In this document: piece by piece, positions 1 to 41,878 of the stretch
Layout of the letters: each line of letters starts with the position of its first letter
How positions within the stretch are numbered: the first letter of the stretch is position 1
Assembly (NCBI GenBank): GCA_028280575.1
Contig: JANQLN010000020.1
Coordinates: 1 to 41,878 of the forward strand
Direction: 5' to 3'
DNA: 41,878 bases
Source of the DNA: Clostridia bacterium
GTDB lineage: Bacteria; Bacillota; Clostridia; Acetivibrionales; STF1-152
Notes under the pieces: model-generated
What the model saw: the letters and a program-made list of their open reading frames with translations, nothing else
What the model was told of the DNA's origin: nothing
Database searches by the model: none
Made by a program: the position numbers and the translations under genes

Positions 1-171
1 CATTGCGAGGCATTTTGCTCTTTGGGTATGTCTGAATTTGGTCCCTATGCATGTTATAGTGATTGGGTCATTGCTCAGAAAAATGCTGAGATGTGGTCCT
101 TTGAAAGAAGCCACCAGATCGGCGCTGGTGATATGTATTGCAATCACACATATAAGAGGAATCCGTCTTGA
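1..171 (+). CDS. ATC hydrolase-like protein, C-terminal fragment (cut by window edge)
   Basis: The frame starting at base 1 is open for 56 codons and ends in TGA at 169-171; the start lies outside the window. The tail contains aromatic and Cys residues followed by a Gly-Asp-x-x-Cys-x-x-x-(Tyr) stretch near residues 44-51. This resembles the C-terminal end of the L-2-amino-thiazoline-4-carboxylic acid hydrolase family (Gly-Asp-x-Cys-x-Phe signature). That assignment is a family impression from a short fragment. It could also be another small cysteine-containing enzyme. No terminator hairpin is obvious directly after the stop. Confidence 0.45.
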   Translation, partial: HCEAFCSLGMSEFGPYACYSDWVIAQKNAEMWSFERSHQIGAGDMYCNHTYKRNPS

Positions 172-294
172 TCCTTACTCTTAACGCATCACGTATTGTT
201 CAAATGGCCTGTCCTCAAGTGAGAAACCATATAATTAAGAATTATTCATACCTGTGTCAGAGTATTTGGTGTATGACATCATAAGGAGATTAAG

Positions 295-363
295 ATGAAA
301 AATACAATGATGCTGGGTATAACTATAACTATTGGGGGTTATTGGACACTAATAATAATTTAG
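295..363 (+). CDS. possible 22-residue hydrophobic peptide
   Basis: A short ORF (ATG at 295) is preceded by a good AAGGAG ribosome binding site with normal spacing. The product is 22 residues, begins MKNTMMLGITITIGG and is hydrophobic to its end. It overlaps the tail of the converging small gene at 360-545 by four bases. It could be a membrane micropeptide, a leader peptide, or the front end of a gene truncated by an early stop. Only the ribosome binding site supports it. Confidence 0.25.
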   Translation: MKNTMMLGITITIGGYWTLIII

Positions 364-545
364 TGATTGTAAAATGTAAAGGTCATTACGACCACTGTAC
401 CATATATTAAATTGCCTCCAGTGTCTTTGTATGATTTAATTGTGTCCTCAGATACATCTTTATCCACTTTCCTGTTTGAAAGGAAATCCTCAAAACCTTC
501 ATCCAAATCATATACATAATTTTGTTTCATTTTCAGTACTGCCAT
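360..545 (-). CDS. hypothetical 61-residue protein
   Basis: The frame is open upstream into the tRNA, but the ATG at 545 has an AAAGGAG site eight bases ahead, so this is the start I choose. The product is charged in the middle (acidic, lysine-rich) with a short hydrophobic end, no signal peptide and no motif I recognise. It begins just beyond the tRNA-Lys terminator, so it needs its own promoter. A weak TTGATT/TATTAC pair lies immediately upstream and would leave a very short leader. Function unknown. Confidence 0.45.
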   Translation of the reverse strand: MAVLKMKQNYVYDLDEGFEDFLSNRKVDKDVSEDTIKSYKDTGGNLIYGTVVVMTFTFYNH

Positions 546-604
546 AACAATTGACTCCTTTGTAATACATTCATTTTTTGAGAAATCAATTGCTCCTAAC
601 AGCA

Positions 605-644
605 AAGAAAAAAGTCCTACAAGTATTGAAATTGCAGGACTTTT
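605..644 (-). terminator. rho-independent terminator of tRNA-Lys
   Basis: Read on the minus strand, AAAAGTCCT pairs with AGGACTTTT and the stem continues past one G/T position with CAA/TTG, followed by a run of T. It lies 8 nt beyond the CCA end of the tRNA gene. Confidence 0.8.
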
Positions 645-651
645 AAAAGTC

Positions 652-727
652 TGGTGAGTCATACAGGAATCGAACCTGTGACACCTTGATTAAAAGTCAA
701 GTGCTCTACCGACTGAGCTAATGACCC
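652..727 (-). tRNA. tRNA-Lys (anticodon TTT)
   Basis: On the minus strand the sequence folds as a complete 76-nt cloverleaf. The acceptor stem GGGTCAT pairs with ATGACTC (one G-T pair), the D arm contains AGCTCAGTCGGTAGAGC, the anticodon stem CTTGA/TCAAG encloses loop CTTTTAA with anticodon TTT, and the T arm contains GGTTCGATTCC. The 3' CCA is encoded. It is followed by its own terminator, so it is a single-tRNA unit. Confidence 0.97.
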
Positions 728-790
728 CTATAACTCCATCCCACAGGTTTACGAGATGGAGTAAACCGCACAAGTATAGATATTACACCT

Positions 791-2011
791 CTATGCATGG
801 TTTGTCAACAGTTTTTTTGCTTTTTGCACAATTAACGGCATTATGAAAAAAACTGTTCCAATAATAAGAAGGTATATTATCGGTTTTACAACTGTTGATA
901 CAGGCTGATTAGCAACTACCACACTCCTGAGCCCCTTCATCGCCCAAAACTGCGGGAAAATAACCGCAATCCTCTGCATGAATTCCGGCTGCATTTCAAT
1001 GGGCCACCAGAGGCCGGACATCATGGATGTAGTTATTATAAGTATTGAAGACATTGCTCCAAGCTGGGCATTTGTTTTTACAATAGAAGCCAGGAATATT
1101 CCCATTCCGCTGACACTTATCAGATAAATACTCATAAGTAATACTGTTGAGGGAAGGGATTTTCCAAAATTCACTCCAAGTACAAGGCTTCCAAAAAAAA
1201 TCAAGAAAGCTGTCTGCATCCATCCCTTTATGAAATTAGCCCCTATTTTGCCAACCATAAGGCTGCCTCTTGACACGGGAGTAATTAAAAGCCTGTTCCA
1301 TGTGTTAAGCTTTTTTTCTTCCAGAAGCTCACCTGAACTCAGTATTATTGTAAACATTACAAACATAACCATGTAACCCAAGGAAATCTGGGCCTTTGGG
1401 TCATAGCTGTCCGCTTCTCTGTTACTGGCAACTTTTATAGATTCCACAGACATTGCAGGTTCCTTTTGCATTCCTCTTTCTATCTCATCTGCCAGTTGAT
1501 TTATCAAATCATTTCTTCTATCCTTATCAATTTGACTCAATTCCCCTTCCATGAAATCTACGGCAACATTTTTAAGCATAACTTCTGAAAGTGCCGAATT
1601 GAGCATGCCTTGAATAGCCATAGAATCAACAGAAGACGGCAGCCTGACTACTTTAATCTGTCCTGCTTCCCCGCCCATAATCTTATCGGAAAAACCCTCA
1701 GGAATAATAAATCCCGCTGCTATGCTCACGTCCTTAACCTCTTTATAAATAGTTTTAATATCCTTCATGGTAACATTTATAGTTTGATTTTCTTTGAATT
1801 TTGAAAGCATTTGGCCGGATATCTCTCCCCGGTCATTGTTTACTACGCCGACAGGTATTCTGTATGCACCTTCCGAGTTTGTTATATTCCCAAAAACCAT
1901 CCCCATGATGATGGTAAAAGCAATAGGTAAAAGGAACATAAAAAAAAGTGATGTTTTATCCCTGAACATTTTTATTATATCATATCTGGTAATAGTCAAA
2001 AATTTCTTCAA
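791..2011 (-). CDS. ABC-2 type exporter permease (LnrN/LnrM-like)
   Basis: This is a membrane subunit of an ABC exporter of about 406 residues. An N-terminal cytoplasmic stretch leads into one membrane segment (near residues 20-42), then an extracellular region of about 170 residues, then about five membrane segments in the C-terminal half. This is the ABC2_membrane_3 layout. A GTG at 2017 directly abuts GGAGGT, which is too close. The TTG at 2011 sits 7 nt after GGAGG, so I take it as the start. It is the last gene of ATPase-permease-permease, an arrangement and size pattern like Bacillus LnrLMN (linearmycin/lipid-active antibiotic resistance). The substrate is not shown by the sequence; export of an amphipathic drug or lipid-like compound is an inference. 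Confidence 0.85.
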   Translation of the reverse strand: MKKFLTITRYDIIKMFRDKTSLFFMFLLPIAFTIIMGMVFGNITNSEGAYRIPVGVVNNDRGEISGQMLSKFKENQTINVTMKDIKTIYKEVKDVSIAAGFIIPEGFSDKIMGGEAGQIKVVRLPSSVDSMAIQGMLNSALSEVMLKNVAVDFMEGELSQIDKDRRNDLINQLADEIERGMQKEPAMSVESIKVASNREADSYDPKAQISLGYMVMFVMFTIILSSGELLEEKKLNTWNRLLITPVSRGSLMVGKIGANFIKGWMQTAFLIFFGSLVLGVNFGKSLPSTVLLMSIYLISVSGMGIFLASIVKTNAQLGAMSSILIITTSMMSGLWWPIEMQPEFMQRIAVIFPQFWAMKGLRSVVVANQPVSTVVKPIIYLLIIGTVFFIMPLIVQKAKKLLTNHA

Positions 2012-2030
2012 AATCACACCTCCAAAATAA

Positions 2031-3233
2031 TCACCTTATTTTTAACCTGGCAGTCCCAAACGAAAGATATGCAATTCCCATTAATAATAAAATGGCGCAA
2101 TATGGAATTACATTTTGAAGCCCGCTTCCAAGCATGATGTCATGATATCCTTTTACCGCCCACCAGTTCAAAGTAACCATTGCCAGTTTTTTTATTGACT
2201 CAGGAAGAATGTAATAAGGCACCATACCTCCTCCAATCAGAGTGAAAATCTGCACAAGGATCATCCCAAGGCCGTCGGCTGCATTTGATGTCCTGGATAC
2301 GGCAGCAATAAACATGCCAAAAGCCGCACCTGTAAAAACTGCGCAGACCGTAATGAGGAATATACCCGGCAGTGAATTTCCCCAGTCTACGTTGTAAACA
2401 AGTGAAGTGAAGACTATCAGTATCGCACTTTGAAGGATGCAAACTATATAAAGTCCAAGGAATTTGCCTGCTATTATCTGGGCCTTATTGGCTCTTGCCG
2501 CAATAATTCTTTCAAGTGTTTTCATTTCCCTTTCTTCAACAAATGCCTTGCTGCCCTGAATAGCTCCAAAAAGCATAAACATGACAAGCATTGTAGCCGA
2601 ATAGTATTGAATTGCCGAGAGATTCTCAGACCTTTCCTGCTTGTCTTCATTAAACTCTACAAGCTTTCTGTTCAAACTGCCCTGGATGCTGCTAACAATT
2701 TGTCCTATTTTTATATCCATATTTTGCATATCAACTGTTCCGCTTTTTATTAAAACCTTAATTATCGATTCCGTACCTATCCTGTTCAGCGATACGCTTT
2801 CGGCAAAGCTTTCAATAATGCTCTCCACAATACCTGAATGAAATTCGTTGTCCACACTTGATTTAATCTTAATCTTGACAGGATTTCCATTTTCAAAATC
2901 CTTCGTAAAGCCTTCCGGCAATGTAATCACTGCAGCTGCATCCCCATTTGCAACTAAAATGTCGGCTTCATTATCATCTACTTCCTTCACATCAAGCAGT
3001 TCATGAAGATTTTCCTTCAATATGCCGTCAACAAGCACTCTTGACATATTTGCCCCATCATTGTCTACCACTGCTATTGAAAACTTTTCAACAGCAGGTT
3101 CGTTACTAAACATTGACGAAAGTGCCAGGCCAAGTATTATAATAATAGCTGCAGGCATCAAAAGCAGTACTGCCAAAGCTAATTTATCACGATAAACAAC
3201 TTTCAGGTCTTTTATGGCTATATCAAAAATCAT
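2031..3233 (-). CDS. ABC-2 type exporter permease (LnrM-like)
   Basis: A 400-residue permease with the same layout as its downstream neighbour: an N-terminal amphipathic stretch, a first membrane helix at about residues 18-40, a large extracellular loop to about residue 210, then five or six helices. A purine-rich GGAAGGGG lies ahead of the ATG at 3233. Only about 20 bases separate it from the next permease, so the two are cotranscribed and probably form a heterodimeric channel with the ATPase at 3290-4225. The two permeases look like ancient paralogues. A homologue of the single-permease NatB type is less likely because two full-length permeases are present. Confidence 0.85.
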   Translation of the reverse strand: MIFDIAIKDLKVVYRDKLALAVLLLMPAAIIIILGLALSSMFSNEPAVEKFSIAVVDNDGANMSRVLVDGILKENLHELLDVKEVDDNEADILVANGDAAAVITLPEGFTKDFENGNPVKIKIKSSVDNEFHSGIVESIIESFAESVSLNRIGTESIIKVLIKSGTVDMQNMDIKIGQIVSSIQGSLNRKLVEFNEDKQERSENLSAIQYYSATMLVMFMLFGAIQGSKAFVEEREMKTLERIIAARANKAQIIAGKFLGLYIVCILQSAILIVFTSLVYNVDWGNSLPGIFLITVCAVFTGAAFGMFIAAVSRTSNAADGLGMILVQIFTLIGGGMVPYYILPESIKKLAMVTLNWWAVKGYHDIMLGSGLQNVIPYCAILLLMGIAYLSFGTARLKIR

Positions 3234-3289
3234 TAAAGCACCCCTTCCAACTATCTGTTGTTTTTATTAACAATACCTTAAGTCATGAT

Positions 3290-4225
3290 TCAATCTCTCA
3301 GTGCTTTACCGGTCAAATGCAGAAAGACACTTTCCAGGTTGGGTTTTTCTACATTAACCGAACTTATTGTACTATCCCCTTTTTCAGTTTCCTCAATAAT
3401 TCTTGACAGCATTGCATCCGGGTCCTTAACAACAACCTTTATGCCATAGCTTTCATTTAAAGCATCTTCAACCCCTTCCAATGATTTTATTCTGCCTATC
3501 AGCTCTTCATCAATATTTGATGCTTCAATGGCAACAGCCGAGCTGCTGCCTGCCATTAATTTGAGTTCTTCCTTTTCACCAAGAGCAATAATCTTACCAT
3601 TATCCATTATGGCTATCCTCTGGCAAAGGTACTCCACTTCCTCCATATAATGACTTGTATACACTATGGTCATACCTCTTGAATTTAAATCAAGTACGGT
3701 ATCAAGAATATGTTTTCTTGACTGGGGATCTATACCAACAGTCGGTTCATCCATAATAAGAATTTCAGGATTATGCAAAAGGGATGCTGCAATATTGATT
3801 CTTCTTTTCATTCCTCCGGAATATGTTTCTATCCTGTCTTTTTGCCGCTCCTTCAATCCTGCAATATCTAATGCCATATCAACTTTTTCTTTTAATTTGC
3901 TTTTAGGTAATCCATACATTTTACCCCAAAAAGCAAGGTTCTCTCCGGCTGTAAGAGACGGATAAAGAGCTATTTCCTGGGGTACGAGGCCAATTCTGGT
4001 TTTTACCTGTTTAGGGGCAGCTTTTGTATCGTATCCGCTTACGGTTATTTTTCCGCTGTCCTGGTCCAAAATTGTTGCTATCATAGATATAAGTGTCGAT
4101 TTGCCGGCTCCATTAGGACCTAAAAGTCCAAACACCTCACCTTTTTCAACCTGCAAGCTAACATTATCAACTGCTTTTATTTTACCAAAGCTCCTGTGGA
4201 CATTAGATATATCAATAAATCCCAT
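3290..4225 (-). CDS. ABC exporter ATP-binding protein (LnrL-like)
   Basis: This is a cytoplasmic ATPase subunit driving the exporter formed with the two permeases downstream. The Walker A motif GPNGAGKST lies near residue 38, the ABC signature YSGGMKRR near 137, and Walker B ILIMDEPT follows, then a switch histidine in TSHYMEE. The roughly 80-residue C-terminal extension is typical of DrrA/NatA/CcmA-type ATPases. At 311 residues it matches Bacillus LnrL in length. The ATG at 4225 follows GGGAGG. It is the first gene of the three-gene operon. Its upstream region holds a promoter and an FNR-type box (4255-4283). Confidence 0.92.
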   Translation of the reverse strand: MGFIDISNVHRSFGKIKAVDNVSLQVEKGEVFGLLGPNGAGKSTLISMIATILDQDSGKITVSGYDTKAAPKQVKTRIGLVPQEIALYPSLTAGENLAFWGKMYGLPKSKLKEKVDMALDIAGLKERQKDRIETYSGGMKRRINIAASLLHNPEILIMDEPTVGIDPQSRKHILDTVLDLNSRGMTIVYTSHYMEEVEYLCQRIAIMDNGKIIALGEKEELKLMAGSSSAVAIEASNIDEELIGRIKSLEGVEDALNESYGIKVVVKDPDAMLSRIIEETEKGDSTISSVNVEKPNLESVFLHLTGKALRD

Positions 4226-4254
4226 ATGTTAGAACCTCCCTGATCAATTTTTTG

Positions 4255-4283
4255 CATATACAATAATACTTGATACAGATCAA
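4255..4283 (-). promoter_or_regulatory. promoter of the first ABC-2 exporter with overlapping FNR-type dyad
   Basis: On the minus strand TTGATC (4283-4278) and TATATG (4260-4255) are separated by 17 bases. The -35 hexamer forms one half of TTGATACAGATCAA (4270-4283), an exact TTGAT-N4-ATCAA dyad, the consensus bound by CRP/FNR-family regulators. Overlap with the -35 would suit repression. The dyad is seen directly; promoter and regulator are inferred. Confidence 0.45.
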
Positions 4284-4404
4284 TAATGTCTGAAATAAAG
4301 AAAAAAATAATCGAAATTTATTATCACTATTTTGTATGATACCTTTCGGTCAATTATTTTTAATTTATAAAAATGCAGCCATCTATGAAGCTCCAGCTTT
4401 TCCT

Positions 4405-4932
4405 CTATGTAATTTTTGGGAGTTTATTTTTTATTTTAGTATTATAATAGACAATTATCCGGCTGAAAAAATAGTCGTAAATTATGAAAACAATCTGTGC
4501 GCCAAGAATCAGAGCCCACCAGGGAAGCTTTAGATTCAGATTTTGAAGCAGTAATTCCTTTACTGTCAAAACTCCGGCGGCAAGTGATATATTAAAAAAT
4601 AAATATTTTAATACATATTCAAAATAGAGCCTTCTTATTTTCTCAATATAACATTTTATAATGCCATACAAGCCGAAAAATAGAATATAAGGGAGCAGGG
4701 CAAGCTTATCCGGTACTATTATCAGGGCAAGCAAAACCGAGGCCACATAGAAAATCCACCCCGAAATTACCCCTGACTCCATAATGATGACCGATACAAA
4801 AAAAGAGCTTAAAGCATAAAGTGAAAGCTTGCTTACCGGCAAAATTGACTCAACATAAAGTACAATAACTGTCAAAGCGAGCAATATTCCACTTAAAGCT
4901 ATTGTTTTTGTTCTCCTGCTTTTACTTTTCAT
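4405..4932 (-). CDS. small integral membrane protein, S-component/DUF2232-like
   Basis: A 175-residue protein with a short basic N-terminus (SKSRRTKT) followed by about five or six hydrophobic segments with few charges. The opening pattern (basic start, then TIALSGILLALTVI) resembles the substrate-binding S components of ECF transporters and the related DUF2232 membrane proteins of Firmicutes. No energy-coupling genes lie nearby. The ATG at 4932 has an AAAGGAG site 9 nt ahead. It stands alone between the exporter operon and the dnaJ-like gene. Function is not assigned; the family hint is weak. Confidence 0.6.
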   Translation of the reverse strand: MKSKSRRTKTIALSGILLALTVIVLYVESILPVSKLSLYALSSFFVSVIIMESGVISGWIFYVASVLLALIIVPDKLALLPYILFFGLYGIIKCYIEKIRRLYFEYVLKYLFFNISLAAGVLTVKELLLQNLNLKLPWWALILGAQIVFIIYDYFFSRIIVYYNTKIKNKLPKIT

Positions 4933-5057
4933 TAGAAACGTCTCCTTTGTAATTTAAAGGGACACACCAAGGATTTTTGCAAAGCAAATTGTCTACATAA
5001 TTTGCTCCCCAGTAATCCCGTTCAGATTTTAAGAGTTACCGCTCCTTCCAATCAAGG

Positions 5058-5690
5058 TCAGCAGCAGCCTATTAAATCTCCACCCATACACTCGCAGCAT
5101 GAATCGGAACAGCACAGGCACGCACCGAGCTGGCATAAATCAGGTCCCTGATTATAACCCCTGCTGCCGGCATTTCCCCTGTACACGTTGTTGCTCATGC
5201 TCATCCTGTTGAGTGTACTCCTGTATTCCATATTGCCAGGCTCCATATTAACTGCCGTATTAACGTGGGTAAGTGCCTGGTCATACCATCCTTTTTTCAA
5301 GAATATTATTCCCATAAGATAATTCCACTGTGCATTCCTGTTACTTGACTTTCTTAAAAGCTCCTCCGCAGTCTTTATGTTTCCAACATTTATATTTCTT
5401 TTGACTTCATTGAATAAACCGCCGTCATTTGAGCTGTCTTGCCAACCGGTTCCGGAAGCTCCGGCACCCCTGTTCCATGACCCGGTATGTCCACTGCTTG
5501 AGAAACGGTTTTTCATAATATAGTCATACGCTTCATTAATTTCACTCAATTTCTCTTCCGCCAGCTTTGATAATGGATTATCCCTGTACTGGTCAGGATG
5601 ATATTTTTTCACCAGTTCTCTGTAAGCTTTCCTCACATCAGCTTCACTTGCGCCTTCTCTGACCCCTAATACTTCATAAGGATTTCTCAA
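5058..5690 (-). CDS. J-domain protein with TPR-like middle and cysteine-rich tail
   Basis: Residues 1-60 are a J domain (NPYEVLGV... with the invariant HPD near residue 32), which stimulates the ATPase of DnaK-type chaperones. A Gly/Ser-rich linker follows. Residues about 95-165 form helical repeats of tetratricopeptide type. The last 25 residues hold nine cysteines in closely spaced CxC and CC pairs, suggesting metal binding. There is no zinc-finger core or C-terminal substrate domain of classical DnaJ, so it is a specialised J protein. The start is TTG at 5690, with GGGAG about 11 nt ahead. It overlaps the end of the upstream DUF5685 gene by 17 bases, implying coupled translation and a shared role. 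Confidence 0.85.
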   Translation of the reverse strand: MRNPYEVLGVREGASEADVRKAYRELVKKYHPDQYRDNPLSKLAEEKLSEINEAYDYIMKNRFSSSGHTGSWNRGAGASGTGWQDSSNDGGLFNEVKRNINVGNIKTAEELLRKSSNRNAQWNYLMGIIFLKKGWYDQALTHVNTAVNMEPGNMEYRSTLNRMSMSNNVYRGNAGSRGYNQGPDLCQLGACLCCSDSCCECMGGDLIGCC

Positions 5691-6564
5691 TTTTACTACA
5701 TCTCCCTACCTTCAATATTTGTTCTGTCTTTCTTAGCATTCCCAAAAATATTATGTTTTCAATTATACCTTTATTTTTCTTAATATCAAGCATTCCTATC
5801 GATCCTGCAATTTGATTCAGCGTATAGGTAAGATTAAACTCCACTTTATCCTTTATCTGCCGCTTGAATTCATCAAGGCCGGTTCCACCGTATTTATATT
5901 GGTACACAAAAGGATTATACCTGTTTTTTTCAATATCCTTTTCAAGGTCATCATATGCATCAAGCATATATATCCATTTTCCCAGGTTATAGCCGGTCCA
6001 CTTCAAAATATTAATGTTGTTTTTAATATATGGAACTTCACTTGCCAGTATAATCTCTTCTATCAACCGGGCAAAAGGCTCCGCCGCAATATCAACCGAA
6101 TTACACATATTGTTTTCAAGTTCTTCCAGTTCTCTAAGCTTCTCCTCTATAAACAGGCATTTTTTCATATACAGCTTTTTTATTTTTTTTGCCGGAGTTG
6201 CCAAAATAGCAGAGCCGGCTATACCGGTCACGCTTTTTTCATCCCTTACGTCATCCTTTAGATTATAATACGCAAGAATAACATTCATGTCTGCCGCATA
6301 GTCAATAAATTCGCCGTCAACTGTAAGGACCTTCCTCTTCTTTACAGGATGCAGAATACACCTCTGCCAGGCAGCTTTAACATCCAGGGAACTCAGCGAA
6401 GAAAGCAATAATGCCAGGAATGTGGTATCATAGCTTAAAATAAACCTTGGTATTTGACCATATCTTTTACCGATAGATTTACATATAGCACAATAATATG
6501 CTTTAAATATTTCATATTCCCTGATTTTTAATTCAGGCTTTTCCGGAGTAATATATCCAAACAT
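5674..6564 (-). CDS. DUF5685 family protein
   Basis: A 296-residue cytoplasmic protein beginning MFGYITPEKPELKIREYE, with the Tyr-Cys-x-x-Cys (YYCAICKSIG) motif near residues 27-36 and a later DAYDDLEKDIEKNRYNPF motif near 202-219. These are hallmarks of the DUF5685 family common in Clostridia. The acidic DxxxD-like helix is reminiscent of all-helical terpenoid-synthase-like folds, but no reaction is known to me. It is followed with a 17-base overlap by the cysteine-tailed J protein, and the same pairing is familiar from other clostridia. A GAGG site precedes the ATG at 6564. Confidence 0.8.
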   Translation of the reverse strand: MFGYITPEKPELKIREYEIFKAYYCAICKSIGKRYGQIPRFILSYDTTFLALLLSSLSSLDVKAAWQRCILHPVKKRKVLTVDGEFIDYAADMNVILAYYNLKDDVRDEKSVTGIAGSAILATPAKKIKKLYMKKCLFIEEKLRELEELENNMCNSVDIAAEPFARLIEEIILASEVPYIKNNINILKWTGYNLGKWIYMLDAYDDLEKDIEKNRYNPFVYQYKYGGTGLDEFKRQIKDKVEFNLTYTLNQIAGSIGMLDIKKNKGIIENIIFLGMLRKTEQILKVGRCSKIEKSL

Positions 6565-6583
6565 AATAATACCTCATTTTTAT

Positions 6584-7381
6584 TCATCCCGGGAGCTGCA
6601 TCAATAAACTAAATATTTCCGATTCCTGTTCTTTATCAGCCGGCCTTCCGGAAACATGGAAGCTGCAGCCGCCCTTTCCGCCGGTTTTATTCAATCTGCT
6701 TCGTACAAGAACATTATATAAATGCTTCACTGTCCCATCACTGCCGTCAATAATATCAACACCCTGGGGAAGCACTTTTTTAAAGCTCGGTTTAAAAAAC
6801 GGAAAATGTGTGCATCCCAGTACAATAGTCCCGTATTTCTTTAAATCGTAATCTCTGAACACACTCTTCAGATAGCCAGCCACAATTTCATCTTTAAAGT
6901 TCATATTTTCCGCCATCTCCACAAGTTTTGGAAGGGCAATACAATCAACAATCTGCCCCTCATCCTCTTTTGATACAAGGTTATTAAACTTATCTTCCTT
7001 TAACGTAAGGGGAGTGGCAGCCACCATTACTCTTTTCCCGGAGCCATTATTCCTTATGGCAGGCTTAACAGCAGGCTCCATCCCCAGCACTGGAAAATCA
7101 TATTTTTTTCTGAGTCCTTCAACCGCTATACTGGTCGCGGTATTGCAGGCAATAAGCAATGCCTTGATACCCTGGCTTACAATATAATCCACGGCCTCAA
7201 AGATATGCCGCTTAACCAGCATTTTCGGTTTGGTTCCATAAGGGGCATTATCTGTATCAGCATAATAAATAAAGTTTTCATAAGGCATGATTTCCATACC
7301 CTTTTTTAGTACAGTGAGGCCTCCTATTCCTGAATCCATAATGCCTATGGACAACATACGTTCTGATTTCTTCAGCACCAT
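6584..7381 (-). CDS. murI: glutamate racemase
   Basis: Interconverts L- and D-glutamate to supply D-Glu for peptidoglycan. The family motifs are in place: GIMDSGIGGLTVL near residues 13-25 (the Asp-Ser pair of the active site), ADTDNAPYG near 41-49, and the two catalytic cysteines in IACNTATS (Cys79) and LGCTHFPF (Cys190). Its 265-residue length is normal. Two starts are possible, the ATG at 7381 and a second ATG eight codons in; neither has a strong ribosome binding site. The catalytic core begins shortly after the second. It lies directly upstream of the DUF5685-J protein pair, with 19 bases between. Confidence 0.96.
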   Translation of the reverse strand: MVLKKSERMLSIGIMDSGIGGLTVLKKGMEIMPYENFIYYADTDNAPYGTKPKMLVKRHIFEAVDYIVSQGIKALLIACNTATSIAVEGLRKKYDFPVLGMEPAVKPAIRNNGSGKRVMVAATPLTLKEDKFNNLVSKEDEGQIVDCIALPKLVEMAENMNFKDEIVAGYLKSVFRDYDLKKYGTIVLGCTHFPFFKPSFKKVLPQGVDIIDGSDGTVKHLYNVLVRSRLNKTGGKGGCSFHVSGRPADKEQESEIFSLLMQLPG

Positions 7382-7514
7382 TTCATCCCATCCGCTTTCT
7401 TGTTTAGCAGTAGAAAACTTAAAGCCTTTACTATCTGTCTCCTATATATTTTATATAAATAATTGTAATTAATCAACTGTACATCGTGAATAATGTAACC
7501 ATACCGGATCGCAT

Positions 7515-7544
7515 TGAATAATATGTATTATCATTGTTATAAAA
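7515..7544 (+). promoter_or_regulatory. possible forespore-type promoter of the small protein at 7558
   Basis: TGAATA (7515-7520), a 17-base spacer and TATAAAA (7538-7544) loosely resemble promoters read by SigG/SigF. The fit in the -10 is imperfect. It is suggested mainly because the downstream peptide resembles small spore-associated proteins. Confidence 0.25.
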
Positions 7545-7557
7545 AGGGGGTTTTAAC

Positions 7558-7671
7558 ATGGCAGAAAGATGCGGTTGGTTCGGAGACAATTGTGAAATAC
7601 TTTTCTTCATAATTCTCTTCCTGTTACTGTTCTGCAATGGAGGTCTGTTTGGTTTCGGTTACAAGGAATAG
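7558..7671 (+). CDS. 37-residue YjcZ-like small membrane protein
   Basis: The ATG at 7558 follows a strong GGGGG-type ribosome binding site. The product starts MAERCGWFGDNCEI, continues with a strongly hydrophobic stretch of about 14 residues and ends in a Gly/Phe-rich tail (GGLFGFGYKE). This pattern matches the tiny Gly/Phe-rich YjcZ-type proteins often found around sporulation in Firmicutes. A single membrane helix is likely. It stands alone between murI and the DUF815 ATPase gene. Assignment to a spore role is inference. Confidence 0.65.
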   Translation: MAERCGWFGDNCEILFFIILFLLLFCNGGLFGFGYKE

Positions 7672-7768
7672 TCATTTGCTCAAAAACACCAATTAAATTA
7701 TAATAATATAATTATTATTTTTGAGTCTTAAGAGTATGTAAAAAAGCTGGCTCCTAAAAAAATGAATA

Positions 7769-7841
7769 ATTTCCTTATTTGCTCATTCCTAAGGAAATAC
7801 CTCCAAAGGAGCATCTTTCAATGCTTTAAAAGATGCTCCTT
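7769..7841. other. two consecutive perfect hairpins in intergenic DNA
   Basis: The first hairpin has 9-bp arms (7769-7777 and 7790-7798). The second has 13-bp arms (7806-7818 and 7829-7841, arm AAGGAGCATCTTT) with a 10-nt loop. Neither is followed by a T run on either strand. They lie after the small membrane protein gene and just before the DUF815 gene promoter, so they may end the upstream transcript or insulate the promoter. The rest of 7672-7909 is AT-rich with nothing else evident. Confidence 0.6.
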
Positions 7842-7848
7842 AACCATA

Positions 7849-7878
7849 TTGCTTTAGAAATTCAGTTTATGCTATAAT
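7849..7878 (+). promoter_or_regulatory. sigma-A-type promoter of the DUF815 ATPase gene
   Basis: TTGCTT (7849-7854) and TATAAT (7873-7878) are separated by 18 bases and lie 32 bases before the ATG. A CTGGAGG ribosome binding site lies in between. Confidence 0.6.
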
Positions 7879-7909
7879 ATAGGAAAAATTTACGTCCCTG
7901 GAGGTACAA

Positions 7910-9211
7910 ATGAAAAAACTTTATATTGATTCGCTCTCAATATACAGAAACCTTATTCACGATAATACCATAAGCACTTTACGAAGGCTTCTTGACCTTC
8001 TTGAAAAACCAACTCCGGATATTTCAACGGCAGTAAGCTTGTATAGTACAATTTACAACAGCCTTTTGAAAAAAAATATGAATTTTAAGGAATTTATCTT
8101 AAATAGGGTATTATTTGACGACAATCCTTTTACTCAAATGGCTGAAAGAGGAAGTGCGGCAGAAAGCATCATGAAGGCTGCCGCTTCTGATATTCAGAAC
8201 CTTTACAGCCTTATGTGCCTGGAATCCGGGAATTTAAAGGAAATGATTCTCAATAAGGAAAATCTTGACGAGGGAGAAGATTTAATTGTCATTAATCTTC
8301 CTCCATGGGAAAATATAAAGTCCTGTAAATTTAGCAATAGGGGTATGGATACAATTAATTGCCTCCTGGAATTAAAAAGCGGATACGATGCGGTAGAAAA
8401 GCTTATGAATTTTCACAGGGAAAACGGAAGTGGGATATTTGCCAAATATGATGCCTTTATATGCAAAATGGAAAACGGAAAACCTGTATTGCAGGGTATT
8501 GAAAATCCTGACCCTATAAAACTTTCGGATTTAATCGGATATAAGCCGCAAAAAGAACAGGTTGTTGAAAATACACAATTTTTCCTAAATGGCAGTGCCG
8601 CAAACAACATATTGCTTTATGGCGACAGGGGAACGGGGAAATCATCAACAGTGAAGGCATTGGTCAATGAATACGCTTCACAGGGATTGAGGATATTGGA
8701 GGTTCCAAAGCATTTACTGGTTAAATTCCCCGAAATAACACTAATGATAAGAAGAAGCAGTATGAGATTTATTGTTTTTGTTGACGACCTTGCATTTGAA
8801 GATAACGAAGAAAATTACACCGCACTTAAAGCAGCACTTGAAGGCGGAATAGAATCAAAAGCACCCAACGTTGTAATTTATGCAACTTCAAACAGAAAAC
8901 ACCTGGTAAAGGAAAAATTCAGTGAACGAAAGGGATTACTTTCTTCAAACAAGGATGATGAAATACGTGCTGCCGATACTGTCCAGGAAAAGCTCTCCCT
9001 TGCAGACAGATTTGGTATGACCGTAGTCTTTTCCTCTCCGGGCAAAAAAGAATACCTTGAAATAGTAAAAGGAATTTTAAACAATAGAAAAATCCATATA
9101 AACGAGGAAATATTGGAAAGGCAAGCGCTTCAATGGGAACTGAGATATAACGGCCGATCTCCAAGAACCGCAAGGCAGTTTTCAGACTGGATTTGCAGCA
9201 AAGGCATTTGA
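7910..9211 (+). CDS. DUF815 family AAA+ ATPase
   Basis: A 433-residue cytoplasmic ATPase. Residues 1-200 are helical and family-specific. The phrase LSDLIGYKPQKEQVVENT (about 205-222) leads into the AAA+ core, with Walker A GDRGTGKSS at 238-246 and Walker B FIVFVDDLAF near 285. A sensor-type YATSNR segment follows, and an arginine-rich ending (RSPRTARQFSDW) lies at the C-terminus. These match DUF815, a family of predicted MoxR/ClpX-like remodelling ATPases of unknown substrate. It is transcribed alone from the promoter at 7849-7878 with a GGAGG site. It converges on pgsA with only about 10 bases between stops. Confidence 0.88.
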   Translation: MKKLYIDSLSIYRNLIHDNTISTLRRLLDLLEKPTPDISTAVSLYSTIYNSLLKKNMNFKEFILNRVLFDDNPFTQMAERGSAAESIMKAAASDIQNLYSLMCLESGNLKEMILNKENLDEGEDLIVINLPPWENIKSCKFSNRGMDTINCLLELKSGYDAVEKLMNFHRENGSGIFAKYDAFICKMENGKPVLQGIENPDPIKLSDLIGYKPQKEQVVENTQFFLNGSAANNILLYGDRGTGKSSTVKALVNEYASQGLRILEVPKHLLVKFPEITLMIRRSSMRFIVFVDDLAFEDNEENYTALKAALEGGIESKAPNVVIYATSNRKHLVKEKFSERKGLLSSNKDDEIRAADTVQEKLSLADRFGMTVVFSSPGKKEYLEIVKGILNNRKIHINEEILERQALQWELRYNGRSPRTARQFSDWICSKGI

Positions 9212-9221
9212 CAGGCTTTTT

Positions 9222-9743
9222 TCAGGACTGTTTTTGCCTCTTGCTTGCCATGGCAATATACTCCATAAGATACCTGATAAATGCAAAAAGTGCCGAACCG
9301 ACGGCAAGTATTATAAAGACCATTCCAAAAGGTGCTCTAAGTATCAGCATAATTATGGCAAAATAGAAGATTACGGTAGCCATTTTTCCATACCAGTTTG
9401 CACTTACAACCTGGCTTCTTGTTTTATAAACTACAATACTGCCGATACCCATCAAGATTTCCTTTATTACAATAATTATAATAACAAATATAGGAATTCT
9501 TCCTTGAAAGGTGAGTGCGGTAAGGGCTGTAATGGTCATTAATTTATCTGCCAGCGGGTCGGCAAGCTTTCCCCATGAAGTTATCATATTGTATTTCCTG
9601 GCTATATATCCGTCAAGAACGTCGGTAAATCCTGCTATTATGAAAATCAAAGCAGCAATAACAAAGCTTTCATTAATCATAAAATATCCGAAAACAGGAA
9701 TAAGAAATAGCCTTATCAAGGTTATTATATTTGGAATGTTCAC
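9222..9743 (-). CDS. pgsA: CDP-diacylglycerol--glycerol-3-phosphate 3-phosphatidyltransferase
   Basis: Makes phosphatidylglycerol-phosphate from CDP-diacylglycerol and glycerol-3-phosphate, at the membrane. The CDP-alcohol phosphotransferase signature D-x2-D-G-x2-A-R-x8-G-x3-D-x3-D is complete from Asp41 to Asp66. Four to six hydrophobic segments span the 173 residues, a usual length. The start is GTG at 9743 with a GAGAGGGTG site upstream. It opens with NIPNIITLIRL, typical of PgsA. A paralogue for another head group is possible but the opening favours PgsA. Confidence 0.93.
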   Translation of the reverse strand: MNIPNIITLIRLFLIPVFGYFMINESFVIAALIFIIAGFTDVLDGYIARKYNMITSWGKLADPLADKLMTITALTALTFQGRIPIFVIIIIVIKEILMGIGSIVVYKTRSQVVSANWYGKMATVIFYFAIIMLILRAPFGMVFIILAVGSALFAFIRYLMEYIAMASKRQKQS

Positions 9744-9877
9744 TTTACCAACACCCTCTCCGTATCATTTAAACATCCTGTGAAAATTGTACTATAAATC
9801 AAGCAAAATTCATAATATTTCTCACATCAGTTTATCTCAAAATGCTTAGGCACCAAATAAGCGGCGAAACAGAGCCT

Positions 9878-10291
9878 TCACATTAACCCAATAAACAACT
9901 CATAAAGCCCAGGCTCGGCTTTTTTAAGATTAACAGGCTTTAAGTTTTTATTGGTCCACGCATGGGATGTCTCCCCCTCTGTAATGACCTTTCCATCTCC
10001 ATTTTTACTAACTTCATATCCAAAAATGATTCTTACGGCTGCAATATCCTTTATAAAAGTTTCAACAATAATTTTGTCCTCATATTTGGAAAAGCCCTTA
10101 TATATACACTGTAAACTTATAAGAGGCAGGAGCAGTCCTCTTTCTTCTATTTCACTGTAAGACATACCTGCAATTTTAATAAATTCTGTTCTGCCTGCTT
10201 CAAACCAGACCGGATATACGGAATGGTGCACAATACCCATCTGGTCCGTTTCAGCATACCTTACAATAAATTCAGTCTTTGATGTCAACAT
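9878..10291 (-). CDS. acyl-CoA thioesterase, YbgC/4HBT hot-dog family
   Basis: A 137-residue hot-dog fold enzyme that hydrolyses acyl-CoA thioesters in the cytoplasm. The active-site segment YAETDQMGIVHHSVYPVWFE lies at residues 12-31, with the catalytic Asp16 of the YbgC / 4-hydroxybenzoyl-CoA thioesterase group, followed by a helix containing R-x-E-F. GGGGG lies close ahead of the ATG at 10291. It lies downstream of pfkA on the same strand, with an imperfect hairpin between. The physiological acyl-CoA is not evident. Confidence 0.88.
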   Translation of the reverse strand: MLTSKTEFIVRYAETDQMGIVHHSVYPVWFEAGRTEFIKIAGMSYSEIEERGLLLPLISLQCIYKGFSKYEDKIIVETFIKDIAAVRIIFGYEVSKNGDGKVITEGETSHAWTNKNLKPVNLKKAEPGLYELFIGLM

Positions 10292-10404
10292 AATACCCCC
10301 GGATCAATAGCCTTAAAGCGGCAATTTGCTTATGCCGTGATTTTTTTACCGGAACATACTGAATTAATTAGTACGAGCTTAAAACCGGTACAGCACAAAT
10401 TGCT

Positions 10405-11376
10405 TTATAGTGCAAGAATCTTGCTTATCTCTATAATTTCATCTTCAATGGTCTTTTTCATGCTCAGTGCTTCATCAATGTCAAAATCCACAATTTTTTC
10501 TTCCTTAAAGCATACAACTCTATTTATTATGCCGTCATTTAAAAGCTCAACGGCTTTAACTCCCATTATGCTGGACATAACTCTGTCCCTTACCGTTGGG
10601 CTTCCTCCGCGCTGCAAATGGCCAAGTATTGTAGCTCTGCTGCCAAGCCCTGTCCTCTTCTCTATATCTTTCGCCAATTCTATTGCTCCGCCGACACCTT
10701 CCGCAACTATAACAATATAATTCTTTTTTCCCCTGTTTCTGCCTTCAATAATAGGTTTTATAACATCTGAATCCATATCAAAGGATTTTTCAGGAAGAAG
10801 GACAACTTCAGCGCCCCCGGAAATCCCAACATTAAGTGCTATATATCCTGCGTTCCTTCCCATTACTTCCACAACACTGCACCTTTCATGAGAATAAGCG
10901 GTATCCCTTATTTTGTCAATAGCATCCTGTACGGTATTCAATGCCGTATCATAACCAATGGTATAATCCGTACAGGCAATATCATTGTCAATTGTACCAG
11001 GCAGTCCTATTACAGGCATACCAAGCTTGCTGATTTCCCTGGCTCCCATGTAAGAACCGTCGCCACCGATAACTACAACAGCATCAAGGCTAAAAACCCT
11101 AGCCATGGACATTGCCTTTTCCATCCCTTCCTGGGTAGTGAACTCAGGGCACCTGACTGTTTGAAGGATAGTTCCTCCCCTATGTATTATATCGGATACG
11201 GACCTTAGATTCATTTCATGCATGTCGCCCGTAATCAAACCCGTATAGCCTCTTCTTATTCCCATTACTTTCATACCATAATGTATTCCTGCCCTTACAA
11301 CAGCCCTAATTGCTCCATTCATACCCGGAGCATCCCCTCCGCTTGTCAATACACCAATTGTTTTTATTTTCCTCAT
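10405..11376 (-). CDS. pfkA: ATP-dependent 6-phosphofructokinase
   Basis: Phosphorylates fructose-6-phosphate to the 1,6-bisphosphate in glycolysis. Ligand motifs are all visible: TSGGDAPGMN at 11-20, GGDGSYMGA at 104-112 (Gly in the fourth position, as in ATP-using rather than PPi-using enzymes), and the catalytic PGTIDNDI at 126-133. MGRNAGYIAL and HLQRGGSPT follow. At 323 residues it is the standard bacterial allosteric form. A GGAGGT site lies 7 nt before the ATG. It is separated from the upstream dnaE-mtrB cluster by a terminator and about 290 bases, so it probably has its own promoter. No clear promoter could be picked there. Confidence 0.97.
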   Translation of the reverse strand: MRKIKTIGVLTSGGDAPGMNGAIRAVVRAGIHYGMKVMGIRRGYTGLITGDMHEMNLRSVSDIIHRGGTILQTVRCPEFTTQEGMEKAMSMARVFSLDAVVVIGGDGSYMGAREISKLGMPVIGLPGTIDNDIACTDYTIGYDTALNTVQDAIDKIRDTAYSHERCSVVEVMGRNAGYIALNVGISGGAEVVLLPEKSFDMDSDVIKPIIEGRNRGKKNYIVIVAEGVGGAIELAKDIEKRTGLGSRATILGHLQRGGSPTVRDRVMSSIMGVKAVELLNDGIINRVVCFKEEKIVDFDIDEALSMKKTIEDEIIEISKILAL

Positions 11377-11637
11377 ATTGATGACCTCCTGGTCCGTAGG
11401 TTGTTTTTATGTTTTTTAGTAATTCAAATGCCGCTATAATAAATAATGCGGCCTTTAAACCTATTCATAATTTTCAAAATCATTTATAAAAAATACAAAA
11501 ATAATATGGAGCGTCTTTAATTCTTGCAATACGACTTTTAAAAGCTTTTAGCCATATTCTATAGAATTACATCCGGATTGTCTTCCAATCTTAAATTTCC
11601 ATGGGTATTTTTAGTTACGGTAATATTATAAATATAA

Positions 11638-11660
11638 TTCCCGTGTAATAAACACGGGAA
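11638..11660 (-). terminator. terminator after the dnaE-mtrB-DUF2007 cluster
   Basis: TTCCCGTGT pairs with ACACGGGAA over nine perfect base pairs around a 5-nt loop, four bases beyond the stop at 11665. The following bases on the minus strand are AT-rich but not a pure T run. The rest of 11377-11637 is AT-rich with a short GCCGC/GCGGC inverted repeat and no gene. Confidence 0.65.
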
Positions 11661-11664
11661 GAAA

Positions 11665-11862
11665 CTAAAATCCCTTTTCAATAATTACACTGTGAGCTTC
11701 TTCAACTTCAGATTCCGGAACCAATATTTCAAAGTAACTGTTATCACTGTCTTTTTTCCTGCTAACCGGGCATTGTTTAACCAGAATTCCCTGATCGTTG
11801 AGACATTGCTCCAGCTTAACTGCAATATCTTTATTCTGCGCCATATAAACCACTGTCCACAT
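11665..11862 (-). CDS. DUF2007-like small protein
   Basis: A 65-residue cytoplasmic protein beginning MWTVVYMAQNKDIAVKLEQ and ending in a VPESEVEEAHSVI segment. This beta-alpha-beta pattern, with an end reading (I/V)PxxxxxEAxxII, matches the DUF2007 putative signal-transducing family. Close clostridial homologues are, I believe, sometimes mislabelled glutamate decarboxylase; no PLP-enzyme features exist here. The ATG at 11862 follows AAAGGGCGG. A longer form from 11889 would overlap mtrB by 8 bases and lacks a site. Function unknown. Confidence 0.75.
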   Translation of the reverse strand: MWTVVYMAQNKDIAVKLEQCLNDQGILVKQCPVSRKKDSDNSYFEILVPESEVEEAHSVIIEKGF

Positions 11863-11881
11863 TAAAATCCGCCCTTTCAAA

Positions 11882-12115
11882 TTACTCACCAGAATATATC
11901 TCTCCGTGTCGACAGATTATCCTTGCTTTACCTCTAATTTTAACGGCTGAAGTATTTTCGGTAAATTGTGCAAGGAGAACTTCTCCTTTGTCCAGTTTCT
12001 CAGTATGATGGAATCTTGTATCTCTTCCTCTTGTTAAACCTATTATATTAACGCCACTTTCCTGTGCTTTTATAACTATAAAGTCGCCACTGATTTTGTC
12101 ATTTTCATTTTCCAA
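11882..12115 (-). CDS. mtrB: trp RNA-binding attenuation protein (TRAP)
   Basis: An RNA-binding regulator that, loaded with tryptophan, forms an 11-subunit ring wrapping (G/U)AG-repeat RNA. The match to Bacillus MtrB is close across the whole chain: [48 protein letters not shown]. Counting from the GTG at 12124, the tryptophan-pocket threonines (31, 36) and the RNA-contacting Lys43, Lys62 and Arg64 (Bacillus K37, K56, R58) are kept. I prefer the TTG at 12115 (77 residues) because GGGGTGAT sits at ideal distance. It lies 44 bases after dnaE rather than beside folE (mtrA), its Bacillus partner. No (G/U)AG array was seen by eye in nearby leaders. Confidence 0.93.
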
Positions 12116-12158
12116 ATAAATCACCCCGACATAACTATATATTATTTTATTCCAAAAA

Positions 12159-15100
12159 TCAATATCTTCCTGAATCTATGGGAGCCAAATCATGGGAGGA
12201 GGCTTTGCTGTCAGGATTCTTGGATGAACGGATTACTACATTATCCTCTCCCAGCCTTTCTTTGAGTTCATCAAATAAATCCTTGCTCGATTCATCTACC
12301 CAAAATTCATTTTCAAGCAATCTGTATTTTTTACTGGAGCTGCTATAAAGGCAGACAGGCATATTTCCATGGAATAATCTCATTAATGACTTTAAAGAGC
12401 TTACAAATTCAGCCTTTTCATTACCGCTTAACCTGACATAAAGCCTTTTTTTTATATTATTTTTTTTACCCAACGGTGATACCGTATTACATATAACCTT
12501 TGGATCTTCCTCTTCTTTGATGCTTATCCTCCCCCCTATCAATACTATATTCTCTTCGACCAGCAATTCGGAATACCTTTTAAGTACCGTAGGAAAAACT
12601 ATAATCTCAATGGCACCGTAAAGGTCCTCTATCTCTATAAATGCCATCAGGTTGTCACTTTTCGTAGTTTTAACTTTCTTACCGTTAATTATTCCGCCAA
12701 CCTTTACTTCCATTCCGTCTGCCAGGGGTAAATGTCCTTCCATCTCAATCAAATCAAGCTTTAAGTCTTTGCTGAAAAGAGTAACATCCCTGCTTATTGC
12801 CTTCTCATATTGCTTGAGCGGATGTCCCGAAAGATAAAGTCCCAGCATCTCTTTTTCCATTGATAATAACCTGCCGGCCGGAAACTCCTCGATATCAGGA
12901 TATGCATTTTCTTTCAAATCTGTTTCTTCCTGCAAAATATTTATGTCAAACAGATTCATTTGTCCCTCGACATTTCGCTTTTTTTCTTGCAAAATTGAAT
13001 CAATAGTACTTTCATATACTGCCATCAATACTGCCCTGTATATTCCAAGGGAGTCAAAAGCTCCCGACTTTATAAGGCTTTCAATACATCTTTTATTGGC
13101 TTGAGCCGCACCCACCCTTTGGCAAAAATCCTGAAAATCGGTGAATTTACCATTTGCCTGTCTCTCTTTGATTATTTCATGAACAGCATTAACACCTACA
13201 TTTTTGACCGCAACCAGCCCAAATCTGATTTTTTTATTTACTACGGTAAATCCCACATGGCTCTCATTTACATCAGGCGGCAGGACATCAATATTCATTA
13301 GCCTGCAATCATGCACATAATATGAAACCTTATCACTGCTTCCTAAAAAACTATTAAGCAGTGAAGCCATAAATTCTACAGGATAATAATATTTAAGCCA
13401 CCCCGTCTGATAAGCTATAACCGCATATGCCGCAGCATGGGATTTATTAAAAGCATAACTGGCAAAATCCATCATCTGGTCAAAAATGGAATTTGCCGTT
13501 TTATTATCAATCCCGTTTTTCATCGCACCATTCAGAAAATTATGCCTTTCCTGCTCCATAACACTTGCTTTTTTCTTGGACATTGCTCTCCTGACCAGGT
13601 CGGACCTACCCATTGAATACCCGGCAAGCTCCCTGAATATTTGCATGACCTGTTCCTGATATACCATACATCCGTACGTTACATCAAGTATGTTTTCCAG
13701 TAATGGATGTACATATCTAATTCCTGAAGGATTTTTTTTATACTTGATATATTTAGGTATTTCATCCATAGGTCCCGGACGATAAAGGGATATGCCCGCA
13801 ATTATATCTTCAAGGGAATCAGGCTGCAGTTCCTTCATAAATTGTGTCATCCCGGCACTTTCCAATTGGAATATACCGGAAGTTTTACCTTCACCGATTA
13901 ACTTATATACATTATTATCTTCCATATCAAGGCTGTCCATATCAATAGAAAGCTGGTACTTGCTTTTTACGAGGTCTAAAGTGTCTCTTATGACCGTAAG
14001 GGTTCTAAGTCCCAGAAAATCCATCTTTAAAAGCCCTAATTCCTCTAAGGTTACCATGGGAAACTGGGTTGTAATATTTCCTTCATTCTTTTGAAGGGGA
14101 ACATACTCCGTTATAGGCATTTTTGAAATCACTACGCCTGCAGCATGGGTAGATGCATGCCTTGGCATACCTTCAAGCTGTCTGGCCGTATCAATGAGTT
14201 CCTTTACATTATCGTCGGTGCCGTATATTTCCCTGAGTTGAGGGTTAAGCTCCAAGGCCCTTTCTATGTTCATTCCAATCTGGAAAGGAATCATTTTTGC
14301 TATTACATCCACTTCATTATACGGAACTCCCATTGCCCTTCCCACGTCCCTTATGGAAGCTCTTGCCGCCATTGTACCAAAGGTAATAATCTGGGCAACC
14401 TTGTCTTCTCCATATTTTGCTACGACATAATCTATTACTTCCTGTCTTCTTTCATAGCAAAAGTCAATATCAATATCCGGCATGCTGATTCTTTCAGGGT
14501 TTAAAAATCTTTCAAAAATAAGATTGTATTTAAGAGGATCGATGTTTGTAATACCCAAGCAAAATGAAACAAGGCTGCCGGCGGCGGAACCCCTTCCAGG
14601 CCCGACCATTATACCTTTCTCTTTGGCATATCTTATAAAGTCCCATACAATAAGAAAATAATCAATATAACCCATTTGCCGTATTATAGACAATTCTTCT
14701 TCCAATCTTAATAATTCCCTTGCACCTTCATTTAATTTCGTTTTGCCCATTCTAACGCTTAATCCCTCATAGCATATGGTTTTTAGGTATTCGAAGGAAT
14801 CTGTTTCATCAGGTACCTTGAATTGCGGAAGATGCAGGCTGCCAAAATCCAATTCTACATTACATCGTGATGCAATATGTACCGTATTTTTTAAAGAATC
14901 GGGAAAATGTTTGAACATCTCCTGCATTTCCTCAGTTGTCTTTAAATAGAAATCATCCGATGAAAACTTCATCCGGTCTTCATCATCCACAGTTTTTCCC
15001 GTTTGTATGCAAACCAAAACATCATGGGACTTTGCATGCTCCTTAAGCAGATAATGCACGTCATTTGTTGCAACAAGAGGTATTCCTGTCTCTTTTGAAA

Positions 15101-15677
15101 GAGTGACCAGCTGTTGATTAACAAGATTTTGCTCTTCTATGCCGTTAATTTGCAGCTCCAGGTAAAAATTGTTTTCCCCAAATATATCAAGGTATTTAAA
15201 AGCCAATTCCCTGGCTTTGGCATAATTATTTTGAATAATTGCAGCCGGTATATCACCCGACAGGCAAGCGCTTAAAGCAATCAGGCCTTCACTGTACTCA
15301 TTCAAAACTTCAAAATCAATTCTCGGCCTGTAATAGAATCCTTCAATAAATCCGCAGGAGACAATTTTCATAAGATTTTTGTACCCGCAGTTATTCTCGG
15401 CAAGCAAAACAAGATGTCCCTGCTCCGAATCCTTTCCGGGCTCTTTATCAAATCTGGTTCTGCGTGCCGTATAAACTTCACAGCCAAGTATTGGTTTGAT
15501 TCCTTCCTTAACAGCCTGCTTATAAAAATCTATCACGCCATACATTACACCATGGTCCGTAATAGCAACGCTGTCCATCCCAAATTCCCTGACCTTGCAC
15601 ATAAGGTCCTTAATCCTGATGGCACCGTCCAAAAGGCTATACTCAGTATGAAGATGCAGATGTACAAATTCACCCAA
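12159..15677 (-). CDS. dnaE: DNA polymerase III alpha subunit, DnaE type
   Basis: Catalytic subunit of a C-family replicative polymerase, 1172 residues. It opens with a PHP domain ([11 protein letters not shown], then [10 protein letters not shown]). The palm carries [14 protein letters not shown] and the catalytic aspartates in [21 protein letters not shown] and [13 protein letters not shown] follow in the fingers. Toward the C-terminus are a helix-hairpin-helix segment and an OB fold ([11 protein letters not shown]... with [10 protein letters not shown]). In Firmicutes DnaE works beside PolC, laying down the first lagging-strand DNA; PolC is not in this window. The start is TTG at 15677 with AGGGATG about 10 nt ahead; the nearby ATG is out of frame. 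First gene of dnaE-mtrB-DUF2007. Confidence 0.97.
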
Positions 15678-15787
15678 TTATTAATCATCCCTTTTAATTT
15701 TCTTTAAAACATTATAGCACATTGTGATTTTAAAAAACAGATATTAAATACCATATTTAATGCTGGGAAGAGAAACAAAAACTTTCT

Positions 15788-16852
15788 CTATATTTCACAG
15801 GCATCAATGATAAATAAATCATTTGAAAGAGAAAGGTCAACATCGTGATGTGACTTAAGCCTGTTGAAATTCTTATCTAGTACAATCCTGACCAGAGGTT
15901 TTGTGGGCTGTTTATTATTTGCCTTTATTACAACTCCTTTTTCCCTGGAATTAAGTATCACTCCCGACCCCGGCGGATATATCAAAACATACTTGGTAAA
16001 TGCATCAAGTACTCTAAGCTCAAACTGGTCCTTTGCAATAGTCGTCATATACTCAAATACTTCCTGGGGACGTATTTTTTTTCTGTAGACCCTATCGGAG
16101 GTAAGGGCATCATATACATCAACAACTGCAACAATCCTGGCAAACTCATGAATATCCCTGCCCTTTATCCTCAACGGATATCCGCTTCCGTCAAATCTCT
16201 CATGGTGGCTTAAAGCTATTACAGCCGACGCAACACTGACATCCTTGAAATTACTTAACATTTCATACCCATACACCGTGTGCTTCTTTATTTCTTCAAA
16301 TTCATCAACCAAAAGCTGGTCGGGTTTTTTCAATATCTGCTTGGGTACATTCATCTTACCAATATCATGAAGTATTGCACCTATTCCAAGGTCCTTCAGT
16401 TTATCCTTGTCATATCCGAACTCTATACCTACAATAAGTGATAATACACAGACATTAACAGAATGGGCAAAAGTATAGGTATCAAGCGTTTTAATTTCGG
16501 TAAGGCTTGATACAATTTCATCATTTGAAAGAATAAGATTTATAAAACTTTCAACAATTTTTTTAACTCTTTGTATTTCAACGGAGTTAACAAATACATA
16601 ATTTCCCATCATCTGCCTGACTGATGCTCTGGCCTCAGATCTTGTCCTGTCATTCAGCACATGTTTCAATTTAATACTAATCGATATATTCTCTTCAATA
16701 TAAATCTCTTCAATACCAAAATCTTTAAGCATCTCTATTGTGGTGTCCCTTAAAACTACACCTGCACAGAGGAGTACCCTTCCGTCTGCATTAAAAATAG
16801 TTTTTGCAAGCTTTGCTCCAAACTCAACTTTATGTAAAGATACTTTGCGCAT
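15788..16852 (-). CDS. HD-GYP domain protein, predicted cyclic-di-GMP phosphodiesterase
   Basis: A 354-residue soluble protein. Residues 1-120 form an uncharacterised N-terminal domain. The HD-GYP domain covers about 120-285: metal-binding LHDIGKMNVP at 161-170, HHERFDGSGYP at 216-226 (the GYP motif) and DVYDALTSDRVYR near 245-257. Such enzymes hydrolyse cyclic di-GMP. The last 70 residues form a beta-rich tail. No membrane segment or receiver domain is seen, so the input signal is unknown. A TTAGGAGG site precedes the ATG at 16852. Upstream DNA holds an 8-bp inverted repeat (16920-16955). Confidence 0.9.
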   Translation of the reverse strand: MRKVSLHKVEFGAKLAKTIFNADGRVLLCAGVVLRDTTIEMLKDFGIEEIYIEENISISIKLKHVLNDRTRSEARASVRQMMGNYVFVNSVEIQRVKKIVESFINLILSNDEIVSSLTEIKTLDTYTFAHSVNVCVLSLIVGIEFGYDKDKLKDLGIGAILHDIGKMNVPKQILKKPDQLLVDEFEEIKKHTVYGYEMLSNFKDVSVASAVIALSHHERFDGSGYPLRIKGRDIHEFARIVAVVDVYDALTSDRVYRKKIRPQEVFEYMTTIAKDQFELRVLDAFTKYVLIYPPGSGVILNSREKGVVIKANNKQPTKPLVRIVLDKNFNRLKSHHDVDLSLSNDLFIIDACEI

Positions 16853-17236
16853 CTAATCCTCCTAATAAAGATTTGGGTATGTAAACCCGTCCACTTTAAT
16901 TTTTCGTTAGTAGTAAAATCATACTATCAATCAAATTATTCGACACAATAGTATGCAATCCTCTAATTTTTATTATCTTTTTGCTATTTTATTTATCATT
17001 TTACCATATTTTGTACTTCTTTTCCACGTTAAAAGTAAAAAAATGAAAACAATATACTACAACTTACAATATCAGGAAATGTAAGGGAAATAAAGCTTGG
17101 GTTTGGGCTTATGTGATAAAATAAGCTTATGTATTATAATCAAAAAGAGCATTTTGCTTATAGTTATTTATTTTTTAAAAGGAGTATATAAAATTTAACT
17201 GTTCAAGGCATAAATCGCTTAAAAGGAAGGTCTGAA
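16853..17236. other. 384-bp divergent intergenic region
   Basis: It lies between the HD-GYP gene (minus) and the cysteine-rich protein gene (plus). It holds an 8-bp inverted repeat (CATACTAT/ATAGTATG, arms 16920-16927 and 16948-16955) and a small GCTTAT/ATAAGC hairpin (17107-17126). A TATAAT at 17135-17140 has no convincing -35. No ORF with a ribosome binding site other than the flanking genes was seen. Confidence 0.5.
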
Positions 17237-17857
17237 ATGTTTAAAGTTACACACTTTTTGGAAATACCGGCTGATTTTTTTAAATCCTTCAAATGTAAGA
17301 TTAAAGTAAATAGTGCAAATTGTTTAAATATAATTTGTACAGATAGTGATAGAATCTATAGAAAAAAATTTCGCGAATGCTTGTTGCCTGAGCTTTACAA
17401 AAATCATGCAGCAGCTGATTTTCATTCTTGTGCTTTCTGTATTAATTTGAAAAAAGCTCACTGCCACAAGCACTGCTTCAACTGCTCTAAGGAAATGTAC
17501 CAGGACTGCGGCAGGCTTCTTCCCGGAATAATACCTGTTAAAAACCATAATTTAAATAATACTCCCTGGCTTTTCAGGCCTGCATGTATTAATTTTCAAA
17601 GGCTGGAAATCCACAGCTACATAAAGCATATGGTTAACGGCAGTCCACAGGTTGCCACAAATAATCTTGAAATTCTGGAGGGATTATTTTTTGGCATATC
17701 AAACGGCAGCAAACCGTGCCATATTTGTGCATCTGTCCATATGAAAATCTTTGACGAATGCTCAAGCCGCAACAGGCAGTTTAAACAAACTGAAACTCCC
17801 TGTACCAAAGCATTTGAGTCTATAAAAAATGCCTACGGGTCAAACGCGGCAGAATAA
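17237..17857 (+). CDS. unknown cysteine-rich protein
   Basis: A 206-residue protein with an AAGGAAGG ribosome binding site at good distance from the ATG. It has 15 cysteines and many histidines, including CAFC at 65-68, a Cys76/His77/His79/Cys80/Cys83 cluster, and CHIC at 161-164. The density of CxxC pairs suggests a zinc or iron-sulfur protein. There is no signal peptide or membrane segment. It is the only plus-strand gene between HD-GYP and the phosphohexomutase, and converges on the latter with 14 bases between stops. I recognise no family. The clean ribosome binding site and absence of a competing ORF argue that it is real. Confidence 0.7.
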   Translation: MFKVTHFLEIPADFFKSFKCKIKVNSANCLNIICTDSDRIYRKKFRECLLPELYKNHAAADFHSCAFCINLKKAHCHKHCFNCSKEMYQDCGRLLPGIIPVKNHNLNNTPWLFRPACINFQRLEIHSYIKHMVNGSPQVATNNLEILEGLFFGISNGSKPCHICASVHMKIFDECSSRNRQFKQTETPCTKAFESIKNAYGSNAAE

Positions 17858-17871
17858 TCTGTTAAAAGCTT

Positions 17872-19608
17872 TTAAACCTGCAAATAATTTTTAATTATAT
17901 CTAAAACATCTGATTTTAGCATGTTTAGTTTTGCTCCTGCTTTTTCTTCACTGCTTTCCTTAGCCCCAAAATAAATCTTGATTTTTGGTTCAGTTCCCGA
18001 AGGCCTTATGCAAAACCAGCAATTTTCGGCCATTTCATAATATAAAACATTGGATTTGGGAAGCTCAAGCTTTTCCTTATGATTTTCAGCATATCTTATT
18101 CCTTTTTCATAATCCCTTATTGCATTAACCCGGAAGCTTCCAAATACGTAAGGTTTTTCATTTCTCAGCTTCTCCATAGCTATTTTAATTTTTTCCTGGC
18201 CTTCTTTTCCCTCTAAAGCAAATGATTCGATAGCCTCCATGTAAAACCCAAACTTCTTATAAAGGGCTTTTAGCGCATTATATACAGATACCCCCATTGA
18301 GTTGTAGTATAAAGCCATTTCTGCAATGAGCATTGATGCTACAACGCCGTCCTTGTCCCTTACATCAGTGCCTGCCAGGTAACCGTAGCTCTCTTCAAAT
18401 CCAAATAGATAATTATAATCCCCTTTTTCATCCAGTTCCCTTATTTTTTCTCCAATAAACTTAAAGCCTGTGAGAACATCCAAAAGCTTTATACCGTAAT
18501 ATTCAGCAATTGCATTTGCCATTTCAGATGTAACAATTGTCTTGACTACAAAGCTGTTTGACGGTAATTGTCCCAATTTCTTTTTCTGGGATATTATATA
18601 ATCCATTAAAAGACATCCGATCTGGTTGCCCGATAAGGCCAAATACTCACCCATATCATTGCGCACTACAACGCCTACCCTGTCACAATCGGGATCAGTT
18701 CCGATTATTATATCCACCTTTTGAGATAAAGCCATTTTGATTGCAAGCTCAAATGCTTCCTCATCTTCCGGATTTGGATATTTTACGGTTGAAAAATCAG
18801 GATCAGGATACTCCTGCTCATTTACAACAAGTACATTTTTAAAGCCTATTCTATCAAGTATCCTCCTCACAGGTATATTGCCCGAACCGTGAATAGGGGT
18901 GTATATAATTTTAAAATCCTCACCGTTTTTTAAAACAATTTCTCTGTTAATACATATTTTCTCAAGAGTTTCCATATATTTATTGTCAATTTCAGCTCCG
19001 ATAACCTTATACAGGCCTTTATTAAAGGCTTCCTCTTTGCTTATTATATTTATCGACGTAATATCGGTAATCGAATTTACCCTTTCCAATACCATGTCTG
19101 ACAAATCCGGCGGCAGCTGTCCCCCATCTTCACCATACACTTTATATCCGTTGTATTCCTTCGGATTATGGCTTGCAGTTATAACTATCCCCCCCGCCGC
19201 TTTTAAATATCTGACTGCAAACGACAATTCCGGTGTCGGTCTCAAAGAATCAAATACATATGCTTTTATACCGTTGCCTGCAAATACCCTGGCGGCTTCT
19301 TCTGCAAATTCATCCGACTTGTGCCTCGAATCGTATGCTATTACAATTCCTTTTTTTTTGTAATTTTCCACATGTTCGGATATGTAATTAGAAAAACCCT
19401 GTGAAGCTTTTCTCACAGTATATTTGTTTATTCTGTTTGTACCTGCGCCTATTATTCCCCTGAGTCCTCCCGTACCAAACTCCAAATCCTTATAAAACCT
19501 ATCTTCTATTTCGGTATCATCATCTTTTATTTTATTTAATTCATCCCTTGTATCACTGTCAAAATAATCATTTTTCAACCAATACTCCATTTTTTGCCTG
19601 CTGTTCAT
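17872..19608 (-). CDS. pgcA: phosphoglucomutase/phosphomannomutase, alpha-D-phosphohexomutase family
   Basis: Interconverts hexose-1- and hexose-6-phosphates, linking glycolysis to sugar-nucleotide supply. The active-site serine loop VITASHNPKEYNGYK lies near residues 140-155, the metal loop GTDPDCDRVG near 300-310, the sugar loop GFEESYGY near 405, and the phosphate-binding CIRPSGTEPKIKIY near the C-terminus. Its 578 residues match the PgcA/PMM-PGM type of Firmicutes. The start is the ATG at 19608, seven nt after GGAGG; an in-frame ATG at 19626 lacks a site. Monocistronic by position, downstream of lacI. Confidence 0.95.
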   Translation of the reverse strand: MNSRQKMEYWLKNDYFDSDTRDELNKIKDDDTEIEDRFYKDLEFGTGGLRGIIGAGTNRINKYTVRKASQGFSNYISEHVENYKKKGIVIAYDSRHKSDEFAEEAARVFAGNGIKAYVFDSLRPTPELSFAVRYLKAAGGIVITASHNPKEYNGYKVYGEDGGQLPPDLSDMVLERVNSITDITSINIISKEEAFNKGLYKVIGAEIDNKYMETLEKICINREIVLKNGEDFKIIYTPIHGSGNIPVRRILDRIGFKNVLVVNEQEYPDPDFSTVKYPNPEDEEAFELAIKMALSQKVDIIIGTDPDCDRVGVVVRNDMGEYLALSGNQIGCLLMDYIISQKKKLGQLPSNSFVVKTIVTSEMANAIAEYYGIKLLDVLTGFKFIGEKIRELDEKGDYNYLFGFEESYGYLAGTDVRDKDGVVASMLIAEMALYYNSMGVSVYNALKALYKKFGFYMEAIESFALEGKEGQEKIKIAMEKLRNEKPYVFGSFRVNAIRDYEKGIRYAENHKEKLELPKSNVLYYEMAENCWFCIRPSGTEPKIKIYFGAKESSEEKAGAKLNMLKSDVLDIIKNYLQV

Positions 19609-19745
19609 AAACGCACCTCCGTTCAATATTGTTACCCATTATTATAAACTAATAAACCCTGACTTTTCAATATTCACTGAATTTGAGTCTACCCGTTTTT
19701 CAATGGAGCATACTATAATGATTATTATATTTCATTTTCATACTT

Positions 19746-20747
19746 TTAAAGAGGTTTTACAGATTCCCTGAAAATAATTTCTCCCCTTACGGGTACCCGT
19801 CCATATACCTTTTGGTTTTTCTTTATTTTTTTAATAATAATTTCGACTGCCAAACGGGTCATTTCTTTAACATTTACCTGTATTGTTGTAAGATTCGGCT
19901 CACACAAGGTTGCATAAATATCATTGTCAAATCCTACAACGGAACAATCATCAGGTATCTTATACCCTTCTGCCTTCAATCTACCAATTAACTTGTAAGC
20001 AACCTGGTCACAATTGCAAACAAAAGCAGTGGGCATCTTTTCCGGCAGGACAGCATCAATCAATACGCCGCTATCATTTCTGTCGTTTATTATATAATCA
20101 TCCCTGACGGGTATTCTATGCTCTAAAAGGGATTTTATATATCCCAAATACCTGTCCTGTATACTGCTGGTTGCATAAATATTCCCTACATAGGCAATAT
20201 CACGGTGCCCATTTTTAACAAGATAATTTGTGATAGTGTATGCTCCGTAAAAATTATCTGTTATTACGGAGTCAATATCCTCATGCTGGTCATAAAAATC
20301 AAGGAATACTATGGGTATGTCAATATCTCTAAGAATTTCAATATAGTTATTTTCGATTTGGCCCAAAACAATAAATCCATCCACTTTACACTCATTATAA
20401 GCACGTGGTAATTGCAGTTCCTTTTCATCCTTGGATGTAAGAATATGTAAAATGGCAGAATAATTTTTTTGCTCCAGAACCTTTGATATGGACTGGTAAA
20501 ATGACATATAGAAAGAAATAGGCCCTGAAAACTTTTCCGGTGATATTACACCAATATTATAGGATATACCCGCCTTCACAGATTTTGCATTGGAATTGTA
20601 CCTGTATCCCATTTCCATAGCCAATTTTTTAATTTTTTCCCTCAACTCTTCTCCAACCCCGTCTTTATTGGTTAACGCTTTGGATACGGTTACTTTGCTT
20701 ACCCCAAGCCTATCTGCTATATCCTGCATAGTTACGTTTCTAATCAT
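19746..20747 (-). CDS. LacI-family transcriptional repressor of the adjacent carbohydrate operon
   Basis: The N-terminal helix-turn-helix begins MIRNVTMQDIADRLGVSKVT and includes the AKSVKAG hinge, as in LacI/PurR proteins. Residues about 60-333 are a periplasmic-binding-protein-like effector domain (GFIVLGQIENN, VVGFDND, LTTIQ). The start is the ATG at 20747 with GGAGGGAG ahead; the in-frame start at 20762 is inside that site. The gene follows the sulfatase on the same strand but has its own strong promoter (20796-20824). A candidate operator at 20770-20789 resembles one at the solute-binding-protein promoter. I infer autoregulation plus repression of that operon, relieved by a sugar or sugar phosphate. 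Confidence 0.93.
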   Translation of the reverse strand: MIRNVTMQDIADRLGVSKVTVSKALTNKDGVGEELREKIKKLAMEMGYRYNSNAKSVKAGISYNIGVISPEKFSGPISFYMSFYQSISKVLEQKNYSAILHILTSKDEKELQLPRAYNECKVDGFIVLGQIENNYIEILRDIDIPIVFLDFYDQHEDIDSVITDNFYGAYTITNYLVKNGHRDIAYVGNIYATSSIQDRYLGYIKSLLEHRIPVRDDYIINDRNDSGVLIDAVLPEKMPTAFVCNCDQVAYKLIGRLKAEGYKIPDDCSVVGFDNDIYATLCEPNLTTIQVNVKEMTRLAVEIIIKKIKKNQKVYGRVPVRGEIIFRESVKPL

Positions 20748-20769
20748 GCACTCCCTCCACACAACATCA

Positions 20770-20789
20770 GTTAGCTTACCGATTACTTA
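20770..20789. promoter_or_regulatory. candidate LacI operator at lacI
   Basis: The plus strand reads GTTAGCTTACCGATTACTTA with a central CG. It matches the site at 26719-26738, read on the minus strand, at 14 of 20 positions. Both start exactly 6 bases downstream of the -10 hexamer, a classic repression position. Confidence 0.55.
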
Positions 20790-20795
20790 GACATT

Positions 20796-20824
20796 ATTAT
20801 ACTTTCTTATCCTGCTAAAGTCAA
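20796..20824 (-). promoter_or_regulatory. sigma-A promoter of lacI
   Basis: On the minus strand TTGACT (20824-20819), a 17-base spacer and TATAAT (20801-20796) form a near-consensus promoter. It lies immediately upstream of the candidate operator and about 50 bases before the ATG. Confidence 0.75.
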
Positions 20825-20854
20825 CATAACAACACAAATTAATCATTCCTTAAC

Positions 20855-22267
20855 CTAATATTCAGCAGTTTGGTTTATTTTTCTAAAACACACCTGCTGC
20901 AATTTTTTTATCATGCGATGCTGCATATCAAGAACAACACTCTTATATTCTTCTTTGTTAACTATATTAAAAAACTCTTCCGGGTCTTTTTTAAGGTCAT
21001 ACAATATTTCATTACCATCCGTATCTGTGTAATACTTGTAATCGGCAGTTCTTATGGTAGTGCCTCTTAAGCCTGCGGGATTAAACATGTCCACCATAAT
21101 TTCTTCTTTATGAAACCTGGTTTTGGAAGTCATAAGCTTGCGCAGGCTCATACCCTGCATACTTACAGGCTGCTGTATGGAACAAAAATCTAAAATGGTC
21201 GGAACAATATCCACCGATTCCACAAGATTTGAAATCTTTTTTTTCCCTTCTATCTTTCCGGGATACCTTATAATCAATGGTACCCTGATAACCTGGTCAT
21301 GCCCTGAAGGACCTTTCTGGATTCTGCCATGGTCACCCAGGTATTCTCCATGGTCGGAAGTAAATATTACAATGGTATCTTCGCGTAATTCCAGTGCATC
21401 CAGTTTTTTCAGCATAGTTCCTATGCAATCGTCTACATGGGAGACCAAAGCTAAATAATATGCTATCACTTTTTTCCAGCGGCTTTGCGGAATATCTTTT
21501 AATCTGTCCTCCCATTGTTCACCAGGTCCAGGTACAGGAATTTTAATTTTATCAATATCTATTTTATCTAAATATGCAGAAGGCGGATTCACCGGCGTGT
21601 GAGGTGCATAAAAGCCTGCAATTGCAAAAAAACGTCTACCTCTGTTTCTTTCGAGGAAGTCACATATCTCCTGTGCCACAAAAGCACTATGGGTAAATGC
21701 TTTATCTCCTTCAAAAATATAAGGTTCATGGGTCTCTCTTGGCATGTCCGAATACTGTGGATGAGCATATCCAAAAGCCGCAGGAGGTAAGGCTGTTCTA
21801 ACCTTAGCCAGCATTTGCGCATCTTTATCAAGGACCCATTTTGAATATGCGTCATCGTAACATCCCGGCTCGTCGGAAACAATCATGGTATCAAAACCAT
21901 AGTCCGGATGCATATCCTGATGCCGCCTGTTAACATGCGGAACAAAATGCAGTTTGCCAATATTTGCTGTATGATAACCATAGGGCTTTAAAATGTTATG
22001 CACCATCTGCTGCTCAACCGGCAGTGGAATGCCGTTTGCTCCAATACCCAAAAAGCCTGGATAACAACCCGAGAGCATGGACATCCTGCTTGGCATGCAA
22101 ACAGGATTTTGCACATAGTGGTGCTCAAAAAGCACTCCTTCTTCTGCAAGCCTGTCTAAATTGGGCGTATATGCAGCTTCATTCCCATAGCATCTTAAGC
22201 TGTCCCATCTTTGCTGATCTGTATATATTATAAGTATATTGGGTCTTTTTAAAGCCTTTTTAACCAT
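20855..22267 (-). CDS. formylglycine-dependent sulfatase, cytoplasmic
   Basis: A type I sulfatase predicted to remove sulfate esters from a carbohydrate. The N-terminal RPNILIIYTDQQRWD (about 8-22) supplies metal ligands. The maturation motif C-M-P-S-R starts at Cys57, the residue oxidised to formylglycine. TSDHGEYLGDHG provides the further metal Asp/His. It has 470 residues with no signal peptide. The ATG at 22267 has GGGGGC ahead; a longer GTG start at 22309 would overlap the preceding GH130 gene. No maturase gene (anSME radical SAM or FGE) is in the window. It sits in the operon after GH130, so imported sulfated oligosaccharides are the likely substrate, by inference. Confidence 0.93.
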   Translation of the reverse strand: MVKKALKRPNILIIYTDQQRWDSLRCYGNEAAYTPNLDRLAEEGVLFEHHYVQNPVCMPSRMSMLSGCYPGFLGIGANGIPLPVEQQMVHNILKPYGYHTANIGKLHFVPHVNRRHQDMHPDYGFDTMIVSDEPGCYDDAYSKWVLDKDAQMLAKVRTALPPAAFGYAHPQYSDMPRETHEPYIFEGDKAFTHSAFVAQEICDFLERNRGRRFFAIAGFYAPHTPVNPPSAYLDKIDIDKIKIPVPGPGEQWEDRLKDIPQSRWKKVIAYYLALVSHVDDCIGTMLKKLDALELREDTIVIFTSDHGEYLGDHGRIQKGPSGHDQVIRVPLIIRYPGKIEGKKKISNLVESVDIVPTILDFCSIQQPVSMQGMSLRKLMTSKTRFHKEEIMVDMFNPAGLRGTTIRTADYKYYTDTDGNEILYDLKKDPEEFFNIVNKEEYKSVVLDMQHRMIKKLQQVCFRKINQTAEY

Positions 22268-22298
22268 TTGCAGCCCCCATATTATTTGCTTTTGATGT

Positions 22299-23321
22299 TT
22301 ACATAACACCTATTTCAGAATCGCCTTTTATGCATTCATTGTTTTCAACAACATAATTTACAATTTCATCAACCGTTGTATAGCAAATCCCTACATAGGT
22401 ATCGGCAGCACCATAGTATATTGCAATTTTCCCTGTATCTGAATCCTGCAGGGCGGCACAAGGAAATACAACATTATCAACAAATCCTCTTTCCTCATAC
22501 CATTCTTCCGGTGTTAAAACAAAACTTTCACAACGGTATTTTACTCTGGATGGCTCATTAATATCCAGGATTGCCGCACCCATACTATATACATATCCGT
22601 TGCATGTCCTGGATACCCCATGATAAAACATAAGCCAGCCGTGTGTGGTTTCTATTGGAGCCGGCCCTCCGCCGATTTTTAATCTTTGCCACCATCCGGC
22701 ACCGCCTCTGCCCATAACATGTCTGTGGTTTCCCCAATATTTCAAATCCGGGCTGTCGGTTACAAAAATATCTCCAAAAGGTGTATGTCCGCTATCACTT
22801 GGCCTTGACAGAAGAACATACATTCCGTCGATTTTTCTTGGAAACAGGACACCATTTCTATTATATGGCAAGAACGGGTTGTCAAGACGTATAATTGTCT
22901 TAAAATCTTTTGTTTTTGCAAGCCCTATGGATGCACCGTAAAAATCGGTGCACCAGATAATATAATACGTATCTTCAACTTTTACCAGCCTTGGATCATA
23001 GGCATACAGAGGTTGAAATAAAACTCCGTTTTCATCAATAAACTCTATTCTCTTTTCATCAATAGCCCATTCAAGGCCATCGTCACTCCATCCCATATGC
23101 AAGTGAGGTCTCCCGTTTATTGTTTCAGCCCTGAACACACCCGCAAATTTTCCTTTATATGGTGCAACAGCACTGTTAAATACCCTGGACACTCCCTTCT
23201 GGGGATTGCGTTTTATAATAGGATTATTTTTATGTCTCCAAACCGGTCCATAGCATTTTTCCGGTTTGTCCTGCCAGGGAATATTAGGCAAGCTTTCTCC
23301 AATAATTTTTACGTGTTTCAT
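22299..23321 (-). CDS. GH130 family glycoside phosphorylase-like enzyme
   Basis: A 340-residue five-bladed beta-propeller enzyme. Features fitting GH130 are NPIIKRNP near residues 33-40, FNSAVAPYKGKF near 48-59, and the propeller core YDPRL at 108-112, whose Asp109 corresponds to the general acid (D in the DPR motif). GWLMFYHGVS, RGFVDNVVFPCA and IYYGAADTYVG follow. Characterised members cleave beta-mannosides by phosphorolysis, giving mannose-1-phosphate; some are hydrolases. No signal peptide, so it acts on imported sugar. AAGGAG precedes the ATG at 23321. It lies between the permeases and the sulfatase, tying mannose-type oligosaccharides to this locus. Confidence 0.9.
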   Translation of the reverse strand: MKHVKIIGESLPNIPWQDKPEKCYGPVWRHKNNPIIKRNPQKGVSRVFNSAVAPYKGKFAGVFRAETINGRPHLHMGWSDDGLEWAIDEKRIEFIDENGVLFQPLYAYDPRLVKVEDTYYIIWCTDFYGASIGLAKTKDFKTIIRLDNPFLPYNRNGVLFPRKIDGMYVLLSRPSDSGHTPFGDIFVTDSPDLKYWGNHRHVMGRGGAGWWQRLKIGGGPAPIETTHGWLMFYHGVSRTCNGYVYSMGAAILDINEPSRVKYRCESFVLTPEEWYEERGFVDNVVFPCAALQDSDTGKIAIYYGAADTYVGICYTTVDEIVNYVVENNECIKGDSEIGVM

Positions 23322-23376
23322 GATGTTTATCTCCTTCCGGTATCTTTTTAATGTAAAATTCTTATGCTAAAAAAAA

Positions 23377-24213
23377 TCACTGCTTAACCGCACCCGCAGT
23401 AAAACCATTATAGAAAAACCTTTGCAGCGAGAGAAATACAATAAGTGTGGGGACAATGGCTACAGCAATTGCAGCACATATAATTTCCCAATGGGCCCCA
23501 TAAGGTCCGATAAATTTATATAAGGATGTTGATATTACCTGCAACTCTTTTTTGGGCATATACAAAAACGGTATATAAAAATCATTATATATGGCAACCC
23601 CCTTAATTATACATACGGTAGCTATTGCTGGTTTTGTCAGCGGCAATATTATTTTTGCATAGATAGTAAAATAAGAAGCCCCGTCCAGCATAGCAGATTC
23701 GTCCAGTGAAACCGAAATGCTGTTCATGAATTGAAGAAAAATCGTTATTGCAATAATGTCTGTTCCCATGAACAGGATAATACCCGCCATCCTGGTATTA
23801 TATATTTGAAGGAACTGGATAACCTTAAATGTTGCCACCTGAGTTGTTACGGACGGAATAAGCACCGCAAGCAAAAAAGCATGTAATACGACCTTTCTGC
23901 CCTTAAATTCAAAGCGGTTAAGCGTATATGCGACCATGGTACCTAGAATTACGGCTCCAAAAACTGACACCGCTACAACTATAACAGTATTTATCAAACC
24001 AATATACATTTGTCCCCTTATAATTGCCGTTTTGAAGTTTTCAAAATTCAACCAGTTGGAAGGTATTGTCAAAGGACCTGTCTTATTATATTCATCCGAT
24101 ATTTTAAAGGCTGCAAAAAATACGACAAGTACAGGTATAATAACAGCCAGAGCAGCTAAAACCAGCACTGTATATTTAAAAAATATGCTTATTCCCAAAT
24201 TCTTTTTTCTCAC
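23377..24213 (-). CDS. carbohydrate ABC transporter permease, MalG type
   Basis: The second membrane subunit of a CUT1-family sugar importer. Six predicted membrane helices are present, with the EAA loop near the middle (residues roughly 175-195, LDESAMLDGASYFTIYAKIILPLTKP spanning it, Gly in DGA). The GTG at 24213 overlaps the stop of the malF-like gene (GTGA) and follows GAGAGGA, so translation is coupled. An in-frame ATG farther upstream lies inside that gene and is rejected. The C-terminal hydrophobic end and GFTAGAVKQ tail are typical. No ATPase lies in the operon; a shared MsmX-like ATPase is presumably used. Confidence 0.94.
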   Translation of the reverse strand: MRKKNLGISIFFKYTVLVLAALAVIIPVLVVFFAAFKISDEYNKTGPLTIPSNWLNFENFKTAIIRGQMYIGLINTVIVVAVSVFGAVILGTMVAYTLNRFEFKGRKVVLHAFLLAVLIPSVTTQVATFKVIQFLQIYNTRMAGIILFMGTDIIAITIFLQFMNSISVSLDESAMLDGASYFTIYAKIILPLTKPAIATVCIIKGVAIYNDFYIPFLYMPKKELQVISTSLYKFIGPYGAHWEIICAAIAVAIVPTLIVFLSLQRFFYNGFTAGAVKQ

Positions 24214-25097
24214 GCTAATTCCTCTCTTTCGGCAAACAGCCATTTTTGAAGCAGTGTAACCAAAACGACAATGATAAGCAGAATAATACCCATAGCAGAA
24301 GCCAAGCCATACTTCTGGCTTTCAAAGGCTGTTTCCATTGTCTGGAGGACAAATGTCATACTGCCGTTACCGCCTCTTGTCATTATACGCGGTGTCTCAA
24401 ATACCCTGATTGATCCGCTTACAGCCAAAATCATCATTAATTCAACAATTCTTTTAATAGAAGGAAATGTTATATACTTAAATTGCCTCCATTTATTTGC
24501 CCCGTCAATTTCCGCAGCCTCATAAAAGCTTGGCGGTATAGACTGCATTGCTCCCAAAAATATAATGAATGAACCTCCCAAATATCTCCAAACCGATGTT
24601 CCGGCTAAGGATACATTAATAATCCTGGGATTTCTTATCCAGTAATGTATTATACCCTCCAGTCCTATTGCTTGCAGCACCGTATCAAATGTTCCGTCGG
24701 GTTTGAAAAAATACAGGAATATAAAGCCAATTGCAACACTATTTAAGAGGGATGGGAAGAATATGACTCCCTTAAAAAAATTCCGGCCTTTCACTTTTGT
24801 ACTGAGTATCGCTGCAAAAAACAGAGCCAGTGAGGTCTGTATAAATGAACCTGCAAAATAGTATAAGCTGTTTTTAAACACTTGAAAATACTCAGGCTCC
24901 GAAAAGAATCTAATATAGTTTTTCAAGCCCACAAATTCCATATCCTTAGAATAACCGTTCCATCTATGAAAGCTGTACCTGAACAGGTTAAACAATGGTA
25001 AATATCCAAAAGTCAATAACAGGGCAAGAGGTATGATGAGGAAAGAGACAATCAAGATTTTTTTTTGTGTTTTATAGCTTAATTGGGAAAACACCAT
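24210..25097 (-). CDS. carbohydrate ABC transporter permease, MalF type
   Basis: The first membrane subunit of the CUT1 importer, 295 residues with six helices. The EAA motif EAAEIDGANKWRQFKYITFP lies near residues 190-210, where the transport ATPase docks. The ATG at 25097 has AAGGAGG just upstream. It lies about 230 bases downstream of the solute-binding lipoprotein gene, with a long hairpin (25245-25283) in between, and overlaps the MalG-type gene by four bases. Confidence 0.94.
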   Translation of the reverse strand: MVFSQLSYKTQKKILIVSFLIIPLALLLTFGYLPLFNLFRYSFHRWNGYSKDMEFVGLKNYIRFFSEPEYFQVFKNSLYYFAGSFIQTSLALFFAAILSTKVKGRNFFKGVIFFPSLLNSVAIGFIFLYFFKPDGTFDTVLQAIGLEGIIHYWIRNPRIINVSLAGTSVWRYLGGSFIIFLGAMQSIPPSFYEAAEIDGANKWRQFKYITFPSIKRIVELMMILAVSGSIRVFETPRIMTRGGNGSMTFVLQTMETAFESQKYGLASAMGIILLIIVVLVTLLQKWLFAEREELA

Positions 25098-25244
25098 GTA
25101 ACCTCCTTACAAAACCTGGTTAGAAAACAACATATGGCAAAATGATTGTTTTCCAGCATTATTACTGTATGAAACGGCTTTAATCCTTGCATTATGACGT
25201 TACATACAGAATTTTTTGCCATAGTGATATTATAATAATATTCG

Positions 25245-25283
25245 GTAAACAAGGGAAGTAAAAAATATCCTTCCCTTGTTTAC
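25245..25283 (-). terminator. intercistronic stem-loop between solute-binding protein and permease genes
   Basis: GTAAACAAGGGAAG (25245-25258) and CTTCCCTTGTTTAC (25270-25283) form a perfect 14-bp stem with an 11-nt loop. No T run follows on the minus strand. It probably stabilises the 3' end of the binding-protein message or lets only some transcripts continue, giving more binding protein than permease, a common pattern in such operons. Confidence 0.7.
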
Positions 25284-25328
25284 AAGCTGAACTTTATTTG
25301 CAAGCCTTTTAGATTTTTAAAAGGTTTT

Positions 25329-26693
25329 TTATTTAAGCCCCTTTTCCTTTCTTGCTCCAGCCCATTTTTCATTTAATTCATCCATAATCTCATCGTATGT
25401 CAAGTCTTTATTTCCAAGTGCTGCTTCTATTATATCCTTTTTAAAGTTTGATTCCCACAGGCCTACTTCAGACAGCTTATCAAGTTCGTCCACCAGGCCT
25501 TCTTCACCCTGCGGCGCAGGATCATCGGTAATCAGAATAACTCCAAGGTCCTGAAAGGCTTTTAAGGTATCGGGAAATGCGGCACCCTTTAATGTAGGAA
25601 TAGCTCCGGAGTCCCGTGCAAATGTAGACTCATCCAAAAACCAATCGATCCATGCTCTTGCAGCTTCCTTATTTTTACTGTTTTTATTTATACCTAGAGC
25701 TTTATCCCCGCCGGAATTGGCATATATTTTGCCGTCCTCATTGGTGTAAGGGAATGGCATGTAACCAACATCCTCCGGGGTATCGCTCAAATCCTTGCAC
25801 TGTTGAATCGCCCATGACCCGAGTACCATAGCAGCAATTTCGCCGTTACCCAATCTGACCTTTGAAGATTCCCAATCCGACGTCATCGGATCCTCCTCAA
25901 CAAGTCCATTTGCTACTGCATCATACATAACCTTATATACAATATAGTGGGGTCTTCCCGGAGAAAAGGGATCATCTATATGAGGCATGCTGATTACATA
26001 ACCTGTATCACCGGCAACCGAAGTTCTATGGCCCTCCCACTGTCCTGCAAGGGGCCAGTCGGCAAAATAATTGGTATAAAGCGGTATGACCTTCGTATTA
26101 TCCCTGATTTTTTTCAAAGTGCCTATAAACTCCTCCGGGGATGAGGGTAGTTCATCTATGCCTGCTTCCTTAAACACACGCTTATTATAAATAATACCAT
26201 TTGCATTACCGAAAGCAGCTATTCCGAATACATCTTCTCCTATGCATTTTTTAGTTCTAATCCAGTTATACTTTTTCTCCATCTCCGAAGCCTTGCCCAG
26301 CACCGTAAAAAAGTCCGGGTAATCCGTCAGGTTTAATTCATCCGGCAATATTAAAGCATCACCATAATCATCTGAGTTCAAGCGCACTCTAATCATACCT
26401 TCATAGTCTGACGCGGTTTCCGTAGATACCTTTATCTCCGGGTACTTTTCATTAAATTGCGCTATGTAGTCCTGCATTAAATTGTCGTCAATGTCCGTAC
26501 GGTTATGAATGTAAGTTATTTCTCCTTTTAGAACATGTTTTTCAGTTGTTTTCGGTCCCTCTTCTCTCTCTTGTACGGTTTCGCCTTCTTTTGTCGTACC
26601 GGTTGTCGCTTCATCTTCCTTCCGGCACCCAACGAATAGCGCAGTCAGTAAAAATGCCGCCAGAACCAATGATAAAATTTTGTTTTTGTTCAT
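25329..26693 (-). CDS. extracellular solute-binding lipoprotein of the sugar importer
   Basis: A 454-residue family 1 (MalE-like) binding protein. The N-terminus is a lipoprotein signal peptide with lipobox F-V-G-C at about residues 20-23 and is followed by a Thr/Glu-rich linker. The mature part has ITYIHNRTDIDDNLMQDYIAQFNEKYPEI and the usual two-lobe pattern (NGIIYNKRVFKEAGI, GEIAAMVLGSWA). It captures oligosaccharide for the two downstream permeases. AGGGGAG precedes the ATG at 26693. The promoter and candidate LacI operator lie just upstream, and the repeat/regulator scar begins about 130 bases away. Confidence 0.94.
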   Translation of the reverse strand: MNKNKILSLVLAAFLLTALFVGCRKEDEATTGTTKEGETVQEREEGPKTTEKHVLKGEITYIHNRTDIDDNLMQDYIAQFNEKYPEIKVSTETASDYEGMIRVRLNSDDYGDALILPDELNLTDYPDFFTVLGKASEMEKKYNWIRTKKCIGEDVFGIAAFGNANGIIYNKRVFKEAGIDELPSSPEEFIGTLKKIRDNTKVIPLYTNYFADWPLAGQWEGHRTSVAGDTGYVISMPHIDDPFSPGRPHYIVYKVMYDAVANGLVEEDPMTSDWESSKVRLGNGEIAAMVLGSWAIQQCKDLSDTPEDVGYMPFPYTNEDGKIYANSGGDKALGINKNSKNKEAARAWIDWFLDESTFARDSGAIPTLKGAAFPDTLKAFQDLGVILITDDPAPQGEEGLVDELDKLSEVGLWESNFKKDIIEAALGNKDLTYDEIMDELNEKWAGARKEKGLK

Positions 26694-26718
26694 ACTTTAC
26701 TCCCCTCCATTTTATTGT

Positions 26719-26738
26719 TAAGTTATCGTTTAAGTTAC
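26719..26738. promoter_or_regulatory. candidate LacI operator at the sugar-importer promoter
   Basis: The minus strand reads GTAACTTAAACGATAACTTA around a central CG and is flanked by outer TTGT/ACAA dyad bases. It also contains the direct repeat TAACTTAA twice, 12 bases apart. It begins 6 bases after the -10, as at lacI. Confidence 0.55.
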
Positions 26739-26744
26739 AATATA

Positions 26745-26773
26745 ATTATAATACAATATACATTTTTAGTCAA
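26745..26773 (-). promoter_or_regulatory. sigma-A promoter of the sugar-importer operon
   Basis: On the minus strand TTGACT (26773-26768), a 17-base spacer and TATAAT (26750-26745). The transcript would start within or beside the candidate operator, about 50 bases before the start codon. Confidence 0.78.
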
Positions 26774-26824
26774 TACTATTATTTATTATTATATAAATAC
26801 ACTATATTTGTGCAATTTAACAAT

Positions 26825-26959
26825 AAAATTATGCGGTGATAAGTCATGATAAGTGAAGCAGTAAATCCGATACATTTTGTTAGCTAACAAAAAAGCCTTA
26901 GCTTTAGGCTCGTACATAGGGAGGGGTGTATATTTTAACTTTCCCTTACTTGACATAGG
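26825..26959 (+). repeat. promoter-region repeat, left copy (R1)
   Basis: This 135-bp stretch matches 28999-29135 in the same orientation at about 87% by hand alignment (about 16 substitutions and two 1-base gaps). It includes a perfect 14-bp palindrome (26877-26890), a small AGCCT/AGGCT hairpin (26894-26910) and a CGTACATAGGGAG block. The match stops at ACATAGG, just before where the right copy has its -10. It then runs into a fragment of the response-regulator gene. The rest of 26694-27100 is AT-rich spacer without genes. Confidence 0.85.
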
Positions 26960-26962
26960 ACC

Positions 26963-27002
26963 CGGTATTCAACAAAAATAAAAGCCGGAATAACAGTGAC
27001 GT
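26963..27002 (+). pseudogene. 40-nt relic of a YesN-type response-regulator gene
   Basis: These 40 bases match 30113-30152, inside the intact response-regulator gene, at 36 positions (mismatches at 26971, 26982, 26986 and 27000). It directly follows the left promoter repeat. In the intact locus the same two sequences are about 976 bases apart, so an internal deletion removed the -10, the start and the receiver domain of a former copy. No recognisable relic was found between 27003 and 27100. Confidence 0.75.
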
Positions 27003-27100
27003 CATAGAAAAAGATTTTATTTAATTCAATGTATGAAACAAACTTTTATTGTACTTTTTTGTTAGGAGTCCCAGGCAGAAGCCATGTATACAGATTTTCA

Positions 27101-27844
27101 TCATTCCCACTTAAATAGTTTTACTGATAGAGTCGCAAACAGCAGTAATATTCCTCCAAGAACCAGTACTTGAGTAGTGTAATCTGCAATACTGCTGCCA
27201 AGCCAGATACCTTTCATAAGTTCAACTCCATACGTCAGCGGTATTATCTTGGAAATTGATATCAAAGATTCAGGCATCATTTGAAGAGGCATGGTGGCTC
27301 CTGATAAAAACAGCATAGGAAAGTAGATAATATACGCAATCGCAGTAGCTGCCTTTGCATTTTTTGATACCGAGGCTATAAACAAACCAATGGAGAAAAT
27401 ACTTAACAATATTAAGATGAAAGCAGCAATTGCCTGTAAAACATTGCCAAAAAAATGGAGGTTAAAGACTATTTTTGCACATATGAGCAACAAAATCATA
27501 CCTGCAAAGGTGGTAATAGTATTTGCCGCTAACTGTGACAATAAGATTTCCATAGGCTTAACAGGTGTTATCATAAACCTTTTAAGTATTTTTCTATCTC
27601 TATACTGTGCCAGAGTAAGAGGTAATGTCATTATACCTGTCACCGCAATTATCATACAAATATATCCAGGAACTGATGCGTCAACCGCACCAAAACCATC
27701 ATTAAATTCGCTAGGTTCATTTCCATACATCGTTCCAAATAATAAAAGAATCATTACCGGAAAGGCCAGAGCAAAAAACAAAGTCAAAAAATCTCTGCTA
27801 ATTAGCTTCAACTCAACAGTTACAACTTTTGAAAACCTTCTCAT
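27101..27844 (-). CDS. ABC-2 type exporter permease (second exporter)
   Basis: A 247-residue membrane subunit with about six helices in the compact ABC2_membrane layout (no large extracellular loop): SRDFLTLFFALAFPVMILLLFG near the N-terminus, YIIYFPMLFLSGATMP in the fifth-helix region. Its start at 27844 shares one base with the stop of the ATPase gene (TAATG), so the two are translated together. Such ATPase/permease pairs export drugs, peptides or antibiotics. The substrate is not evident, and it is unrelated in sequence layout to the first exporter's permeases. Confidence 0.88.
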   Translation of the reverse strand: MRRFSKVVTVELKLISRDFLTLFFALAFPVMILLLFGTMYGNEPSEFNDGFGAVDASVPGYICMIIAVTGIMTLPLTLAQYRDRKILKRFMITPVKPMEILLSQLAANTITTFAGMILLLICAKIVFNLHFFGNVLQAIAAFILILLSIFSIGLFIASVSKNAKAATAIAYIIYFPMLFLSGATMPLQMMPESLISISKIIPLTYGVELMKGIWLGSSIADYTTQVLVLGGILLLFATLSVKLFKWE

Positions 27845-28758
27845 TATTCAGCTTCCTTCCACTCTTTACCTGTTAGCTTCAAATAGACATCCTCCAGGTT
27901 TGGTCTTATTATGTTTAATTTTTTATACTTCACATTATTTTGCTTAAAAGAGAGAATGATATCTCCAATTGCTTCTTCGTCTTTGAAGTATGCACTAACA
28001 CTGCCATTGCATTTTTCTACCCTGTTAACATTATCTATTTTACCAAGCAGAGATTCAACATCATCATTAGTTTCAAATATTAACTCAGTATCTATGTCTG
28101 CACTCTCAATTACACCATCAACATCATCCATAGCAATAATCTTACCCTCATGGATAATACATATCTTGTCACATAAATACTCTGCTTCTTCCATATAATG
28201 AGTTGTCATGAATACTGTCCTGCCTTCTTGTTGAAGTTCTTTAACACATTGCCACATATCATGCCTGGCACCTGGATCAAGTCCGGTGGTTAACTCATCT
28301 AAGAATATTACCTTGGGGTTTGAAATTAATGCGAGAATTATGGCTATCTTCTGCCTTTGTCCGCCGGAAAGCTCCGAGACATAAGATTTTACTTTATCAG
28401 CCAGACCAAAACGTTTTAGTAGCTTCACATAATCTGTAGGCGTTTTATACATGGTCATGAAAAGATCACACAGTTCATAAACCTTAATTTTATCTTGATA
28501 GGATGTCTCCTGCAGCTGAACTCCTATTTGGTTATAAAGCCTTTCATAGTCAACAGATGGGTCAAGTCCTAATATATTAACGCTTCCGCCATTTCTTTTT
28601 TTCAGGCCTATTATGCACTCTATAGTGGTACTTTTGCCTGCGCCGTTTGGTCCTAACATACCGAATATACAGCCCTCTTCAACTGTAAATGATATATTAT
28701 CCACCGCCAGAACAGATTTATATTGCTTTTTTAAATCTACAACTTCAATTACATTCAT
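27844..28758 (-). CDS. ABC exporter ATP-binding protein (second exporter)
   Basis: A 304-residue ATPase with Walker A GPNGAGKST near residue 38, signature LSGGQRQK near 134, Walker B VIFLDELTTGLDP (Leu replaces the usual Pro after Glu) and TTHYMEEAEYL for the H-loop. The C-terminal extension places it among NatA/CcmA-type multidrug exporters. A GGAG site lies close before the ATG at 28758. Its predicted promoter (28905-28934) is about 150 bases upstream with a dyad in the spacer. The pair sits exactly between the two promoter repeats, suggesting that it was inserted into, or left between, duplicated regulator loci. Confidence 0.92.
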   Translation of the reverse strand: MNVIEVVDLKKQYKSVLAVDNISFTVEEGCIFGMLGPNGAGKSTTIECIIGLKKRNGGSVNILGLDPSVDYERLYNQIGVQLQETSYQDKIKVYELCDLFMTMYKTPTDYVKLLKRFGLADKVKSYVSELSGGQRQKIAIILALISNPKVIFLDELTTGLDPGARHDMWQCVKELQQEGRTVFMTTHYMEEAEYLCDKICIIHEGKIIAMDDVDGVIESADIDTELIFETNDDVESLLGKIDNVNRVEKCNGSVSAYFKDEEAIGDIILSFKQNNVKYKKLNIIRPNLEDVYLKLTGKEWKEAE

Positions 28759-28904
28759 TTAACATACTCCATTATTTTTATCTCCAGTTTGGTCAAGCAA
28801 GCACCCAAAATCATATCACCGGCAATTTATCAAGATTATTTATAATATCTTCTCTTAATTATAGTATTCATAGCAACCACTTCCTGGATTTTTAATATAA
28901 TATT

Positions 28905-28934
28905 ATTATATCATCAGTAAAGTACTGATGTCGA
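28905..28934 (-). promoter_or_regulatory. predicted promoter of the second exporter with a perfect dyad in the spacer
   Basis: On the minus strand TCGACA (28934-28929), 18 bases, TATAAT (28910-28905). The spacer and the edge of the -35 consist of CATCAGTA-AAG-TACTGATG (28912-28930), an 8-bp perfect inverted repeat. This position suits a local repressor or a MerR-type activator. No such regulator gene lies in the window. The rest of 28759-28998 is AT-rich leader and spacer. Confidence 0.5.
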
Positions 28935-28998
28935 ACATTTTTTTGCCTATGGTTATTCATAAACTATATATTTGCATAATCTTTATTATTTGTATTTT

Positions 28999-29135
28999 AA
29001 AATTACATGGTGATGAGTCATGATAGGTGAAACAGTAAAATCCAATACATTCTGTCAGCTGACAAAAAAGCCTTAGCTTTAGGCCCGTACATAGGGAGCG
29101 CTGCATATTTTAACTTGCCCGTACTTGTACATAGG
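28999..29135 (+). repeat. promoter-region repeat, right copy (R2)
   Basis: The counterpart of 26825-26959, lying just upstream of the intact response-regulator gene. Its palindrome TGTCAGCTGACA (29053-29064) differs from the left copy's at symmetric positions, so the dyad symmetry is kept. It runs into the -35/-10 of the regulator promoter. Confidence 0.85.
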
Positions 29136-29144
29136 TGTTATAAT
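29115..29144 (+). promoter_or_regulatory. promoter of the two-component regulator operon
   Basis: TTGCCC (29115-29120), 18-base spacer, TATAAT (29139-29144), about 40 bases before the start codon. The conserved palindrome lies about 50 bases farther upstream, a suitable place for an activator. Confidence 0.6.
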
Positions 29145-29184
29145 CATAAATGTGAAAACACTTTTAGTAAGGGAGCACGTTTGC

Positions 29185-30795
29185 ATGTACAAAGTACTTA
29201 TTGTCGACGACGAGTACCTTATCCGGGAAGGTCTTGCAAAGGAAGTACCGTGGCATGAGATGGGATTTGAAATTTCGGGTACTGCTGCAAACAGCCGGGA
29301 GGCTATTGCCTGTATCGAAAAAATAGTTCCCCATGTGGTGCTTACAGATGTGAAAATGCCGGTAATGGACGGCATAGAGCTTTGTAAAGTGCTCAAATAC
29401 AGGTACCCCCATATCAAAACCGTTATTCTCAGTGGTTATGGAGAATTTGAGTACGCTCAGAAAGCTATTGAGTACAATGTCCATTCATACATTTTAAAAC
29501 CTCTTAATGTAGATGATTTACTGGAGCTTTTCCAAAACATTTATAATGAACTTCAAATACAGAGCAGGGGTGAAAAGAATATAAGCGCATCGGAAGACGG
29601 CCTTAATATCGACAGGGATGAAATGACGGAATATGTATTTTTAAAGCTTTTAAGCAGGGAATTTAATGATTATGCCAGGTGTGGAGAAGAACTTGCTAAA
29701 GTAGGGTTTGACGCCAAAAACAAGTATTACTGTATAATGGCTTTCAGCTACAGCAATATTGAGAAAAAAGCTGACGGGAAGACATCGTCCGAAAGCCTGC
29801 TTCGGCTTGCTAAATGCTGCTTAAGACAATCAGGCTTTGAAGCTTTATATCTGGACGGCATATTTTATATTGTCATATGCTCTGATAAACCGATAGCTCA
29901 AAGAGATCAGAACCATTTTTCAAAGAAATTCAAAGACTTTATGGAAGAAAAACTGAACATTGGAGATACCGGCGGGACAAATATTATAAGCATGGGTGTG
30001 AGCAGTGTGTGCAGGGATCTGGCACAGTTAAGACACTCTGCTGATGAAGCGGCTGCCGCATTAAACTATAGGTATTACTCCGGAGAGGGCAGTGTAATTT
30101 TCTATAAGGAGTCGGTATTCGACAAAAATAAGAGCTGGAATAACAGTGAAGTGGAAACTGCTGTTAATAATATCTCCGCAGGTCTTTTAAACAATTGCTC
30201 ATATACCGTGGTTTCAACCTTGAAAGGTCTGTTTTCTTATTTATCATCAGTGAATATCCTGGATAAAAACAGGCTCCATATAAAATTTATACAGATATAT
30301 TCTGCCATAGCTGCAGAAATAAAGAAAGAGTATATTTTCATTACCGTTTTGACTGAAGATGAATTTTATAACAGGATTTCAGGCTGTGAGACCTTTAAAA
30401 AGCTTGAAGATTTATTTAAGGATGCTGTCCTTGAAATTGAAGCTCAGATAAAGGACTATAACCTGACCAGTTATAAATACCGGTTTATTCAGAAGGTAAA
30501 AAGATATATTGACTCCAATTATTCCGACAGACTTTCGCTGGACCGGCTTTCCCGGGATTTTTTTATAAATTCTACGTATCTTAGCAGAATTTTCAAAGAG
30601 GAAGCAGATGAAAACCTTTCGGATTACATTTTGAGTGTTCGCATGGAAAATGCAAAAAGGATGTTGAATACATCGGACGCAAAGGTGCAGGACATATCAA
30701 AGCAGGTAGGATATGTAGATTACAGGCACTTTTGTACTGTTTTTAAAAAGGTAACGGGCATGACGCCTCTTCAATATAGAATTAAGTCCGTATGA
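29185..30795 (+). CDS. YesN-type response regulator with AraC DNA-binding domain
   Basis: A 536-residue cytoplasmic regulator. Residues 1-120 are a receiver domain (acidic pocket Asp9/Asp10, phosphoacceptor Asp55 in LTDVKMP, Lys105 in YILKPLN). The middle of about 300 residues is the variable YesN region. The last 100 are an AraC-type double helix-turn-helix (LSLDRLSRDFFINSTYLSRIFK and ISKQVGYVDYRHFCTVFKK spanning it, ending GMTPLQYR). The start is the ATG at 29185, nine bases after AAGGGAG; an upstream in-frame start at 29125 covers the promoter. It is followed at 23 bases by its kinase and likely activates the sugar genes from 33679 onward. Confidence 0.95.
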   Translation: MYKVLIVDDEYLIREGLAKEVPWHEMGFEISGTAANSREAIACIEKIVPHVVLTDVKMPVMDGIELCKVLKYRYPHIKTVILSGYGEFEYAQKAIEYNVHSYILKPLNVDDLLELFQNIYNELQIQSRGEKNISASEDGLNIDRDEMTEYVFLKLLSREFNDYARCGEELAKVGFDAKNKYYCIMAFSYSNIEKKADGKTSSESLLRLAKCCLRQSGFEALYLDGIFYIVICSDKPIAQRDQNHFSKKFKDFMEEKLNIGDTGGTNIISMGVSSVCRDLAQLRHSADEAAAALNYRYYSGEGSVIFYKESVFDKNKSWNNSEVETAVNNISAGLLNNCSYTVVSTLKGLFSYLSSVNILDKNRLHIKFIQIYSAIAAEIKKEYIFITVLTEDEFYNRISGCETFKKLEDLFKDAVLEIEAQIKDYNLTSYKYRFIQKVKRYIDSNYSDRLSLDRLSRDFFINSTYLSRIFKEEADENLSDYILSVRMENAKRMLNTSDAKVQDISKQVGYVDYRHFCTVFKKVTGMTPLQYRIKSV

Positions 30796-30818
30796 TTTAA
30801 TAAATTAGAGGATTGAAA

Positions 30819-33587
30819 ATGAAAAACAGGTTGATTGACAACGGAAAATTTGCCGTAAATTATAAAAATATTATAGTTATTACATCTGTTTTTCTTGCGG
30901 CCGTCTTTTTAACGGCAGCTGCCGTACAGTCATATCTGAGCACCAAAGGATATATTCTTGATAAACTTAACAGCATCAATATCGGTATAGTTGAACAGAC
31001 GGCAAATACAATTGAAAATAATTTCAGCCAGCTTGAAAAGATAACCAAATATATTGCATCGGACGATATACTCATCGATTACATCCGGCAGTATGAGTCC
31101 AGCTCTGCAGGAAGCAAACCGGCTCTGCTTCATAATATTAAATCCAGGATAGGTATCATGAATCAATTTAATAAGCTCATATATAACGTAGTTGTTGTAA
31201 CAGACAGCACTATAATATTACCGGGTGCCGACCGGGGTGTGTACAACCTTAGCTACCCGTCTTTAAAGCGGTCGGAATATATGAAGTATATCAGCCAAGC
31301 TTTTAACGGTAAGGCGGTATTGATACCTCCGCTTAAAAGCAAGCCTGACAATCTTTCCAAAAATGGTTTCGGCTATATTGAAAGCAGGTATTGTTATGCC
31401 AGTGTAATTAAGAGAGGCGGCAGTGAGTATGGATGTGTTTTTGTACTTATAGAGCCGGAAGTGATTGACGGCATGTTAAGCAATAGCTGTTTTTTGATAG
31501 ATGAGACGAGAATTGTTGCCTCAAGTGCTGGTGTTGGAGAAAGGTATACTGACCTGGTGTTTAGAACCGGTTTACCGGAGCCTGCCAAGGAAACAAAGTT
31601 TTTCGAGAACTCCGGCTTTAAGATATACTGCAGATATTTGACAACTATTGGTATGAGTGTTGTTTTCATACAGAAAAATTCGGATTTTGCCAATAGTATT
31701 AACAAATACGGCGGTTATCTCTTTATTACTTTAATAATTATAATTCTGCTGGCTTTATTTCTATCAAGAATAATATCCAGCAAGATAATTTTCCCGTTAA
31801 AGCAGCTGATTATAAACGTCAAAAATTATGTATATGAAAATGGTCCCAAACCTTATAAAAGGGTTATTAGAAACGAAAGAAGAGGTCTTTCGTTAAGGGA
31901 GAGCATACTTGGGTATCTTATGGGTGTTATAATAGTGCCTGTAAGTGTTTATCTGGTAATTTCGTATTTTGCCAGCTGCAATATTATTGAATCCTATGTT
32001 GTCAACTCTTACTCCGGTGCTTTTAGACAGGCAGTTGAAAATGTCAATTATTTTATTAATACAAAGGAAAAAATTATGAAAAATATTATTTTTAATATTA
32101 CCCTTCAAGAATCTCTGAGCAGGATACACAGCCCTAAAGATGTCAGGATGATTGTAGAGAGCTCATTGAAGCTGGGGAGCGGAAGAGATGAGATATTTAT
32201 ATATAAGAATGACAAAGAAATTTTTTTCACAAATTCAAACGAGGATTCCAATACTGTAATAAATAAAAAAATGCTGGAGGAATGTGGATACAAAAGAGGG
32301 ATAACCTCATGGTTCGACACTGCAAAGGATGAGTATGGAAGGTCCCTTCTAAACCTGGTCATAAAAATAAACAGCCTTGAGGACTTCAACAATATAGGCT
32401 TCCTTCAATGCCAGATTGCGGAATACGAACTGGAAAACATATATAAGAACATCATAGAAAAAGATACCCGTATTTTTATTGTGAATGAGAACGGCACGAT
32501 TATATCCCATACCGATAAAAATCTGTTACATGCAAACGTTGATATACACAATATAATCAATGGTAATGAAAATAGAAAAGCAGCAGGGGACAAATTTATT
32601 CTGCATAAGAAGTTACTGAACACGCCATGGTATCTTGTAGGAGAATACTCTTTTGATTTGATGGGCAGAAGCAGGCGGACTTTGCTGTATGAAAGAATTT
32701 ATATTTTTACATTAATGCTGCTTTTAAATATAATTATTGCTTTTGTTTTTGCATTCAGCCTGACAGGTTCCCTTGACAAAATGAACAGATTACTGCGAAA
32801 AATGAGAATAAAAAATTCAAAAATCATATTCCCCCAAAACAGCTCTGTAACAGAAATAAATGAACTGGGAAATGCATTTAACGAAATGATTTTAAAAAAC
32901 GAACAGCTTATAGACCAGCTGCTGAGTTCCGCGAAAAAGCATGCTGAGCTGGAAAACAGAAAAAGAGAATCGGAGCTGACGGCTTTGCAGTTTCAAATAA
33001 ATCCGCATTTTTTGTATAATACTTTTGAAAGCATAAACTGGCTGATAAAGCGCGAGCGGAAAAAGGATGCGGTAGAGATGATCAATTCCTTGAGCTGTTT
33101 TTTCAGGCATGTTGCCCGTTCTGACGATCCCGTAGTAATGATTTCTGAAGAAATTGAGCACATAAACCACTATATAAAAATAATGAAAATGAGGTATGGC
33201 GACCAGATAGATTTCATATGGGATATAGACCAAGAGCTTATGGCCTGCAAAACAATACGTCTTTCACTCCAGCCTGTCATAGAGAATGCCATATACCACG
33301 GGATTCACCCCAAACAAAGTGAAGGTATAATTGAAGTTGGATGTAAGACTTCCGAAGATGGAAGCAGCGTAATCTTTTCTGTCACCGATAATGGTATGGG
33401 AATACCGGAAAACATTATTAAAAAAGTTGCAGAGGAGATAGACAACGATGAAGCAAAAGGCAGTATAGGTCTTCACAATATACAGAGCAGAATCAAACTG
33501 TATTTCGGGAAAAAGTACGGTATAAGCATTTTCAGCAGGGAGGGTATCGGTACAACAGTGGAAATTCTTATACCTAAAAACCTGTGA
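30819..33587 (+). CDS. YesM-type sensor histidine kinase with two tandem sensor modules
   Basis: A 922-residue membrane kinase, much longer than the usual ~600. Four membrane segments lie near residues 16-40, 298-320, 362-385 and 626-648, so there are two extracellular sensor regions (about 41-297 and 386-625). After the second helix a HAMP-like stub (ISSKIIFPLKQL) is followed by an apparent restart of a YesM kinase. The kinase end has the YesM H-box QINPHFLYNTFESINWL (His at about 730), PVIENAIYHG and the ATP-lid motifs DNGMGI and GSIGLHN. The start is the ATG at 30819 with AGAGGA ahead. It pairs with the response regulator just upstream and probably senses an extracellular glycan or binding protein. 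Confidence 0.93.
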   Translation: MKNRLIDNGKFAVNYKNIIVITSVFLAAVFLTAAAVQSYLSTKGYILDKLNSINIGIVEQTANTIENNFSQLEKITKYIASDDILIDYIRQYESSSAGSKPALLHNIKSRIGIMNQFNKLIYNVVVVTDSTIILPGADRGVYNLSYPSLKRSEYMKYISQAFNGKAVLIPPLKSKPDNLSKNGFGYIESRYCYASVIKRGGSEYGCVFVLIEPEVIDGMLSNSCFLIDETRIVASSAGVGERYTDLVFRTGLPEPAKETKFFENSGFKIYCRYLTTIGMSVVFIQKNSDFANSINKYGGYLFITLIIIILLALFLSRIISSKIIFPLKQLIINVKNYVYENGPKPYKRVIRNERRGLSLRESILGYLMGVIIVPVSVYLVISYFASCNIIESYVVNSYSGAFRQAVENVNYFINTKEKIMKNIIFNITLQESLSRIHSPKDVRMIVESSLKLGSGRDEIFIYKNDKEIFFTNSNEDSNTVINKKMLEECGYKRGITSWFDTAKDEYGRSLLNLVIKINSLEDFNNIGFLQCQIAEYELENIYKNIIEKDTRIFIVNENGTIISHTDKNLLHANVDIHNIINGNENRKAAGDKFILHKKLLNTPWYLVGEYSFDLMGRSRRTLLYERIYIFTLMLLLNIIIAFVFAFSLTGSLDKMNRLLRKMRIKNSKIIFPQNSSVTEINELGNAFNEMILKNEQLIDQLLSSAKKHAELENRKRESELTALQFQINPHFLYNTFESINWLIKRERKKDAVEMINSLSCFFRHVARSDDPVVMISEEIEHINHYIKIMKMRYGDQIDFIWDIDQELMACKTIRLSLQPVIENAIYHGIHPKQSEGIIEVGCKTSEDGSSVIFSVTDNGMGIPENIIKKVAEEIDNDEAKGSIGLHNIQSRIKLYFGKKYGISIFSREGIGTTVEILIPKNL

Positions 33588-33678
33588 CAAATCCGTAAAA
33601 ATTTTAAACAATAGAAAAAAAAACAAACACATTTTTTTCACTTCCACTGTTATACTTTTAATATGGAGGGATTATCAA

Positions 33679-34779
33679 ATGGCAATTACAAAATATTTAT
33701 CCGGAGAATCTGACTTTTTTAAAGGCAGGAGGGGACGATTGAAAAGGTATCTTGTTTGTTCAATGCAGGGTTACTTTCCCGTACTTGTGAAGACCGGCCC
33801 CCAATCTCTTGCAGTAATATATAGAACCGGTGGAACCCATGTCAGTATATCCGCTACCCTTGCTGTTTCAACTTCTGGTGACGGTGGAAAGAGCTGGTCC
33901 GATCCTGTGGAAATAACTCCTAGATGGGAGGACGCAAGGAATCCTGCATTTGGGGTGAATGACAGCGGCGAACTTGTTGCAGCTTTCTGGAAGGCCGAAC
34001 AGGCATATGGCCTCTGTGATGGAAAGATTGTATGGGCAGGCAGTGAAAAGCGTAAAAAAGCGAGAGGCAAAATGAGCAGTTATACAACAATAAGCTCCGA
34101 CAGCGGAAGGACATGGAGTGAGCCGGTGCCTTTTGAATTAAAAAATATCAAGTGGGGTTCTCCCTACGGCAGGATTGTAAATGCCCCCGACGGGACAATG
34201 CTTATGAGCTTTTACGGAGTCGAGGAGGGTGACGGGTCCGGAGAAGGAAACACAATCTGTATAATAAGAAGTAAAGACGGGGGAATAACTTGGGGGGACG
34301 AGTCCATAGTGGCCCGGGGTTTTAATGAAACCTCTTTTGCTTTTATGGCTGACGGCGCTCTTGTGGCCTCAGCCAGGAGTATGGGGGGCTTTGTTTCCGT
34401 TCTTTTCAGCAAGGATAACGGTTACAGCTGGAGCGGACCGGAGCAGATAACACGCAAATCTGAGCACCCGGCTGACCTGACATTGCTGCAAAGCGGCAAA
34501 CTTCTTATGACATACGGGAGAAGGTTAAGGCCAATGGGGTGCGGTGCCCTGGTAAGTGAAGATAGTGGTAAGACATGGAATACGGATACTGAAGTGCTTC
34601 TTGCAGGTGACGGGATTAAAAATACGGACCTCGGGTACCCTTCCACAGTGCAGCTGGATGACGGGACTATTGTGACCGTCCTGTACTATGCAAGCGGCTC
34701 GGAGATGTCGGACGGTCACCGCGGCTGGGGAGACGTTTCATGTCAGGCTATACACTATGGCGAAAAAAATATCTCTTGA
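33679..34779 (+). CDS. BNR/Asp-box repeat protein, sialidase-like fold
   Basis: A 366-residue beta-propeller protein. Five Asp boxes (S-x-D-x-G-x-[TS]-W or close variants) are visible: SGDGGKSW, SSDSGRTW, SKDGGITW, SKDNGYSW and SEDSGKTW. This is the sialidase-superfamily fold. I do not see the Arg-Ile-Pro motif of classical GH33 sialidases (YRTGG stands in that region), so the activity may not be sialidase. No signal peptide, so it acts on imported sugar. GGAGGG lies upstream of the ATG. A TATACT at 33651-33656 without a proper -35 suggests an activator-dependent promoter. First gene of the second sugar-uptake set. Confidence 0.85.
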   Translation: MAITKYLSGESDFFKGRRGRLKRYLVCSMQGYFPVLVKTGPQSLAVIYRTGGTHVSISATLAVSTSGDGGKSWSDPVEITPRWEDARNPAFGVNDSGELVAAFWKAEQAYGLCDGKIVWAGSEKRKKARGKMSSYTTISSDSGRTWSEPVPFELKNIKWGSPYGRIVNAPDGTMLMSFYGVEEGDGSGEGNTICIIRSKDGGITWGDESIVARGFNETSFAFMADGALVASARSMGGFVSVLFSKDNGYSWSGPEQITRKSEHPADLTLLQSGKLLMTYGRRLRPMGCGALVSEDSGKTWNTDTEVLLAGDGIKNTDLGYPSTVQLDDGTIVTVLYYASGSEMSDGHRGWGDVSCQAIHYGEKNIS

Positions 34780-34833
34780 ATTTTAATTTTCTTACAGCCA
34801 TATTGCAAAATAAAGGGGAAAAGAGGAAAATAA

Positions 34834-35787
34834 TTGGCAAAAATCAGTTTAACTACGTCAAATGTAAGGGGAAAACTTAATAAAACAGCTTTACTGATGT
34901 ACAAGCACAGGTACTACTATTTGCTTTTAATTCCTGTAATTGTTTACTTTGTACTATTTCACTATATTCCCATGTATGGGGTGTCACTTGCCTTCAGGCA
35001 GTTTAACATGAGACTTGGAATCCTAAAAAGCCCATGGGTGGGATTCGTGTATTTTGAAAGGCTGTTTGACAGCAGAAAGTTCTGGGAAGTCAGCGTAAAT
35101 ACACTAATTATAAGCAGCTTGAAGCTGATATTCAATTTTCCCGCTCCCATTGTACTTGCCGTACTTATTAATGAAATAGGGAATTTGAAGTTTAAGAAAT
35201 TTGTACAAACGGTTTCATACCTGCCCCATTTTTTATCATGGGTAGTGCTTGCCGGAATCATAATCGAACTGCTGTCCCCCAGCAGAGGTGTTGTGAACTA
35301 TATAATTACCGTGTTTGGAGGAGAGCCCGTCTATTTTCTCACCCAGCCTTCCATGTTCAGGGGAATCCTTGTTATAACTGCCATGTGGCAGAATGCCGGG
35401 TGGGGTACAATTATATACCTTGCCGCAATATCAGGAATAGATTATAATCAATTTGAAGCAGCTTATATCGATGGAGCAAATAGATTTCAAATAGTTAAAA
35501 GAATAGTTATACCTTCTATTCTGCCTGTGATATCCATTGTATTTATTTTAAATCTGGGAAGAATTTTAAATGCCGGATTTGACCAGGTATTTAACCTGTA
35601 CAATCCTATGGTTTACAAGACGGGAGATATTATTGATACATACGTTTACCGGGTAGGGCTTGTGGACATGGAATACAGTCTTTCAACTGCGGTAAACCTT
35701 TTCAAGAATTTAATTGGATTGATGCTTGTGCTCTTTACCAACTTTATAATTAGAAAAGCCGGCGACGGCGAAAATGCTCTGTGGTAG
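34834..35787 (+). CDS. ABC transporter permease, LplB type
   Basis: A 317-residue CUT1-type permease with six helices. It contains HYIPMYGVSLAFRQF near residues 43-57, typical of LplB/YtcP-associated systems, and the EAA loop FEAAYIDGANRFQIVKRIVIP within about 207-227. The start is TTG at 34834, seven bases after GAGG. It lies 54 bases after the BNR gene and is followed by the partner permease. LplB-type permeases import complex oligosaccharides with very large lipoprotein binding proteins, as here. Confidence 0.93.
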   Translation: MAKISLTTSNVRGKLNKTALLMYKHRYYYLLLIPVIVYFVLFHYIPMYGVSLAFRQFNMRLGILKSPWVGFVYFERLFDSRKFWEVSVNTLIISSLKLIFNFPAPIVLAVLINEIGNLKFKKFVQTVSYLPHFLSWVVLAGIIIELLSPSRGVVNYIITVFGGEPVYFLTQPSMFRGILVITAMWQNAGWGTIIYLAAISGIDYNQFEAAYIDGANRFQIVKRIVIPSILPVISIVFILNLGRILNAGFDQVFNLYNPMVYKTGDIIDTYVYRVGLVDMEYSLSTAVNLFKNLIGLMLVLFTNFIIRKAGDGENALW

Positions 35788-35816
35788 TTACTGTCATAAA
35801 AGGAGGCGGCGCGTAG

Positions 35817-36701
35817 ATGTACAGACCCAGGAAAACGGCAGGAGATATTGTGTTTGAGGTATTTCTATACAGTTCAATGGTTATGCTGGTGGTCTTGTTC
35901 CTATATCCGGTATGGGACACACTTGTAGTATCCTTTTCAAGCCCAGAAAATGTGAGAAGGCTGGGGTTTAGGTTAATACCTGATTTCATTACTTTCTCTT
36001 CATACAGGGAGGTATTCAAGGATGACATTATTATAATAGGTTATATGAATACATTGATAAGGGTGACGGCCGGTACTGTTTTAACCGTATTGACCACATA
36101 CTGCGGAGGATATGCGCTTACCAAAAAAAGCCTGCCCTTTAGAAAGACGATTTTGCTTTTTATACTGTTTACCATGTTTTTTAACGGAGGCTTGATTCCC
36201 ACTTACATGCAGATAAAAAACCTTGGACTTATAGGAAGCAGATGGGCGTTGATTCTGCCTATGCTGACAAGTGCGTGGAACCTTATTATAGCAAGGAACT
36301 TTATCAGGACAATTCCTCAATCCCTTGAAGAATCCGCATTTATCGACGGCGCTCATCCGCTGACAGTGGTGTTCAGAATCATGATGCCCCTATCCATGCC
36401 GATCATTGCCGTTCTTGCGCTGTGGACAGCGGTGGCGCATTGGAATTCATGGTTTGACGCTCTGATATATGTAAGGTCGAGGGATAAGATGGTACTGCAG
36501 CTTATGCTTAGAAGGATACTTATAGACCAGGATGAAGAACTAATAAAAAACGGAGTACTGACCCTGATGACCGACGAAACTTCTCCTGAGACCGTAAAAG
36601 CTGCTACTGTAGTCGTTTCTACTGCACCTATAATATTCTTCTACCCGTTTTTACAGAGATACTTTGTCAAAGGCGTTCTTGTAGGGTCGGTAAAAGGCTG
36701 A
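35817..36701 (+). CDS. ABC transporter permease, LplC/YtcP type
   Basis: A 294-residue second membrane subunit with six helices. It contains FFNGGLIPTYMQIKNLGLIGSRW (spanning about 122-144), a family hallmark, and the EAA loop LEESAFIDGAHPL near 172-184. The ending PFLQRYFVKGVLVGSVKG is typical of LplC. An AAAGGAGG site lies before the ATG at 35817. Only 29 bases separate it from the LplB-type gene. No ATPase gene follows, so a shared ATPase elsewhere is implied. Confidence 0.94.
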   Translation: MYRPRKTAGDIVFEVFLYSSMVMLVVLFLYPVWDTLVVSFSSPENVRRLGFRLIPDFITFSSYREVFKDDIIIIGYMNTLIRVTAGTVLTVLTTYCGGYALTKKSLPFRKTILLFILFTMFFNGGLIPTYMQIKNLGLIGSRWALILPMLTSAWNLIIARNFIRTIPQSLEESAFIDGAHPLTVVFRIMMPLSMPIIAVLALWTAVAHWNSWFDALIYVRSRDKMVLQLMLRRILIDQDEELIKNGVLTLMTDETSPETVKAATVVVSTAPIIFFYPFLQRYFVKGVLVGSVKG

Positions 36702-36765
36702 TATAACCGATATTAGCCGGTTGTGTTCCGGATAATATAAAATAACTAAACAGGAGGTATTTTGC

Positions 36766-38376
36766 ATGAGGAGAAATCTTTTAAAGGAATTTGTTTTAGT
36801 CCTGGCCATCTCCGTGGTATTTACCGCTGCGTTTGCGGGCTGCGGCCGGGAAGAGGCTTCTAACACGGGAGGAAAGGAAAAGACTGCCGAAATCGATACA
36901 GAGAAAGAAATCACTGCACAGACTCAAAAGGGCAAATTTGACAAAAAACTCAAGCTCACGTGGATAGTCTACAACCAGTTCGATAACCCCGTCAAAGAGG
37001 GTACAGAGACTCAAAAGCTGATTGAAGAAAGGTTTAACGTTGAACTGGATATTCCGGAGCTGGATGTTCACAGTGAAGAACAGTGGACGGTTTACTGGGC
37101 ATCGGGAAATACGGCAGACCATATTATATCAAATAATATGGGCAAATACTACCGAAAATTTGCAGATCAAGGAATTCTAAGGCCGATAACGGAGGATATG
37201 CTCTATAAAAATGCGCCTAATTATATGAAGGTTGTAGAGGAACTGATAGATCCCAAAATTTTCATGCCCCAGATAACTTACAAAGGCGAAGTATGGGGAA
37301 TCCCTTATACAAATATAGCCAAGGCAAAAATAAGTTTTATCATGGCCGCAAGAAAGAGCTGGATGGACAGGGTAGGAATTGCAAAAGCGCCTGAAACCCT
37401 TGACGACTTTTACAATATGTGTGTGAAATTTACCAGGAACGACCCTGACGGCAATGGTGAGGATGACACTTACGGGCTTCACTCAAGATTCAGCTATGTG
37501 CAGGGCACCTTCGGAGTGTATCCAAACTCATATTACGATATTGACGGCAGAGTAGTTTATTCCGGTGCAACCGATGAGTACAGGGAATTTCTGAAGCTTA
37601 TGGGCAAATGGTTTAAGGAGGGACTTATAGACCCTGAATTTGTGACCGATACAAGAGATATACAGAGGGCAAAATGGGCTGAAGGTAAAATCGGTATGCT
37701 AGAGGACCATCCCTGGTGGTTTGCCTCCTCCACCCCTAATAATGTAAGCAGCATGGTTCTTGACAAGTATCCCGGGGAGGAACTGGTATACTTTCCGGCG
37801 GTAAAGGGGCCAGAGGGAAGAGCGGCTGCTTTTGGATATTATCCTGAAGTAACAAATAATGCAGTGTACTTTGGTGCGGATACGAGCGACGAGAAGGTTG
37901 AAAGAATTATGAACATTCGTGATGCCATCGTTGAGGACTGGGATCTTTACGTAAGGCTTTTTTACGGCGAAAAAGGCAAAACTTACGATGTGAATGAAGA
38001 GGGTATTATTATGCCAAATAAAGAGCTTCTGACAAAAGAAAAAATATCGGAGCTTGGTATCAGGCAGACATTTGCCCTTTCTCCAAACGGAGAAAAGCGT
38101 TTCAAAATGACAACCCTCAAATCGGATTTGCCACCGTATGAAACGGCATTTAAACAAAAGCCGCTCTTTGGAGGAATTGTTTTCCCGACAAGCGGTTTCA
38201 ACAAGGTTCACACTGAAAAATCAGAGGATATAGCTTCACTGTCGAATGAATTCTATTTCAATGCCATTACCGGAAAGGCCGACGTTGATTCAAAATGGGA
38301 TAGTTATGTGAAATCTTTGAATGATGCGGGGCTGCAGGAAGTACTTAAGGGATTTGAGGAAGTAATAGTAAGATAG
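36766..38376 (+). CDS. large solute-binding lipoprotein, LipO type
   Basis: A 536-residue binding protein with a lipoprotein signal peptide (lipobox A-F-A-G-C at about residues 22-26) and a Glu/Lys-rich linker. The mature part holds LTWIVYNQFDNP, ADHIISNNMGKYYRKFADQG and VWGIPYT, as in LipO/family 1 proteins serving LplBC permeases, which are about 100 residues longer than MalE-type ones. An acidic DPDGNGEDDTYG loop near residue 225 is a possible calcium site. GGAGG precedes the ATG. Last gene of the plus-strand operon, followed by a strong stem-loop. Confidence 0.94.
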   Translation: MRRNLLKEFVLVLAISVVFTAAFAGCGREEASNTGGKEKTAEIDTEKEITAQTQKGKFDKKLKLTWIVYNQFDNPVKEGTETQKLIEERFNVELDIPELDVHSEEQWTVYWASGNTADHIISNNMGKYYRKFADQGILRPITEDMLYKNAPNYMKVVEELIDPKIFMPQITYKGEVWGIPYTNIAKAKISFIMAARKSWMDRVGIAKAPETLDDFYNMCVKFTRNDPDGNGEDDTYGLHSRFSYVQGTFGVYPNSYYDIDGRVVYSGATDEYREFLKLMGKWFKEGLIDPEFVTDTRDIQRAKWAEGKIGMLEDHPWWFASSTPNNVSSMVLDKYPGEELVYFPAVKGPEGRAAAFGYYPEVTNNAVYFGADTSDEKVERIMNIRDAIVEDWDLYVRLFYGEKGKTYDVNEEGIIMPNKELLTKEKISELGIRQTFALSPNGEKRFKMTTLKSDLPPYETAFKQKPLFGGIVFPTSGFNKVHTEKSEDIASLSNEFYFNAITGKADVDSKWDSYVKSLNDAGLQEVLKGFEEVIVR

Positions 38377-38417
38377 ACAAAGGATATTTTATCAGGTGCA
38401 AATGTTGTATTATCCGT

Positions 38418-38445
38418 AAAGGGACGCTGCCCACAGCGTCCCTTT
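38418..38445. terminator. stem-loop terminator between converging genes
   Basis: AAAGGGACGCTG and CAGCGTCCCTTT form a perfect 12-bp stem with a 4-base loop. It lies 42 bases after the plus-strand lipoprotein gene and 30 before the end of the minus-strand MBL gene. T-rich ends inside the stem may serve both directions. Confidence 0.75.
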
Positions 38446-38474
38446 AATACAAAAAAACTAACAGGTCAAAAGCC

Positions 38475-39881
38475 TTATAAATTCCCTTTAAGGTCATATA
38501 AAAGATATTGGTTGTATTTAGGAATCCTTATAAACCCAGGAATATCATCCGCCTTATAAATATCAAAATTAATAAAGCTTCCCGGATTTGCTGCGGACCC
38601 TTCGGTTATCCTAAAAATACTGCCTGTTTTCCCGCTCACTAAATAACAGCCTGAAATATCAAGCATTTTAGAGGTTTTATTCCTGATTATTATTTTTTTG
38701 TTAATTTCATCAACTGCTACAATCTCAATTCCTGTAATACTGCAGTTATCAACATAATACCCCTTTCCGTCTAAGGTAGCTATTATGGTGCCCAAATCAG
38801 AAGTCTTGTAAATATCTATTTTCCTGTTTAAAAGCCTCTTTATTAAAATATCCGACGGATACAGGGGATTATCGATGGAACAACTGATAACAACAGTTTC
38901 CGGCCTGGTAACATCCAGGAATTTTGAACTCGTGGATTCAATGCCCCCATGGTTTCCGGCTTTTAAAATATCTATATCTTCAAAAATTTCAATATTCTTC
39001 TCTTCAACCGCTGCTTCCATATCACCGGTAAAAAGGACCTTTGTATTTGTGTGCTCCAGCAAGGCTACAACACTGCTTCCATAGCCGTCTCCTGTTTCTA
39101 AAATATGAAAAAACACATTGTTGCCCAGATCAAAGGTCATGTTGTCATCCTGCATTATCCTTGTAACCTGATTTAACCTGAACACCTCACCAGATAAAAG
39201 GGACAGCATATTATCATTTGTACCCGGCAGAATAACTGTTTCAACATGGAACATCCTGCGTATGTATTCCATACCTCCAATATGTTCTTCATCGTCATGT
39301 GTCATAACCAGCAATTCTATATCATCTGTTCCATAGTTTTGTAAATACGCGGATACAAGCTCACCCTTTTCATGGCTGCCCGAGTCGATTAATATGTCAT
39401 AATCACCGTAATCTATAAAGATAGCTTCACCCTGTTCCACATCGATAAAATGTATTTTCACTTCGTTTTTTTTCCAGATATTTAAAGAATGTGCTTCCCT
39501 ATTCCAGTCTACCTTAAATCCCAATACCTTATGAAAAAAGTCCACAGGTACTTGGGGTATTCCATTATAATCAGTAACCACATTATCCAGCAAAAACTTC
39601 TGGTTATTTCCAAAAACAATCCTGGTGTTCAGAATTATCAAATAATGGTTATCTTCATAATAAAGGCTTACAAACCTGCTGTTTTTGGAATGCCTGTATT
39701 CAAGATTTGCCGCCTCAAACATCTCAAGCATTGGAAGCGACGGGCTTCCATTTACTATAGCCACAGGATTTTCAAATATTACTTGCCTGCCTTCCATATA
39801 AACTTTTAAAGGCCGCAAGCCGTGGACAACAGGGATTACAAAAAAAACAGCAATAACAATTATAACAATCCTTTTTAGCAT
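38475..39881 (-). CDS. secreted ComEC-like metallo-beta-lactamase-fold protein with lamin-tail domain
   Basis: A 468-residue exported protein. A signal peptide or N-terminal anchor (about 1-22) is followed by a copper-amine-oxidase-N-like stalk domain (25-137), an MBL hydrolase domain related to the C-terminal part of ComEC (about 142-370), and a lamin-tail-like beta domain (385-460). Several MBL motifs deviate: DVEQGEA where ComEC-like proteins have DVGQGDA, THDDEEHIGG with Glu in place of the second Asp, and GNHGG in place of GHHGS. LFTGDME is intact. Family members are suspected extracellular nucleases or phosphoesterases. The start is the ATG at 39881 with AAGGGGA ahead. Monocistronic. 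Confidence 0.85.
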   Translation of the reverse strand: MLKRIVIIVIAVFFVIPVVHGLRPLKVYMEGRQVIFENPVAIVNGSPSLPMLEMFEAANLEYRHSKNSRFVSLYYEDNHYLIILNTRIVFGNNQKFLLDNVVTDYNGIPQVPVDFFHKVLGFKVDWNREAHSLNIWKKNEVKIHFIDVEQGEAIFIDYGDYDILIDSGSHEKGELVSAYLQNYGTDDIELLVMTHDDEEHIGGMEYIRRMFHVETVILPGTNDNMLSLLSGEVFRLNQVTRIMQDDNMTFDLGNNVFFHILETGDGYGSSVVALLEHTNTKVLFTGDMEAAVEEKNIEIFEDIDILKAGNHGGIESTSSKFLDVTRPETVVISCSIDNPLYPSDILIKRLLNRKIDIYKTSDLGTIIATLDGKGYYVDNCSITGIEIVAVDEINKKIIIRNKTSKMLDISGCYLVSGKTGSIFRITEGSAANPGSFINFDIYKADDIPGFIRIPKYNQYLLYDLKGNL

Positions 39882-39997
39882 AACACTTATCCCCTTCATA
39901 TAAAATAAGTATTATGTAATCTTATGAATTATTCTTGCCAATTATGCATGTCTTCCATAAATTCTTCGTGCAATAAACATATAATGCCAAGCAAGAA

Positions 39998-40927
39998 TTA
40001 AAGCTCAACCTCATTCAACATTTCACCATTGCTCAAATATGCGTTGAGGTTGTCTTCAAATAATCCGACCAGCCTTTTATTAATTTTATCACTCAACCCT
40101 GCAGTATGCGGCGTAATAATTACATTACCGGCTTTCCATAAAGGACTTTCCTTTGGTAAAGGTTCATTTTCAAATACGTCCAGGCCCGCCCCTGCTATCT
40201 TATTTTGCTTAAGGGCATTTATAAGGGCCTTCTCATCAACTATCCTGCCTCTTGCTACATTTATAAAAACTGCTGAAGATTTCATCATATCCAGAAACCT
40301 GTCGTTTACAAGCTTTTCTGTTTTTGGTGAATAAGGCAGTGTGCATACAATGACGTCACTTGTTTTAACCAGGACATCCAGAGCCTTTCCCGTATATATT
40401 TCATCAAAGTATTTTTCATTTTTACCTGAACGGTTGTAGCCAAGCACATTCATATTAAAGGCTTTAGCTCTTTTTGCAGTTTCCGCGGCAATAGAACCGG
40501 TGCCAAGTATCCCCATTGTCCTGCCATAAACTTCAAACAAGCCATAATCATCCCTTTGCCACTCTGCCTGTTGTTTATTTAATACGGAATCAATGGATTT
40601 CCGCGCAAACATGAGCATCTTACAAAAGATGTCCTCAGCTATAGGTATACTGTAAACACCCTTTGCATTTGTAAAAAGTATATTGTTGTCCTTTAATGCT
40701 TTAATATCTGCACTGTCATAACCGGAGCTGGCAATTTGCACCCACTTCAAATTGGGGAATGAGCTTATATAGCTGCCGGTCAGAATACCTGCATCGCAAA
40801 ATATGGCCTCAACTGAATTTTTTAAACTAAAAAGCTCTTTATCCTCAATATCGGATGCATATGTAATGTGGTGTTTTTTAAAAGGCTCGTGCTTTTTCAT
40901 TAAGTCTAAATAAGATAAAATAATCAT
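39998..40927 (-). CDS. D-isomer-specific 2-hydroxyacid dehydrogenase
   Basis: An NAD(P)-dependent dehydrogenase of 309 residues reducing 2-oxoacids. The dinucleotide loop reads GILGTGSIAAETA near 137-149 (Ala replaces the usual third Gly). The catalytic Arg is in NVARGRIVDE near 224-233, the Glu in AGLDVFENEP near 247-258, and the His in ITPHTAG near 270-276. The exact substrate (phosphoglycerate, hydroxypyruvate or glyoxylate-like) cannot be told; no ACT domain, so not a full SerA. AAGGGATG precedes the ATG. It follows cvpA with 18 bases between, suggesting cotranscription. Confidence 0.9.
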   Translation of the reverse strand: MIILSYLDLMKKHEPFKKHHITYASDIEDKELFSLKNSVEAIFCDAGILTGSYISSFPNLKWVQIASSGYDSADIKALKDNNILFTNAKGVYSIPIAEDIFCKMLMFARKSIDSVLNKQQAEWQRDDYGLFEVYGRTMGILGTGSIAAETAKRAKAFNMNVLGYNRSGKNEKYFDEIYTGKALDVLVKTSDVIVCTLPYSPKTEKLVNDRFLDMMKSSAVFINVARGRIVDEKALINALKQNKIAGAGLDVFENEPLPKESPLWKAGNVIITPHTAGLSDKINKRLVGLFEDNLNAYLSNGEMLNEVEL

Positions 40928-40945
40928 TTGGCATCCCTTTCCTTT

Positions 40946-41662
40946 TTATCCGATTGATAATCCCGATTCCATCAAAATTGAAAACAGCTTGCTTTTATAA
41001 AATATGCCCGTCAATAAAGAATCATTGATTGCAGTGGTAAAACCGCTGGCTCCGGACGCAAATATGAAAGGAGATATAGCGGTTAAAACAACAAATAGTA
41101 TAATAAGTCCCGTAAGCCCGCTGAAAAAAAGACCACCAAGGTTGTTTGCGGAATTTAAAGTACGGGACTTTTTTACTCTTCTGTTTATCATATTTCCAAT
41201 AATTCCGACAACAATTTTTACAACAATAAAAATTGCAATTGCCGAGAGCATTGTGAGTAAAAAGTTGGCCAGCACATCCGCTACGGTCTGCCCGTAATCA
41301 GAAATTGAGTCCTGGTCCAGGATATTTTTCAATATGGGATTTTGAGTTAATATTTTATTGAGCTCCGGATTTTTTGTTAATTCGGTTTCCATATTTTCAG
41401 GAATTTTAAAATCTGTAAGAGCTCCTGAGTTTGCAGGTGCCGCAAGCGAGCCAAGCTTGCCGTTGACAAAATCAGATATAGTTTTGTCTGCAAAAGTATT
41501 GTCTTTTAAAAAAGATGTAACCGCAGGCGAAAAAAGCTTGGCACATATTACAGCCGCTATGTAACCTAAAAATGAGAATAAGGTTATAATGAATCCTTTG
41601 AAATATCCGTATATCAGCGCTATTAAAACAAATCCCATTATTACATAATCAACAGTATTCAT
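40946..41662 (-). CDS. CvpA family membrane protein
   Basis: A 238-residue membrane protein with four helices. It opens NTVDYVIMGFVLIALIYGYFKG, the standard CvpA start. Between helix 2 and helix 3 is a soluble stretch (about 55-120) longer than in short CvpA proteins, as in Firmicute YshB-like members. CvpA proteins are linked to colicin V production and envelope homeostasis; the mechanism is unclear. AGGGGAG precedes the ATG at 41662. A promoter lies at 41730-41758 and the gene appears to lead the cvpA-dehydrogenase unit. Confidence 0.88.
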   Translation of the reverse strand: MNTVDYVIMGFVLIALIYGYFKGFIITLFSFLGYIAAVICAKLFSPAVTSFLKDNTFADKTISDFVNGKLGSLAAPANSGALTDFKIPENMETELTKNPELNKILTQNPILKNILDQDSISDYGQTVADVLANFLLTMLSAIAIFIVVKIVVGIIGNMINRRVKKSRTLNSANNLGGLFFSGLTGLIILFVVLTAISPFIFASGASGFTTAINDSLLTGIFYKSKLFSILMESGLSIG

Positions 41663-41729
41663 AAAATTCTCCCCTTATTGAAAGACGTTCAATATCAAAT
41701 AACCATATGGCTCCATAACTATCTCTTGA

Positions 41730-41758
41730 ATACTATCAAAATATAATTTTAATGTCAA
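41730..41758 (-). promoter_or_regulatory. sigma-A promoter of the cvpA unit
   Basis: On the minus strand TTGACA (41758-41753), a 17-base spacer and TAGTAT (41735-41730), about 70 bases before the ATG. The remaining 41759-41878 is AT-rich and shows no supportable gene within the window. Confidence 0.7.
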
Positions 41759-41878
41759 ATTATCTCGAATTTGAGTTTTCCCATTTTTAATATTGAGAAG
41801 ATTTATGTGTATAATGAAACAGTTATCATTGGGAATGAATTTAGACCAGCTAATAGTTGTCAAGGGTTTTTTAAAAAA

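Follow-up and report, generated by a model that had tools for sequence, protein, structure and literature searches.

The genome of this Clostridia bacterium carries an ABC-2 exporter with a similar stretch of about 135 bp of non-coding DNA on either side, and the question raised by the locus is what the two stretches are and how they came to flank the exporter. The window analyzed was the whole 41,878-nucleotide stretch of contig JANQLN010000020.1, and the features discussed below are listed in Table 1.

Table 1 Features of the repeated segment, the exporter and the intact regulator gene
Feature	Position	Strand	Evidence
Left YesN upstream-region copy, decayed	26824..26959	+	87 % identity to 28998-29135; without -10 box
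YesN coding-sequence remnant (about residues 308-323)	26957..27002	+	87 % identity to 30107-30152; 0/500 shuffles
ABC-2 exporter permease, between the copies	27101..27844	-	Pfam PF01061, 3.9e-28
ABC exporter ATPase, between the copies	27844..28758	-	Pfam PF00005, 2.4e-26
Right intact copy, YesN/YesM operon upstream region through -35 box	28998..29135	+	BLASTN match; promoter TTGCCC-18-TATAAT
YesN-type response regulator, intact, homologue of the remnant	29185..30795	+	Pfam PF00072, PF12833 (receiver and AraC HTH)

The repeated upstream block

In BLASTN the left block (26824-26959) and the right block (28998-29135) are identical in 120 of 138 columns (87 %) on the same strand, with two single-base gaps and an E-value of 1e-43 in the pairwise alignment and of about 1e-39 in the genome-wide search. 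The global alignment score of the two blocks is 200, and dinucleotide shuffles scored -2.9 +/- 9.3, with 0 of 500 reaching 200. The first-pass annotation had described a same-orientation repeat of ~135 bp at about 87 % identity, which these figures bear out, and had considered that the identity might be no better than AT-rich background, which the shuffles contradict. Upstream of 26824 and 28998 the similarity does not rise above the AT-rich background (93 of 500 shuffles do as well), and a longer upstream homology suggested by a 203-column low-stringency alignment was rejected, the alignment outside the core being no better than AT-rich shuffles.

The left block is located upstream of the divergent sugar-binding-protein gene (25329-26693), in the interval that separates this gene from the end of the exporter, and the right block is located directly upstream of YesN and YesM; both placements, and that of the exporter genes (27101-27844 and 27844-28758) between the copies, agree with the first-pass annotation. 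The right block extends just as far as the -35 box of the promoter TTGCCC-18-TATAAT at 29115-29144, which is a consensus match and not a mapped start, and the -10 box (29139-29144) lies just past the end of the repeat. This extent makes it most likely that the block is the control region upstream of YesN. The 18 differences between the copies are evenly spread over the block and leave no protected core, the longest runs with zero, one or two differences having p values of 0.49, 0.28 and 0.45 against random placement.

A piece of YesN coding sequence beside the left block

The left match runs on into the YesN coding sequence, which the first-pass annotation missed. A second match begins in the last three bases of the left block, where 46 nt (26957-27002) correspond to 30107-30152 on the same strand with 87 % identity, and 0 of 500 shuffles were as good. 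Positions 30107-30152 fall inside the YesN gene, about 310 codons in. In the left copy the YesN upstream region is followed directly by this internal piece of the gene, and the 971 bp of the intact locus that lie between them on the right (29136-30106) are missing, including the -10 box, the ribosome-binding site, the start codon and the receiver domain. An AGG read from the sequence at the joint is common to both ends, and short matches of this kind are frequent sites of bacterial deletions. Downstream of 27002 and 30152 homology is not detectable (137 of 500 shuffles scored equally well).

In the YesN reading frame, the fragment is KDPVFNKNKSRNNSD compared with KESVFDKNKSWNNSE in the intact gene, and of the six base differences five alter the amino acid. 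Relatives are too variable in the YesN linker to polarize these differences, so that the changed copy is not assignable from them, and no outgroup is close enough to polarize the evenly spread differences of the left copy as a whole. The amino-acid changes look like those of a functionless remnant, though 46 nt is no test.

These observations make it very probable that the left copy is what remains, without function, of a second and incomplete YesN gene together with its promoter region. The internal YesN fragment directly adjoins the promoter copy, shares its strand and matches with the same identity, and the homology ends sharply at both outer sides, as it should for a duplicated segment with fixed limits. 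Although the coding fragment measures no more than 46 nt, its adjacency and E-value make a chance match very unlikely. As in a pseudogene, similarity to a functional gene extends beyond the non-coding part, through the fragment, and the elements needed for expression (-10 box, ribosome-binding site and ATG, within the missing 971 bp) have been lost; the remnant would be silent. The earlier suggestion that the regulator locus was once duplicated gains strength from the internal YesN fragment adjoining the left promoter copy.

Copy number and dispersal

Exactly two copies of the promoter block, and likewise of the YesN fragment, are detectable in the 4.35-Mb genome. Short, non-coding, repeated DNA of this kind might be a small dispersed element resembling a MITE, and the first-pass annotation had named a high-copy dispersed element as the finding that would overturn its reading. 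The two-copy count rules this out in the present genome, and searches of other genomes added no copies: there was none in 39 relatives and none in 390 other genomes of the class apart from a weak 26-nt match (E 5e-4). Moreover, no terminal inverted repeats were found bounding the block, and the block continues into YesN coding sequence, which leaves the dispersed element with next to no credibility. The repeat was also not found among the plasmids searched, and no repeated DNA was found between the operons beyond the YesN 5' sequence. The repeat is best read as a two-copy scar of ordinary bacterial genome wear, and not as a mobile element or a new type of regulatory signal.

The flanking sugar operons

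The operon on the right contains YesN, YesM, a BNR-repeat protein, two permeases and a binding protein, and has a full counterpart in a distant relative, G030, with 56-81 % identity. The YesN orthologue in G030 is 57 % identical and the operon order is the same; the contig stops 207 bp upstream of YesN, and the presence of the exporter there is not visible. The intact right copy is a two-component sugar regulator of the YesN/YesM type (compare XydS/R, PMC3572039) and adjoins a sugar ABC transporter operon; the left copy has no second functional regulator. The BNR-repeat protein gene (33679-34779) has a G+C content of 49 % and a GC3 of 48 %, clearly above the rest of the window.

The operon on the left has a LacI-type regulator gene of its own, which is found with it in relatives too. 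Five further genomes of the order contain counterparts of its transport and LacI genes, and three of the five also have a close GH130 gene; in none of these five is YesN divergent to the binding protein. Between the GH130 and LacI genes of the left operon is a sulfatase-family gene (20855-22309), hinting at a sulfated mannoside-type substrate.

The two operons encode different binding-protein and enzyme families. Because G030 and the left-operon counterparts show separate conserved neighbourhoods, the two are separate units and not duplicates, and only the YesN 5' segment is shared. It had been proposed that the exporter entered between two related loci; its position between the copies and its occurrence elsewhere as a free-standing cassette are in keeping with this, but the sugar operons on either side are not duplicates of each other.

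Tests for a retained control signal

The block has no Rfam match, even with a permissive threshold, and folds of both strands of both copies are no more stable than shuffles (z-scores 0.06 to 1.60); a structured cis-regulatory RNA was rejected on these grounds. The block contains a palindrome, TTTTGTTAGCTAACAAAA in the left copy and TTCTGTCAGCTGACAAAA in the right, and its motif (TNTGTYAGCTRACANA) occurs genome-wide in the two copies only. A shared regulon operator was rejected, as the palindrome is absent from other promoters in the genome.

The left copy might still have been retained as a YesN binding site through which phosphorylated YesN would act in addition on the operon of the divergent sugar-binding-protein gene. 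That operon's own promoter-like site (TTGACT-17-TATAAT, 26773-26745), a good consensus match outside the block, has its -35 box about 50 bp downstream of the left copy, and the palindrome TGTYAGCTRACA has been kept in both copies via a paired T-A to C-G change. One paired change among 18 differences is, however, weak evidence of retention; the differences are evenly spread with no protected core, a palindrome found nowhere else in the genome marks no wider regulon site, and the left operon already has the LacI-type regulator that accompanies it in relatives. Retention as a YesN site is on this evidence highly unlikely.

Each copy contains, on the minus strand, one and the same hairpin followed by a T tail, at 26911-26893 and at 29086-29068, and the position of the left one is that expected of an exporter terminator. 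In a second possible use, which would be compatible with the origin of the left copy as a remnant, this hairpin would terminate exporter transcription and shield the sugar operon. It is the sole terminator-like site between the exporter stop at 27101 and the sugar-binding-protein gene, and its orientation is right. However, terminator-like sites are no commoner than in shuffles (2 vs 1.5 +/- 1.2), the folds are not better than those of shuffles, and the right copy has the same hairpin although no gene ends before it there, which together make a terminator function unlikely. Reuse of the regulator-gene remnant as a control element of either kind, as a YesN site tying the left sugar operon to the right or as an exporter terminator, is similarly improbable, with no positive evidence for either use apart from position.

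The exporter and the origin of the arrangement

The exporter pair is rare in the order, being present in 3 of 58 genomes including the present one. The closest relatives detected come from two other families of the class; their permeases are 61-65 % identical, and they adjoin unrelated genes at unrelated loci, the exporter being a free-standing cassette in other genomes. The G+C content of the exporter genes (36 %, GC3 32 %) is within the range of the window. No close plasmid relative was found, the nearest exporters in the plasmid collection being only 33-35 % identical, and a plasmid origin of the exporter was rejected for want of such a relative.

If the left copy is a YesN remnant, as is preferred here, one duplication or single-crossover integration would have left the exporter between two same-orientation copies of a ~1.15-kb segment, which runs from 28998 to 30152 or beyond. 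The left copy would then have lost 971 bp at the short AGG match and drifted, and the right copy would have stayed a working regulator. Because the internal YesN fragment adjoins the left promoter copy, the duplicated unit would have been at least 1.15 kb long and have reached into the gene. A divergence of 13 % is large for a recent tandem duplication, and for this reason either an old duplication or a second copy from a divergent relative would be indicated. Neither an empty site nor a full duplicate was found in the related genomes searched, and the event itself was not seen; an empty-site scan of the genome contigs gave only an unrelated match. No other member of the genus was among the genomes searched, and the sole further family member found, small and 88 % complete, matched neither the YesN gene nor the repeat.

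By one route, which is a sub-case of the remnant explanation and whose probability overlaps with it, the exporter would have arrived on circular DNA together with a piece of the YesN region, and one crossover of the Campbell type would have made the direct flanking copies. The copies are direct and flank the exporter exactly, both matches stop where a fragment of that kind would, and the rarity of the exporter in the order and its relatives at unrelated loci in other families are consistent with this route. No plasmid or integrase trace was found, however; the exporters in the plasmid collection are distant, the repeat is absent from plasmids and the exporter composition does not stand out from the window, and this route is accordingly judged possible but rather doubtful. 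By the alternative route, the exporter and the 5' part of YesN would have been duplicated in tandem and the outer exporter copy then lost. Single-crossover integration needs fewer steps than tandem duplication plus loss, and the latter rests on a well-documented process, short-junction tandem duplication (PMC3486894). No closely related genome with an empty site was found that would favour one of the two routes over the other. The evidence suggests that the exporter is either a later neighbour of the YesN operon or was shared in the YesN duplication, and it need not belong to either sugar pathway.

A short-junction tandem duplication of 1210 bp at the sigH locus of Staphylococcus aureus yields partial or chimeric gene copies (PMC3486894). 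As there, a segment of similar size with part of a regulatory gene is present here as a direct duplicate with a short-repeat joint. The sigH duplicate is fresh and reversible and makes an active fusion protein, whereas the copies described here have diverged by 13 % and are separated by an exporter, and the additional one lacks both an internal stretch and a start. In the loss of promoter core and start, the internal deletion at a short match and the even spread of differences, the left copy resembles an ordinary bacterial pseudogene remnant, from which it differs only in flanking an exporter cassette. The locus has little significance beyond this genome. It illustrates clearly that a repeated upstream region may resemble a shared regulatory signal and yet be what a partial gene duplication has left behind, recognizable by a short piece of coding sequence attached to the end of the repeat.

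Downstream of the exporter, a 40-nt intergenic stretch at 27022-27061 (TAATTCAATGTATGAAACAAACTTTTATTGTACTTTTTTG) has one further genomic copy, 90 % identical and also intergenic, at C5:23125-23164 (L040 1501-1540), and a degenerate pattern of the stretch matches these two places only. The neighbours of the second copy are ZIP-like transporter-type and CobD/CbiB-like genes, named by eye.
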